The translations under genes and the position numbers were made by a program. DNA of 64,000 nucleotides from Deltaproteobacteria bacterium (GTDB lineage: Bacteria; Myxococcota; Myxococcia; Myxococcales; 40CM-4-68-19): positions 1-64,000 of the forward strand of contig VBKL01000053.1 in NCBI GenBank assembly GCA_005879805.1. Direction: 5' to 3'. The notes beneath the pieces are model-generated. The model did no database searches, was not told the origin of the DNA, and saw nothing but the letters and a program-made list of their open reading frames with translations. Below are positions 1-64,000 of the stretch, one piece after another; the first letter of the stretch is position 1, and the number at the start of each line of letters is the position of its first letter.

Positions 1-757
1 TGGCCCACTCTCCCTGCTCCTGCCGGAGCGCGGCGACGATCGCTTCGACCGAGCCCGCCCCGAAGCAGCGGTCGATGGCCGGGCGCAACGTGGCGAGCCG
101 CGAAGGTCCGGCATCGGAACAGAATCGCGCGAGCACGGGTTCCACCGTGCCTGGCGCGTTGGCGAGTGCTGCGACGAGCTCCTCGAAGCGCGCTTGCTGC
201 ACGAAGTACCGGGCAAGCTCGAGGTGGACGGCGTCCGCGGAATCCGCGCGACCGCCCGTGAGAGCGAGGTACAGTCCGATCCTCCCCGGCACGCGACGGA
301 GGAATCGGCTACCGCCGACGTCGGGGAAGGACCCGATGAAAACCTCGGGCATGGCGACGACCGTGCTCTCCGAGGCCACGCTGTGCGAGCCGTTGACGGA
401 GAGCCCCGCCCCTCCGCCCATGGTGATCCCGTGGGTGAGCGCGATCCACGGCCTGGGAAAGCGATGGAGTCGCTGGATGAGGCGGAACTCCTCGGTGAAC
501 AGATCCGTCTTGTAATCGCCGGGGCCCGGCGGCTGGTTGCGGGCGGCCGCGACGAGCCGGACATCGCCGCCCGCGCAGAACGCCCTTCCAGCCCCGCGCA
601 GCACGACGGCGCGCACGGAAGAATCCGGCTCCCATTCGTCGAGCTTCCGGTGGAAGGCGCGGATCATGTCGAGCGTCAGCGCGTTCAGCGCCTTGTCGCG
701 ATCGAGGGTCGCGATGCCGAGACCTGCGCGGCGCTCGAAGCGAATCGAGTCGGTCAC
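1..757 (-). CDS. Enoyl-CoA hydratase/isomerase family protein (3-hydroxyisobutyryl-CoA hydrolase-like), 3' end outside window
   Basis: Reverse-strand GTG frame not in the ORF track: VTDSIRFERRAGLGIATLDRDKALNALTLDMIRAFHRKL...GAGRAFCAGGDVR...THGITMGGGAGLSV...MPEVFIGSFPDVGGSRFLRR, typical crotonase motifs. Confidence 0.85.
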   Translation of the reverse strand, partial: MTDSIRFERRAGLGIATLDRDKALNALTLDMIRAFHRKLDEWEPDSSVRAVVLRGAGRAFCAGGDVRLVAAARNQPPGPGDYKTDLFTEEFRLIQRLHRFPRPWIALTHGITMGGGAGLSVNGSHSVASESTVVAMPEVFIGSFPDVGGSRFLRRVPGRIGLYLALTGGRADSADAVHLELARYFVQQARFEELVAALANAPGTVEPVLARFCSDAGPSRLATLRPAIDRCFGAGSVEAIVAALRQEQGEWA

Positions 758-770
758 GAGAGGCCGCGCG

Positions 771-2456
771 TCAGAAGACCGGGTTCTCGCGATAGGTCCC
801 CCACAGTTTCTTGAGGCGCTCGATGATGTCGCCCATGCTGGCCCCCGCGCGCACCAGCTCGATGGTGACCGGCATGATGTTCTTCGATTCGTCCTCCGCC
901 ACCTGCACGAGCTGCTCGAGCAGCGCATTGACCTTGGCGTTGTCGCGCTCCTTGCGCACGCGCTGTAGCCGCTTGATTTGCCTCTCCTCGGTAGTCGGAT
1001 CGTGCGGGTGCAATTCGACGTCGAACTTCTCGTCCTTGTCGACGTAGGCATTGACGCCGATCACGGTCTTGTCGCCCGTCTGCTTCTTCAAGGCGGTCTC
1101 ATAGGCGTAATCGGCGATGTGCTTCTGGAACCACGACTCGCGGATGAGCTTGATGGTCCCGCCCAGCTTGTCGACCTCTTCGATGATCTCGAAGATCTTC
1201 TTCTCGTAGTCGTTGGTCAGCGACTCGAGGAAATAGGAGCCGCCGAGCGGGTCGACGACGTTCGCCGCCCCGGTCTCGTCGGCGATGATCTGCTGCGTGC
1301 GCAGCGCGATCTTCATCGCCTCCTCGGTGGGGATGGCGAAGGCCTCGTCCATGCCGTTGGTGTGCAGGCTCTGCGCGCCGCCCAGGACCGCCGAGAGCGC
1401 CTGGAAGGCGGTGCGGATGATGTTGATCTTGTACTGCGGCCTGGTGAGGCTCGCCGCCGCGGTCTGGCAGTGGAAGCGCAGGCGCATCGACTCCGGGTTC
1501 TTGGCGCCGAAGCGGTCGCGCAGGATGCGCGCGTAGGCCCTGCGGACGGCGCGGAACTTGGCGATCTCCTCGAAGAAGTCGTTCTGGCAGACGAAGAAGA
1601 AAGCGAGCCGCGGTGCGAACTCGTCCACCTTCATCCCCGTCTTGGTTACCTCCTCGACGTAGGTGATGAGGTTGCAGAGGGTGAAGGCCACCTCGTGCAG
1701 CGGCGACGAGCCGGCCTCGGAGATGTGGTAGCCCGAGATGTTGATCGGGTTGTACCGCTTCATGTTGCGCGCGCAGTAGGTGATGCAATCGCGAACGATG
1801 CGGACCGACGGCTCGATGGGGAAGCAGTACTCCTTCTGCGCCATGTACTCCTTGAGGATGTCGGCCTGGATGGTCCCGGAAAGCTTGTTTAGATCGAAGC
1901 CGCGCTTCTCCGCGAGGACGACGTACATGGCGAGCAAGATCCAGGCGCTCGGATTGATGGTCATGGAGACGGAGATCTTCTCCAGATCGATCTGATCGAA
2001 GAGCGCCTCCATGTCGGCGACGGTGTCGATGGCGACGCCCTCGCGTCCCACCTCGCCCTCGCTCATCGGATGGTCGGAGTCGTAGCCCATCAATGTCGGC
2101 ATATCGAAATCTACCGACAGGCCGGTCTGCCCTTGCGAGATGAGGTACTTGAACCGTTTGTTGGTATCTTCACCGGTACCGAAGCCCGCGATCTGCCGCA
2201 TGGTCCAGTTGCGGCTGCGGTACATGGTCGGGTACGGCCCGCGGGTGAAGGGAAACCGGCCCGGCAGCCCGACGTCGTCGAGCGGAGTGTCCTTCACGTC
2301 GAGCGCGGTGTAGACCCGCTTCACGGGGAATCCGCCGCTCGTATAGAACTGGTCCTTCTTCTCGCGCTGCTTGGCGAGGAACGATTTCACTTCGTTCTGA
2401 TCCCAGTCGCGGACTTCCTTCTCCAGCGCAGCGGTGTCCAGATCAATTTTGATCAT
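771..2456 (-). CDS. hcmA: B12-dependent acyl-CoA mutase large subunit, likely 2-hydroxyisobutyryl-CoA mutase HcmA
   Basis: 561 aa mutase catalytic domain without B12 domain; RQIAGFGT (Ile where methylmalonyl-CoA mutase has Tyr) and SVDFDMPT (Asp where it has Ala); ends WGTYRENPVF. Confidence 0.78.
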   Translation of the reverse strand: MIKIDLDTAALEKEVRDWDQNEVKSFLAKQREKKDQFYTSGGFPVKRVYTALDVKDTPLDDVGLPGRFPFTRGPYPTMYRSRNWTMRQIAGFGTGEDTNKRFKYLISQGQTGLSVDFDMPTLMGYDSDHPMSEGEVGREGVAIDTVADMEALFDQIDLEKISVSMTINPSAWILLAMYVVLAEKRGFDLNKLSGTIQADILKEYMAQKEYCFPIEPSVRIVRDCITYCARNMKRYNPINISGYHISEAGSSPLHEVAFTLCNLITYVEEVTKTGMKVDEFAPRLAFFFVCQNDFFEEIAKFRAVRRAYARILRDRFGAKNPESMRLRFHCQTAAASLTRPQYKINIIRTAFQALSAVLGGAQSLHTNGMDEAFAIPTEEAMKIALRTQQIIADETGAANVVDPLGGSYFLESLTNDYEKKIFEIIEEVDKLGGTIKLIRESWFQKHIADYAYETALKKQTGDKTVIGVNAYVDKDEKFDVELHPHDPTTEERQIKRLQRVRKERDNAKVNALLEQLVQVAEDESKNIMPVTIELVRAGASMGDIIERLKKLWGTYRENPVF

Positions 2457-2459
2457 GGG

Positions 2460-3422
2460 TCAGGCTCCGATTCCGTCGAGCAGTTGCTCGCCGGCGACGT
2501 AAGGGGAGATCTCGCGAGCCGCGAGGCGGTCGGCCACTGCCGCCACCCGCCCGGCGCTCGATTCCTTGAAGCGGCGGCGCAACAACTCCTCGGCGGTCTT
2601 GATCATGCGGAACTCGGCGATCCTCCGTACGCGCGCGCGCCCGGCGTCCGATCCTTCCAGGAACGCCTTGTGCTGGCCGAGCGCCGAAACCAGCTCATCG
2701 AAGCCCTCGCCCTTGAGCGAGCTGGTGGCGATGACCGGAGGTCGCCACGCGGTCTTTGCGTCGGTCGCCATGCCCAGGGTGAGCATCTGCTTGAGATCGC
2801 TCACCGTGCTGCGCGCGTCGGGCCGGTCGCTCTTCGAGACGACGTGCACGTCGGCGATCTCGAGGATGCCCGCCTTGATGGCCTGGACCTCGTCGCCCAG
2901 CCCGGGCGCCGAGACGACCAGCGTGGTGTGCGAGGCGCTGGCGATCTCCACCTCGTCCTGCCCCACGCCCACGGTCTCGATCAGGATGTAGTCGAAGCCG
3001 GCCACGTCGAGGATGTCGACGGCGTCGAGGGTGGCGCGCGCCATCCCGCCGAGCGCGCCGCGCGTCGCCATGCTGCGGATGTACACGCCTTCGTCGGAGG
3101 CAAGGTCGCTCATGCGGATGCGGTCGCCCATGATCGCGCCGCCCGAGTACGGGCTCGAGGGATCGATGGCGATGATGCCCACCTTGTGCCCGGCCTTGCG
3201 CAGATGGGCGGCGAGCACCGCGACCATGGTCGACTTCCCGCTGCCCGGGACGCCGGTGATCCCGACGACGTGCGCCTTGCCGGCTCGTCCATAGATCTCG
3301 CCCAGTGTCTCGCGGCATTCCGGGTCGGCTGCCTCCGCCCGGCTGAGGAGACGCGCGACGGCAGGGACCTCTCCTGCGAGCACGCGGGGCAAGAGATCGC
3401 GGGAGGAGACGAATCTGCTCAT
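2460..3422 (-). CDS. meaB: MeaB/ArgK-type G-protein chaperone of the mutase
   Basis: GVPGSGKSTMVAVLAAHLRKAGHKVGIIAIDPSSPYSGGAIMGDRIRM; lies between mutase subunit genes. Confidence 0.9.
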   Translation of the reverse strand: MSRFVSSRDLLPRVLAGEVPAVARLLSRAEAADPECRETLGEIYGRAGKAHVVGITGVPGSGKSTMVAVLAAHLRKAGHKVGIIAIDPSSPYSGGAIMGDRIRMSDLASDEGVYIRSMATRGALGGMARATLDAVDILDVAGFDYILIETVGVGQDEVEIASASHTTLVVSAPGLGDEVQAIKAGILEIADVHVVSKSDRPDARSTVSDLKQMLTLGMATDAKTAWRPPVIATSSLKGEGFDELVSALGQHKAFLEGSDAGRARVRRIAEFRMIKTAEELLRRRFKESSAGRVAAVADRLAAREISPYVAGEQLLDGIGA

Positions 3423-4864
3423 CGCTGCTGCTCGTTGTGGAGCTTCTGGTTCAGCTCGCGGAAGACGTCGCGATCGTCGATCACGCGGCGGGCCTTGAAA
3501 TCGGTGCGCGGGAAGGTGCCGGGGGCGACGACCTCCACGCCCGAGCGGAGCCCGAGCATGGTGTGGATCCGCTTCGCCACCGTCTCCTTGAAGGCGAGGA
3601 TGGCCGGGCCGCCCGTCTTCTCCAGTTCGGGCGCGGGCTCGACGCGGAGGAGCAGCTCGTCCATCTGCCCCGAGCGGCTGATGATGATCCGATGCTCGCC
3701 GCCGTAGCCTTCGACCTGGTTGAGCGCCGCGTCGATCTCGCTCGGGTACACGTTCTCGCCGCGGATGGTGAACATGTCGTCGATGCGTCCGAAGATTCCG
3801 TTGGGGAGCCGCGGGTAGGTGCGCCCGCAGGGATTCGGCTCGTTGGTCCACTGAGTCAGATCGCCGGAGACCAGCCGGATCATCGGCTGCGAAGTGCGCT
3901 CGAGCTGTGTGTAGACCGGCGTGCCGCGCTGCCCGTAGGGGACGCGATGGAAGGTCTTCGGATCGCAGACTTCCGTATAGACGATGTCCTGCCAGCAGAG
4001 CATGCCCGAGGTCTGCTCCGATCCGGCGACGTTCATCCAGGGGGTGATCTCCGCCATCGAGCCCGAGTCGAACACCTTCCCGCCGTACGCCTGCTCGATG
4101 CGGTCGCGCACGCCCGGGATCGAGGCGCCCGGCTCGCCGGAGAAGAAGAGCCGCTCGATGCCGAAGCCCGCCGGATCGACGCCCTCCTTCCGGGCCACTT
4201 CCGCCAGATAGAGCGCGAACGATGGCGTGCCGTAGAAGGCCTGCGGCTTCATGAGGTTCATCCACAACACGGCGCGCGAGCTCATGCCGGGCGCGCCGGC
4301 GCCGAAGGGGAATGCCTTGGCGCCGAGGCGTTCGGCGCCCGCGAGCGCGCCCCAGCTCCCCATGTAGAGGCTGAAGATCGCCGCGACGAACACCTTGTCG
4401 CCCGGCCGGATGCCCATGCCCCACATGATCCGCGCGTGCGCGTTGGCGATGTTCCTCCAGTCGTCGCGGCCGATGGCGAAGGCGGTCGGCCGGCCGGTGG
4501 TGCCCGAGGTGCCGTGGATGTGGAAGACCTCCGAATCCGGAACGCACAGGTAATCGCCGAAGGGCGGAACGCGCTCTTGTGCTTTTCGCAAATCCGCCTT
4601 GTCGATGACGGGGCACTTGGACTCGAAGTCCTCGAGCGACTTCACCTGGTCGGGATGGAAGCCGGCCTCGTCCCACTTCCTCCGGTAGAACGGCGAGCGG
4701 TCGTACGCGTAGCCGCACACCTCGCGTAGCCGCTGCACGATGGCCCGTTCGCGATCGCCGTGCGGCATCGTCTCGCGCCGCGGGAACCAGTAGCGGCTGC
4801 CCGCCTCGGGCCGGTAGCCGTCGTCATAGCGAGGAGGCCAGGACCAGGATTCCATCTCGCTCAT
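3419..4864 (-). CDS. PaaK-type (phenylacetate-CoA ligase family) acyl-CoA ligase, possibly 2-hydroxyisobutyrate-CoA ligase
   Basis: 481 aa; HGTSGTTGRPTAFAIGRDDW, NGIFGRIDDMFTIRGENVYPSEID; overlaps meaB start. Confidence 0.85.
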   Translation of the reverse strand: MSEMESWSWPPRYDDGYRPEAGSRYWFPRRETMPHGDRERAIVQRLREVCGYAYDRSPFYRRKWDEAGFHPDQVKSLEDFESKCPVIDKADLRKAQERVPPFGDYLCVPDSEVFHIHGTSGTTGRPTAFAIGRDDWRNIANAHARIMWGMGIRPGDKVFVAAIFSLYMGSWGALAGAERLGAKAFPFGAGAPGMSSRAVLWMNLMKPQAFYGTPSFALYLAEVARKEGVDPAGFGIERLFFSGEPGASIPGVRDRIEQAYGGKVFDSGSMAEITPWMNVAGSEQTSGMLCWQDIVYTEVCDPKTFHRVPYGQRGTPVYTQLERTSQPMIRLVSGDLTQWTNEPNPCGRTYPRLPNGIFGRIDDMFTIRGENVYPSEIDAALNQVEGYGGEHRIIISRSGQMDELLLRVEPAPELEKTGGPAILAFKETVAKRIHTMLGLRSGVEVVAPGTFPRTDFKARRVIDDRDVFRELNQKLHNEQQR

Positions 4865-4875
4865 GTGCAGTCCGC

Positions 4876-5283
4876 CTACCGCGCGCCGCGGTCGCGCACG
4901 AGCCGCCGCACCGTATCGACGATCACGTTGGGCGGAGTGTCCTGCAGCAGGATGTCGGCGACGCCCATCTGCTTGAGCTTGGTGACGTCCTCGTCGGGGA
5001 TGACGCCTCCGCCGAGGAGGATCATGTCGCCGACGCCCTTCTCGCCCAGCCGCTTGATGATGCGCGGGAAGGCCGTCATGTGGGCGCCGGAGAGGAGGCT
5101 CACCCCGAGCACGTCGACGTCTTCCTGGATGGCGGCGTCGACCACTTCCTCGGGCGTACGGTGCAGCCCGGTGTAGATGACGTCCATTCCGGCGTCCCGC
5201 AGGCAGCGGGCCACTACCCGGACGCCGCGGTCGTGCCCATCGAGGCCAACCTTCGCGAGCAGCACTCGGATGTTCTCTGCCAT
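4876..5283 (-). CDS. hcmB: Cobalamin-binding small subunit of acyl-CoA mutase (HcmB-like)
   Basis: 135 aa; KVGLDGHDRGVRVVARCLRDAGMDVIYTGLHRTPEEVV...GVSLLSGAHM, B12-binding DxHxxG motif. Confidence 0.82.
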   Translation of the reverse strand: MAENIRVLLAKVGLDGHDRGVRVVARCLRDAGMDVIYTGLHRTPEEVVDAAIQEDVDVLGVSLLSGAHMTAFPRIIKRLGEKGVGDMILLGGGVIPDEDVTKLKQMGVADILLQDTPPNVIVDTVRRLVRDRGAR

Positions 5284-5420
5284 CGTGCCTCCGGCGAAGC
5301 GAGTGCCTTCCTTATCATCTTGCCGGCGTCCCGGAATCGCGACGCCACGTCCCAGAAAGGGTCATCAGGCCCAGGCGAGCGCCTCGGTTTCCGCCATCTT
5401 GCGTTGGCGTCGGCATTGCT

Positions 5421-7796
5421 GTGACTACCGCCATGCGCTTGCCAGAGGTCAGCGTCGCCGTCCGGAACATGGCGCGGCGGCCGTCCCTCGCCGCCTCGGT
5501 GCTGTTGACGCTCGGGGTCGGGATCGGCGCCTCGACGACGATCTTCGGCTTCGTCGACGGCATCCTTCTCAGGCCGCTCGGTCTTCCCTCCTCCGACCGG
5601 CTCGTCTCGATCCAGGAGTTGCACGGCAAAACGCCGGTGGGGCGCGTCACCTACGCCACGCTGCACGATCTGGGTAGCCATCGCTTCCAGCATCTGTCCG
5701 CGGTCGCCGGCATGCGCCTGTGGAACTTCGCGCTCGAGGCCGACGGCCAGCCCGAACAGGTCACGGGCGCGATGGTCTCCGGCGATTTCTTCGCCGCCGC
5801 GGCGTCCGCGCCGGAGGCAGGAGCGTTCTTCGGCCCCGGCGATGCCAGCGAGCCAGTCGTCGTGCTCGGCCACGAGATCTGGGCGCGGCGTTTCGAGGCT
5901 TCGCAGGATGTCGTCGGAAGGACCATCCACCTTGGCGATCGTCTCTACCGTATCGTCGGCGTGGCACGCGCCGAGGTCCAGAAGCTCGCCGCGGCGGACC
6001 TCTGGATTCCACTCCAGTTCGAGGCGCCGCTCGGCTCCAATCGCCGGTCGCATCTTCTCGATGTCGTCGGCCGGCGCCGGCCGCAGTCTTCCCTCTCGCA
6101 GGCTCGCGACGAGCTCGCTGCGTTTGCCCGCTCCCTCCCGGGAGACGACTCCCCGGACCTGTCGCTCGTCGCGCATGACCTGCAGGAAACGCTGGTCGCT
6201 CCTGTCCGGCCCATGCTGGCCGTGCTCGTTGCCGCGGTCGCGATGTTGCTCGCGCTCGTGACGCTCAACCTGACCAACCTGCTTCTCGCACGAGCGATGT
6301 CGCGCGAGCGGGAGATGGCCATCCGCCGTGCGCTCGGCGCCAGCGAGGGGGACGTCTCCGTTGCCTTCCTCGTCGAAGGCTTCCTCCTCGGGGCCTGCGG
6401 CACCGCGCTCGGCATAGTCGTGGCGACCTGGGGCATCTCGGGCGTCAAAGGTCTGCTGCCGGCGACTTTCCCCAGGCTGGCCGAAGTCGGGCTGAGCCCG
6501 CTGACCGTCGCCATCGGCGTCGCGGGCGGCCTCGGAGCGAGCGCGATCTCGGCTCTCTACCCGGCGCTGCGGCGGCTGGGCACCGGAAGCATCGACCTGG
6601 TGCAGCGCGATTTGAGCCGCTTCCCGGCGCGCCATCGCGGACGCGAGATGGTGGCCGCCGCTCAGATCATGCTCGCGATGGTTCTGCTCGCCGGCGCCGC
6701 GCTCTGTCTCCGCTCATTCCTGAAGTTGGAGCAGGTGGATCCCGGATTTCGCCGGCGGGGCGTGGTCGGCATCGATCTGCCGCTCGGCGACCGGCACGGC
6801 GACGATCCTGCGCGGCAAGCGCCGCTGCTCGCCGCGATGCTCGAGTCCATCCGGACCGTTCCAGGTGTGACTTCGGCGGGCCTCGTAAACGGGTTGCCGC
6901 TCACCGGAGGCCCCTCCACGGGCGTCGGCATCGACGCGCGGCCCGGCATCGACGTGAACGCCGGGATCCGGATCGCGGACGCCGGCTATTTCGAGGCGCT
7001 GGGCATCCCGCTCCGCGACGGCCGCACGTTCGGGTCGAGCGATGGTCCCAGCGCGCCGCGCGTGGTGATGGTGAGCGAGGCCTTCGCGCGCGCGGCGTGG
7101 CCGGGAAAGGCGGCTCTGGGGCAGCGCGTGACGATGAAGGACTGGGGTGACCCTCTCGGGGGCGTCGTCGTAGGAGTCGTCGGCGACGTGCGCCCCGCCA
7201 ATCTGGCGGCCCCGCCCGAGCCCACCGTGTACTGGCACTTCCTGCAGTTTCCCTCGAGTTTCAACACCGCGGTGGTCCGGACCGATCTGCCGCTGCCGGC
7301 GCTGGTCAGGGCCGTCCAGGCCGAAGTGTGGAAGATCGATCCCGGCCAGCCGCTCGCGCGCGTGCGCACGCTCGAGGCGGTGCTCGCCGACTCGATCGCG
7401 AAGGAACGCCTCGTCACCATCCTCTTCGCCGCGTTCGGCATCGCCGCGATCCTGCTAGCAGCCATCGGCCTCTACGGTGTCCTCGCAAACCTGGTCGGCG
7501 AGCGTACGCGAGAGATCGCCATCCGTGGCGCCCTGGGGGCATCTCCTCTGGCGGCAATGCGCCTCGTGCTCTTCCGCGCGGGCAGGCTCACGCTCGCGGG
7601 CGTTGCGGCTGGATGCGCGGCGGCGCTGGCTGCCGGGCAGGGGATGGCCGCGGTGCTCTACGAAGTTCAACCGCGCGACCCGGCGATGCTGACCGCAGCC
7701 GCCGTGGGAGTCGGTGCCGTCGCCGCGCTCGCATCGTATTGGCCGGCACGCCGGGCGGCATCGGTCGACCCGATGACGGTGCTGCGAGAGGAGTAG
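5421..7796 (+). CDS. ABC transporter permease, MacB/FtsX (ADOP) family
   Basis: 791 aa; MacB periplasmic core plus FtsX C-terminal helices; alternative ATG start at 5433. Confidence 0.88.
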   Translation: MTTAMRLPEVSVAVRNMARRPSLAASVLLTLGVGIGASTTIFGFVDGILLRPLGLPSSDRLVSIQELHGKTPVGRVTYATLHDLGSHRFQHLSAVAGMRLWNFALEADGQPEQVTGAMVSGDFFAAAASAPEAGAFFGPGDASEPVVVLGHEIWARRFEASQDVVGRTIHLGDRLYRIVGVARAEVQKLAAADLWIPLQFEAPLGSNRRSHLLDVVGRRRPQSSLSQARDELAAFARSLPGDDSPDLSLVAHDLQETLVAPVRPMLAVLVAAVAMLLALVTLNLTNLLLARAMSREREMAIRRALGASEGDVSVAFLVEGFLLGACGTALGIVVATWGISGVKGLLPATFPRLAEVGLSPLTVAIGVAGGLGASAISALYPALRRLGTGSIDLVQRDLSRFPARHRGREMVAAAQIMLAMVLLAGAALCLRSFLKLEQVDPGFRRRGVVGIDLPLGDRHGDDPARQAPLLAAMLESIRTVPGVTSAGLVNGLPLTGGPSTGVGIDARPGIDVNAGIRIADAGYFEALGIPLRDGRTFGSSDGPSAPRVVMVSEAFARAAWPGKAALGQRVTMKDWGDPLGGVVVGVVGDVRPANLAAPPEPTVYWHFLQFPSSFNTAVVRTDLPLPALVRAVQAEVWKIDPGQPLARVRTLEAVLADSIAKERLVTILFAAFGIAAILLAAIGLYGVLANLVGERTREIAIRGALGASPLAAMRLVLFRAGRLTLAGVAAGCAAALAAGQGMAAVLYEVQPRDPAMLTAAAVGVGAVAALASYWPARRAASVDPMTVLREE

Positions 7797-7807
7797 CCGG
7801 GCGCGCC

Positions 7808-8785
7808 TCAGGGTTCGTCGTCCCTCCCCCGGAACGTGCGCCGGTACTGCGTCGGCGTGGTCCGCACGTTCGCGCGGAAGTGATGGCGCAGGTTGGCGGC
7901 GCTGCCCATCCCGATGCGGTCGGCGATCGCTTCTACCGGCAGCGGCGTCGTCTCCAGGAGCCGCTGCGCCGCGATCACGCGTTGCCCTATCAGCCAGCGC
8001 GCCGGAGAGGTGCCGAGCTGCGCGTCGAAGCGCCGGCAGAAGGTCCGCTCGCTCATCCCCGCGCGACGCGCCAGCCGGCGCACCGAGATCGGCTCCCGGA
8101 GGTTTTGCAGCGCCCAGTCCAGCACTGGCGCGATCGGCGAACCGCTCTCGGCGGGCGCAATGGGTTCCGGGACGAACTGCGCCTGGCCCCCTTCCCGATG
8201 GGGCGCGATCACCAGGCGCCTCGCGACCTCGTTGGCGATGGCAGCGCCGTAATCCTTGCGCACCACATGCATGCACAGGTCGAGGCCGGCAGCGCTGCCC
8301 GCGGAGGTCAGGATCTGCCCCTCGTCGACGTACAGCACGTCGGGCACCAGTTGCACCCGCGGGAAGCGCTCGGCGAACGCCCGCGAGTAGCGCCAGTGTG
8401 TCGTGGCACGCTTGCCGTCGAGCAAACCGGTCGCCGCGAGCACGAAGGCGCCCGAGCAGATGGAAACCAGACGCGCCCCGCGGGCGTGCGCCCGCCGCAG
8501 CGTGGAAAGGACGGCCGGCGGGATCGGTTGTTCGAGGTCGTGCCGCCAGCCCGGCACGACCACCGTGCCCGCGCTCTCGAGCGCGCGGAGGCCATGGGAG
8601 ACGCGGAACGTCACGCCGCCCTCGGCGCGTAGCGGGCCGCGGTCGGCGGCGCAGACGCGGAACTCGTACCAGGGCACTCCCAGCTCCGGCCGGCGCAGTC
8701 CGAAAATCTCGACGGCGAGGGCGAATTCGAACGTGCAGAGGCCGTCATAAGCGAGGACGGCGACCGATCGATTGCGAGGGGTCAC
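7808..8785 (-). CDS. GlxA family transcriptional regulator (DJ-1/PfpI domain plus AraC HTH)
   Basis: VTPRNRSVAVLAYDGLCTFEFALAVEIFG...SICSGAFVLAATGLLDGKRATTHW...AraC HTH; GTG start inferred. Confidence 0.86.
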   Translation of the reverse strand: MTPRNRSVAVLAYDGLCTFEFALAVEIFGLRRPELGVPWYEFRVCAADRGPLRAEGGVTFRVSHGLRALESAGTVVVPGWRHDLEQPIPPAVLSTLRRAHARGARLVSICSGAFVLAATGLLDGKRATTHWRYSRAFAERFPRVQLVPDVLYVDEGQILTSAGSAAGLDLCMHVVRKDYGAAIANEVARRLVIAPHREGGQAQFVPEPIAPAESGSPIAPVLDWALQNLREPISVRRLARRAGMSERTFCRRFDAQLGTSPARWLIGQRVIAAQRLLETTPLPVEAIADRIGMGSAANLRHHFRANVRTTPTQYRRTFRGRDDEP

Positions 8786-8870
8786 TGGCAGACTATTGCC
8801 GAAGCGTGGCAGTTCTGCCAGCGGCGCGGACGCCGGCGGATCGGCACAGTAGCGCGCAAAGGAGCTCGAA

Positions 8871-9278
8871 ATGCCGACCCTGCCTTCCCGCCATCCAGTC
8901 ACCGAGGTTCCTGCCCTGTCCTCCGCCCGGGCCCTCGAACACTTCAGCCGCTTGCTCGAGCTCGAGACGGACTGCTGGGACGTCCATGCCTCGCTCGAGT
9001 CGGGGGGTTTCGTGTTGCTCGACGTCCGCAGCCCCGATCTTTTCCGGCGCGGACATGTACAAGGCGCAGTCAACCTGCCGCACGCGCGCATCACCGAACG
9101 CGCACTCGAGCAGTACTCTCTCGAGACGCTGTTCGTCGTCTACTGCGGGGGCCCGCACTGCAACGGGGCCGACCGCGCGGCGATCCGGCTCGCTACCCTG
9201 GGCCGGCCGGTAAAGAAGATGATCGGCGGCATCACCGGCTGGATCGACGAGGGCTTCCCGTTCGCGGAAGAGGCCTGA
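8871..9278 (+). CDS. Rhodanese-like domain protein
   Basis: VLLDVRSPDLFRRGHVQGAVNLPHARI...VVYCGGPHCNGADRAAIRLATLGRPVKKMIGGITGW. Confidence 0.83.
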   Translation: MPTLPSRHPVTEVPALSSARALEHFSRLLELETDCWDVHASLESGGFVLLDVRSPDLFRRGHVQGAVNLPHARITERALEQYSLETLFVVYCGGPHCNGADRAAIRLATLGRPVKKMIGGITGWIDEGFPFAEEA

Positions 9279-9510
9279 GCTATTGCGAGGCTCGTTGCCT
9301 GGGGCGGCTGCGTGGCTGGGAGTCACGCTCGTCGTCAATGGTGTGAAACTGCGTCGCGGCCGCGCCAAGGATCCGAGAACAGGGTAGCGGCGCGTCCGGA
9401 ATCGCACGAATCGCGTCGCGCCGCCGTTCAACGACAAACGCAGCGTCTAGCAAGGACACGCCGAGGGCCGCCGAGGCTGGCAGTGATTCGCCAGCGCAAC
9501 GGAGAGGTCC

Positions 9511-11950
9511 ATGGAAAAGCGATCCAGGCTCTTGGTGGCAGCCTTGCTGCTGTTGACCGCAGCGACCGTCCTTGCACAAACGACGACCGGCGCGCCAACC
9601 TTCGGACAGCCGACCATCAGCGGCATCCAGGGGGTCGGATTCGAGCAGGACATCCGCCTCGATCCCACGGACGCGACCCGTGTCTACACCAGCGTTCCCG
9701 GCTCCCTCTCCTCGGACACCAGCTGGATCTGGCGCTCGACCGACGGTGGCAAGACCTTCAAGTGGGTCACCGCCGCGGCGCCCAAGACAGGAAAGCCCAA
9801 CACGTGCGCCGGAGGCGGCGACACGGAACTGGCGGTCGATACCGGCGGCAACCTCTACTTCAACGATCTGACGCTCGTGAACTTCAGCACCGCACGCTCC
9901 GACGACCACGGCGCCACGTTCGTCTGCAGCAACGCGGGCGTGCCCGACGGCGCGGGCAAACAAGGTCACCCGGCCCATGAGCTGCGACGAAGGGATCATG
10001 GGGAACGACGAGGTCAGTCCAGTCGCGACGACCACCGGCAAGATCGACCCGGTCACCCACAACCCCACCACGCTGTCGGCGCCCGTCAAGCACGTCTACG
10101 TGGTCCACGACGACGCGACGTTTTCGAAGATCGCAATCGGTCGCTGCTTTCCAGTTGCGTTCGGGGTTCCCGTTCCCAACGTGAGCGATCCCAGCGGGCT
10201 AAACTGCGACGACCTTCCGATCGCCACGCTGGGCACGATTCCGGCCGGCGGTACTTTCCCGACGGCGAAGACCGGCGCGAACTTCCCCTCGCTGGCGATC
10301 GACAAGGCTGGCAACCTCTATACCGTCTGGGAGCAGGCCCCGACCGATCCCAACACCGGGAACATCACCGGCGACACCCTGCTCAAATACAGCTTCTCCA
10401 CCAATGAAGGCACCACCTGGTCGACCCCGGTCGCCATCCCCACGCCCGGACTTCACAACAACGTCTTTGCGTGGGCGGCGGCCGGCGACAGCGGGCGCGT
10501 CGACATCGCCTTCTACGGCACGCCGACTCCGGCCAACCCCAACGATCCCACTTGCGGCACCAACAACGGCGGCAAGGGCGGCCCCGACGCGACCACGAAC
10601 GGCATCTGGAGCCTGTACGTCGTCCAGACGCTGAACGGGCACGCGACATCGCCCTCGTTCACCGCGCCGATCCTGGCGGGTGAGCATTCCATCCACAAGG
10701 GCACCATCCAGACCGTGCTCGGAGGCCAGTGCGGCGACCGCACCCTGGGCGATTTCCTGCAGGTGCGCATCGGCAGCCGGGGCGAGGCGCAGATCTCCTA
10801 TGCCGATTCAAACAATGCCGACGCTGCGTTCGCTCCGCACGGAATGTACGTGCGGCAGAACGGCGGCGCGAGCGTCTTCGCCTCGAGCCCGCAGGTGCGA
10901 GGCGATGCGATCCTCCTCAACGCCGCGAGCGATCCTGCGGGCGACGGAAGGCGCGAGTCCGCCGGCGTCACCGGTCCGAACGACCCGAACCTCGACATCC
11001 TGCAATCGAGCTTCTCGCAGCCTGCCCTGGCGGCCTGCCACCCGGCGGGAACGCCTTGCTACCGGGTGAAGATGATCGTCAACAACCTGAGCTTGACCCC
11101 GCCGGCTCCGGACGCGGTCGCCGTCTGGCTGACGCAGTGGCTGGTCCCCGCCGACCCGGGCTGCACCTCCTCGGCGGACTCGTGCGCGAACGGCGGGAAG
11201 AATCCGTTCGTTTATTTCGAGTCCGGCGCCACGGCGAGCTGCTGGTCGGGCCAGAACGCCGCGCTGCTCCTCGGCGGCGGCGTCACGCTGACCTATCCGG
11301 GGACCAAGCAGATCACGGCTCCGGGCGCCTGCTCGTTCGTACCCGGCCCGTTCGGGACCATCACCATCGACGTGCCGATCGCCGACGTGAGCCTCGACGC
11401 GGGCGTCGCGGCGGCGAGCACCCGGCTCTTCAGCGTGACCGCGAGCACGATGACCCTGCCCGCACCCGCGGAAAGCGTCCCGCCGAATCCGGGCAACTTC
11501 AAGCTCTTCTCGGGCCCGATCGGAGGCGTCCTCTTCGACCTCATCGACGTCGTGCGCGCTTACGATTTCGTTCCCGGCGCGGGCGGCGGCACCGGTGGAG
11601 CGTGCCACGAAGCGGACGGCGAGGGGCACATGCCGGGAGCGAAATCCGGTCAGGCCAGCTTCCACTTCGACGAGGATCCCTGCGAAGACGGCGACGCGGA
11701 GGACGTGCACGCGAGGGATCCGGGCTCGAACATGGACTTCCATTCCACCCAGATCGTCTCGGTGGCGTTCGACGACGTCGCGCGGACCATCACCATCGTG
11801 GGTGTCGGGCTCAACAACGGCGTCCCCGTCACCTTCACCGCGGTCGGAATCGACAACGGCCAGACCGCGCTCGACCTGTTCAGCCTGACGCTCAGCGACG
11901 GCTATAGCAACACCGGGAATCTGCTGGACGGACGGGTCGCGCTGTTCTGA
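9511..11950 (+). pseudogene. Secreted BNR/sialidase-fold-like protein split by frame change with apparent internal deletion near 9945-9965
   Basis: Signal peptide MEKRSRLLVAALLLLTAATVLA and DPTDATRVYTSVPG...WRSTDGGKTFK in frame 1; continues ANKVTRPMSCDEGIMGNDEVSPVATTTG in frame 2. Confidence 0.6.
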
Positions 11951-11959
11951 GCCGCGACT

Positions 11960-12185
11960 TTGCGGATCATCACTTACAACTTCCTCGCCGGCGGAAGCGC
12001 GGCGCCCTCGCACACCGCTGGCGCAGACGCTGCGCTGGACCGGCAATCGCAGAACGCCGTATCACTGCGACGGGATCTTCGCGCCGCGCACGTGGCGTGC
12101 CAGGTTGCTGCGCTGCGAGGTCGTTGCCGGAGCGAATTGGAGCCGGCTGAGCGATCACAACCCCGTGCTGGCAGTCTTTGCGTGA
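11960..12185 (+). pseudogene. Remnant of endonuclease/exonuclease/phosphatase family gene: N-terminal start joined to C-terminal end
   Basis: TTG-initiated (L)RIITYNFLAGGS in one frame, then TLRWTGNRRTPYHCDGIFAP...CEVVAGANWSRLSDHNPVLAVFA* in another; SDHNP is the EEP C-terminal motif. Confidence 0.55.
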
Positions 12186-12186
12186 G

Positions 12187-12603
12187 CTATGGCTTCGCGA
12201 CGTCCCAGACGTCCTTCACTCCATCGCCCTTCGTGTCGCCTTTCTTCTTGTCACCCTCGAAGTAGTAGAGCGGGAGCCCCTTGTACGTCGTCTGCTTCTT
12301 GCCGTCGTCGCGCGTGATGGTGGCGAAGTCCGCCTTCTTCACCTTGCCCGACGCGCTCACTTTCTCGGCATGGAACAGCGGCCACTTGGTCACGCAGTCG
12401 CCGGCGCAGGCACTCTTGCCAGGGGTGTCCTTCTTGAACGTGTACAGCGTCATGCCCTTCGAGTCGGTGAGATAGCTTCCGAGCTTGTCGCTCTTCGCGA
12501 CCTTCACCGCGCCGCTGGCCGCGCTCGCCGTACCCGCGGAACCGAGCAAGCCCAGGAAGGCGATCGCGAGTGCCATTGCCGTCGAACGGATCTTCCCACT
12601 CAT
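12187..12603 (-). CDS. Secreted repeat protein of COG4315-like family
   Basis: MSGKIRSTAMALAIAFLGLLGSAGTASA signal; LGSYLTDSKGMTLYTFKKDTPGKSACAGDCVTKWPLF. Confidence 0.78.
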   Translation of the reverse strand: MSGKIRSTAMALAIAFLGLLGSAGTASAASGAVKVAKSDKLGSYLTDSKGMTLYTFKKDTPGKSACAGDCVTKWPLFHAEKVSASGKVKKADFATITRDDGKKQTTYKGLPLYYFEGDKKKGDTKGDGVKDVWDVAKP

Positions 12604-12728
12604 CGCATCGCTCCTTGAATGATGGTGAGCTGCAACAACCAATCTACCTCTTGTTCGACAGGCAGAGGAGCGGAGTGCGATCGCCGATCCGGCCCCGTGC
12701 GGTGACGGCGCTCACCTCGGGCGGGCGG

Positions 12729-13703
12729 TCAACGTCGAGCCTCGCTGGTCGCCGTTTCCAAGGCGCTGAGGAAGTGAGGATGGCGCCAGTCGCGGCGGAC
12801 AGCCCCCGGGGATGCGCCAATGAACCGCTTGAAGGCGCGGCTGAAGGCAGCCTCTGAGCGGTAGCCGAGGCGACCGGCCAGCTCGCCGACCGCGGCGCCG
12901 TCCTCCTTGAGCCAATCGAGCGCGACATGCATCCGCCACCTCGCGACGTAATGCATGGCGGGCTCTCCGACCAGCTCGGTGAACCGGGCCGCGAACGCCG
13001 AGCGCGACATCGCGACGGACCCGGCCAGAGAAGACAGCGTCCAATCGCGCTCCGGATGATGATGGACGAGCGCGATGGCGCGGCCGATCTGCGGGTCCTG
13101 CAGCGCCCCGAGCCAACCCGTCCGCGCGGCTTCATCGGTCGCGATCCACGAGCGAATGGCCTGGATCACGAGGATGTCGGCCAGCCGGGTGATCACCGTC
13201 TCTCCGCCGGGCCGCAGCTCTCTGGCCTCCGCGGCCATTAAGCGCAGCGTGCCGTCGAGCCAATCCATCTCGCCGCGACCCGCGGCCTTGACGTGGATGA
13301 CCTTGGGTAGCGCGCGGATCAGCCGGTGGGCCGCCGGATGGTCGAAGCGGACCGAGCCGCAGACGAGATGGGCGGACTCGCCGCCCCCGCCGTGGCGGAG
13401 GATCTTGTAGCGATCGCTGACGCGCCCGTGCGGGAGATCGTCGATGCGCGGCGCCCGCGTTCCGGGCTTGCTCACGAGGCGATGCCCCTCCCCGTGCGGC
13501 ACCAGCACCAGGTCGCCGGGCTCGAGCTGGCGCCGCCGCGATCCCGGTACCTCGAGCCAGCACCTGCCGGAAGTCAGCACGTGGAAGGTGAGGCCTCCCT
13601 TGACCTCGGGAAGCTGAAGCCCCCAGGGCGCCGTCAGCTCCGACGTGCAGTACGAGGTGCCCGACATGCGCAGGAAGTGCAGCGCTTCACCGAGCGGGTC
13701 CAT
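12729..13703 (-). CDS. AraC family transcriptional regulator with cupin sensor domain
   Basis: 324 aa; MSRSAFAARFTELVGEPAMHYVARWRMHVALDWL...LGYRSEAAFSRAFKRFIGASPGAVRR. Confidence 0.9.
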   Translation of the reverse strand: MDPLGEALHFLRMSGTSYCTSELTAPWGLQLPEVKGGLTFHVLTSGRCWLEVPGSRRRQLEPGDLVLVPHGEGHRLVSKPGTRAPRIDDLPHGRVSDRYKILRHGGGGESAHLVCGSVRFDHPAAHRLIRALPKVIHVKAAGRGEMDWLDGTLRLMAAEARELRPGGETVITRLADILVIQAIRSWIATDEAARTGWLGALQDPQIGRAIALVHHHPERDWTLSSLAGSVAMSRSAFAARFTELVGEPAMHYVARWRMHVALDWLKEDGAAVGELAGRLGYRSEAAFSRAFKRFIGASPGAVRRDWRHPHFLSALETATSEARR

Positions 13704-13758
13704 GCCCCTGGTCTAGCGGGCGGGAGCGCGATCGTCCATCAAACCGGGACGGACGAGC

Positions 13759-14547
13759 ATGAACGAGCGACGAATGAGCATGGAGCGTCTTACATTGGTC
13801 GTCGATATTGGACGCATGCAAACCCTGCGGGGGCAGCGCGTTGTCGTCATCGGGGGAACGAGCGGAATGGGCCGTGGCGCCGCGCGCGCGGCGGCGGAGG
13901 CTTCTGCCGAAGTGGTGGTGGCCGGGCGACGGCCGCCTGGCGCGCGTGCCCCGGAGGCCTGGAAGGACCAGGTCACCGAGGTAGTGGTCGACGTCACCGA
14001 TGAGCGAGCGGTCCGGGATCTGTTCCAAGGTATCGGCAAGCTGGATCACTTGCTGGTGACGGCCACCCCGCCGGCGAGTCCCCGGCCATTCCTCGAGCAG
14101 GACGAGGCCACGGCGCGCTCCTTCCTCGATGGCAAGCTGTTCGGCAGCTTGGCCTGCGCGCGCCACGCCGCCCCGAGAATGCGGTCCGGTGGATCGATCA
14201 CCTTCCTGACCGGCTGTGCCGCGATCCGCCCGCGCCCCGGACTCTCGATGGTCACCGCGACCTTCGCGGCGCTCGAGGCCATCTCCCAGGCTCTGGCCCT
14301 GGAACTCGGGCCCTTGCGGGTCAACACCATCCGGCCGGGATTGGTCGACAGCGAGATGTGGAGCTTCCTCGACGACCGCGCGCGCGAGCAGCTCCGCGCG
14401 AAGGTCCGGGCGGCATTCCCGGCCCGGCGCATCGGCAGCGTCGAGGACATCGGGCACGCCGCGGTCTTCCTCATGACGAACCCCTACGTCACCGGAACCG
14501 TGCTCGAGGTCAGCGGCGGCGAGCCCCTGGTGTCTCTCGATCTGTAA
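13759..14547 (+). CDS. SDR family oxidoreductase
   Basis: GQRVVVIGGTSGMGRGAARAAAEASAEVVVAGRRP...VNTIRPGLVDSEMW; alternative start 13816. Confidence 0.88.
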   Translation: MNERRMSMERLTLVVDIGRMQTLRGQRVVVIGGTSGMGRGAARAAAEASAEVVVAGRRPPGARAPEAWKDQVTEVVVDVTDERAVRDLFQGIGKLDHLLVTATPPASPRPFLEQDEATARSFLDGKLFGSLACARHAAPRMRSGGSITFLTGCAAIRPRPGLSMVTATFAALEAISQALALELGPLRVNTIRPGLVDSEMWSFLDDRAREQLRAKVRAAFPARRIGSVEDIGHAAVFLMTNPYVTGTVLEVSGGEPLVSLDL

Positions 14548-14559
14548 GGAGCGACGGCA

Positions 14560-14858
14560 ATGAAGATCGGCATCATCGGTACGGGAAGGATGGGGCAAGC
14601 CCTGGGCGTCCGCTGGGCACGCGCCGGGCATCGGGTGCTCTTCGGGTCGCCGCTTCGGTCTTCGTCTGCTCCGACGACGCGGCAGCCAAGGCAGTCGTCA
14701 TGGACCTGGCCAAGGATCTCGGGTTCACCGGCGTGGACGCTGGCGGACTGGCGCAGGCGGGGATGATCGAGACTGTCGCCGACGCGGTGCGCTTCCAGAT
14801 CCTCGCCTTGGGCCGCACGCCGACGATCGCGCTTTCGCTACAGGAGCTCGAGCCATGA
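14560..14858 (+). pseudogene. NADPH-dependent F420 reductase-like gene with missing middle
   Basis: MKIGIIGTGRMGQALGVRWARAGHRVLFGS (frame 1), then ASVFVCSDDAAAKAVVMDLAKDLGFTGVDAG...LQELEP* in another frame; switch at about 14650. Confidence 0.65.
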
Positions 14859-15703
14859 TCCTCGTCACCGGCGCCACCGGAAACGTGGGAAGGGAGCTGG
14901 TGCGGGAGCTGCTCCGTGCGGGTCGGCCGGTGCGCGCCCTGGTCCGCGGGAAGGAAGGGTCGGTGCCCGCCGGCGTGGAGATTGCCGTGGGCGATCTCGA
15001 TCGGCCGGAATCGCTGGGCGCCGCGCTCCGTGGCGTGCGCGGCGTGTTCCTGCTGGGTGGCCGTGCGGACATGCCCGGCCTGCTGGAGGAGATCCGGCGG
15101 GCGGGAGTGGAGCATGTGGTCCTCCTCACCTCCCGGTCAGTCGTGGGCGGGAACCCGACCAACGCCATCGTCGCGATGTGGACGGCATCCGAGGCCGCGG
15201 TCCGGTCGTCCGGGATGCCCTGGACCATCCTCCGGCCAAGCGGCTACATGTCGAATGCGTTGCGCTGGCTGGCCCAGCTCCGGGCGGGCGATCTGATCCG
15301 GGCGCCGTTCGCCGACGTGCCCATCGCGCTCATCGATCCTCAGGACATCGCGGCGGTGGCGGCGGTGGTCATCGGCTCCGATCAGCACCATGGGTCGAGT
15401 TGCGAGCTCAGCGGCCCGGAGGCGCTGGTTCCGGCCGAGCAGGTCCGCGTGCTGGGAACAGCGCTGGGCAGGGACCTCCGCTTCGAGGGGCAGACGGAAG
15501 CTGAGGCGAGGGAGGAGCTGAGCAAGATCTTCCCGCCGAGCCTCGTGGAAGCGCAGCTCCGCTTTTTCGCCAAGGGCGAATTCGACGACTCGCGGATCGC
15601 GGCGACCGTCTCGGAGATCACAGGGCGCCCAGCGGGGACGTTCGCGCAATGGGCGAGGCGGCATGCGAATCGGTTCGCTGAGGGGAGGGAAGGGAGCTCC
15701 TAG
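14855..15703 (+). CDS. NmrA/SDR family NAD(P)-binding protein
   Basis: MILVTGATGNVGRELVRELLRAGRPVRALVRGKEG... Confidence 0.9.
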   Translation: MILVTGATGNVGRELVRELLRAGRPVRALVRGKEGSVPAGVEIAVGDLDRPESLGAALRGVRGVFLLGGRADMPGLLEEIRRAGVEHVVLLTSRSVVGGNPTNAIVAMWTASEAAVRSSGMPWTILRPSGYMSNALRWLAQLRAGDLIRAPFADVPIALIDPQDIAAVAAVVIGSDQHHGSSCELSGPEALVPAEQVRVLGTALGRDLRFEGQTEAEAREELSKIFPPSLVEAQLRFFAKGEFDDSRIAATVSEITGRPAGTFAQWARRHANRFAEGREGSS

Positions 15704-15715
15704 CTCGAGGCGAGC

Positions 15716-15889
15716 TTTCTCCGGCCGGCCTCACCAGGGCGCATCGTGGGGCGAGGCCGTGTCGTCCACCGGCAGGGAGAGATTGCCTTCCTCGAGGCGG
15801 CCCTGGTGGGGCCCGGAGGCGAGACTGTCGCAACCGGCACCGCCACTGCGCGCGTCGTCGGGCTGAAATTGGCGGCCAGGCGGTACACT
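15716..15889 (+). pseudogene. C-terminal fragment of hotdog-fold (PaaI-like) thioesterase, no N-terminus
   Basis: SFLRPASPGRIVGRGRVVHRQGEIAFLEAALVGPGGETVATGTATARVV; no start codon or hotdog N-terminal half upstream. Confidence 0.45.
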
Positions 15890-16010
15890 GGGCGCAGTGC
15901 CTCGACTCCTGGTCTGCGACGTGAACGACCTCTCGCGCGCCAGACCGTTCCATGCGTCTTGCTCCGAGCGAGGCGTGGGTTCTGGCGAAACCGCGCAATG
16001 ACGACGACTC

Positions 16011-16400
16011 TCAATGGAGCAACGGTCGCGTGGGGATGCGGTCGCTCGTCAGGGCTCGCTCGAGCTGAAGGACGGTTTCCGTCGTGTATCGCCCGCCCGG
16101 CGAGTCGATGGTCCAGTCGGTGAGCAAGCGCAGATCGAACGTGCCGCGCTGACCCTCGCGCAAGCTGGTGGCGATGTACGGCTGGTTGATGAGGGTGGCG
16201 TCTACGGTTTTGGCGGTGGCCTCCTGGACGTCGAACCAGAGGTGCTCCGCTCCGCCGGCGCCCTCGCTGGGAATTCCAAGCTTGACGTGGAAGTCCCACA
16301 CGCACCGAAGCCGGAATTTCTGCCCCACCTGAGCCCCAATCCGCGGCGGAAGCGACCGCAGCCGGTCCCAGCGAGGCCCCCAACCACGCGGAACATTTGA
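16011..16400 (-). CDS. DUF2314-like hypothetical protein, start uncertain
   Basis: GQKFRLRCVWDFHVK...AEHLWFDVQEATAKTVDATLINQPYIATSLREGQRGTFDLRLLTDWTID; frame runs back into the tRNA gene with no clear start. Confidence 0.4.
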   Translation of the reverse strand, partial: SNVPRGWGPRWDRLRSLPPRIGAQVGQKFRLRCVWDFHVKLGIPSEGAGGAEHLWFDVQEATAKTVDATLINQPYIATSLREGQRGTFDLRLLTDWTIDSPGGRYTTETVLQLERALTSDRIPTRPLLH

Positions 16401-16411
16401 GGGGGAATTGG

Positions 16412-16483
16412 TGCGCCCTGCTGGGATCGAACCAGCGACCCCCACCGTGTCAAGGTGGTGCTCTACCGCTGAGCTAAGGACGC
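16412..16483 (-). tRNA. tRNA-Val (anticodon GAC)
   Basis: Reverse complement GCGTCCTTAGCTCAGCGGTAGAGCACCACCTTGACACGGTGGGGGTCGCTGGTTCGATCCCAGCAGGGCGCA folds as cloverleaf; loop TTGACAC. Confidence 0.94.
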
Positions 16484-16521
16484 AAACCGGTGCGGCGATT
16501 TAGCAGGCGGCCCGGAACCGG

Positions 16522-17079
16522 TCAAGGATTGGCGACCCTCGGCGCTCGCATCAGGCGGATGAACATCCATAGGTACTGGGCCCAGCTCACCAGGACGAAT
16601 TCCGCGGCGATCAGGGACATCGCCACCACGAAGGGGGCGAGGGCGGCGCGCGCCGTCTCGCTCGCTCCCTCGACGAGGGCGAGAATGATGGCGACGCCCA
16701 CGCCGGCCGTCGCATACTTGCCGAATCGAGTGGGCCGGACGACGTAGGGATGGCCGCCGCGCTCGAGCAGCCAGATGGCGACCACGATGCAAGTTTCGCG
16801 GAAGAGCGTGAGCCAGAGCAGCCAGAAGGGAAGCCGCCCGGTCCCGCAGAGTACCGAGAGCGAAGAGAGCGCCATCAGCTTGTCGGCGATGGGGTCGAGC
16901 AGAGCGCCGAGCTGGGAGAACTGCTTCAGCGCTCGCGCCATGACCCCGTCCAGCCAGTCGGTGACCAGGGCGCCGATGAAGACTGCCAGGGCGGCGCGGT
17001 GGAAGCCCTGCAAGAAGAGGTAGACGAAAACGGGGACGGCGAGCAGGCGCAGGCCGGTGAGGAGGTTCGGTACGTTCAT
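16522..17079 (-). CDS. CDP-alcohol phosphatidyltransferase (PgsA-like)
   Basis: MNVPNLLTGLRLLAVPVFVYLF...ALVTDWLDGVMARALKQFSQLGALLDPIADKLM. Confidence 0.9.
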   Translation of the reverse strand: MNVPNLLTGLRLLAVPVFVYLFLQGFHRAALAVFIGALVTDWLDGVMARALKQFSQLGALLDPIADKLMALSSLSVLCGTGRLPFWLLWLTLFRETCIVVAIWLLERGGHPYVVRPTRFGKYATAGVGVAIILALVEGASETARAALAPFVVAMSLIAAEFVLVSWAQYLWMFIRLMRAPRVANP

Positions 17080-17627
17080 CGCGGTCTTCCGCCGCCATCG
17101 CCCTGCCCCGCGTCGGGCACGAGATCCCGCGCACCTCCGTCGGGAGTGAGGTCCTCCGTTCCCGCGTCCGGAACGGGTTTCTCCATGCCTGCATCCGGAG
17201 CGAGGTCCGGCGGACGGAGATGCTCGGCGATCCGCGGCGGCAAGATCTTGAAAGGAACCTCGATGTCGAGCCACACGCCGCCGTCGGTGAAATACCGCGT
17301 CTTCGCCGCCCGCACCGCGCGCAACTTGCCCTCGATGCGCGTCCGCAACGCCGTGTCGTCCCGGAGCAGGATCTCGATTCGCGACCCATCGTCGAGCGTG
17401 GCGCTCTCGAGGATCCGCAGCGCGTTCCGCTGCGCCGCCGCAAGTGCCGCCCGCTCGGCAGCGGCTCGCCCGACCGCGATGGAGGGAGCGTTGAGATCGG
17501 GAGCGCCCTTTCCCATCGCTTTGATGATGCTGCGCTGCCAGTCGATGCCGTCGTTCTGTTGCGCTTGCACGGCCGGAGCCGAACAGAGCGCGGCGCAGAG
17601 GGCGAGGCGCGGCGCGATCCCGCTCAC
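17076..17627 (-). CDS. Secreted LPP20-like hypothetical protein with PDAG-rich C-terminus
   Basis: GTG start; VSGIAPRLALCAALCSAPAVQAQQNDGIDWQRSIIKAMGKGAPDLNAP...; repeats PDAGMEKPVPDAGTEDLTPDGG...PDAGQGDGG. Confidence 0.6.
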   Translation of the reverse strand: MSGIAPRLALCAALCSAPAVQAQQNDGIDWQRSIIKAMGKGAPDLNAPSIAVGRAAAERAALAAAQRNALRILESATLDDGSRIEILLRDDTALRTRIEGKLRAVRAAKTRYFTDGGVWLDIEVPFKILPPRIAEHLRPPDLAPDAGMEKPVPDAGTEDLTPDGGARDLVPDAGQGDGGGRPR

Positions 17628-19031
17628 GTCCGCCCGGCCTTCCTCTTGACGACGAGCGCCTCGACCGACTGCGCGATCCGCTGGCTCAGGATCAGCATCT
17701 CGCCCACGTCGGTCGGCGCCTGCTGCCTGTGACCGTTGACCGAGCGCGACGGCGATCCGGGCCGCCGCGCCCTCCTCCAGCCCTTCTCCCAGGCCGTCCC
17801 AACCGAGCACCACGTTGCCCTGCACGAGCAGGAGCAGGGCCCGCTCCGCCTTGCTGCGCGACGCGCGAAGGACGATGCGGGCGATCGAATCGCGGTCCTG
17901 GACCGTCTTGAGCAATTCGAGCGCCTTCTCGAACGCCAGCGGAGAAACGTCCACCGTCCGCGCGGGAAGCGGCGGCGCGTCCCAGCCGGTCGGAGCGGCG
18001 CGCGGAGGGGGCGCAGGCGGCGGCGCCGCCTCTCCCAGAATCGCGTCCTCCGGCAAGGTCTCGATGGCGGGCTCTTCGCTGACCACCTTCTCGGTCGTCT
18101 CTTCCTGCGCATCCGCGACCGGCTCCGGTGGTGCCGCCGGAACGGGCGCGGGCGGAGCAACCTCGGGTGGCGCTTCAGGCCAGGGCTCGAGCTCGGGCGC
18201 CGGGCGGTTCGCGACGGGAGGCGGCGGGCGGTTCGCGACTGGAGGCGGCGGACGGACCGCGGGCGGAGTCCGCGTGCGGCTCGCGGGCGGAGTCGTCGGC
18301 TTCGCCGCTGACGGTGCGTCCTTCGCGACTGACGGTGCCGCCTTCGCTGGCCGTGCCGCGCTGGCCTTCGCCGGCGGCGCCGCGCTGGCCGTCGCCGGCG
18401 GCGCCGCGCTGGCCTTCGCGGGTTCCCCCGCCGCCCCGACGGGAACGTCCGGCGCCGATCTCCCCGCGAGCACCTGCGCATAGATGTCGTTGAACGCCTT
18501 CTCGTCGATCAGCTCCCCCGGCGCCTGGACCGCGGCCTTCTGCTGCTGCGCCTTCTTGCGCTGCCCGAGCCTCCCCTCGTCGGGCACCACGCCGAAATCG
18601 AGCGCGCGCATCTGCCGCATGGCTCCATAGTGCGCCCGCAGCAAGTTGATGACGCGGAATTCGGGTGCGACCACCGCGGTGCAGGGCTTGCCGATCTTGT
18701 AGCTCAACTGATCGAGCTTGCCGGGGTCGATGCGGGTGACGAGTACCTTGAGGCGGCGCCGCTCGAGCTTCCACGGAACCATCTCGTCGCGCTGGGCGAT
18801 ATGGGGCGGGATGACGCCCACGAGCGCGGGGTCGATCTCGAGGTTTCCCCACGCCACCTCGCACCCGTGCTGCTTGGCCAGGCCGCGGGCGAGGTGCTCC
18901 TCCTCGCACAGCTGGAGCTCGAGCAGGTTGGTGCCGAGCCGCCCGCCGTACAGCACCTGCCAGTCGAGTGCTTCTTCCAGTCCTTCAGGCGTCAGGTGAC
19001 CGCGCTCGATGAGAATCTCTCCGATCTGCAC
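17624..19031 (-). pseudogene. GspE N-terminal (MshEN)-domain protein with Pro/Ala-rich linker; frame change near 17720-17735
   Basis: VQIGEILIERGHLTPEGLEEALDWQVLYGGRLGTNLLEL...AARIAVALGQ, then QQAPTDVGEMLILSQRIAQSVEALVVKRKAGRT* in another frame. Confidence 0.6.
18355..18420. repeat. 24-bp tandem repeat, about 2.75 units, in the Ala/Pro-rich linker
   Basis: gccgcgctggccttcgccggcggc / gccgcgctggccgtcgccggcggc / gccgcgctggccttcgcg. Confidence 0.9.
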
Positions 19032-19135
19032 GGGGCCGGCAGGGTAGCACACGACCGTGCGCTCGCCCGGCCGCCGTACGCGAATTCGCGCCTGCCTGGA
19101 AGGGAAACGATCGCGACAGGTGTTTCGAGGGGGCA

Positions 19136-20068
19136 ATGCGAGCTTTCGCCCTTTCACTCACTGCCGCCGCCTGCCTGTGCGCGTGTGGACACCACCGCTC
19201 ACCCGCGGAAGAGGCGCTGCTTCGCCGCGGCGACTGCGCCGAGCTGCTTCGCGCGGCCGACGAGGCGCGGGCGCGCGGCGAACTGGCGCTCGCCAAGGAC
19301 CTCGCCGACGGATGCCCGCAGGACCGGCTCGTCGATCTCGCGGCGCACGTATCGCCGGAACAGGGCCTCCTCCTCTGCGGACGCGCCCGGGCAGCCGACG
19401 CGAAGGCCTTCTGTAGTTCCGACCTGGTCGGCCAGCTCACCTCGAACCTTCACGCCCGGATCCTGATCGGCCCGCCCGATCCTACGGATGCCGGCGATCC
19501 CGTCCTCCTCCAGGCGTTCGCCGAGCTGGGGCCGGGTTTCAATCTCTTCTGGAACGCGGACGATCCCGATGTGGTGGTCGGCAGGATGACCGTCACCATC
19601 GAGCGCACCGAGAACGGGACGGTTGCGACGGTCGCCGACGGCAAGGGCAACAAGCAGCGCGTGCCGGCCACGCAGCACCGCGTGGTCGCGCGGGCCGAGG
19701 CCCAAGTGGAGCTGTCGGGCAAAACGCGGACGCTCCGCGTGACCGACGAGCTGCGCAACCTGACCTGGGAGGCGGCGCCTCGCGTGGCCGTCGCGGCGAA
19801 GTTCGAGCCGAAGCTCCCGACCGATCTGGAGATGAAGAAGCGCGCGGTGCTCGCCTGGGTGCGAGCCGTGGCGAAGGCCGTGGCCTCCGCGCCGCCGGAA
19901 GGAATCGACGTGAGCGACGCCAAGGGGTGCGTCGCCTACGGGCTGTCGTTGAACCTGGCCGCCGGCAATTCCGTCGCGGCCGCGAGCGGCGCGGGGGATC
20001 CCGACAAGGTTTCCACCTGCGAGAAAATCCTGGGAGAGCCCGCGGGAGCGGGAATCCCGGTTTCATGA
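19136..20068 (+). CDS. Hypothetical lipoprotein
   Basis: MRAFALSLTAAACLCACGHH lipobox-like signal; 310 aa uninterrupted ORF. Confidence 0.7.
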   Translation: MRAFALSLTAAACLCACGHHRSPAEEALLRRGDCAELLRAADEARARGELALAKDLADGCPQDRLVDLAAHVSPEQGLLLCGRARAADAKAFCSSDLVGQLTSNLHARILIGPPDPTDAGDPVLLQAFAELGPGFNLFWNADDPDVVVGRMTVTIERTENGTVATVADGKGNKQRVPATQHRVVARAEAQVELSGKTRTLRVTDELRNLTWEAAPRVAVAAKFEPKLPTDLEMKKRAVLAWVRAVAKAVASAPPEGIDVSDAKGCVAYGLSLNLAAGNSVAAASGAGDPDKVSTCEKILGEPAGAGIPVS

Positions 20069-20075
20069 GGAAGAC

Positions 20076-20333
20076 ATGATCGCCAAGGACGACTGGAGAT
20101 TGACCGGCAACCAAGCCAACTACATGCACGGCGAGCTCTTGCGCTTCGGGCCCTACAAGCCCCGCAAGAAGGGTTCCGAGCACGACCACTGCGAGTTCTG
20201 CTTTCGCCGCTTCTCCAGCGCCGCGCGGGTGAACTTCTGTTCGGAGGGGTTCTACACCGAGGACAAGCGGTGGATCTGCGAGACCTGCTACGAGGACTTC
20301 AAGGTGCTCTTCGACTGGCGGCTGGAGAGCTGA
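20076..20333 (+). CDS. Small CxxC zinc-ribbon-like hypothetical protein
   Basis: HCEFCFRRFSSAARVNFCSEGFYTEDKRWICETCYEDF. Confidence 0.7.
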   Translation: MIAKDDWRLTGNQANYMHGELLRFGPYKPRKKGSEHDHCEFCFRRFSSAARVNFCSEGFYTEDKRWICETCYEDFKVLFDWRLES

Positions 20334-20340
20334 ATCGGGC

Positions 20341-22875
20341 CTAGCCCACGCGGGCGAGGCTGAGCCGCCCGCGCCAGCGAGTCTGCAAGGCGTCCCGGAG
20401 CGTAGCGTTCTCGGGACGCGATAGATCGGGATCGACCTCCACCAGCGCGAAGGCCTCCTCGCGAGCCTCGGCCAGGATCTTCTGGTCGCGGGCCAGCTCC
20501 GCGATGGCGAACTCCGGCAATCCGCTCTGGCGGGTACCGAGGAACTCTCCCGGACCGCGCAAGTCCAGATCGGCCTGCGCGATGCGGAAGCCGTCCGTCG
20601 TTTCCTCCATCACGTGAAGCCGCTCCCGCGCCGCGGGTCCCCACTCCGCCCCGGTCGCTCCGGTGACGAGAAGGCAATACGACTTCGCGGCGCCGCGCCC
20701 GACCCGCCCGCGAAGCTGGTGCAACTGCGAGAGCCCGAACCGCTCGGCGTGCTCGATGAGCATCACCGTGGCGTTCGGTATGTCGACCCCGACCTCGATG
20801 ACCGTGGTGGCGACGAGGATGCGATCCTCGCCGCGCCGGAAGCGGTCCATCGCCTCGTTCCGCTCGGCGGCGCTCTGCCGTCCGTGCGCGATGCCGATGG
20901 GAAGGTCGGGAAACACGTCGAGCGCGAGCCTGTCCCGCTCCTTGGTCGCGGCCTTCACGTCGAGGAGCTTCTCGCTCTCCTCGACGAGCGGCAGCACCAC
21001 GTATGCCTGCCGGCCGGCGCGGAGCTCCTTGCGGATGACGTCGTAAGCCTTGTCGCGCGCCGAGTCGCGATACACGCGCGTCGCGATCGGCGTCCTCCCC
21101 GGGGGAAGCTCGTCGAGGACGCTGGAATCGAGGTCGCCGTAGATCGTCAGCTGGAGGGTGCGTGGAATGGGCGTCGCCGTCATCACCAGGACGTCGGGGC
21201 GCTTGCCCTTCGACATGAGCCGGGCGCGCGTCATGACGCCGAACCGGTGCTGCTCGTCGATGACGGCGAGCCCCAGCCGATGGAACTCCGTTCCTTCTTC
21301 GGCGAGGGCGTGGGTCCCGACCACGATGTGCGCGGCGCCTCCCCGGACCAGCCGATCCGCGTGGGAACGCTCGCGCGTGCCGAGGCTTCCGGTGACGAGC
21401 TCGACGTGCACCTCGCGCCGCTCCCGCAACAGGGCGCGCAGCGACCGCGCATGCTGCTCGGCGAGGATCTCGGTAGGCGCCATGAGCGCGGCCTGGTACC
21501 CGTCCTCGACCGCGAGGAGCGCGGCGCAGAGCGCGACCGCCGTCTTGCCGCTCCCGACGTCGCCCTGGAGGAGCCGGTTCATCGGCTCGGGCTTGCGCAT
21601 GTCGAGGGCGATCTCCTGGACGGCGCGCTTCTGCGCCGAGGTCAACGGCCAGGGCAGCTGCGCCTCGACAGCCGCGATGGACGAATCGCTGGCGCGGAAG
21701 GCGATCCCGGGCTCGACCTTCACCCCCCGACGCCGCAGTGCCAGCCCGAGCTGGATGAGAAACAGCTCCTCGAAGGCGAGGCGCCGGTGAGGCTCGCCGC
21801 TCGGCCGCCCCGCCACCGCGGCGGTGGCCGCGTTGCGCTCGGGAAAGTGCGATTCGCGAATGGCGTCGGCGAGCGGCCAAAGTCGCCTGCGCGCCAGCAG
21901 CTCCGGAGGAAGCGCTTCGCGCAATTCCCCCGCATGCTGCTCGACCGCCTGGCGAGCGATGCGCCGGTAGGTGCGCGCCGGCAATCCTTCGATCTCCGAG
22001 TAGACCGGTACCACCCGTCCGAAGGAATCGTCGCTCCGGTCGGTGCCCGGTATTCCTGCTGAATCAAGAGGTTCGACATCGGGATGCGAGATGGTCTTCC
22101 CGCCGCCCCGGTATCCCGGACGGACTTCGCCGCTCACCAGGATCCGCGCGCCCGGACGAAGCCGCTCGAGGAGCGAGGCGCGGAAATGGAACCAGAGGAG
22201 GAGCAACGCCGAGTGGGCGTCGTCGCGCAGCAGGACTTCGAGCCTGCGCCGCCCGTATCGGCCCTTCATCTCGTTCACCTTGGCGACGGTGCCTGCGATG
22301 ACGCTTCGCTCGCCGAGCGGCGCGTCGGCGACCAGGCGGGGCGTGCGCCGGTCTTCGTAGCGGATGGGAAGGTTGAAGAGAACGTCGTTGATGGTGACGA
22401 GTCCCTTCCCGCGCAGCCTCTCGGCGACGGCCGGACCGACGCCGCGCAGCCGCTCCACCGAAGCCTGGAGTCCCTCCGTGGCCACCGCGCGGCGCGGCGG
22501 CGCAAAGAGCGGGGGCGGCGGCAGCGCGGGATCGGCCGGCACGGACCCTTCGCTACCAGAGGGCTCCGACACTCGCGCGAGATCCGCGATTTCCTTGGGG
22601 ATCGCGACGAGCCGCCCGAGCTCGCGCACGAAGACCGCGATTGCGGAGCGCCGCTCCGCTTCCGGCGCCGCGTCGAACCCCTGCACCGCTGCTTCGAGCT
22701 TGTCGAGCCCCTCGGTCTCGCGCGCGAAGGGCCGCGCGGCGGCGACCAGGCGCCGGACGAGGGGTTCGAAGTCTCGCAAGGCGGCGGTCGCGCCGGCGCG
22801 GACGAGGAACCGGAGCGGAGGCAACAGCGGCGAGAGCGCGAGCGACAGGCCGCCGTCCGCGCCGTCCGTGCTCAC
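20341..22875 (-). CDS. recG: ATP-dependent DNA helicase RecG
   Basis: [22 protein letters not shown]...[16 protein letters not shown]...[19 protein letters not shown]...[10 protein letters not shown]; start GTG at 22875 inferred, longer ORF is out-of-frame read-through. Confidence 0.95.
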
Positions 22876-23387
22876 CGCGCCTCTTCCTCCTCCGTGTCCG
22901 GAGGGTACTCGACGAACAGCACCTCGAGGATTTCGTACTCGCGCTCGCCGCCGGGGGCGCGGATGCGGACCGTGTCGCCGACCTCGCGACCGATCAATCC
23001 GCGGGCGATGGGGCTCGTGATGCTGATGCGGCCCTTCTTCAGATCCGCTTCCGTCTCGCCGACGATGGCGTACTGGGTCTTCGCGCCGGAGTCGGTGTCC
23101 TCCAGCTTGACGGTCGCGCCGAAGACCACTTTGTCGCCCGAGAGCTTCTTGACGTCGATGATCTCCGCCCGCGCGAGCCGGTCCTCGAGCATCTGGATGC
23201 GCCCCTCGATGTGGCTCTGGCGCTCCTTGGCGGCGTGGTACTCGGCGTTCTCGCGCAGATCCCCGTGCTCGCGGGCGACGCCGATGTCGTGGACATTCTT
23301 CGGGCGCTCGACCGACTTGAGGTGCTTCAGATCCCGCTTGATCGCCTCGGCTCCCTCCCGGGTCATGGGGATTTTGTCCGATGCCAT
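22872..23387 (-). CDS. greA: Transcription elongation factor GreA
   Basis: [58 protein letters not shown]. Confidence 0.95.
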
Positions 23388-23698
23388 TTCGAGTTGCCTC
23401 CGCTGCGACCCGGGCCATTCGTGAAACGCATGCGGCCGGACGCCCGACTCGGGCCCCGGCCGCGTGGAAGGGAGCTTGGCAAGATGCCGCAAAGGCGTCA
23501 ACGGGTTTCGGGCCCAGGAACCTCCACACGGGCGGTCGATCGGCTGCGGCTAGATGCGGGGCGAGTGCTTGAATTCCAGATGGTTACGCGGGGGCCAGGA
23601 CCTGGCTCCAATGTAAGCTTGCGCGACCTCACCCCCCTTCCCCTATAGTCCGCGCCGCTACCGGCCCCCCCGCCTGGTCGCGCCGGAGAATCTCCTTC

Positions 23699-24133
23699 AT
23701 GATCGTCAGCCTCCACACCGCTCGACGGGCCGTACTCGTGTCGATGGCGGCCTTTGGGATGGCGTGTGGCGACTTCGATTCGCCGGGCGATGCGAGCGCT
23801 CGCGGCACGACGCCGGTACGGCCCGACTTTTCGATCTCCGTCGCCGCGGGGACGGAAACGCTCGCGCCGGGCGCCAGCGCGACCTACACCATCGCCACCG
23901 AGGCATCCGAGCGCGATGCGCAACAGTTGGCGCTGTCCGTCACCGGCCTTCCTGCAGGCGTCAGCGCGGTTCTCGCGCCGAGCACGGTGAATACCGGCGA
24001 GACCGCCCTGCTCGAGCTGAGCGCCGCCACGACGGCCGCGCCGGCCGTGGCGACCTTCACCGTCACCGCCGTCGCGCTCAAGGGCTCGACCCGCAAGGCG
24101 ACGGGACATCTCAACATCGTCGCCGCGCCGTAA
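23699..24133 (+). CDS. Hypothetical secreted protein with Ig-like fold
   Basis: 145 aa; DFSISVAAGTETLAPGASATYTIATEA...TFTVTAVALKG. Confidence 0.6.
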   Translation: MIVSLHTARRAVLVSMAAFGMACGDFDSPGDASARGTTPVRPDFSISVAAGTETLAPGASATYTIATEASERDAQQLALSVTGLPAGVSAVLAPSTVNTGETALLELSAATTAAPAVATFTVTAVALKGSTRKATGHLNIVAAP

Positions 24134-24163
24134 TCGCCTTCCCGCAGCGTACAATCCGGCGCG

Positions 24164-24835
24164 ATGTCCGCCGGATTGGAAACAGCGCTCTGGCGCTTCA
24201 CCTACGAAGCAGTCGTGCGCACGGGCCGCGGGCCTTCCTTGCGCGAGGCCGCGGAAGCGCTCGGAGCGAGCGAATCCGAAGTGCGCGCCGCCTACCAGCG
24301 GCTCGGCGAAGGTCACGCCATCCTTCTCGACGCTTCCGGCGAGGGACTCTGGCGGATCGCACCCTTCTCCGCCGTTCCCACCGACTTCGCCGTCGAGGCG
24401 GGAGGCCGTTGCTACTTCGCCAACTGCGCCTGGGACGCGCTGGGGATCTGCGCCGCGCTGCACGCCGATGGCATGGTCCGCGCCAGCTGCGGCTGCTGCC
24501 GCCAGCCGATGGATCTCGCGGTCCGCGGCGGGATCCTCCAGACCGCCGAAGGACTGCTCCACATCGCCGTCCCCGCCAAGGACTGGTACCAGGATGTCGT
24601 CTTCACCTGAAGGACGATGCTGCTGTTCCGGTCGGAACGGCACGTGGCGCGCTGGTGCGAGCAGTGGCAGCGGCCCAGAGGCGGAACGCTGGACCTCGCG
24701 CAGGCGTGGGAGCTGGCGCGGGCGTGGTATGGCTCGCGCCTCGATCCCGGGTTCCGCCCCTTCACCCGGGAAGAGGCGCAGGCGCTCTTCGCCCGCGTCG
24801 GCCTGACCGGCCCCTTCTGGAAGCTCGGTGATTGA
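24164..24835 (+). CDS. MerB-like (alkylmercury lyase family) protein with in-frame UGA; candidate selenoprotein
   Basis: 24164..24610 ends ...AKDWYQDVVFT[TGA]; same frame continues RTMLLFRSERHVARWCEQW...PFWKLGD* to 24835; upstream NCAWDALGICAALHADGMVRASCGCC; SECIS-like hairpin after TGA. Confidence 0.82.
24621..24642 (+). promoter_or_regulatory. Putative bacterial SECIS hairpin
   Basis: TGCTGTTCC-GGTC-GGAACGGCA: 9-bp stem (one G-U), apical loop GGTC, loop begins 19 nt after the UGA (24608-24610). Confidence 0.78.
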
Positions 24836-24867
24836 GCGCATTCTTTGCGCTTGCATCCGCCGACGCA

Positions 24868-24883
24868 TTGCATAAATATGCGA
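24868..24883 (+). promoter_or_regulatory. Candidate ARG box (ArgR operator) upstream of argC
   Basis: TTGCATAAATATGCGA, dyad TGCAT-AAAT-ATGC, four bases before argC ATG; argR encoded in same cluster. Confidence 0.55.
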
Positions 24884-24887
24884 CTTC

Positions 24888-25940
24888 ATGCAGCGGCTGC
24901 CCATCGCGGTGATCGGCGCCTCGGGGTACTCCGGGATGGAGGCTACCCGGATCCTCGCCCATCATCCTTCGGCGGAGGTGCGCCTCGTCACCAGCGATCG
25001 CTGGCAGGGCGAGACGATCGAGCGCCGGACCGGCGTCGGCGGCCCGGTCGGAAAGCTACGCTACGCGCCGCAGGAGCGCGTCGTGGACCTCGCCGGCGAG
25101 TGCGCGGCGGCGCTCCTCTGCACGCCGGCCGAGGTGTCGCTCGATTTGGCTCCTGCGCTCCTCGCCAAGGGTCTCAAGGTCGTCGATCTCTCGGGGGCGT
25201 TCCGCCTCGCCGACCCGGCCCGGTTCGAGCAGGCGTACGGGCTGCCCCACCCGCGAGTAGACCTCCTCGGCGAGGCCGTCTACGGGATGCCCGAGCTGCC
25301 TTCCGTCCGGCAACGGGTCACCGGCGCGCGGCTGGTCGCAAACCCCGGCTGCTATCCAACCGCCGCCACGCTGCCGCTCGCCCCGCTCTACCGCGCGGGT
25401 CTGTTGGACCGGGACCCCCCAATCGTCGACGCGGCCTCCGGTGTCACCGGCGCGGGGCGAAAGGCCAGCGAGGACTTCAGCTTCGTGGAAGTGATGGACG
25501 ACTTCCGCGCCTACCGCGTGCTCTGCCACCAGCACACGCCGGAGATTGCGCAATCGCTCTCGGCAGCGGCGGGCGCGGAGATCGACCTGACCTTCACCCC
25601 CCACCTCCTGCCCTTGCGCCGCGGCATCCTGGCTACTTCGTACCTGCGCCTCGCCCCCGGCGTTTCGGCAAAGGACGTGACCGGCTGCTTCGTGCATGAA
25701 TATGCAGCCGAACCTTTCGTGCGCCTGGCCGGGTCGGCCGACGAGGTCTCGCTCAAGTCGGTGGTCGGCACCAACCTCTGCCAGATCGGCTTTGCCGTGA
25801 AGGGCAACCGGCTGGTGGTCATCTCCGCCCTCGACAACCTGGTGAAGGGCGCGGCCGGCCAGGCGGTACAGAACCTGAATCTCCTCTTCGGCTGGCCGGA
25901 GACGGCCGGGCTGGACGTGCTGCGGGGGTCCCATCCGTGA
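24888..25940 (+). CDS. argC: N-acetyl-gamma-glutamyl-phosphate reductase
   Basis: IAVIGASGYSGMEATRILAHHPSAEV...VANPGCYPTAATLPLAPL. Confidence 0.95.
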   Translation: MQRLPIAVIGASGYSGMEATRILAHHPSAEVRLVTSDRWQGETIERRTGVGGPVGKLRYAPQERVVDLAGECAAALLCTPAEVSLDLAPALLAKGLKVVDLSGAFRLADPARFEQAYGLPHPRVDLLGEAVYGMPELPSVRQRVTGARLVANPGCYPTAATLPLAPLYRAGLLDRDPPIVDAASGVTGAGRKASEDFSFVEVMDDFRAYRVLCHQHTPEIAQSLSAAAGAEIDLTFTPHLLPLRRGILATSYLRLAPGVSAKDVTGCFVHEYAAEPFVRLAGSADEVSLKSVVGTNLCQIGFAVKGNRLVVISALDNLVKGAAGQAVQNLNLLFGWPETAGLDVLRGSHP

Positions 25941-28018
25941 AGGTTCCGAACGGCTTCCAGTTCGCCGGCGTGTCCGCGGGAATCAAGCCCAACCGCAAGG
26001 ACCTGGCGCTCGTCTACAGCGTTGCGCCTTGCTCCGCCGCCGCCTGCCTTACGCAGAACAAGGCGCGGGCTGCGCCCATCCTCGACGTGGAGAAGCGCTT
26101 GCCGGCGAGCGGCGCCCGCGCGGTGGTCGTCAACAGCGGCAACGCCAACGCGCTCACCGGACCGGAGGGCCTCGTCGACGTGAAGACCGTGTGCGAAGCG
26201 GTCGCCCGCGCCCTCGACGTACCCGCGCAGAGCGTCCTCTCCGCCTCGACCGGCGTCATCGGCCACCGGCTACCCGCGCACAAGATCGTCGCGGCGGCAC
26301 CCGCGCTCGTGGGGAGCCTGCGGCCCGAACCGGAGCAGGCCGCCGAAGCGATGATGACCACCGACACCCGCATCAAGCTCGCGGGCCGCTCGGTCGAGAT
26401 CGGCGGCAAGGAAGTGGTCATCGCTGCCCTCTGCAAGGGCTCCGGGATGATCGCCCCGTCGCTCGCCACCATGATCGCGGTGGTCACGACCGACTGCGCG
26501 ATCTCACCGCCGGCGCTCGCGGGCGCTCTCTCCGCCGCGATGAAGAAGAGCTTCAATGCCCTGACCGTCGACGGAGACATGAGCACGAACGACGTGGTCT
26601 TCGCGCTCGCCAACGGGCTCGCGGGCAATGTGCAGCTGGCAGATCCCGGACCTGATCTCGACCGCTTCACCGCGGCGCTTTCCGCCGTCTGCGAGGAGCT
26701 TGCCAAGGAAATCGCCGCCGACGGCGAGGGCGCAACCAAGCTCCTCGAGGTGCGCGTCACCGGCGCTCCGAGCGACGAGGTGGCGATCGATGCCGCCCGC
26801 GCCGTGGCTGGTTCCAGCCTGGTCAAGGCGGCCATCTTCGGCGCCGACCCGAACTGGGGCCGCGTCCTCGCCTCGATCGGTGCCAGGGCGGGGACTTGTG
26901 GCTATCCGATCGAGCCCGCCGACGCCAAGGTCAGCGTGCAGTCGATGGACGTCTACGACCGCGCTCCCCTCGCGCACGAGACGAGCGTCCTCAAGGCGCG
27001 CATGCGGGAGCCGGAGGTCCGCGTCGCCGTCGACCTGCGCGCCGGAAAGGGAAGCGGCGTCGCCTGGGGCTGCGACCTCTCCTACGACTACGTGAAGATC
27101 AACGCCGACTACACGAGCCTCATCGTCCCGAGGCCCGACGGCGGCGTGGCAAAGGACGACCGGCTCGCCAACTACAGCCCCACCTTCAAGCAGCAGCTTC
27201 TCGTCGAGGCGCTCGGCTACATCCGCCGCTTCACCGGCACGCGCTGCGTGGTGAAGTACGGCGGCGCCGCGATGATGAAGGAGTCCTTGAAGAAGTCCTT
27301 CTGCGACGACATCGGGCTCCTCCGCAGCGTCGGCCTGCGCCCGGTGGTGGTGCACGGCGGCGGCCCCGAGATCACCCGGACCCTGGAGAAGCTCGGCTCG
27401 AAGCCCGAGTTCGTCGACGGCCAGCGGGTGACCAACGCCAGCGATCTCAAGGTCGTCGAGATGGTCCTCACCGGTTCCATCAACACCGACCTGGTAACAC
27501 TGCTCAATCAAGAGGGCGGGCAGGCGGTTGGCGTTTCCGGAAAAGACGGCGCGCTGCTCCGCGTCCGCAAGCTGCAAAGCGAAGGCAGGGACCTCGGCCA
27601 GGTGGGCGAGATCACGCGGGTGAACAAGGACTTCCTCGAGATGCTGCTCACCCAGGGCTACGTGCCGATCATCTCGCCCATCGGGATCGGCGAAGACGGG
27701 CAGAGCTACAACATCAACGCCGACCAGGTCGCGGCGGAGGTGGCGATCGCCATCGGCGCGACCAAGCTCATCTACCTCTCCGACGTCCCCGGCATCCTCA
27801 AGGGCGGCGAGCTGGTCGAGGAGATGAAGGCGCAGGATCTCGCTGCGCACGTCGAGGACGGAACCATTTCCGGCGGCATGACGGTGAAAGCGCGCTCCAT
27901 CTTCAAGGCGCTGCAGAGCGGCGTCGCGAGCGCGCACCTCATCGACGGCCGCGTCCCTCACAGCATCATCGGGGAGCTGTTCACCGACAAAGGCGTCGGG
28001 ACGCTCATTTCCAGATGA
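25937..28018 (+). CDS. argJB: Fusion of glutamate N-acetyltransferase (ArgJ) and acetylglutamate kinase (ArgB)
   Basis: One 693 aa frame: ArgJ (SGNANALTGPEG, NALTVDGDMSTND) then RLANYSPTFKQQLLVEALGYIRRFTGTRCVVKYGGAAMM...VVHGGGPEI (ArgB). Confidence 0.93.
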   Translation: MKVPNGFQFAGVSAGIKPNRKDLALVYSVAPCSAAACLTQNKARAAPILDVEKRLPASGARAVVVNSGNANALTGPEGLVDVKTVCEAVARALDVPAQSVLSASTGVIGHRLPAHKIVAAAPALVGSLRPEPEQAAEAMMTTDTRIKLAGRSVEIGGKEVVIAALCKGSGMIAPSLATMIAVVTTDCAISPPALAGALSAAMKKSFNALTVDGDMSTNDVVFALANGLAGNVQLADPGPDLDRFTAALSAVCEELAKEIAADGEGATKLLEVRVTGAPSDEVAIDAARAVAGSSLVKAAIFGADPNWGRVLASIGARAGTCGYPIEPADAKVSVQSMDVYDRAPLAHETSVLKARMREPEVRVAVDLRAGKGSGVAWGCDLSYDYVKINADYTSLIVPRPDGGVAKDDRLANYSPTFKQQLLVEALGYIRRFTGTRCVVKYGGAAMMKESLKKSFCDDIGLLRSVGLRPVVVHGGGPEITRTLEKLGSKPEFVDGQRVTNASDLKVVEMVLTGSINTDLVTLLNQEGGQAVGVSGKDGALLRVRKLQSEGRDLGQVGEITRVNKDFLEMLLTQGYVPIISPIGIGEDGQSYNINADQVAAEVAIAIGATKLIYLSDVPGILKGGELVEEMKAQDLAAHVEDGTISGGMTVKARSIFKALQSGVASAHLIDGRVPHSIIGELFTDKGVGTLISR

Positions 28019-28476
28019 GGAAGCTGCAGATCGTACAGAGCAAGGGCGCTCGTCACGAGGCCATCCGGCGGCTCCTGCAGGCCGAGCGGATCGGCACGCA
28101 GGAGGGTCTCTGCCGCGCGCTCGCCCGTGAAGGTTTCCGGGTGACGCAGGCGACGCTATCCCGCGATCTGCAGCAACTCGGCGCGGTGCGCGTCGGCGGC
28201 CTGTACGAGCTTCCGCCTGCATCGCCCGCGGCGGCAAGGCTGCAGGAAGTGGGCGACCTGGTCGTCTCCTTCGCGGAGAACGATCTCCTCGTGGTGCTAC
28301 GCACCCAGCCCGGTGCCGCGCCCGCCGTCGCGTCGGCGATCGACGCTGCCCGCCTTCCCGGATGCCTCGGGACCCTGGCGGGAGACGACACCATCTTCGC
28401 CACGCCGGTTCGCGGCGTGGCCGTTCGCAAGCTTTCGCGCAAGCTGCGCAACCTTTTCGGAAGGGAGCTGTCATGA
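28015..28476 (+). CDS. argR: Arginine repressor ArgR
   Basis: RHEAIRRLLQAERIGTQEGLCRALAREGFRVTQATLSRDLQQLGAVRV; overlaps argJB stop. Confidence 0.92.
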   Translation: MRKLQIVQSKGARHEAIRRLLQAERIGTQEGLCRALAREGFRVTQATLSRDLQQLGAVRVGGLYELPPASPAAARLQEVGDLVVSFAENDLLVVLRTQPGAAPAVASAIDAARLPGCLGTLAGDDTIFATPVRGVAVRKLSRKLRNLFGRELS

Positions 28477-29681
28477 CCCGGCAGAAGATCGTCCTCGCGT
28501 ACTCCGGCGGCCTCGACACGAGCATCCTCGTCCGCATCCTCAGCGACGACTACGGCTACGACGTCATCGCCTGCCACGCCGACGTCGGCGAGGCGAAGGA
28601 CAAGGAGTACCTCGCCATGCGCGCCCGCAAGGCCGGCGCCATCGCCTGCGAGGTGGTCGACGCGCAGGACGAGTTCGCGCGCGACTTCTGCTTCCCGGCG
28701 CTGCAAGCAAATGCGCTCTATCAAGGCGTCTATCCGCTCTCGGCGGCGCTTTCCCGGCCGCTCATCGCCCGGCACCTGGTCGCGGCGGCCCGCAAGCACG
28801 GCGCCACCGCGGTCGCCCACGGCGCCACCGGCAAGGGGAACGACCAGGTCCGCTTCGACCTCGCGGTGAAGGGCCTGGCGCCCGATCTCAAGATCGTCGC
28901 CCCGCAGCGCGAACGGAACATTTCCCGGGACGCTGCCCTCGAGTACGCCAAGCAGCATGGCATCGAGGTGCCGGCGACGAAGAAGAGCCCCTTCTCGATC
29001 GACGAGAATCTCTGGGGCCGCTCGATCGAGGGCGGCGTCCTCGAGGACCCCGATACCGAGCCGCCGGAAGAGGCCTTCGCCTGGACCAAGGCGTCGAAGG
29101 AAGCGCCCGACGCGCCGGCCTACCTCACCATCGGCTTCGAGCAGGGCCTGCCAGTGAGCCTCGACGGCAAGAAAGTGCCGCCTGCCCAGCTCATTACCCA
29201 GGTCGGCAAGGTCGCCGGCGACAACGGCGTCGGACGCATCGACCTGATGGAGGACCGCGTCGTCGGCATCAAGAGCCGAGAGACCTATGAGTGCCCGGCG
29301 TCGGTGGCGCTCATCGCCGCGCACCAGGACCTCGAGCGCTTCACCACGCTCCGCCAGTCGCTGCAGACCAAGGCCTTCCTCGACCAGAAGTACACGGAGC
29401 TGGTCTACGACGGCTTCTGGTACTCGCCCTTGCGCCACGCGATCGACGCCTTCAACACCGAGCACGCGAAGACCATCACCGGCCAGGTGACGCTCCGCTT
29501 CCACAAGGGATCGATGCGCGTCGTCCGGCGCTCGTCGGAGAACGGCGTCTACAACCACGGCCTCGCCACCTACGGAACCGGCGACAAGTTCGATCACCGC
29601 GCCGCGGAAGGATTCATCACCCTCCTCGGCCTCAGCCTCCACGAGTTCAGCCGCCTGCACGGCGGGGAAGAAGCTCCGTGA
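28473..29681 (+). CDS. argG: Argininosuccinate synthase
   Basis: KIVLAYSGGLDTSILVRIL...GATGKGNDQVRF...SIDENLWGRSIE. Confidence 0.96.
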   Translation: MTRQKIVLAYSGGLDTSILVRILSDDYGYDVIACHADVGEAKDKEYLAMRARKAGAIACEVVDAQDEFARDFCFPALQANALYQGVYPLSAALSRPLIARHLVAAARKHGATAVAHGATGKGNDQVRFDLAVKGLAPDLKIVAPQRERNISRDAALEYAKQHGIEVPATKKSPFSIDENLWGRSIEGGVLEDPDTEPPEEAFAWTKASKEAPDAPAYLTIGFEQGLPVSLDGKKVPPAQLITQVGKVAGDNGVGRIDLMEDRVVGIKSRETYECPASVALIAAHQDLERFTTLRQSLQTKAFLDQKYTELVYDGFWYSPLRHAIDAFNTEHAKTITGQVTLRFHKGSMRVVRRSSENGVYNHGLATYGTGDKFDHRAAEGFITLLGLSLHEFSRLHGGEEAP

Positions 29682-31111
29682 TCGTCGCCAAGACCGAAGC
29701 GGCCGGGGAGCGATCGCTGCTCCCCGAGGTGCTCGCTTTCACGAGCTCCCTGCCGCTCGATCGCAAACTCTTGCGCGAGGATCTGGTGGGGAGCCTCGCA
29801 CACCTGACGATGCTGGCGCGGACTGGCATCGTTCCGCGCGACGCGGCGCAAGCCATCCGTGAAGAGCTCTGCAAGATCTGGGCGGATGGCGAGCTATCTG
29901 CCGAGGAAGACGTCCACATGGCGGTCGAGGCTCGCATCGCCGCCCGCCTCGGCGAGCGTGCCGGGCTCCTCCACACGGCGCGGTCGCGCAACGATCAGGT
30001 GGCACTCGATCTGCGGCTGCACGTGCGCGATCAATGCGCACGGTCGCTCGAGGAGATCGCGCTTCTCGCCAAAGCGCTCGCGGCTCGCGCCCGGGCCGAG
30101 CCGGAGACGGTCCTTCCTTCCTACACCCACCGGCAGCGCGCCCAGCCCATCTCGCTCGCTTATCTTCTCTGCGGCTACGGGGCGATGTTCGTCCGCGACG
30201 CCGAGGCGCTGCGGTTCGTCCTGCAGGGCTGCGGCGCGCTTCCGCTCGGCGTCGGCGCCATCGCCGGGACCTCGTTTCCCATCGACCGCGAGATGGTCCG
30301 CAAGCTGTTGCGCTTCGAGCGGCTCACCTCCAACGGCCTCGACACGGTCGGCGATCGCGATTTCGCGCTCGACTTCGCCTACGCGACCGCGCGGTCGCTG
30401 CTCCATGCTTCGCGGGTCGCGACGGACATGGTCGACTTCTCCAGCGCGGAGTTCGGCTACGCGCGCCTCGACGGCGACATCGCCTGCGGCTCCTCGATGA
30501 TGCCGCAGAAGCGCAATCCGGACCTCTTCGAGATCATCCGCGGCAAGTCGGGCCAGGCAGTGGGAAACCTCACTTCGCTCCTCGTCACGCTGAAGGGCCT
30601 TCCCGGCGGCTACAACCGGGACCTCCAAGAAGACCGCGCTCCGCTCCTCGAGACGGGACCGTTGTTGACGTCGGTGCTCGGCATGCTCCGCCTCGGCCTC
30701 GAGCACGTGCGCTTCGATCCCGTCCGGACTCTCGCCGCGGTGGAGAGCGACTTCATGCAGGCGACCGATCTGGCCGAGGCGCTCGCCCAGAAGGGCGTCC
30801 CGTTCCGGACCGCCTACCAGGCCGTCGGACGGCTGGTGCGGGCTTGCCAGGAACGCGGCCTTCCGCTCGCGAAAGCGACGCCGGAGATGGCCCGCGAAGC
30901 GGACCCGCGCATCGACGCCGAGGTGCTGCGCGCCTGCGATCCTCGCGCTTCCATCGGCCGCAAGCGGAACGCGGGCGGCACCGGCCCCGACTCGGTGCAG
31001 GCGCAAATCGCGGCCCTGGAGGCCGATGCCGAAAAAGCCTCCGCCGCCGCGAAAGCCGTCCCGCGACTCGACGACCTCTTCTCCGACCTGTCGAAAACGG
31101 AGTTGCGATGA
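29678..31111 (+). CDS. argH: Argininosuccinate lyase
   Basis: HTARSRNDQVALDLRLHVRD...PSYTHRQRAQPIS...GSSMMPQKRNPD; GTG start overlaps argG stop. Confidence 0.95.
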   Translation: MIVAKTEAAGERSLLPEVLAFTSSLPLDRKLLREDLVGSLAHLTMLARTGIVPRDAAQAIREELCKIWADGELSAEEDVHMAVEARIAARLGERAGLLHTARSRNDQVALDLRLHVRDQCARSLEEIALLAKALAARARAEPETVLPSYTHRQRAQPISLAYLLCGYGAMFVRDAEALRFVLQGCGALPLGVGAIAGTSFPIDREMVRKLLRFERLTSNGLDTVGDRDFALDFAYATARSLLHASRVATDMVDFSSAEFGYARLDGDIACGSSMMPQKRNPDLFEIIRGKSGQAVGNLTSLLVTLKGLPGGYNRDLQEDRAPLLETGPLLTSVLGMLRLGLEHVRFDPVRTLAAVESDFMQATDLAEALAQKGVPFRTAYQAVGRLVRACQERGLPLAKATPEMAREADPRIDAEVLRACDPRASIGRKRNAGGTGPDSVQAQIAALEADAEKASAAAKAVPRLDDLFSDLSKTELR

Positions 31112-31998
31112 AGCGCGATTTCTTGCGGCTCTCGGACTTCACCGCCAGCGAGTACACGGCGCTGTTCCGGCGGGCCGCCGAGCTGAAGGCGGCGCGGGCC
31201 AGCGGGCAGATCGTCCGCACGCTGACCGCCAAGACCTTGCTCCTGCTGTTCGAGAAGAACTCGACGCGCACCCGGCTCTCCTTCGAGGCGGCGATCGGAC
31301 AGCTGGGCGGGACGGCGATCACCTTGCCGATGCAGGAATCGCAGGTCTCGCGCGGCGAAACGCTCGCCGACACAGCCGCGGTCGCCTCGCGCTACGTCGA
31401 CGCCATCGTCTACCGCACGCACGGCGACGACCGGCTCCGCGAGCTGGCGAAGAGCGCCACCGTCCCCGTCATCAACGGCCTGAGCGACGGCGGACATCCG
31501 GTGCAGATCCTCGCCGACCTCTTCACGGTCACCGAACGGTTCGGATCGCTGCGCGGCCGGATCATCGCCTGGGTCGGCGACGGCGCCTCGAACATGGCGC
31601 TTTCCTGGATCGAGGCGGCGCCCATTTTCGGGTTCACGCTGCGTATCAGCGCTCCCGAGGGGTTCCGCCCCCCCAAGGCCGGTATTTTCGAGACCGTGAA
31701 CGACCCGTCCGTAGCGGTACGGGGTGCCCACGTGGTCACCACCGACGTCTGGGTCAGCATGGGGCAGGAGAAGGAAGCGGCCGAAAGGAAACGCGCTTTT
31801 TCCGGGTATTGCGTGGACGAGGCCCTCCTTGGGCGGGCGCTGCCCGAGGCAATCGTTTTGCACTGCCTTCCGGCGCATCGCGGCGAGGAGATCACCGCGG
31901 GCGTCCTCGACGGGCCGCGTTCCGCCGTCCTCGACGAGGCGGAGAACCGGATGCACGTGCAGAAGGCGCTGCTCGAAGCGCTCTTGCTGCGCCGCTGA
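31108..31998 (+). CDS. argF: Ornithine carbamoyltransferase
   Basis: FEKNSTRTRLSFEAAIGQLGG...HPVQILADLFTV...HCLPAHRGEEI. Confidence 0.95.
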   Translation: MKRDFLRLSDFTASEYTALFRRAAELKAARASGQIVRTLTAKTLLLLFEKNSTRTRLSFEAAIGQLGGTAITLPMQESQVSRGETLADTAAVASRYVDAIVYRTHGDDRLRELAKSATVPVINGLSDGGHPVQILADLFTVTERFGSLRGRIIAWVGDGASNMALSWIEAAPIFGFTLRISAPEGFRPPKAGIFETVNDPSVAVRGAHVVTTDVWVSMGQEKEAAERKRAFSGYCVDEALLGRALPEAIVLHCLPAHRGEEITAGVLDGPRSAVLDEAENRMHVQKALLEALLLRR

Positions 31999-32040
31999 AA
32001 CGTTCGGCTTGCGGCCGGGAGCGGCGATCCGTTAGCTTCC

Positions 32041-33135
32041 GTGCCCATGAACCGACGCGAATTCCTCGGTGGTGCGGCCGTCCTGGCAACGTTCCCCTGG
32101 CGCCGGCTGCTCGCGGATGACGTTCAGTCCTCCCAAGCGCCCTGGCGCACCTTCGAGACCACGACCCGCGTCGAAGTAGTGAAGCCCGAGGGCATCTCGC
32201 GCGTCTGGCTGCCCTTGCCGATGGGCGGAGACACCGACTGGCAGCGCGCCCTCGGCAATACCTGGAACGGCAACGCGAAGAAGATGGAGGCGGTCAAGGT
32301 CGGCAGGGAATCCGCGGCGATGCTCTATGCCGAGTGGGCCTCCGGTAGCGAGTCGCCCTTCGTCGAGCTGAAGAGCAAGTTCACGACGCGCGATCGCGCG
32401 GTGGATCTCAGCGCGGCGCGGGCGTCGGCACCGCAACTGAGCAAGGAAGAGATCGCGCTGTATACCGCGCCGACCGAGTACATCCCTTGCGACGGTCTCA
32501 TCCGGGAGACGGCGCTCATGCGCGCCGCCAAGGGCGCCCAGACCGACCTCGAGAAGGGCCGCGCCATCTACGAATGGATCGTGCAGCACACGGCCCGCGA
32601 TCCGAAGACCAAGGGTTGCGGGACCGGAAACGTCAAGGCGATGCTCGAAAGCGGCAATCTCGGCGGCAAGTGCGCCGACCTGAACGGCCTCTTCGTGGGA
32701 ATGTGCCGCTCGCTCGGCATTCCCGCGCGCGACGTCTACGGAATCCGCGTCGCCAGCTCGAAGCTCGGCTACAAGAGCCTGGGCGCGAACACTTCGACCA
32801 TCACCAAGGCGCAGCACTGCCGCGCGGAGTTCTTCGCCGAGGGAATCGGCTGGGTGCCGGTCGATCCCGCCGACGTGCGCAAGGTGATGCTGGAGGAGCC
32901 TCCCGGGAACCTGCCGCTGCAGGACGCGAAGGTGGAAGCCGCCCACAAGCGTCTGTTCGGCTCCTGGGAGATGAACTGGCTCGCCTTGAACACCGCCCAG
33001 GACGTCGTCCTCCCCAATTCGAAGGGTCCCAAGCTCCCGTTCTTCATGTATCCGAACGGTGAGTCGGGCGGAGAGCGGCTCGACTCGCTGGAGCCCGACA
33101 AGTTCAAGTACGCCATCACCGCCGCCGAGGTGTGA
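32041..33135 (+). CDS. Transglutaminase-like domain protein with Tat-type signal
   Basis: MNRREFLGGAAVLA; NLGGKCADLNGLFVGMCRSLGIPARDVYGIRVA...HCRAEFFAEGIGWVPVDPADV. Confidence 0.88.
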   Translation: MPMNRREFLGGAAVLATFPWRRLLADDVQSSQAPWRTFETTTRVEVVKPEGISRVWLPLPMGGDTDWQRALGNTWNGNAKKMEAVKVGRESAAMLYAEWASGSESPFVELKSKFTTRDRAVDLSAARASAPQLSKEEIALYTAPTEYIPCDGLIRETALMRAAKGAQTDLEKGRAIYEWIVQHTARDPKTKGCGTGNVKAMLESGNLGGKCADLNGLFVGMCRSLGIPARDVYGIRVASSKLGYKSLGANTSTITKAQHCRAEFFAEGIGWVPVDPADVRKVMLEEPPGNLPLQDAKVEAAHKRLFGSWEMNWLALNTAQDVVLPNSKGPKLPFFMYPNGESGGERLDSLEPDKFKYAITAAEV

Positions 33136-33602
33136 TGGCGCTCGTCGTCGCCGCGCTCCTCGCCGCGGCGCCGCCGCTCCACTTGAAGGACACGACCGGC
33201 GCCCCGCACCGCCTCTCCGATTACCGGGGCAAGGTGGTGCTGGTGAATTTCTGGGCGACGTGGTGCGAGCCGTGCCGCGAGGAGCTCCCCAGCATCGAGC
33301 GCCTCCGCGCCGCTCTCGCGGACCGGCGGTTCGCGGTGCTCGCGGTACAGATGGGCGGCAGCCCGCGGACGGCGCGCGACATCGCCGCCACGCTCGGGCT
33401 GCACTTCCCGTTGCTCATGGACGGCGACTCGAGCGCGTCGGCGGCGTGGAAGGTGAACGTGCTGCCGACGAGCTTCCTCGTCGGTCCGGACGGCGTGGTC
33501 GCGCTGAGCCACGTCGGCGAAGTGGACTGGTCGAGCGGCGAATGGCGCCGAAAGGTCGAGGCGCTGCTGCCGCGCATCGAGAAGCGGGCCCGCAGGCAAT
33601 AG
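33132..33602 (+). CDS. TlpA-like thioredoxin-fold protein
   Basis: YRGKVVLVNFWATWCEPCREELPSIERL. Confidence 0.9.
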   Translation: MMALVVAALLAAAPPLHLKDTTGAPHRLSDYRGKVVLVNFWATWCEPCREELPSIERLRAALADRRFAVLAVQMGGSPRTARDIAATLGLHFPLLMDGDSSASAAWKVNVLPTSFLVGPDGVVALSHVGEVDWSSGEWRRKVEALLPRIEKRARRQ

Positions 33603-33609
33603 CGCCGGC

Positions 33610-34287
33610 TCAGGCCGGGTGCGGTTCGGCGCTCCCGACCCGCCATCCCAGCCAGATCACCGCCACGGCCATCAGCGCGATGACCAGGGCGCTGCTGATG
33701 CGCGAGAGCGTGGCGAAGAGCGAGAGCGTGCCGCCGGGAAGTCCCGTGAAGGCGAGGCCGACCATGGGAAGCACCGGGGCGCCGCAGCCCGCCAGCGAGC
33801 AGGGCCCCACGGTGAGCCCGAAGGCGCCGGTCATGACTCCCAGGAGCCCGGCAGGTCGCGCGGCCCCGGACACGCCCGCCTGGGTCGTCATTGGCTGGTG
33901 CCGGCCATACGACCAGAGCGCGAAGTAGGCGCCGAAAACCAGGGCCGTGCAGAGGATCCGCGCGATGGTCGGGACGTCGATGATGAATCCCCAGTCGATC
34001 CCTTCGGTCCCGTCGGCGCTCGCCCAGGCGATGGTCAGGTGGGACAGGAAGTCGAGCTTGGCCGAGAGCGGCTGGTCCGAGCCGATGTAATCGGGCAAGC
34101 GCCGGAGCCAGGGGTTGAAGGTGAAGAAGTCGGCCGGCCGTCGGACCAGCGACAGGAGGGCCACCGGCGCGACCAGATTGAAGACCGCGACGGCGGCCGC
34201 TACCCCGAGGAGCACCCCGGCCCGGGAACGCACCGCAGCGGAGATTCCGCGGCGCGTCTGCGCAATCGCGGTCGAGGCCGTGGTCAT
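33610..34287 (-). CDS. Hypothetical multi-pass membrane protein
   Basis: MTTASTAIAQTRRGISAAVRSRAGVLLGVAAAVAVFNLVAPVALLSL...several hydrophobic segments. Confidence 0.72.
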   Translation of the reverse strand: MTTASTAIAQTRRGISAAVRSRAGVLLGVAAAVAVFNLVAPVALLSLVRRPADFFTFNPWLRRLPDYIGSDQPLSAKLDFLSHLTIAWASADGTEGIDWGFIIDVPTIARILCTALVFGAYFALWSYGRHQPMTTQAGVSGAARPAGLLGVMTGAFGLTVGPCSLAGCGAPVLPMVGLAFTGLPGGTLSLFATLSRISSALVIALMAVAVIWLGWRVGSAEPHPA

Positions 34288-34337
34288 CGTATGCTCCGGC
34301 CTGCGGCCCGCCCGTCGCAGGCACAGCCCGCTCCTCC
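34288..34337 (-). repeat. Dispersed repeat copy A
   Basis: cgtatgctccggcctgcggcccgcccgtcgcaggcacagcccgctcctcc; matches copies at 39470 and 57125. Confidence 0.88.
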
Positions 34338-34371
34338 ATCGAGGCGATGAGCCTATCCGAGGAGGGCTTGG

Positions 34372-34491
34372 ATGGCCACGGAAACCGGCGCCACTGGCGC
34401 CGATCCTCGCAGTCGGGGCGACCCGGGACCCACACCGGCGCCCCCGGCGCCACACGACCACTGGCTGGCCCCCAATGGTTTGAAGACATAG
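34372..34491 (+). CDS. Possible 39-aa small protein
   Basis: GAGGAGGG Shine-Dalgarno-like run 6 nt before ATG: MATETGATGADPRSRGDPGPTPAPPAPHDHWLAPNGLKT*. Confidence 0.3.
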   Translation: MATETGATGADPRSRGDPGPTPAPPAPHDHWLAPNGLKT

Positions 34492-34525
34492 CAAGGCGCC
34501 TCTCTCGTGTAGAGTCGACCCTGCC

Positions 34526-35842
34526 GTGCGAGCTCCGTTGTCCCGATCGCCGCTCCTTCCCTACGCGGAAGAATTGGAACCGTTGCAGCGCCGGGCGCTG
34601 CGCACGGCCTGCCTCATCGCGGCATTCTGCATCGTCGCCTTCTCCGCGCTCGATCGGGTGCTGGCGCCCGCAGCCTGGCTGAGTCTTCTCGGGCTCCGCG
34701 CGATCGCCGGAGCGTTGCTTCTCGGCATCGAGCGGTGGCTGCGCAACGAGCGGGCCCGATTCGAGCCCGCCGTCGCGGCGGTGATCTTCGTCCTCGCCAC
34801 CACGCTGTCGGCCGGGACCCTCAGAACGGGCGGGGTGCACTCCCCGTATCCCTACTCGGCGCTGCTCATCATCCTCGGGACCTCGATCCTCCTGCCTCTC
34901 CGCCCGGTGCAGGCGGCGTGGATCCACCTGGAGATGATCGGCATCACCCTTCTTCCGCTCGTACCGCTGGCCGTCACTCGCGAGGACCATCTCGCCCTGG
35001 CCGCGCGCGCCTCGTTCCTCGTCTGCGGCGTCCTGCTCGGCGTAGCGGGTACGCACGTCCACGACGGCCTTCGCCGTCGCGAGCACCTCGCGCGCGCGGA
35101 GTTCGCCCGGCACGTCGGCCTCGTCAATCTCGGCACGCTCGCCGGCGGGCTGGCGCACGAGCTGTCCAATCCTCTCTCCGCGCTGTCGGCGCAGCTCGAG
35201 CTGCTCGAGCTCGAGCTTCCCGTCGCCCACCGCGACCTGGTCGGCGACGCGCAGGGCTCCGTCTCGCGCATGCGGTCGGTGATCGAAGCGATGCGCCGGG
35301 GCGCCCGGTTCTCGGACGACGAGCAGCGCGAGGTCGATCTGCCGCTCGAGATCGAAGGGTCGCTGGTACTGTTCACCGGCCGCCTCGATCGCCGCGTGCA
35401 GATCGTCCGCGAATTCGGCGACCTTCCCCCGGTCCGGTGCCAGCCGACGCTCATCGGCCAGGTGCTCGTCAACCTCGTCGCCAACGCGGCCGACGCCCTG
35501 CAGGGCCGGCCCGGAGCGCGGATCGCGCTGCGCACGCTCTGCGCCAACGGCCAGGCCGTCGTCGAGGTCGAAGACAACGGACCGGGCGTTCCCGCCGATC
35601 AGCGCGACAAGATTTTTGAACCATTCGTCTCCACCAAGGGCGCTGCCGGCAACGGCCTGGGGCTCTGGATCTCCGCGGAAATCGCCCGGCGTCACGGTGG
35701 AAGCCTGACGGTGGACGCGGCGCGCGGCGGAGGAGCCCTGTTCCGGCTGACGCTGCCAATCCGCCGGAACCCCGCGAAGATCGACGAGGAGCGCGCCGAG
35801 CGACACTCGGCCGCATCGCCCCGCCCGGCGACGACTCACTGA
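34526..35842 (+). CDS. Membrane sensor histidine kinase
   Basis: LAHELSNPLSALSAQLELL (H box), NLVANAADALQG, VEDNGPGVPADQRDKIFEPFVSTK, GNGLGLWI. Confidence 0.9.
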   Translation: MRAPLSRSPLLPYAEELEPLQRRALRTACLIAAFCIVAFSALDRVLAPAAWLSLLGLRAIAGALLLGIERWLRNERARFEPAVAAVIFVLATTLSAGTLRTGGVHSPYPYSALLIILGTSILLPLRPVQAAWIHLEMIGITLLPLVPLAVTREDHLALAARASFLVCGVLLGVAGTHVHDGLRRREHLARAEFARHVGLVNLGTLAGGLAHELSNPLSALSAQLELLELELPVAHRDLVGDAQGSVSRMRSVIEAMRRGARFSDDEQREVDLPLEIEGSLVLFTGRLDRRVQIVREFGDLPPVRCQPTLIGQVLVNLVANAADALQGRPGARIALRTLCANGQAVVEVEDNGPGVPADQRDKIFEPFVSTKGAAGNGLGLWISAEIARRHGGSLTVDAARGGGALFRLTLPIRRNPAKIDEERAERHSAASPRPATTH

Positions 35843-35903
35843 ACCCGTGGTATGTAGACGGTCCTACGAGATCGAACGATTCCCGCCCATCCCGGAGTCA
35901 TGA

Positions 35904-36272
35904 GTGGCATCCATCGCGGATATCGTGACCGATTACCAGGCCGCCAAGAAGGCCTATGAGAACGCTGCCTTTCGCGCGCGCGACTTCGCGGGCGTCCCCT
36001 GGACGGGGCAATCGCTGGAAATCGCCGGACGGGCGGTGAAGGCCGCAGCGAACGCCGTCCAGGCCGCGCGGCTCGCCGCCGAAGCGCGCGACAAGCTCGG
36101 GCCCGAGATGACGGAGAAGCTCCTCGAAGCAGCCTGCGCGGCCGCGACGTTTGCCGCCGACGCGGCCAAGCGGGCCTGCGGGCTCACCGTCGAGGTGGCG
36201 ATCCCCGCTTCCGCCGAAGGGGCAAGTCGAACTACTTCGCGGCCTGGTAATCCTGCAGCGCCTTCACCGTGA
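35904..36272 (+). CDS. Hypothetical Ala-rich protein
   Basis: 122 aa ORF, overlaps convergent carB 3' end by 41 bp. Confidence 0.5.
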
Positions 36273-39200
36273 GCGGTCCCTGCTGCAGCGCCTCGATGGC
36301 GGCGACCGCCGCGCGGCAGCTGGTCAGCGCCGTGAAATACGGAATCCCGTGCATCAGCGTCTCGCGACGGATGCTGTAGCTGTCGGCGATCGCCTGCTTG
36401 CCCGAAGTGGTGTTGAAGACGAGCGAGATCTCGCCGTCGATGATCTTGTCGACGATGTGCGGGCGGCCCTCGGCGACCTTGAGCACCGGCGTCGCGGGGA
36501 CGCCCTTCTCGCGCAAATAGCGCGCCGTGCCGCTCGTCGCGACGATCTCGAAACTGCACGCCACCAGCCGCCGCGCCAGGTCGACGATGCCCGCCTTGTC
36601 CTCGTCGCGAACGGAGATGAACACCTTCCCGCGCACCGGCAATCCGTTCCCGGCCGCGATCTGCGCTTTCGCGAAAGCACGCGCGAACGAGTCATCGATG
36701 CCCATCACCTCGCCCGTCGACCGCATCTCCGGGCCGAGAATGGTGTCGGCGCGCGAGAAGCGGTGGAAGGGAAAGACCGCTTCCTTCACGCTCAGGTGCT
36801 TCGGCACGAAGGTCTTGTCGATCCTCTGATCGGCCAGCGACTTTCCCACCGCGCAGAGCGCCGCGACTTTCGCCCAGGGAATACCGGTCGCCTTGCCGAC
36901 GAAGGGAACCGTCCGCGAAGCGCGCGGGTTGGCCTCGAGGATGTAGATGCGGCCGCCCTGCACGGCGAACTGCACGTTCATCAGGCCGACGACGCGCAGA
37001 TGCCGCGCGAGGGCCATGGCCTGCCGCGAGATCTCCTCGATGGTCCTGGCGTCGAGGCTGAAGGGCGGCAGGCAGCAAGCTGAGTCTCCCGAGTGGATTC
37101 CCGCCTCCTCGATATGCTCCATCACCCCGCAGACCACGTACCGTTCGCCGTCGCCGACGCAGTCGACGTCGACCTCGATGGCGTCCTTGAGGAAGCGGTC
37201 GATGAGGATCGGTCGCTCCTCGGAAGCTTCCACGGCCTCGGTCGCGTAGGTAGTGAGGCCCTCGTCGTCGTGCACCACCTGCATCGCCCGGCCGCCGAGC
37301 ACGAAGCTCGGCCGCACCATCACCGGGTAGCCGATGCGTTGCGCGGTGGCGAGCGCCTCGTCGCGCGAGTGCGCAACGCCGTTCTCGGGTTGCAGCAATC
37401 GCAGATCTTCGACGACGCGGGCGAAGCGCTCGCGGTCTTCGGCGGCGTCGATGGCCTCGACGCTGGTCCCGAGGATCTTGATGCCGGCGTCGAGCAGGCC
37501 CTGCGCGAGCTTGAGCGGCGTCTGCCCACCGAACTGGACGATGGCCCCGATCGGCTTCTCGACGCGCGCGATTTCCACCACGTCCTCGAGCGTGAGCGGC
37601 TCGAAGTAGAGGCGATCGCTCGTGTCGTAATCGGTGGAGACCGTCTCGGGGTTGCAATTGACCATGAGGGTCTCGAACCCCGCCTCGCGCAGCGCGAACG
37701 AAGCCTGCACGCAGCAGTAATCGAACTCCACGCCCTGGCCGATGCGGTTCGGCCCGGACCCGAGGATGAGCACCTTCTTGCGCGCGTCGGGGCGCACCTC
37801 GTCCTCGTCCTCATAGGAGGAATAGAGGTACGGCGTGTTGGCCTCGAATTCCGCGGCGCAGGTATCGACGCGTTTGAAGACGGGATGGAGCTTCTGCGCC
37901 TCCCGCTGCCTGGTCACCTCCGACTCGGACCGGCGCGTCAGCCGCGCGAGCCGCTTGTCGGAGAACCCGAGCCGTTTCCATTGGACCAGGTCGGGAATCG
38001 CGGCGCCGCGCGGGGCGCGGGCGATCTCCTCCTCGGCCTGGACGAGCGCCTCGATCTCGCGGAGGAACCAGGGATCGATGGCGGAAAGCTGCGTCAGTTC
38101 CTGGGTGGACAGGCCCGCCCGGTAGGCCTCGGCCACCCAGAAGATGCGATCCGGCGTGGCCGTCTTCACCTGGCTGCGGATGCGAGCCTCGTCCTGCGCC
38201 GTGTACGGAGCGCGCGGACCATCGCGGCCGAGCGGGCTCGCAAGCCCCGCCGTTCCATTCTCCAAGGACCGCAGCGCCTTCTGCAGCGCCTGGGAGAAGG
38301 TGCGGCCGATCGACATCACCTCGCCCACCGACTTCATGCTGGTGGTGAGGGTCCGATCGGCGTGCGGGAACTTCTCGAAGTTGAAGCGCGGGATCTTGAC
38401 TACGCAGTAATCGATGGCGGGCTCGAACGAGCTGGGCGTCGACTTGGTGATGTCGTTCTGGATCTCGTCGAGCGTGTAGCCGACGGCGAGCTTGGCGGCG
38501 ATGCGCGCGATGGGAAATCCCGTCGCCTTGCTGGCGAGCGCGGAGCTGCGCGAGACGCGCGGGTTCATCTCGATGACGACGATGCGCCCGTCCCGGGGGT
38601 TCACGCCGAACTGGATGTTGGAGCCGCCCGTCTCGACGCCGATGGCGCGGATCACCTTGCGGGCGAGATCGCGCATGTGCTGGTACTCGACGTCGGAGAG
38701 CGTCTGCTGGGGAGCGACGGTGATCGAGTCGCCGGTGTGGACGCCCATCGGGTCGACGTTCTCGATCGAGCAGATGATGACGACGTTGTCCTTGTTGTCG
38801 CGCATCACCTCGAGCTCGAATTCCTTCCAGCCGAGAACGCTCTCCTCGATGAGCACCTCGTGGACCGGGCTGTAGGAGAGCGCCCGCGCGCCGATGTCCT
38901 GGAGCTCGTCGCGGTTGTAGGCGATGCCGCCGCCTAGGCCGCCGAGGGTGAAGCTCGGCCGCAGGATCAAGGGAAAGCCCAGCTCGCCTCCGTAGCGGAC
39001 CACGTCGTCGAGACTGCGGGCGACGCCGCTCTTCGGGACGTCGACCCCGATGGCGGTCATCGTGTCCTTGAAGCGCTGGCGGTCCTCGGCCTTCTCGATG
39101 GCGTCGAGCTGCGCTCCGATGAGCTGGGTCCCGTAGCGCGCCAGCACGCCCTCTTTGGCGAGGCGGACGGCGAGGTTCAGCGCGGTCTGTCCGCCGAGCG

Positions 39201-39465
39201 TAGGAAGGACGGCGTCCGGCCGCTCGACGGCCAGGATGCGCTCGGCCGCTTCCACGGTGATGGGCTCGATATACGTGCGGTCGGCCCACTCGGCGTCGGT
39301 CATGATCGTCGCCGGGTTGGAGTTGAGCAGGATGGTGCGATACCCCTCCTCGCGCAGCGCCTTGAGGGCCTGCACTCCGGAGTAGTCGAATTCGCACGCC
39401 TGCCCGATGACGATGGGGCCGGAGCCCAGGAGCAGGATGGACCTGAGGTCGGTTCTTCTGGGCAT
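36232..39465 (-). CDS. carB: Carbamoyl-phosphate synthase large subunit
   Basis: 1077 aa; [43 protein letters not shown]... duplicated ATP-grasp halves. Confidence 0.97.
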
Positions 39466-39469
39466 CTAC

Positions 39470-39521
39470 CGTATGCTCCGCCCTGCGGGCTCCGCCCGTC
39501 GCAGGCAAAGCCCGCTCCTCC
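39470..39521 (-). repeat. Dispersed repeat copy B
   Basis: cgtatgctccgccctgcgggctccgcccgtcgcaggcaaagcccgctcctcc, four bases 5' of carB ATG. Confidence 0.9.
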
Positions 39522-39614
39522 GAAAGCACCCGACTAGCACGGAACGGGGCGCGGCCGAAGCACGGATTCGGCGCTGTTGACGGGCGGTCCTCCGGCTCGC
39601 TACGGATAGGACAA

Positions 39615-40220
39615 ATGGCCCCGGCGCGGCGAGCGGGAGATCTGGAGCGGGCGGCGCTCGCCCGCAACGACCGCTACTTGCAGGAGTTCGTCGAGGCTCT
39701 GAATCTCTGCCCGTTCGCGAAGCGCTGCCGCGAAGAAGGCCGCCTCGTCCGGCGGGTGATCCTGGACGACTACCTGCTCCCGGCCCTTCTACGAGCGGCG
39801 GCGGAGGTGGAGACGCTGCCGGAGAAGCAGTGTGAGGTCGCGCTGTTCCTCCTGCCCGGGTTCGCGGACGGACCGGCGGCGTTGCTCGAGGTCTGCGCCG
39901 AGGTGCGCCGGCACTTGCGCCTGTTCCACTGCGTCGCCTTCCATCCCGCGTTGAAGGCGGACTTCTCGACCGAGAACCGCGCCGTCCAGTTCCTGCGCCG
40001 GGCGCCGGACCCGACCTTGCAACTCGTGCGCGTCGCCACGCTGGACCGCGTTCGCGGCGAACGGACCGGCGGCACGGTTTACCTCGGAAATGCCGCGGTC
40101 AAGGACCTCCACCTGCCCCCGAGCCTCTCCGAGGAGATCGCCCGGGCGAACCTCGCCACCATCCTCGAGCATGGCCCCGCGACACTCACGAACCTTTTGC
40201 AATCCTTCGCGGTCCGCTAA
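39615..40220 (+). CDS. DUF1415-like family protein
   Basis: RNDRYLQEFVEALNLCPFAKRCREEGRLVRRV...FHPALKADFSTENRAVQFLRRAPDPTLQLVR. Confidence 0.75.
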   Translation: MAPARRAGDLERAALARNDRYLQEFVEALNLCPFAKRCREEGRLVRRVILDDYLLPALLRAAAEVETLPEKQCEVALFLLPGFADGPAALLEVCAEVRRHLRLFHCVAFHPALKADFSTENRAVQFLRRAPDPTLQLVRVATLDRVRGERTGGTVYLGNAAVKDLHLPPSLSEEIARANLATILEHGPATLTNLLQSFAVR

Positions 40221-40230
40221 GGAGATCCGC

Positions 40231-41317
40231 ATGCGATTCGAATCGTCCTCGCTGCTTGCCGTCCTGCTCGTCGTCGGTCCGGCGTCCGCGCAGATCGCGG
40301 TTACCTCGAACGACAACAAGGTCAACCTCGTGAACGGCGTGGTGAAGATTGTCGCCGATCCGAAACCGGACACGGTGACGATCCTCGACCTGAAGGCATC
40401 GCCGCCCAAGGTGATCGGCGAGGCCGAGGCGCCGGGAAGTGTCGTGGGCCCTCCGTTCAGCGTCGCCATCACGCCCGACGAGGGGCTGGCGCTGGTGACG
40501 TCCTCGCAGAAGGTCGATCCCGCCGATCCAACGAAGACGATTCCCGACAACCACCTCTCGGTCATCGACCTGCGCGCCAAACCGCCCGCCGTGATCGCGA
40601 AGCTCGAAACCGGCAAGGGGCCGTCGGGAGTCTCGATCAACCGCCAGGGCACTCTCGCGCTCGTGGCCAACCGCAATGGGGGCTCGATCTCCACCGGACG
40701 GGCGCCTCGCGCTCGCGACCCGCGACGGAGACGACCGCATCTCGGTCCTTTCCATCGACGGGAGCAAGGTCGAGTACACGAAGCGGGACGTCTACGCCGG
40801 GCTCCGGCCCTACGGCGTCGACATCGCCAAGGACGGGAAGATCGCCGTGGTCGCGAACATCGGCCGCAGCCTTGGTGACAGCGACACGGTGAGCGTCATC
40901 GACCTCGAGGCGAAGCCGCCGCGGGTGGTGGAGACCACGACCGTCGGTCAGACCCCCGAGGGCCTCAGGATCTCACCCGACGGGAAGCTGGTCGGCGTGG
41001 TGGTCGTGAACGGGAGCAACAAACCTCCGGACTCGCCGTTCTTCAACGACCACGGCAAGCTCGTGCTCTTCAAGGTCGCGGGCAAGTCGCTGAAAAAGGT
41101 CGCCGAAGCGCCCATCGGTCACTGGTCCCAGGGCGTCCTCTTCACTCCCGACAACAAGACCATCCTGGTCTGCAACATGGTGGAGAAGAACCTCACCGTG
41201 TTCCGCTTCGACGGCTCGAAGCTGCGGCAGACGGGGACGGTGAGCGTCAGCGGCGGTCCGGTCGCGGTGCGACTCGCGGACAAGCCGGCAGGAGTGCGGG
41301 TCGCGGATAAGCCATAG
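40231..41317 (+). pseudogene. Secreted beta-propeller (YncE/lactonase-like) protein with frame change near 40685-40695
   Basis: MRFESSSLLAVLLVVGPASA...GPSGVSINRQGTLALVANRNGGSIS, then PPDGRLALATRDGDDRISVLSIDGSKVEYTKRDVYAG... in another frame. Confidence 0.65.
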
Positions 41318-41324
41318 TCCCCGG

Positions 41325-42080
41325 CTAGGAACCCGCACCGCCGAAGTACCGTACCGCCGGGCTGCCCGACGGATAGAAGACTCCGAGCAGTCGCAACTCG
41401 GAATCGCCGGCGTTCTCCACGCAATGCACCTGCCGGCGCGGCAGGTAGATGCAGGACCCACGCTCGATGGGCGTCGATTTGTCCCCCGCCCACATCCGGC
41501 CGCGGCCGCTCAGGAGGCAGAGCACCTCTTCATACTCGTGGTAGTGGTCGGGCGCGCGGCCCGGAGGGATGGCGCCGACGAACTGCGTGACCTGCGCGCT
41601 GCCGATGTGATGGTCGACGAGCACGCGATACCAACGGTCGCCGGTCTCTTCAGATTTGCAATCGTCGAGGCGCACCACTCTAGGCGGCGCGCCGCCTGTT
41701 GCCATGGGCGCCGATTCGCCCGGGTCGGGACAGCGCGAGCTGACGATCGTCATCGGTTCGGAATTGAGGATATCGAAGCGCGCCCCCGGCGGAATGTAGA
41801 TGCTGGCATCGGGTGCGATGGGCTGCGAACCGCTTTCGAAGCGCAGCATGCCTTTGCCCTCGAAGACGTACAGGACCTCGTCGCAGGCCGCGCCGCCGAG
41901 CGTGGGCGACCGGCCCGGACCGACTTCCAGGACGCGCAGCGAGATGGCAGCCGCACCGTTTGCGCGGCCGATCTGCTGAAAGGCACGCACGGTGCCGTGC
42001 TCTCTCGGCGAGCCTTCGTGGAGCAGGCTGACGCGGCAGCCCCCCTCGAGATCGACGGCCATGCGCGCAAAAACTATCAT
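41325..42080 (-). CDS. Two-domain cupin protein
   Basis: DEVLYVFEGKGMLRFESGSQPIAPDASIYIPPGARF and GRAPDHYHEYEEVLCLLSGRGRMWAGDKSTPIERGSCIYLPRRQVHCVEN. Confidence 0.88.
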   Translation of the reverse strand: MIVFARMAVDLEGGCRVSLLHEGSPREHGTVRAFQQIGRANGAAAISLRVLEVGPGRSPTLGGAACDEVLYVFEGKGMLRFESGSQPIAPDASIYIPPGARFDILNSEPMTIVSSRCPDPGESAPMATGGAPPRVVRLDDCKSEETGDRWYRVLVDHHIGSAQVTQFVGAIPPGRAPDHYHEYEEVLCLLSGRGRMWAGDKSTPIERGSCIYLPRRQVHCVENAGDSELRLLGVFYPSGSPAVRYFGGAGS

Positions 42081-42100
42081 GGCCGCGGAGGAGCCGCGCG

Positions 42101-43195
42101 ATGGCCGATCGGAAGACCCAGGGGATCAACGCCACCAACCAGGCCTTCATCCGCTACGACCAGGTCGACAAGAAACAGGAGTACCACCTGGCCGAGGGGA
42201 AGCATGAGGAAGCATTCGACGACGAGACGCGCGTCCAGACCTGCGACCTGGGCCGGTTCCTGCACGGAAACGAAGCGGACCAGAGAGCGTTCGCGGGCGA
42301 GCTGGGCGCGGCACTCCGATCGCTGGGCTTTGCCATCCTCGAGGGCCACGGCATCAGTCCCTCGCTGTACCGGGAAGCCGAGGAGCGAACCGAGGACCTC
42401 TTCGCCACCACCAGCCTGGCCGACAAGCTGCGCTTCCGCGCGCAGCGGCACGGCTCGGTCAACCAGGGATACTTTCCCATCAAGGAGACCAGCGGCATCC
42501 ATCCCGACCTGGTCGAAGGCTGGGTCTTCTGCCGCCGCGCGTTCGACCTGGACGGCGATCCGGCTTTCCGGTGGCAAGACTACTGGCCGCGCGCCGATGC
42601 CGAACCCTTCTTCCGCCGGCTCGTGCAGTCGCACGAAAAGCTGATCTTGCCCGTGATGCAGAGCCTCCTGCGCGATCTCGGCTGCGATCCGCATCTCTAC
42701 GACCGCAGGCTGACCCGAACCAACTTCGGGCAGCGGCTCAACTACTATCCGCCGTTGAGCGCGGACGACCTCGCGTCGGGAGCGGGAAGGATGCTCGGTC
42801 ACGAGGACGTCGATCTCTTCACCTTCCTGCCGGCTGCGAGCGTCGAGGGATTGCAGGTCTTGAATCGCGCGAACATGAAATGGATCCGGCTCGATGCGCC
42901 TCGAGGCTCGATCATCCTCAACACGGGCGACTACGCGCAGCGCATTTCCAACGACATCCTGCCCTCGACGACGCACCGGGTGAGCCTGCCTCGCGATTCG
43001 AACCTCCGCGCCAGGCCGCGCGTCTCGTTTCCCATGGCCGTCTACCTCTGGGAGGACGAAGTGCTCGAGGTGCTGCCAGGACTTGTTCCCCCCAAGTATC
43101 CGCCCATCAAGGCGTTGCCTTTCCATACCCGGATCACGAGCAAGTATTACGGCGACGACTACGCGGTTGCAGAGAGCAGCCTGAACGACAGGTAG
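42101..43195 (+). CDS. Fe(II)/2-oxoglutarate-dependent or isopenicillin-N-synthase-like oxygenase
   Basis: LGFAILEGHGISPSLYREAEERTEDLF...LGHEDVDLFTFLPAASVEGLQVL...ILNTGDYAQRISNDILPSTTHRV. Confidence 0.88.
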   Translation: MADRKTQGINATNQAFIRYDQVDKKQEYHLAEGKHEEAFDDETRVQTCDLGRFLHGNEADQRAFAGELGAALRSLGFAILEGHGISPSLYREAEERTEDLFATTSLADKLRFRAQRHGSVNQGYFPIKETSGIHPDLVEGWVFCRRAFDLDGDPAFRWQDYWPRADAEPFFRRLVQSHEKLILPVMQSLLRDLGCDPHLYDRRLTRTNFGQRLNYYPPLSADDLASGAGRMLGHEDVDLFTFLPAASVEGLQVLNRANMKWIRLDAPRGSIILNTGDYAQRISNDILPSTTHRVSLPRDSNLRARPRVSFPMAVYLWEDEVLEVLPGLVPPKYPPIKALPFHTRITSKYYGDDYAVAESSLNDR

Positions 43196-44454
43196 GTCGC
43201 GGCGAGGGTCCCCACCGCGACAGCGGAGAGTCCTGGTTGTTGCAAGACCGCTGCGAAGAACAGCATCGCGTACACGCCGAGAAAGACGAGCGGCACCGCG
43301 GGGTAGAAGGGCACGCGAAAGGGCGCTCCCGGATCGCGCCCACGTATCCTGAAAAGCACCAGGACCATGAAGCCGTCGATCACCAGGACGAAGACGATGG
43401 CGAGCGACAAGAGCCCCTCGAAGGTGCCGGTCGCCGCCAGCGCGGCGGAGAAAGCGCCCACCAGGATCATGGCTGCCCAGGGGCTGCCGCCGGCGTTCAC
43501 TTGCGCCAGTGCTCTTGGACCCAGGCCGTCGCGGGCGAGGCCGAAGACGACCCGGGGCGTGACGAAGAGGTTGCCGTTGAGCGAGGCGAGCACGACCACC
43601 AGAGCGAGCGCGGCCATCAGCCTTCCGGCGTGGCCGCCGAAGATGGCCTCGGCCACGTCGCCCATTACCAGATTCGAGCTGGCTACGCGTTCGAAGGGCA
43701 AGACCTGGAGAAAGGCGCCGTTGAGCAAGAGGTAGAGCACGGTCACGCCGGCGATGCCGAAGAGGAGAATGCGCGGCAGCGCGCGAGCGGGGTCCTTCAC
43801 TTCCTCGGCGATCTTCGCCGCGTCCGGATATCCGTAATACGTCCAGATCACCGATTGAAAAGCGATCGCCAATGCGCCCCAGGCGGCGAGGCCCGTCGGC
43901 GCGCCGGGCAGCGATCCTTTCCATCCCGCTCCACTGCCCGCCGCCGCGGCGATGCAGATGGCGGCGAGCAGCGCCAGGATCTTGGCCGCCGTAGCCAGAT
44001 TCTGGGCCCAACGGCCTACCGAGACGCCGAAAAGGTTCATTCCCGTGAGGGCGAGGACGAGGCCGGTGCCGAGGAGCCGCGTGCCGCTGGCAGGCCAGCC
44101 GCACAGTCGCGCGAGGTATTCGCCGCACACGACGCCGATGGCCGCGATCGCTGCGCAATAGGTTCCCAGCGCCTCGATCCAGCCGATGACGAACGCGGCG
44201 CGCCGTCCGAACGCCTCGCGCGCAAACACGTACTTCCCGCCCGCTTGCGGATATCGCGTCGACAGCTCGGCAAAGATCAGCGCTCCCAGGAAACCCACTG
44301 CTCCGCCCAGGGTCCACGCGACGAAGGTGAGGCCCGGCCGCCCGAGAAGCGCTGCCACGGTGCCGGGCGTCCGGAAGATGCCGGAGCCGACCATGATCCC
44401 GACGACCACCGCCAGCCCGTCGACCATCCGCAGGCTGCGCGCAAGCCGGAGCAC
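43159..44454 (-). CDS. APC family amino acid permease
   Basis: VVVGIMVGSGIFRTPGTVAALLGRPGLTFVAWTLGGAVGFLGALIFAEL; 431 aa. Confidence 0.92.
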   Translation of the reverse strand: MLRLARSLRMVDGLAVVVGIMVGSGIFRTPGTVAALLGRPGLTFVAWTLGGAVGFLGALIFAELSTRYPQAGGKYVFAREAFGRRAAFVIGWIEALGTYCAAIAAIGVVCGEYLARLCGWPASGTRLLGTGLVLALTGMNLFGVSVGRWAQNLATAAKILALLAAICIAAAAGSGAGWKGSLPGAPTGLAAWGALAIAFQSVIWTYYGYPDAAKIAEEVKDPARALPRILLFGIAGVTVLYLLLNGAFLQVLPFERVASSNLVMGDVAEAIFGGHAGRLMAALALVVVLASLNGNLFVTPRVVFGLARDGLGPRALAQVNAGGSPWAAMILVGAFSAALAATGTFEGLLSLAIVFVLVIDGFMVLVLFRIRGRDPGAPFRVPFYPAVPLVFLGVYAMLFFAAVLQQPGLSAVAVGTLAATYLSFRLLSATA

Positions 44455-44562
44455 CTGTGGAGGCCATTACTCCGGAGCTGGTCGCCGCGCTAGCCCTGTT
44501 GGTGCTGGTGGCGGTATCCACCACGCCATCAATCCGGCCGCCGCGAAGAGGGGCGGCCCGCC

Positions 44563-45054
44563 TCACAAGCGCACGCGGATCTCATACCGCCGGTTCTTCG
44601 CCTTCTTCGCCGGCGTGTTGTCCGGCTTGACCAGCGGCTCGTCCGAGCCCTTGCCCACCGCCACGATCTCGTTCTGCGGCACCCCCCGCGCGCCGAGCTC
44701 CTTGACGATGACCGCGGCGCGCTTCTGCGACAGGTCCTTGTTGTGCGACGCGCTCCCGGAGGTGTCGGTGTGGCCGCTCACCTCGAACTTGAAGTTCTGC
44801 ACCTTCGCGGCATTGAGCCGCTTCTTCGCGTCGATGAGCGCCCCGGCCAGGTTGCGCAGCTTCTTGTCGCAGCCCTTGTCGAGGACGTCGGTGTCGGTCT
44901 TGAAGCTGCACTGGTTCTTGCGCGACTCGGTGAGGAGCCGCTTGTTGATCTGGGTTTCCAGCTTCCCCGTCGTCGCCTTCCCGGCGGCCTGCTTGGCAAT
45001 GTCCCAGGGAGCTTGGGGAATCAGGGCGAGGATCACGGCAAGAATTGCGCTCAT
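44563..45054 (-). CDS. OmpA family protein
   Basis: [52 protein letters not shown]. Confidence 0.87.
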
Positions 45055-45159
45055 GGCGGCGCCACTAGCACATTCCCCGCACCGCGGCGCGGACCCGCCG
45101 CGAGTGTGCTAACTTCCGCGGCCGTCCACGCCGTACCTTCCGCCCGGAGGGCATCGCCC

Positions 45160-45498
45160 ATGGCGTTCGTCGTCGCCGAGCCATGCATCGCTTGCAAGTA
45201 CACCGACTGCGTCGCTGTCTGTCCCGTCGACTGCTTCTACGAAGGCGTCAATTTCCTCGTCATCCATCCCGACGAGTGCATCGACTGCGGTGCCTGCGAG
45301 CCCGTGTGTCCGACCAAGGCCATCTTCCCGGAGGACGATCTTCCGGACAAGTGGAAGGAGTACACGGCGCTCAACGCCGACCTCTCCACCAAGTGGCCCA
45401 ACATCAACAAGCAGAAGGAAGGCTTGCCCGAAGCCGAGCAGAACAAGGAGAAAGAGGGCAAGCGCGGGATGCTGTCGATGCAACCTTTCGCCGGCTGA
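45160..45498 (+). CDS. Ferredoxin family protein (FdxA-like)
   Basis: [62 protein letters not shown]. Confidence 0.94.
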
Positions 45499-45499
45499 C

Positions 45500-46717
45500 G
45501 TGCGCGAGAAGGGCGAGTTGCTCGAGGCGGCGGGCGCCGGCCCGTCCGCGGCAGAACGTTACTGCCTCACCCCGCACAAGATGCGGGCCGGGCACCGTAT
45601 CGAGGTGCTCGTCGACGGGGCAGCGGCCTATCCGGCAATGCTGTCGGCAATCCTCGCCGCCCGCCGCGAGGTGCTGCTCGAGACGTACATCTTCGAGAGC
45701 GACGCGGCCGGACGCCGCTTCCACCACGCGCTCTGCGAACGCGCCATCGCCGGCGTCGAGGTCCGCGTCGTCGTCGACGGCGCCGGATCCTGGGGCCTGA
45801 CCTCGGCCGACCGGCGAGCGCTGCTCGAGTGCGGCGCGCATCTCGCCACCTTCCACCCGGTCGGACCCTGGCGGGGGCGCTGGGGATGGTCCATCCGCGA
45901 TCACCGCAAGGTGCTGGTCGTCGACGAAGAGGTCGCCTTCCTCGGCGGCCTCAACATCGGCGACGAGTACGCGCCACCGGATTGGGGCGGAAAGGGCTGG
46001 CACGACGTCCACGCCCGCGTCGAAGGTCCCGCGGTCCAGGACCTGCGGCGCTACTTCTTCGACTCCTGGGTCTACGCGAATTCCGACGGTGAGCCCGCTG
46101 TGCGTGCGCTGCCTGCCGCGCACCGCGCCCATCCGCCGCATCCGGCGCAATCTCCGGCCGGCGGAGAAGGCGCCCTCGTCCAGGCGCTGGTGGTAGGCCG
46201 CTTCCGCGATCGAAGGCTCATCGAGCGGAACTTCCAGCACGCCGTCTCCCTGGCCCGGAGCCACGTCTGGAGCCAGAGCGCGTACTTCATCCCCAATCGC
46301 CGCTGGCGCAAGACGTTGCGACGGGCTGCCCGGCGCGGCGTGGACGTGCGCCTGCTCGTGCCCCGGTACAACGACGTCCCCGGCATCCGCGACGCGAGCC
46401 GCTTCACCTGGGGAACCCTTTTGCGCGCGAAGGTGCGCATCTTCGAGTACCAGCCCACCATGCTGCACGCGAAGACCTTGATGGTGGATTCCTGCTGGTG
46501 CTCGATCGGCTCCTACAACCTCGACCAGCGGAGCCTGCAGTACAACTGGGAAGTAGCGCTCTCCATCGTCGATGCCGGCGCATGCCGGGCGCTCGAGGAG
46601 CAGTTCCAGCGCGACCTCCCTCGCAGCGAAGAGGTCAGCTTGCAAGCGTGGCCGCACCGCGGCTTGTGGCAGCGCGTTCGCGAGCAGTTCTTCTATTTCT
46701 TTCGCCTGTGGCTTTGA
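45500..46717 (+). CDS. Phospholipase D / cardiolipin synthase-like protein
   Basis: Two HKD motifs (DHRKVLVVDEEVAFLGGLNIGDEY; HAKTLMVDSCWCSIGSYNLDQRS); GTG start inferred. Confidence 0.9.
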   Translation: MREKGELLEAAGAGPSAAERYCLTPHKMRAGHRIEVLVDGAAAYPAMLSAILAARREVLLETYIFESDAAGRRFHHALCERAIAGVEVRVVVDGAGSWGLTSADRRALLECGAHLATFHPVGPWRGRWGWSIRDHRKVLVVDEEVAFLGGLNIGDEYAPPDWGGKGWHDVHARVEGPAVQDLRRYFFDSWVYANSDGEPAVRALPAAHRAHPPHPAQSPAGGEGALVQALVVGRFRDRRLIERNFQHAVSLARSHVWSQSAYFIPNRRWRKTLRRAARRGVDVRLLVPRYNDVPGIRDASRFTWGTLLRAKVRIFEYQPTMLHAKTLMVDSCWCSIGSYNLDQRSLQYNWEVALSIVDAGACRALEEQFQRDLPRSEEVSLQAWPHRGLWQRVREQFFYFFRLWL

Positions 46718-46743
46718 AGGCTCCCCGGTCGTATGCTTCGAGC

Positions 46744-47093
46744 GTGCTGGATCTTGCCCCGGGGCTGCTCATCGCCGTACCGCAGATGGAGGACCCGAAC
46801 TTCTCGCGCAGCGTGGTGCTCCTCATCGAGCATTCCGACATGGGCGCGATGGGCATCGTCTTCAACCGGCCGGCCGACATCAGGGCGATCCCAACGACTA
46901 CCGTCTCTGCCTGGGGTACGCGGGCTGGGGTCCCGGCCAGCTGGAGCGGGAAGTCGTCGTGGGCGGCTGGCTCACCGGAAAGGCGAGCGCCGAGCGACTC
47001 TTCGAGACCCCTACCGAGAGGGTCTGGGACGCCGCCATCCGCGATCTGGGATTCGATCCCGCCTTCCTCGTCCAGGCGGGCGGGCCGCAGTAG
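46744..47093 (+). pseudogene. YqgE/AlgH (UPF0301) family gene with missing middle; frame change near 46880-46890
   Basis: VLDLAPGLLIAVPQMEDPNFSRSVVLLIEHSDMGAMGIVFNRPADI, then NDYRLCLGYAGWGPGQLEREVVVGGWLTGK... in another frame. Confidence 0.75.
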
Positions 47094-47116
47094 CAGCGCG
47101 GGCCGCAGAGCGGCCC

Positions 47117-47617
47117 TCATTCCGGGGCGAGCACCTTGCGGTAGACGGCTTCGTCGGCGGCCGAGAAGCAACAGAAGACGACCTTCTCCAGCGAATGCCC
47201 GCCGGCGGCAAGGAACCGCTTGACTTCGCGGACCGCGATGCGGGTCGCCCGCTCGATGGGAAATGCGAAGACTCCGGTCGAGATGGCCGGGAACGCGATG
47301 CTGCGCAGGTCGGAGGCGAGGCGCAGGCTCTCGCGATAACAGCTCGCCAGCAAGTCGTCCTCGCCATGGCCCCCGCCGCGCCACACGGGTCCGACTGCAT
47401 GTACGACGTAGCGCGCCGGCAGGCGGTGGCCCCGCGTCCGCTTCGCTTGGCCGGTTTTCGCCCCGCCGAGCGTCTCGCACTCCGCCAGCAGCTCCGGACC
47501 TGCGGCGCGGTGGATCGCCCCATCCACGCCGCCGCCACCTAGCAACGACTCGTTGGCAGCGTTGACGATCGCATCGACGTCGAGCTTGGTGATGTCGCCT
47601 CGGACTACCTCGATCAC
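47117..47617 (-). CDS. Macro domain protein (O-acetyl-ADP-ribose deacetylase-like)
   Basis: [47 protein letters not shown]...[13 protein letters not shown]. Confidence 0.93.
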
Positions 47618-48189
47618 GCTCGCCTCCCGCTCTCTCCGTGCACCACGGCCGCGCCGATGAGGTGCGCGAGCCGCAGCGCCTCGGGGACGTTCCCGCGATC
47701 GGTGAGCCGGCGCAACGCCTCCGCGGTCTCTTCGACCCCCGCCCCCTGCACCTGGAACACGAACGGCGGCACCGAATGGATCGGTCCCGCCCGTGAGATC
47801 CGCGCCAGCCGGCGCTCCGGCGAAGGAAGCCTGCGCAGCGCGGCTTCGAGGAGCGGAAGCCGCGGGGGTCGCCGCATCACCGCCACGCAGGGCTTGCCCA
47901 GGCGCGCGGCCAGGGCGGCGAGATCCACCACGTTGAACCCGCCGAAGGCGATCCCGTCGATGAGCACGATGTGAAGCTGGGGAAGGAACTTCCCGCCTTC
48001 GAGGAGGCGGACGATCTCGCGGGTCGCGTTCCATCCGTCGCGCCGCACCGATCCCGCCACCAGCCCCTCGAAGCGCGTCCCGGCGCACACAGCTCCAAAG
48101 ACGCGCACCTGTCCCGAGGCACGATGCGCGAAGGGAGCGTCGTCGAAGCCTACCGCCCGCAAGGTGCGTGGAGGGCGCGGGAACGGCAC
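47614..48189 (-). CDS. DUF99 family protein
   Basis: [47 protein letters not shown]...[22 protein letters not shown]. Confidence 0.85.
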
Positions 48190-48209
48190 CGAGGCACTAT
48201 ACTTTCCAG

Positions 48210-48485
48210 GTGACGGACGATCTGCGCCGCAAGGACACCGGTCCCCTCGAGGCGAAGCGCGAGCCGCCCGTCGTGGCGCGCCTGGTGGTCGAGATCCGCT
48301 CCGACGGCAGCCGCACCATCGCGCGCGGCGCGGCCGAGGACATGAGCACCGGCGAGCGCGTCTCCATCCAGGCGGAGGGAGCCACTCCGCTCGGCCTCGC
48401 TCTCTCGCTCCTCAAGTCGGCCCTCGAGTTGCCGGCGCTCGCCCGCACGTTCGCGCGCGGATTCTTGCCGCCGGCCAAGAAATAG
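48210..48485 (+). CDS. Hypothetical protein
   Basis: GTG-start 91 aa ORF in gap between reverse genes. Confidence 0.5.
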   Translation: MTDDLRRKDTGPLEAKREPPVVARLVVEIRSDGSRTIARGAAEDMSTGERVSIQAEGATPLGLALSLLKSALELPALARTFARGFLPPAKK

Positions 48486-48492
48486 GCGCTCC

Positions 48493-49233
48493 TCAGGTCC
48501 GCAAGAGCGCGGTCGCCTGCGCCGAGAGATCGGAAGGGCTGTCCGTGCACGGATGTCCCTCGGTCCAGAGGAGCTCCACCGCTCTGCTCTCGCGGACGAC
48601 CAGCTGGAGCGAAGATCGCGTTCCGTATCCCAGATCGTCGGCATGCACGCACGCGCCTTCGAGCGGAACCTCCCCATGCCGCTGCATCGGGGGGCGGAGC
48701 GTTGCGGCGGAAAGACCCGGATCCGAGAAGAGCGGCGCGCATTCGCGCTTCACCTCCGCCTCCCGAACGCCCTCTCCGGCTCCGTAGCTCCGCTCCGTCA
48801 CGACGAGCAGGAGGCCGGATAGAACCGGGCGGAATTCCAGGCGGACACCGTCGCAGACCGCGATCCACGCCTCGTTCGCGTCGGCGAAGAGCAGATGGAA
48901 GCCGTTGTGGCGATTGCCGGGCACCTTCCCGATCCGTTCCTTTGCCGCGCTGGCGGTCGCGGAGCGGAGCGCTTCGAGCACCAGCTCGCCGCGCGAGGCA
49001 CGTCCCGGATCGAGCACCGCGCCCCGCCGGTTGGTCAGGCAGGCGAACATGCCGCGGGCGTTGAGTCCCAGCCAGGTCCCGCCGCTCCTGAGATCGCGCG
49101 GCAGCAGTACAGGGTCGGGCCCGGGCTCTACTTGCGCGGCGCGAGCCGGCCGGGCGAGGAATTCGTTCCGGTTCCCAGTGGCGGCGAGGACGATCCCCGG
49201 CGCCGGACGTAGCGCGAAGACGAGCGTGCACAT
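48493..49233 (-). CDS. NRDE/TANGO2 family protein
   Basis: MCTLVFALRPAPGIVLAATGNRNEFLARPA...GGTWLGLNARGMFACLTNRRG. Confidence 0.9.
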   Translation of the reverse strand: MCTLVFALRPAPGIVLAATGNRNEFLARPARAAQVEPGPDPVLLPRDLRSGGTWLGLNARGMFACLTNRRGAVLDPGRASRGELVLEALRSATASAAKERIGKVPGNRHNGFHLLFADANEAWIAVCDGVRLEFRPVLSGLLLVVTERSYGAGEGVREAEVKRECAPLFSDPGLSAATLRPPMQRHGEVPLEGACVHADDLGYGTRSSLQLVVRESRAVELLWTEGHPCTDSPSDLSAQATALLRT

Positions 49234-49297
49234 GGGGGCGCAACCGTAGCAGATGAGTCATGCGGGTAGGCGAGTTGTGCTCTACAGTGCCGCCCCC

Positions 49298-50294
49298 ATG
49301 CCCACCCCTCGCAAAACGCAACTCCGCAAGCCGTTCCAGAAAGCGCGGCGCGTCGATCCCCGGCCGATCACCGGGCGCGAATCCGCCCGCGACCTCCTCG
49401 AGCACGCCTTCGGCGCTTATGTCGGCCGCCAGGTGCGCACCGCCCACGAGCTCATGCGGCGATCGATCGCGGAGGACTGCAGCATCTTCCTCACGCTGTC
49501 CGGCGCCATGACGCCAGCCGGCCTCCACCAGAGCTGCCTCATCCCGCTCATCGAGAACGGGATCGTCTCCGCGCTGACCACGACGGGCGCGAACCTCTAT
49601 CACGACGCCCACCGGATCATCGGGCACGCGATCCGCGAGGTGAACCCGAACGCGGGCGATCTGCAGCTGCGGCTCGCCCGCGTCATCCGCATCTACGATC
49701 TCGGGTTCTGGGAGGAGGCGCTCCTCGACACCGACCGGCTCTTCAGCGCGCTCATGCAGGGACCCGACTACCAGCGCAGCATGACCACGCCACAGTTCCA
49801 TGCCCTGCTCGGCCGCGATCTAGCACTACGCGCGGCACGAGGTGGGGAGCGGGCGTCTCGCCATCTGGATCCTCGGCGGAGGGGTCCCGAAAAACTACAC
49901 GCTCCAGGGCGAACCACTCCTCGATCAGATCCTCTTCGTGCCCACCACCGGTTTCGACATCGACGTGCAATTCTGCGTCGACCCGGTGGACAACGGCGCC
50001 CTCAGCTCATGCCCGGCGGGCGAGGGACATACCTGGGGCAAGGTCTCCGTCGAGGCGGTGGAAGCGGGCTCGATCTACGTGCACACCGACGTGACAGCCG
50101 TCTTCCCCTGGCTCACCCATGCGTTGCTCTCCGACCCGAAGATGAAGCGCAAGCCCAAGCGTCTGCTCGACTCGCTCGACGACGCCCGGTCCTTCCTCGA
50201 CAAGGCGGTTGCCAAGAACCGCGGCGAGCTGCTCAAGACGTTGCGCTTCCCGGGAGCCGCGCCGAAGCACGACCCGGAAAGCGTCGTCCGCTGA
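49298..50294 (+). pseudogene. Deoxyhypusine synthase-like gene with missing middle; frame change near 49820
   Basis: IFLTLSGAMTPAGLHQSCLIPLIENGIVSALTTTGANLYHDAH...FHALLGRDL, then HYARHEVGSGRLAIWILGGGVPKNYTLQGEPLLDQIL... in another frame. Confidence 0.75.
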
Positions 50295-50297
50295 TCA

Positions 50298-50951
50298 TCA
50301 AGGCTCTTCGCCGGCGAGGATCAGCCAGCGCCCACCGCGACCCTGGGCGTCGGTGATCACCGAGCAAATCTGCTTCTCTCCGGAGTCCTCGACGTCCCAC
50401 GGACCGTCGTACGACCATCGTGCGTCGCACCGGTTCTCGTGGCAGTTCTTCTGCACCGGAACCCCAAGACTGCGCAGCGCCGCATCGCGGAGGGCAGGAT
50501 CCCGCGATACGGCTGCCGCACAGGCGCCGCGGAACTCCGCCGGCTTGCAGAGCGGGCGACCCGAGGCGTGGCACGCCCGCAGCTCGTGCAGTGCCCAACG
50601 CTCTTGCACCTTGCGCGCGCCGAGGAGGACGCCGGTGACCGCGATGGTGACGACCCACGGGCCGACCACGCCGAGGGCGGTCCATCCATAGCGCTCGGAC
50701 CGCCTGCGTCCGAGGATCAGCCCGGTGACGCCGCCGACGAGGAGTCCCGTCACCGAGGCGAAGAGGAGCCAGCGCAGCAGCGAGTCGCCGGTCGGCACCG
50801 GGCCTTCGAACCAGCGCTGCAGCCCCGTGGCCCCCGCCAGCGCAGCGAGGGGCACCAGGAAGATCGCCAGCATCCGCCACGGGAGCGGACGACCGGGTGG
50901 TCCGCCCTGCGGACTACGCTCGCCGGCGGAGCTGGACTCCTCCGGCGTCAC
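50298..50951 (-). CDS. Hypothetical membrane protein
   Basis: 217 aa with hydrophobic helices near N-terminus. Confidence 0.6.
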   Translation of the reverse strand: MTPEESSSAGERSPQGGPPGRPLPWRMLAIFLVPLAALAGATGLQRWFEGPVPTGDSLLRWLLFASVTGLLVGGVTGLILGRRRSERYGWTALGVVGPWVVTIAVTGVLLGARKVQERWALHELRACHASGRPLCKPAEFRGACAAAVSRDPALRDAALRSLGVPVQKNCHENRCDARWSYDGPWDVEDSGEKQICSVITDAQGRGGRWLILAGEEP

Positions 50952-51637
50952 CCATGCGCCGCTTCGCCCTGCTTGCGGGCGCGGGGCCCGAGGAAGGGCT
51001 TGTCGAAGTCGTAGATGTTCTCGATGCTCACGTTGCGGAACCGCTCCGACTGGAGCTGCATCCGCTCCAGCTCCCAGAGCAGGTCGCGCACCGGGATCTG
51101 GCCCTGCTTCTTGCGCCGCTTCACCTCGCGCAGGATGGCCCGCCGCATCTCCCGCGGGTGGTAGGTGAACGAGCTGGAGAAGTGGAAGGTGCCGGCCAAC
51201 GGGACGAGGCGAGCCTCGAAAAGGTCGCCCACTTCGAGCCCGTGCATCTGCCGGCGCTCGGTGACGTTGAAATTGTCGCCGGTCACGACGTCGCGCACCC
51301 GTACCTGGCCCTGCTTGGGCGGCCGCAAGAAGCCGCGGCGGCCGCGATACTCGTAGAGCCCGATGCGCGACTGGGTGAGACCCATGATCACGTCCTTGTC
51401 GCGGGCTTCCAGCGTCGCCCCCTGCTCCTGCAGGAAGCGCTGCACCGGGGAGCTGCCGCTCTTCTGCCGATCGAGGAGGTACCAGTTGAAGAAGGCCTGC
51501 ATGCGCTGCTCGAAGCAGCGGTCGTCCTCGTGCACCTCGCCGCCCGTGCCGCCGAAGTACTCCTTCTTCGCGTCGACGATGTCGTTGACGTCGCGCGCGG
51601 CCCAGGCGAGCAGCTGATCGATCTGCGGCTGCACCAT
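50948..51637 (-). CDS. Conserved-looking hypothetical protein
   Basis: 229 aa ORF in minus-strand operon with carA. Confidence 0.65.
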   Translation of the reverse strand: MVQPQIDQLLAWAARDVNDIVDAKKEYFGGTGGEVHEDDRCFEQRMQAFFNWYLLDRQKSGSSPVQRFLQEQGATLEARDKDVIMGLTQSRIGLYEYRGRRGFLRPPKQGQVRVRDVVTGDNFNVTERRQMHGLEVGDLFEARLVPLAGTFHFSSSFTYHPREMRRAILREVKRRKKQGQIPVRDLLWELERMQLQSERFRNVSIENIYDFDKPFLGPRARKQGEAAHG

Positions 51638-51640
51638 GGC

Positions 51641-52734
51641 CTAGCGCTCGATCATCTGAAGGAACCGGCGGAACAGGTACCGCGAGTCGTGCGGACCCGG
51701 GCTGTCCTCGGGATGGTACTGCACGGCGAACATCCGCGCCTCCGGCACGGCGATCCCTTCGACCGTGCCGTCGTAGAGGTTTCGATGGGTGACGATCGCC
51801 TTTCCGCGAACGCTCGCCTCCTCGGTCGAGAAGCCATGGTTCTGGGAGGTCATGTCGATGGAGTTTCCCACTAGATCGCGCACGGGATGGTTGGCCCCGC
51901 GATGGCCGAACTTGAGCTTGTACGTCTTGCCCCCGACCGCCAGCGAAAGGATCTGGTGGCCGAGGCAGATGCCTAGCACAGGCACCTTGCCGAGCAACTC
52001 CGCCGCCTGCCGATCGGCACCCGTCACCGCGGCTGGATCGCCGGGCCCGTTGGAGAGGACCACCCCGGCCGGCTTGCGCGCGAGGATGTCGGAGGCCTTG
52101 GTTTGCGACGGCACCACCGTGACGCGGAAGCCGGTATCGACGAGCTGGCGGAGGATGCCGCGCTTCACGCCGTAGTCGACCACCACCACGTCATGTCGCG
52201 CAGGCTCCGGTTTCCGGCCGAGGACGCCCTCGTTCCACTCGTAGGCAGTCCTGGTGCTCACCTTGGTAGCGAGATCCTGTCCTTCCATGCCGGGAAGCTT
52301 GCGGGCCTTCTCCACCAGCGCCTGCGCCGACGATCCGGAAGAATCGATGATCCCCTGCTGCGCTCCGGCGCTGCGGAGAACCCGCACGAGGCGACGGGTG
52401 TCGACGCCCTCGATGCCGACCACGCCGTGCCCGGTGAGCCAGGCGAGGAAGGGCTCGTCGCTGCGCCAGTTGCTCGGCTCGCGACACACGCGCCGGGCGA
52501 CGAATCCGGGCACCTGCGGCACGGGCGCCTGCTCGTCGCCGTGGTGGACGCCGTAATTGCCCAGTTCGGCGACGGTGAAGGTGACGATCTGCCCTGCGTA
52601 GGACGGGTCGGTGAGGATCTCCTGGTAGCCGGTGTGGCTGGTGTTGAAGACCACCTCGCCCGCCGCCTCGCCGGAGGCGCCGCAGGCAAAGCCCTCGAAG
52701 ACGTCGCCCGAGGCGAGCGCGAGCGTAGCCTTCT

Positions 52735-52738
<4 letters not shown>
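51641..52738 (-). CDS. carA: Carbamoyl-phosphate synthase small subunit
   Basis: KATLALASGDVFEGFACGASGEAAGEVVFNTSHTGYQEILTDPSYAGQIV...PVLGICLGHQILSLAVGGKTYKLKFGHRGANHPV. Confidence 0.96.
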
Positions 52739-54095
<1,357 letters not shown>

Positions 54096-54099
<4 letters not shown>

Positions 54100-54959
54100 G
54101 CGGACACCCGCGCGCGAAGGCAGAGAGCCAGCGCCGCCATGCGAACGGCGACTCCGCTGTCCACCTGATCCATCACCAGGCTGCGATCGCTGTCGAGCAC
54201 TTCGGGCGAAAGCTCGACCCCGCGGTTCACTGGACCCGGATGGAGCACGACCGATCCCGGCGGCAAGAGCTCCAGCGTCTTCGGCGTCAGCCCCCAGACG
54301 CGTGAGTAGTCGCGGGCGCCGGGGATGCGGGCGTCGGCGATGCGTTCCTGCTGGATGCGCAAGGCCATCACCGCGTCGGCGCCGCGGAGCGCGTCGGCGA
54401 GGGAGCGGGCCACCTCGCAGCCGAGCTTTTCGATTCCGGCGGGCATCAGCGTCGAGGGTCCCGCCACCCGGACCTTGGCTCCGAGCTTGCTCAGGCAATG
54501 CACGTTGGAGCGTGCCACGCGGCTGTGGGCGATGTCGCCGACGATGGCGATCGACTTGCCTGCGAGCGATCCGAGGCGCTCGCGCAAAGTGAGCGCGTCG
54601 AGCAATGCCTGGGTCGGGTGCTCGTGGAATCCATCGCCGGCATTGATCACCGTCGACTGCACGACCCGGGCAACCGCCCGCGAGGCGCCGGCGCAAGGAT
54701 GCCGGACGACCAGCACGTCGGCACCGATCGCCTCCAGGTTGCGGACCGTGTCGGCGAGCGACTCGCCCTTGGAGACGCTGGAGGCGTCCTTCTGGAAGCT
54801 GAGCACGTCCGCGCCGAGGGCGTGGGCGGCCATCTCGAACGAGCTGCGCGTCCGCGTGCTGGCCTCGAAGAACAGCGTCACCACCGCCTTGCGCGCGAGG
54901 AGGTCGCGGCGCGACGGCGCCGGCTTTCCCGCCCGCTCCGCCGCGCGCTCGTGCTTGAA
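54096..54959 (-). CDS. pyrB: Aspartate carbamoyltransferase, apparently lacking its N-terminal ~25 residues
   Basis: FKHERAAERAGKPAPSRRDLLARKAVVTLFFEASTRTRSSFEMAAHALGADVL...HPTQALLDALTL; no normal N-terminus upstream, abuts truncated phosphoesterase. Confidence 0.85.
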
Positions 54960-55545
54960 GCGGGCAGTCGCGCGGCTGGCCGCAGCTTCCGATGCTGCAC
55001 AGGTACTTGTTGCCGTCCTCGATGCGGACCTGCTCCTCCCACACGTCCCGCACGTCCGGTCCGAGCAGGAAGGCGCGCTGCAGATGCGAGTGTCCGATGA
55101 AGGTGAGGTGGGGCAATTCGCCGGGTGTGCGCAGGACGAGATCTTCGGCCTGCTCGAGCGCGAAGACGTATTCGAAGGCCGCCGGGTCCCTCGGACTGGC
55201 GTGGCCGTAGAGGACGTTCCCTTCCGGCTGAGTGTAGGGGAGCGAGCGCAGCCAGGTGAGGTTTTCCCGGGTCAGCCGCGCCGCGGTCCAGTCGAGCACT
55301 TCGCGCGCGGCGGCGTAGTAGTAGCTGTAGTCCATCCGTCCGGCGACCGCGGCGTCGTGGTTCCCGAGCACCGAGAACGCGCAGCGCTTGCGGACGAGAT
55401 CGCACGCCTCGTTGGGATTGGCGCCGTAACCGACGGTGTCGCCCAGGCACACGAAACGATCGGCTCCGCCCTGCTCGGCCGCCGCTACGCACGCAGTGAG
55501 CGCTTCGATGTTGGCGTGCACGTCGGTGAGGATGGCGGTCCGCAT
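54960..55545 (-). pseudogene. Metallophosphoesterase (YfcE/MJ0936-like) truncated at C-terminus at the pyrB junction
   Basis: MRTAILTDVHANIEALTACVAAAEQGGADRFVCLGDTVGYGANPNEAC...GNHDAAVAG...GNKYLCSIGSCGQPRDC then homology stops. Confidence 0.7.
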
Positions 55546-55616
55546 CGCGGCGGGGATTGTGAGTACACCGCGCTCCAGAGCGGTGCAACAACCCAAATCA
55601 TGCTAGTTGCGAGGGG

Positions 55617-56186
55617 ATGCGGGCCCTCCCCTTCGCCCTCGCGTCGCTCGTGGCGCTCCCCTTGCTCGCGGCCCCCCTGGAAGTCGAGCTCGGAGGCGGC
55701 ATCGGCAGGGTCCTCAACGGGTCCTACCCCTGGGCTCCGATCGCCTCCGCCCGCCTCGGATCGAGCTCCCCCGGGTTCCGGCCTGGATTCCGGATCTTCG
55801 GGGCGGCGGGCCCTTCGGGAGGCGACGCGGTCCTGCTCCCGGGAGCGAGCGGCAAGGCCGGTTACCAGGCTCTGGCGTTCCTCCTCGACCTCCGCTACTC
55901 ACGATCCTTCGTCTACGCGTCGGGCGGGGTCGGGATCGGGCAGGTCTTCAGCCTCCAGCGCTCCCTCTCCTTCGAGCAGTTCCCGCTGACAGGCAGCCCC
56001 AACGTCGCGCTGCAAGCAAACCTCGGAATCCGGACCTCGGCCTATCCGCGGGTGGGCCTCGAGAGCGGCCTGACGATGTGGAGCGGAATCAAGCGCGAGG
56101 GCCGTGCGGGCGCCGGACCCGGGCCGGAAACCGACATCCGGAAGCTCGGGGCACACTTCCTCTTCACCCTCGCGTTCGGGGGCTGA
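55617..56186 (+). CDS. Hypothetical outer-membrane beta-barrel-like protein
   Basis: Signal peptide MRALPFALASLVALPLLAAP; alternating hydrophobic strands. Confidence 0.6.
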   Translation: MRALPFALASLVALPLLAAPLEVELGGGIGRVLNGSYPWAPIASARLGSSSPGFRPGFRIFGAAGPSGGDAVLLPGASGKAGYQALAFLLDLRYSRSFVYASGGVGIGQVFSLQRSLSFEQFPLTGSPNVALQANLGIRTSAYPRVGLESGLTMWSGIKREGRAGAGPGPETDIRKLGAHFLFTLAFGG

Positions 56187-56189
56187 GGC

Positions 56190-57110
56190 TTACGCGATCG
56201 ACGCGTGCAGGTTCTCGAACTCCGTGAGCTCGCGGAAGCGCTGGTAGCGCGCCCGCACTTCGGCGAGCGTCAGGTCGCGCAACCGATCGAGCGAGAACGC
56301 TTCCACGGTGAACGAGGCGATGGTGCAGCCCATCACGACCGCCTGACGGAGATCCCGCAGGTCATCTTTGCCCAGACGATCGAGGAGCCCGAGAAAGCCG
56401 CCCGCGAAGGTGTCGCCCGCCCCGGTCGGATCGGCCACGGCGGCGAGGGGAAAGGCGGGCGCGTAGAACGCTTCCTTTCCGGAGATGAGGAACGCGCCGT
56501 ACTCGCCGCGCTTGATGCAGACCGCCCGCGGCCCCATCTGCTCGATGGCGGCGGCCGCCTTGACGATGTTGGCCTCGCCGGCAAGCTGCCGCGCCTCGGC
56601 GTCGTTGACGAGGAGGACGTCGATGCGGGGGAGCAGCCGCAAGAGCGCGTCGCGCTTCCCTTCGATCCAGAAGTTCATCGTATCGGCGCAGACGAGCTTG
56701 GGCCGCTGCACCTGGTCGAGGACCCGCATCTGCAGCACGGGATCGATGTTGCCGAGGAAGACGCGGTCCGCCTTCTGCGCCCGCTCGTCGAGCTTGGGCT
56801 CGAAATCGGCGAAGACGTTGAGCTGGGTGTCGAGGGTCTGAGCGGTGTTGAGATCGAATCCGTAGCGCCCCTTCCACCGGAAGGTCTTGCCCCGCACCCG
56901 CTCGAGCCCCTCCAGCGAGACCCCGCGGGCACGCAGGAATTCGAGCTGCGCGAGAGGGAAGTCCTCACCGACGACTCCCACTACCGAAACGGGCGTGAGG
57001 AGGCTCGCCGCCGCGGAGAAATACGTGGCGCTCCCTCCCAGGACCTCTTCGCGCGCGCCGAAGGGGGTCTCCACCGAATCGAGCGCGACGCTTCCGACGA
57101 CGAGCAGCAC
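56190..57110 (-). CDS. PfkB family sugar/nucleoside kinase
   Basis: VLLVVGSVALDSVETPFGAREEVLGGSATYFSAAASLL...DPTGAGDTFAGGFLGLL. Confidence 0.9.
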   Translation of the reverse strand: MLLVVGSVALDSVETPFGAREEVLGGSATYFSAAASLLTPVSVVGVVGEDFPLAQLEFLRARGVSLEGLERVRGKTFRWKGRYGFDLNTAQTLDTQLNVFADFEPKLDERAQKADRVFLGNIDPVLQMRVLDQVQRPKLVCADTMNFWIEGKRDALLRLLPRIDVLLVNDAEARQLAGEANIVKAAAAIEQMGPRAVCIKRGEYGAFLISGKEAFYAPAFPLAAVADPTGAGDTFAGGFLGLLDRLGKDDLRDLRQAVVMGCTIASFTVEAFSLDRLRDLTLAEVRARYQRFRELTEFENLHASIA

Positions 57111-58307
57111 TCAGCGACTCCTTCCGTATGCTCCGCCCTGCGGGCTCCGCGCGTCCCGGGCAAAGCCGGCTCCTCCGGGTTCCTGCCCCTGGATGGCGAG
57201 CTGGCCGCACGCGGCCGAGATGTCGCGCCCCCGGTTCTTGCGGACCATCGCCGCGAGCCCATGCTTCTCGAGGATGCCGCGGAACGCCTGCACGCGCTCC
57301 GTTCCCGGGTCGCCGAACCCGAGGCCCGGATTCTCGTTGTAGGGGATCAGGTTGACCTTGGCGGGAATGCCCTGCAGCAGCGCGGCAAGACGGTGCGCGT
57401 CGCCGTCGGTGTCGTTCACGTCCCGCAGCATCACGTATTCGAAGGTGATCCGGCGGCCGTACTTCATGGGGAAGGTCCTGCAGGCGTCGAGCAGCGCCGC
57501 GATGTTCCACTTGCGGTCGACGGGCATCAACTTCGCGCGATCCTCGTCGGTCGTGGCGTTGAGCGAGACGGCGAGCTTCACCTGGGTCTCCTCGCCGAGA
57601 CGCTGGATGTTGGGGACCAGCCCGCTGGTGGAAACCGTGACGTGCCGGTGGCTGAAGTTCGCGCCCTGGTCATCGAGGAGAAGCTCGAGGGAGCGCTTCA
57701 CGTTCTCGTAGTTGTGGAGGGGCTCTCCCATTCCCATGTAGACGAGGTTCGTGAGCGGCCGCTGCGGGTCCATGGTGGCGTCGCCGAGCGCGCGCAGGTC
57801 GGCGTTGACGCGATAGACCTGATCGGCGATTTCACCCGGAGTGAGATCGCGCTTCAGGCCCATGGTCGCGGTGAGGCAGAACCCGCATCCCATCGCGCAG
57901 CCGACCTGGGTGGAAACGCACAGCGTGCGGCGAACGCGGCGCGACGGGATCGTGTCTGCCTCAGCCGGATCCTCGGGATCGAAGCTGTCGGGACCCGTCT
58001 CGTCCGGCATGTAGACGGATTCGATGAGCATCCCGTCGGCGGTGCGCAGGCGATATTTGCGCGTGCCATCGCGGGAAACCTGCACGCCGTCGATCTCCAG
58101 CGTCGTGAGCCGCGCCTCCTCGGCCAGCCGCTCGCGGAAGGCGCCCGGGAGATCGGTCATATCGTCGAGGGAGGCGGCGCCCTTGTGGTGGAGCCAGCGG
58201 AAGAGCTGCCGGGCGCGGAAAGGACGCTCTCCGAGACGCTCGACGAGGGCGGAAAGCTCGGCGGGCGTCATCGAGCGGAGATCGGGCTTTTCGGCGATGG
58301 GAAGCAC
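57111..58307 (-). CDS. rlmN: 23S rRNA (adenine(2503)-C(2))-methyltransferase RlmN
   Basis: CVSTQVGCAMGCGFCLTATMGLKRDLTPGEIADQV...NLVYMGMGEPLHNYENV...ISAACGQLA. Confidence 0.95.
   Translation of the reverse strand: MLPIAEKPDLRSMTPAELSALVERLGERPFRARQLFRWLHHKGAASLDDMTDLPGAFRERLAEEARLTTLEIDGVQVSRDGTRKYRLRTADGMLIESVYMPDETGPDSFDPEDPAEADTIPSRRVRRTLCVSTQVGCAMGCGFCLTATMGLKRDLTPGEIADQVYRVNADLRALGDATMDPQRPLTNLVYMGMGEPLHNYENVKRSLELLLDDQGANFSHRHVTVSTSGLVPNIQRLGEETQVKLAVSLNATTDEDRAKLMPVDRKWNIAALLDACRTFPMKYGRRITFEYVMLRDVNDTDGDAHRLAALLQGIPAKVNLIPYNENPGLGFGDPGTERVQAFRGILEKHGLAAMVRKNRGRDISAACGQLAIQGQEPGGAGFARDARSPQGGAYGRSR
57125..57176 (-). repeat. Dispersed repeat copy C, read through by the rlmN 3' end
   Basis: cgtatgctccgccctgcgggctccgcgcgtcccgggcaaagccggctcctcc. 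Confidence 0.87.
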
Positions 58308-58308
58308 C

Positions 58309-59652
58309 TCAGTGGACCTTGGGAGCCGGCGGAGTGGAGACGAGCACTGTGGGCTTCTCGGCGGGCTTGCGCGCTACTTCCACCTTCAGGACGCGGCGCT
58401 CGTCGGCCGCTTTGACGGTGAAGGTGAGGCCGCCCCAGACCACGAGCGATCCGCTCGGCGGCACCCGGCCGGCGGTGGCGGTGAGAAATCCGCCCAGCGT
58501 CTCGTAGTCACCCTCTTCCGGAAAATCGACGCCGAGGTGTTCCTCGACCTCGCGCAGCGAGACCGCGCCATCGGCGAGGATCACGCCGTCGCTCTGCACG
58601 CGAAGCTTCTTCTCCTCGACGTCGCTCTCGTCGTGGATCTCGCCGACGATCTCCTCCACCACGTCCTCGAGGGTGACGATGCCGCTCGTGCCGCCGAACT
58701 CGTCCACCACGATGGCGATGTGGGTCTTGCGCCGCTGCATCTCGGCGAGGAGCCGCGAGACCTTCATCACCTCCGGGACGAAGAACGGCCGCTTCACGTA
58801 CTTGGCGAGCTGGAAGTGGTCAGGGTCGAGCCCTTTGCGCAGGTCGGCCAGCATGAGCTTCACGTAGAGGATGCCGACCACCTCGTCCATCGTCCCGCGG
58901 TAGACGGGGATGCGGGAGAGCTCGCTCTCGGTCGCGAGCTTCATCACGTCTTCGTAGCTCGCTGCCTCCTCCAGCGCGACCACCTGCGTGCGCGGGAGCA
59001 TGATTTCCTTCACCAGCACCTCGGTGAAGGCGAGCACCGAGCTGAGGAGCCGCTCCTTCACCTTGTCGAGCGACCCTTGCCGGGCGCCGAGCTCGATGAG
59101 GTATTCCAGCTCTTGCGAGGTCACCGATTCACCGCCCGTCTCCACCTTGATTGCGCGGGAAAGCCCGCGCGGGATCTGCACGAAGAGCCAGGCGAGGGGC
59201 CAGAGCAGGAAATAGACGATCGCGACCAGCGGCATGAGCGCCAGGGCGAACCCCGTCGCGTGGCGCTTGGCGAAGGTCTTGGGCGTGATCTCCCCGAAGA
59301 TGAGGAGCACGAGCGTGGTCAGGCCCGTGAAGAGCACCAGGCCGTTGGAGAAGCCCATCTGGTCGGCGACGAGCGCGGTGATGGAGCCCATTCCCACGTT
59401 CACCAGCGTCGCGCCGAGGAGGAGCGCGGAGAGGATGCGTTCCGGGTGCCGCTGCCAGAGCTTGAGGAGCGCGCCGCGCCAGCCCCGGGTCTCGGTCAGG
59501 TGCTGGACGCGCGCCTCTCCGAGCGCGGTGAGCGCCGTCTCGGCCGACGAGAAGAAGCCGGCGAGAAAGAGTCCCGCGACGAGCAGGATCCATTGCCAGT
59601 CGTGTACCACCGGTCGGTTATAGGACGTCGGGCGCGGAGCCGCCTCTTCCAC
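58309..59652 (-). CDS. CNNM/CorC-HlyC family protein (DUF21, CBS pair, CorC_HlyC)
   Basis: AGLFLAGFFSSAETALTALGEARVQHL...VKEIMLPRTQVVALEE...HIAIVVDEFGGTSGIVTLEDVVEEIVGEIHDE; start uncertain. Confidence 0.92.
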   Translation of the reverse strand: MEEAAPRPTSYNRPVVHDWQWILLVAGLFLAGFFSSAETALTALGEARVQHLTETRGWRGALLKLWQRHPERILSALLLGATLVNVGMGSITALVADQMGFSNGLVLFTGLTTLVLLIFGEITPKTFAKRHATGFALALMPLVAIVYFLLWPLAWLFVQIPRGLSRAIKVETGGESVTSQELEYLIELGARQGSLDKVKERLLSSVLAFTEVLVKEIMLPRTQVVALEEAASYEDVMKLATESELSRIPVYRGTMDEVVGILYVKLMLADLRKGLDPDHFQLAKYVKRPFFVPEVMKVSRLLAEMQRRKTHIAIVVDEFGGTSGIVTLEDVVEEIVGEIHDESDVEEKKLRVQSDGVILADGAVSLREVEEHLGVDFPEEGDYETLGGFLTATAGRVPPSGSLVVWGGLTFTVKAADERRVLKVEVARKPAEKPTVLVSTPPAPKVH

Positions 59653-59697
59653 GCCCGGAAGTCCCCTCCACGGGGGGCCGGGCGGGGGGCTGGAAGG

Positions 59698-60138
59698 CTA
59701 GCGCTTCTTCCAGTCGTATCGGACGAGGTCGGTCTGGGCGAAGAACCAGGCGATCTCGTTGCGGGCGTTTTCCGCCGAATCGGAGCCGTGCGCGCTGTTC
59801 GCCTCGATGCTCTTGGCGAAGAGCTTGCGGATGGTGCCCTCGGCCGCCTTGGCGGGGTCCGTTGCGCCCATCACCTCCCGGTTCTTGGCCACCGCGTTCT
59901 CGCCCTCCAGGACCTGGACGATGACCGGCCCGCTCGTCATGTACTCGACGAGCGACTTGAAGAAGGGGCGTTCCTTGTGGACGGCGTAGAAGCCTTCCGC
60001 CTCGGGGCGCGTGAGGTGCATCATCTTCATCGCCACCGGCTTGAGCCCGGCTTCCTCGAGCTTCGTCAGGATCTTGCCGATGACCCCTTGCTGGAGGGCG
60101 TCTGGCTTGAGAATGCTCAGCGTCCGTTCGACCGCCAT
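59698..60138 (-). CDS. ndk: Nucleoside diphosphate kinase
   Basis: [42 protein letters not shown]...[20 protein letters not shown]. Confidence 0.96.
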
Positions 60139-60200
60139 GGCCTCGCTCCTTATTGCAAGGGTCGCGCTGCTACCACGGCCGATGGGCCGCGGGCAACCCC

Positions 60201-60563
60201 TTAGCGGGCGCCGGTCCAGAGCAGGACCAGGGCCACGAGAGCGGGCAACGCCTGCACGTAGAAGATGCGCCGGGTGACAGTCACCGCGCCGAAGATTCCG
60301 GCAAGAGCGACGCAAGCGAGGAAGAAGGTTGCCCGTGGCGCGAAGTCGGTGCGCGAGAAGACCGCCCAGAGGAGCCCCGCGGCGAGGAAGCCGTTGTAGA
60401 GACCCTGGTTCTGCGCGAGCTGCGCTGTGGCCTCGGCTTTCTCTGTGGTCATTCCGAACAGCTTCCTCGCCCGCGTGCGCCAGAGGAACATCTCGAGGAC
60501 GAGGAAGTAGAAATGAAGCAGGGCGATCAACAACTTGAGGATCTGAGCGAGGGAGTTCGCCAT
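60201..60563 (-). CDS. DUF1304 family membrane protein
   Basis: [57 protein letters not shown]. Confidence 0.88.
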
Positions 60564-60589
60564 TGCGAGCGGCGAGCCGACTGCGCCAT

Positions 60590-60922
60590 CTACTCGCACA
60601 GCACCACTCGCTTTCGGTCGCTGTGGTACGCGTACGTCTTCCCCGAAGCCTGCAACTCGATGAGGTACCCCGGCGTCTCCACCTGCGCGTACATCGTGTC
60701 GGGCTTCGGGCAGCCCAGGCTTGCGTCCGGCCAGGTTCGCGGCTGGACCGAGACCTTCTTCACCGCGCGCTCCTCGATCCCGAGGCGCTTCGCCAGATCC
60801 GTTCGCGCCAGTCCGTAGAGACGATCGGAATCGCTCGACGCCCCGCCGTCGGACGATCGCTGCGTCTTCGGCACCGCCGTGTGGCCGGAGGCGAAGAGGA
60901 GAACCGCGAGCAGCATCGACAT
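60590..60922 (-). CDS. Hypothetical secreted protein
   Basis: [16 protein letters not shown]...[63 protein letters not shown]. Confidence 0.65.
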
Positions 60923-60962
60923 GCCGCCGACCGTACCTCTTTTGGGATCGATCGGGGACCCG

Positions 60963-61472
60963 CTATCGCCGCGAGACTGGCTTCCGCGATCCCGAAGGAC
61001 CCTTCGCCCTCGCCCGGCAAGCCGGACAGATGCCTTCGACCTGCACGCGCACGGCGCGCACCTCGAAACCCTGCGTTTCCTGCGGAGACACGCGGAGCGC
61101 GTCGAGGCGCGCGTCATGGAGGTCGATGACCTTCTTGCACGACACGCAGACGAGATGATGATGCGGGCGGCCCGCCCCCGTCCCCGGCAAGGCCGCCTCG
61201 TAGCGCCCCTGCTCGTGGAGCGTGTTCACGTCGCTGACCGCTCCGGCGGCGCGGAGCGCTTCCAGGTTCTTGTAGACGGTGGCGAGGGAAAGATTCGGCA
61301 GTTTCTCCCGCACCGCGAGGAAAAGCTGCTCCGCGGTCGGGTGATCGCGCGAGGCGGCGAGCGCGGCGAAGATGGCAAGGCGCTGCTCGGTCACGGCGAG
61401 CCCACGCGCGCGGAGGAGGGCCATGAACGTCGCCTCATCCATTCTCGGCGGGTTTTCTTTCCGGCGGGCCAC
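60963..61472 (-). CDS. Fur family transcriptional regulator (PerR-like)
   Basis: GLAVTEQRLAIFAALAASRDHPTAEQLFLAVREKLPNLSLATVYKNLEALRAAGAV...PHHHLVCVSCKKVIDL...CPAC. Confidence 0.92.
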   Translation of the reverse strand: MARRKENPPRMDEATFMALLRARGLAVTEQRLAIFAALAASRDHPTAEQLFLAVREKLPNLSLATVYKNLEALRAAGAVSDVNTLHEQGRYEAALPGTGAGRPHHHLVCVSCKKVIDLHDARLDALRVSPQETQGFEVRAVRVQVEGICPACRARAKGPSGSRKPVSRR

Positions 61473-61475
61473 GGT

Positions 61476-62042
61476 TCACCCCCCGAGGTCGATGGCGAGC
61501 GACTTCTTCGCCGCAGCGCCCAGCTCCGCGCGGTGCGAGTACGCAGGGTGATCGATGACGACAGCCAGCGGCCGCGCCGGATCGATGCGGCCGCCGACGG
61601 GAAAGCGCACGTACTGCACCGCCGACACGCGGCGTCCATCGTCGCGGCCCGGGTCGAAGTTTCCCCGCACGCGCCTGCCCTCCACCTCGACAAAGACGTG
61701 GTTGGCGAGGCCCGACAGCCGCGCAAGCTGCTCCTTCACCTCGGAGTCGCTTCCGGTGAGCTCGATGAGGAGCGTAGCCGAGAGCTCTCCGGGCCCGGGA
61801 AGCATGCCGTTGAAGCCCTCCAACTCCTCCTCGATCGCTTCGGGCGAGTCGATCCGCTCCACCCGCAGGACCTCCTGGACCTGGAACTTCACGGTCAGCC
61901 GGTTCTCGAACACGAAGGTCATGAACGGACCGACCGCCACGCGCCGATCCTGCTTGGCGGCGATGACGGCCTTGCGGAACTCGTCGCGCACGCCGTCGTA
62001 GTGCTTGAGCGGCCAGAGGTCTTTTCTCGTCAGCGGCTGCAT
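61476..62042 (-). CDS. DUF3501-like family protein
   Basis: MQPLTRKDLWPLKHYDGVRDEFRKAVIAAKQDRRVAVGPFMTFVFENRLTVKFQVQEVLRVERI. Confidence 0.85.
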   Translation of the reverse strand: MQPLTRKDLWPLKHYDGVRDEFRKAVIAAKQDRRVAVGPFMTFVFENRLTVKFQVQEVLRVERIDSPEAIEEELEGFNGMLPGPGELSATLLIELTGSDSEVKEQLARLSGLANHVFVEVEGRRVRGNFDPGRDDGRRVSAVQYVRFPVGGRIDPARPLAVVIDHPAYSHRAELGAAAKKSLAIDLGG

Positions 62043-63718
62043 CACGATGTCTCTCCCTCGTCCCTGCGCGGCGAGCGCAAGCTGTCTCCCTGGAGCGCGC
62101 GGTGCAGCACGCGCACGGGATGGAACGAACGCCGGCCGGTCTTCTGCGTGAGCTGCAGGCCCGCGAGAGGGCAATCGCTGCAGACGACATCGGGCTCGGC
62201 GCCTTCCACGGCCCGCGCAGCCTTCTCGGCCACCTTGAGCGACTCGGCGAAGAACTCCTTCTTCATTCCCCAGGTGCCGTCCATGCCGCAGCAGCGGTCG
62301 ACCATCTGCACGTCGGCGCCCGCCCACTTGAGGAGATCGCGGCCGCGATAGCCGATGTTCTGCACGCGGTTGTGACAGGGAACGTGCACCGCCACCTTGC
62401 CGATCTTCTGCGCCGGCCTGGATAGCTTCTTCCCTCGGGCGAGCTGGAGGACGAGGTCGCTCGCGTCCACCACCGCGTCGGCGAGCGCCTTGGAGTCCGG
62501 CCCTGGCAGAAGCTCCGGGTACTCGCTCTTGAGCATGAGGGTGCAGCTCGGACCCGGGCTGCAGATCTTCTTTCCCTCGCGGACCGCGGGCATGAGCAGC
62601 TCGAGATTCTTGCGCGCCAGATCGCGCGCTCCCTCGAGGTCGCCGCCGTCGAGCTTGGGCATCCCGCAGCAGACCTGCTCCGGGACGTCCACGCGGCAGC
62701 CGGCCATCTCCAGCACCTCGACGACCGCCTTGCCGATCTCCGGATCGTTGTAGTTGACGAAGCAGGTTCCGAAGATGGCCACGTCCGCGGACGCCTCCGC
62801 GGGCGGCGGAAGCGGCGCCCGCCGCGACCACCATTGCAAGAGGGTCTCGCTGGCGTACTCGGGCAAGATCCGGTCGCGGTGGATCCCGATCGTGCTTTCC
62901 ATCAACGCCCGGTTGAAACGGGAGTGCGCCGCAGCGTTGGCGATGGGCGCGATCTTCGTCATCGCCGTCCCCACCGCGTCGGTCGCGCCGAGGTCCCGCT
63001 CGCGCAGGGCGATTCCTTCCTCCTGCGCCTGGTTGATCTTCGCCCGCAGCATCAGCTTCGGGAAATCCACCGCGAACTCGTGCGGTGGAACGTACGGGCA
63101 TTTCGGATAGCAGAGCTTGCACTCGTAGCAGAGCTCGACGACCTTTCGATAATCGCCTTCCTGGAGCAGGCTGACCGGGTTCTCGGTCCGCACCTCCACC
63201 TTCTCGAGCAATTGCGCGGCCTCGTGCTCCTCGATCATCGCGCCGCCTTCCTCGAGGTGCTTCCCCGAGGCCTCGCCGGCGTGCGGATCGAGCTCGTCGA
63301 TCCGGTTGAGCATCACCGTGAAGGACGGGCAGAGCGAGTAGCAGAGGCGACAGCCGTTGCAGATCTCGAAGACCCGGTGCAACTCCTTGTCCAGGTTGGC
63401 CTTGTCGAAGAAGAGCGGCGAGCCGTAGTTCATCCCGTGGGCATCGGCGACTTCCTTCGCCTCCCGGGCCTCGCCCCCTTGCGGCGGGTGTTGCACGGCG
63501 CCGGTTGCCGGATCGCCGACCTGCTCGAGGAACTCGAGGTGCCCGTGGGCGTGGCCGGTCTCGCCTTCGGCGGTGTCGCGGAAGAGGCCCGCGATGTCGG
63601 GACGGCCTTCCACATCTGCCTGCTTGGCGAAGTACAGGTAGCGGCGGTTCGCCTGGCTCTCCCCGGCGAAAGCCGCTTTCAGGTTCTCGTGCGTCTTGCT
63701 CCCCTTCAGCTCCGGCAT
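62042..63718 (-). CDS. In-frame join of half a rubrerythrin to a heterodisulfide-reductase-like Fe-S protein
   Basis: MPELKGSKTHENLKAAFAGESQANRRYLYFAKQADVEGRPDIAGLFRDTAEGETGHAHGHLEFLEQVGDPATG then GMNYGSPLFFDKANLDKELHRVFEICNGCRLCYSLCPSF... Confidence 0.82.
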   Translation of the reverse strand: MPELKGSKTHENLKAAFAGESQANRRYLYFAKQADVEGRPDIAGLFRDTAEGETGHAHGHLEFLEQVGDPATGAVQHPPQGGEAREAKEVADAHGMNYGSPLFFDKANLDKELHRVFEICNGCRLCYSLCPSFTVMLNRIDELDPHAGEASGKHLEEGGAMIEEHEAAQLLEKVEVRTENPVSLLQEGDYRKVVELCYECKLCYPKCPYVPPHEFAVDFPKLMLRAKINQAQEEGIALRERDLGATDAVGTAMTKIAPIANAAAHSRFNRALMESTIGIHRDRILPEYASETLLQWWSRRAPLPPPAEASADVAIFGTCFVNYNDPEIGKAVVEVLEMAGCRVDVPEQVCCGMPKLDGGDLEGARDLARKNLELLMPAVREGKKICSPGPSCTLMLKSEYPELLPGPDSKALADAVVDASDLVLQLARGKKLSRPAQKIGKVAVHVPCHNRVQNIGYRGRDLLKWAGADVQMVDRCCGMDGTWGMKKEFFAESLKVAEKAARAVEGAEPDVVCSDCPLAGLQLTQKTGRRSFHPVRVLHRALQGDSLRSPRRDEGETS

Positions 63719-63754
63719 CGTTCCTCCTGGCAGGTCCAGCGGTCCGGCACGTTG

Positions 63755-63767
63755 GAGAATTATTCTC
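63755..63767. promoter_or_regulatory. Perfect 6-1-6 palindrome, candidate Fur/PerR operator
   Basis: GAGAAT-T-ATTCTC, 37 bp 5' of the rubrerythrin-fusion start codon; Fur-family gene ends the same operon. Confidence 0.55.
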
Positions 63768-63840
63768 GAAAATGGATTCGGTCAACCGAAATCTTTTCCG
63801 GTAGAGGAAGGGCTTGCGCGCGCTCTCGGGGAAGTCGGGG

Positions 63841-64000
63841 ATGTGGGTAGCGGGGGCGGTGCTCGCCCTGGTCTTCGTCGGGAGCACGCTGCCGACTTCG
63901 CTCTACGACTTCTACCAGAGCGAGCTCCACTTCTCGGAGATCACCCTCACCCTCATCTACTCGGCGTACGTGGCAGGTACGCTCCTGACGTTGCTCTTCG
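63841..64000 (+). CDS. MFS transporter, N-terminal part only (runs off window)
   Basis: MWVAGAVLALVFVGSTLPTSLYDFYQSELHFSEITLTLIYSAYVAGTLLTLLF. Confidence 0.75.
   Translation, partial: MWVAGAVLALVFVGSTLPTSLYDFYQSELHFSEITLTLIYSAYVAGTLLTLLF

Follow-up and report, generated by a model that had tools for sequence, protein, structure and literature searches.

The window (the whole stretch of 64,000 nucleotides that was analysed) comes from a draft assembly of 291 contigs that is ∼88% complete, and carries a MerB-like gene on its forward strand at 24164–24835. The reading frame starts with ATG at 24164, runs for 148 codons to a TGA at 24608–24610, the single internal UGA in the frame, and continues for a further 74 codons to a terminal TGA at 24833–24835. 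Read through, it encodes 223 residues with selenocysteine at position 149 (U149). An earlier reading made from the sequence alone had described the same frame, open to the TGA and continuing to 24835, and had predicted that an ordinary gene caller would shorten the gene; the open reading frame as called does end at 24610.

The U149 codon (24608–24610) aligns with Cys159 of MerB and the matching cysteine of MerB2. The equivalents of the other catalytic residues of MerB are Cys88 (24425–24427; MerB Cys96), which is cysteine in 85/85 homologues, and Asp91 (24434–24436; MerB Asp99), which is aspartate in 84/85 and glutamate in 1/85. Cys109 (24488–24490), present as cysteine in 74/85, corresponds to Cys117, a structural residue of MerB that is not always kept. 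Residues ∼1–55 (24164–24330) form a helical, winged-helix-like N-terminal domain as in MerB, judging from the secondary structure of the model and the fold match to MerB2. Downstream of the UGA lies a bacterial selenocysteine-insertion (SECIS) hairpin, TGCTGTTCC-GGTC-GGAACGGCA (24621–24642), with a 9-bp stem and a GGUC loop at 24630–24633. The gene is flanked upstream by a protein without a Pfam match and downstream by argC and arginine genes.

Membership of the MerB family and fold

The read-through protein matches the Pfam MerB family (PF03243; E value 8.2e-27, 94.1 bits against a gathering cut-off of 27) over residues 68–190, a range that spans the UGA. The closest sequence of known structure is MerB2 (PDB entry 5c17; 1.7e-10, improving to 5.8e-23 with the family profile). 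The family profile also matches MerB and superimposes U149 on Cys159, C88 on Cys96, D91 on Asp99 and C109 on Cys117. The AlphaFold2 model has a mean pLDDT of 95.6, and in a fold search of the PDB all eleven matches with E values of 0.001 or lower are MerB or MerB2, the best being MerB2 (5c17) with a match extending over 193 columns. Assignment to MerB and placement of the UGA at an expected cysteine, both proposed in the sequence-only reading, are borne out by these results. The fold and the catalytic residues are established by comparison, and the protein is very probably a selenocysteine-containing member of the MerB superfamily.

The NCBIfam MerB models NF009710 and NF033555 give only 30 and 26.5 bits, below their cut-offs of 193 and 200, and the SaoL model NF040728 gives 35 bits (17 to 56 for other members) against a cut-off of 140; no curated model matched the C96/D99/U159 subfamily over its cut-off. 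The protein also fails the screen used in PMC8261052 for Cys96, Asp99 and Cys159 (with Cys117), having equivalents of residues 96, 99 and 117 and selenocysteine at 159. Since no NCBIfam model exceeds its cut-off, these genes are prone to annotation as truncated merB, as in Rubrobacter radiotolerans. On a plasmid of that species (L106, 2468–2934), an annotated 270-base merB ends at the selenocysteine TGA; the remainder after the TGA runs in another frame and the copy looks decayed.

Hairpin, recoding and selenocysteine machinery

The hairpin had been predicted as a 9-bp stem with a four-nucleotide loop starting with GG, 19 nt downstream of the UGA and matching bacterial SECIS constraints. The stem and loop are found at 24621–24642 and are present in the predicted minimum-free-energy fold. 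The spacing of 19 nt is correct as the distance from the UGA to the apical loop but not for the stem, the base of which sits 10 nt after the UGA. A bacterial SECIS is supported by G in the first two loop bases, a location 3′ of the UGA and conservation of both pairing and codon bias. The 61-nt fold reaches a z-score of only −1.5, and SECIS-like stems of at least 7 bp and at least 9 bp occur at 102/1130 and 17/1130 TGA triplets, respectively, on the two strands of the window. Hairpin energy alone was rejected as proof on account of this z-score and the frequency of similar stems; the window is rich in G+C and SECIS-like hairpins arise in it often, so that comparison, and not the hairpin by itself, carries the case.

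Alignment of the homologues shows the seven core stem pairs formed in 94% of cells, compared with at most 62% in slid registers, and the loop GGTC in 77/84 homologues. In five sequences a compensatory change has turned the C-G pair between positions 18 and 31 into G-C. Codon choice is likewise constrained: arginine within the hairpin is CGG in 80/83 cases versus 31% elsewhere in the same genes (p ∼1e-37), and serine is TCG in 77/78 versus 32% (p ∼1e-37). The hairpin has been lost in a homologue with cysteine at the selenocysteine position (L023).

The 85 sequences compared comprise 80 of the 204 relatives returned by a scan with one genome per species, together with the window gene and its relatives within the order. 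The codon in the Cys159 column is TGA in 81, TAG in three and TGC in one. The TAG members belong to the Geodermatophilaceae (Geodermatophilus saharensis, Blastococcus capsensis and Blastococcus saxobsidens; loci L048, L069 and L095). The tRNA-Sec anticodon is CTA in these three genomes and TCA in the TGA-bearing genome G047, a correspondence between codon and anticodon that is hard to account for except by selenocysteine. Beyond the SECIS, 24 close gene pairs show 271, 201 and 577 differences at codon positions 1, 2 and 3, respectively (p = 2e-50); on this substitution pattern the sequence past the UGA is evolving as coding sequence. Comparison makes the presence of selenocysteine at position 149 near-certain, in the absence of experimental proof.

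Two further observations concern the tRNA-Sec genes. Those of the Geodermatophilaceae with the CTA anticodon (L109–L111) are labelled tRNA-Pyl by ARAGORN, and the 13.2-Mb genome G047 has two tRNA-Sec genes ∼22 kb apart (L108 and L114), both with TCA and the second with an altered 5′ arm.

In the genome of the window, selA (492 bits) and selB (269 bits) are both above cut-off, selD scores 277 bits and a tRNA-Sec gene (72 bits) lies at 98261–98355 of the same contig as the MerB-like gene. A search for selA, selB, selC and selD had been suggested at the outset, and all four are found. Comparison thereby establishes the machinery, along with the position of the selenocysteine and the SECIS. Among relatives tested, selA was found in 11 of 12. 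No tRNA-Sec above the gathering score was found in G003 or in the genome of L040, both of which carry the gene, and this counts against the account; some candidates were unscored and the assemblies may contain gaps. The selD of the window's genome (L018, minus strand), which is cut by the contig end, has an in-frame TGA of its own at the usual selenocysteine site (SGUACK) and is a second selenoprotein in that genome.

The family is found in Acidobacteriota, Actinomycetota, Chloroflexota, Gemmatimonadota, Calditrichota, Planctomycetota and other phyla. Within the phylum of the window the gene is present in only five of 195 genomes (TGA in four and cysteine in one), a sparseness that counts against the best explanation, and it is absent from the genus-mate G011. 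In the tree the window copy is separated from those of the rest of its order and groups with an acidobacterial copy (support 100/96), and 22 changes are needed to account for the phylum labels; the labels of metagenome-assembled contigs can be wrong. As far as the tree can indicate, this distribution is consistent with spread by horizontal transfer. A search for relatives in viral contigs found none. Cysteine-type MerB-like proteins on a Paraburkholderia plasmid (L105) and a Sphingomonas plasmid (L107) have cysteine at the Asp99 position (CMWC and CLWC) and branch with L023, outside the selenocysteine family.

A handful of MerB-like frames in Chloroflexota contain two UGA codons, at the Cys96 and Cys159 columns, with SECIS-like hairpins downstream. 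They form three different-looking groups (L139/L142/L148, L149/L153/L154/L155 and L156), representatives of which match Pfam MerB with values of 1e-13, 5e-17 and 4e-7, and are candidates for carrying selenocysteine at both metal-binding positions. In the first group the TGA codons lie at 1657 and 1882 (L139), 1690 and 1912 (L142) and 1672 and 1897 (L148), and in all three genomes the hairpins are TGCCCTT-CGTGC-AAGGGCA/G after the first TGA and TTCTTCT-GGTC-AGAAGAA after the second; its members are candidate double-selenocysteine organometal lyases. L149, with TGA codons at 1735 and 1936, groups with L153, L154 and L155, and the motifs of the two further groups are AQU-GFDALAV ... FRU-AGMNLFRSEEH and VPU-AIDFLLL ... 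GGU-RDNTLLRSEAH. One genome (G355) has three double-TGA MerB-like copies. On the minus strand of L150, a MerB-like frame nearer to classical MerB (TWCALDAVG) has a TGA (position 1711 in the reverse complement) close to where Cys159 would fall (VYSHLU-SRIGF), with what may be a hairpin; it perhaps represents an independent change from cysteine to selenocysteine.

Proposed activity and alternative readings

In the proposed mechanism, SelB and tRNA-Sec would decode the UGA at 24608–24610 as selenocysteine, directed by the hairpin just downstream, and Sec149 would stand in for the catalytic Cys159. The enzyme would cleave a carbon–metal bond by protonolysis, probably carbon–mercury, with both the reaction and the substrate being inferred. 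C88 and U149 would hold the soft metal, D91 would relay a proton onto the leaving carbon and the metal would then be passed to cellular thiols. At neutral pH a selenolate is in its ionised form, and its hold on mercury is tighter than that of a thiol. The inferred advantage of selenocysteine is that it would be deprotonated, more nucleophilic and a stronger mercury ligand at neutral pH. In MerB, Cys96 and Cys159 bind mercury and Asp99 moves protons (PMC4525700), and small selones are reported to break Hg–C bonds faster than the corresponding sulphur compounds do (PMC11639659). The suggestion that selenocysteine replaces a metal–carbon-cleaving cysteine stands in so far as the residue falls on the catalytic Cys159 column; metal–carbon cleavage by the window protein has not been shown. 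Lyase activity on organomercurials or other organometals, the identity of the substrate and the benefit of selenocysteine are all inferred, without data on expression, 75Se labelling or activity.

The UGA could alternatively be an ordinary stop, in which case the locus would hold a protein cut short at 148 residues, a pseudogene or two separate genes. The standard caller's open reading frame ends there, at 24610, and the R. radiotolerans plasmid merB is annotated to end at its TGA and is frameshifted downstream as well. This reading is nevertheless very improbable, with recoding of a stop at this column in 84/85 homologues, conservation of both the coding sequence beyond the UGA and the SECIS codons, and a codon that tracks the tRNA-Sec anticodon; the shortened form would also be without catalytic residue 159. 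An open frame across the UGA would be expected too if the codon were read as another residue, either tryptophan through a changed code or the product of near-cognate read-through. The residue that replaces it in L023 and in the outgroup MerB proteins is, however, cysteine, the genome has a complete selenocysteine system and UAG occurs exactly where tRNA-Sec reads UAG, so that decoding as another residue can hardly be entertained. A sequencing error for TGC or TGT is conceivable in a draft of 291 contigs but has a negligible chance of being correct, as TGA occupies the column in 80 other homologues from other assemblies. That error was one of the outcomes that would have refuted the original proposal; another, homologues with a residue other than cysteine or selenocysteine at this position, did not occur either, only these two being found in the column. 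The window gene is almost certainly read through by insertion of selenocysteine, and near relatives with the same recoding go unrecognised in bacteria of many phyla.

Given a selenoprotein, an organomercurial is favoured only slightly as the natural substrate. The protein could instead act on organotin, organolead, organoarsenic or organoselenium compounds, or its role could be metal binding or transfer, an interpretation that is rather doubtful but cannot be set aside. In support of a non-mercury substrate, MerA is above cut-off in only four of 28 genomes carrying the family and not in that of the window, where the best match (369 bits; assembly ∼88% complete) is below the cut-off of 454. A mercury operon was sought in the gene neighbourhoods and not found, no recurrent neighbourhood was seen among 82 loci and none of the curated MerB or SaoL models scores the protein above its cut-off. 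The scarcity of MerA and the lack of a conserved mercury neighbourhood count against the mercury reading; in current models MerB passes Hg(II) to MerA (PMC8261052). The exit of Hg(II) from a selenium–mercury site without MerA is unexplained, and a different organometal substrate is possible. Mere binding is opposed by the retention of C96-D99-C/U159 in nearly all members, which suggests the same protonolysis chemistry.

Relationship to known systems

The sequence-only reading had allowed that a MerB-like selenoprotein might not be new at the family level, and this proved to be so. SaoL (NF040728) is a MerB-like organometallic lyase (Haft and Gwadz 2023, cited through PMC13188914), reviews list the MerB-like selenoprotein WP_238493467.1, now SaoL, with the motif CU (PMC9312934, PMC13188914) and PMC7435645 counts an 'Organic mercuric lyase MerB2' among predicted selenoproteins. 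With SaoL and MerB2 already in reviews, the kind of protein is known. No earlier description of the full-length C96/D99/U159 group was found in a literature search that was incomplete and did not take in the primary SaoL literature. The main texts of Zhang 2008 and Peng 2016, which the reviews cite for the MerB-like selenoprotein, do not name one, and MerB is not mentioned in the deep-Sep work (PMC12013277).

A large survey of MerB required cysteine at residue 159 (PMC8261052). Selenocysteine forms would escape any mercury-demethylation survey built on such a Cys159 screen, since their annotated genes end at the UGA. It is an even question whether these genes represent a widespread, mostly unannotated family of selenocysteine-dependent organometal lyases that is missed by such screens, is independent of MerA and includes double-selenocysteine forms in some Chloroflexota. 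Mercury is held more tightly by selenium than by sulphur, and selenocysteine in the metal site of a carbon–mercury lyase would bear on selenium–mercury biology and on the breakdown of methylmercury in soils. The natural UGA, UAG and cysteine versions make the worth of selenocysteine in such a lyase directly testable.

SaoL resembles the window protein in being a MerB-related, listed selenoprotein and is the only named selenocysteine-containing MerB-like family found in the libraries. It differs in length (a model of 159 positions compared with 223 residues), in motif (CU compared with TU, the selenocysteine column of SaoL not being established) and in context, as SaoL lies in a multi-selenoprotein SAO operon whereas no operon is seen around the window gene. 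No protein above the cut-off of the SaoL model was found in 400 Chloroflexota genomes.

MerB of plasmid R831b (PDB entries 1s6l, 3f0o and 3f2f) shares with the window protein the fold and the positions of catalytic Cys96, Asp99 and Cys159, the last as selenocysteine. The identity in the fold alignment is only ∼21%, and the window gene has no mer operon and no MerA over the cut-off in its genome. MerB2 (5c17) is the closest solved structure by both sequence and fold; it has cysteine where the window protein has selenocysteine and serine at the Asp99 position, where the window protein keeps aspartate. Selenoproteins of the formate dehydrogenase type have the same decoding elements, namely a UGA, an adjacent hairpin with a G-starting loop, selA, selB, tRNA-Sec and selD, whereas the selenocysteine encoded in the window is set in an organometal lyase fold and not in a redox enzyme.
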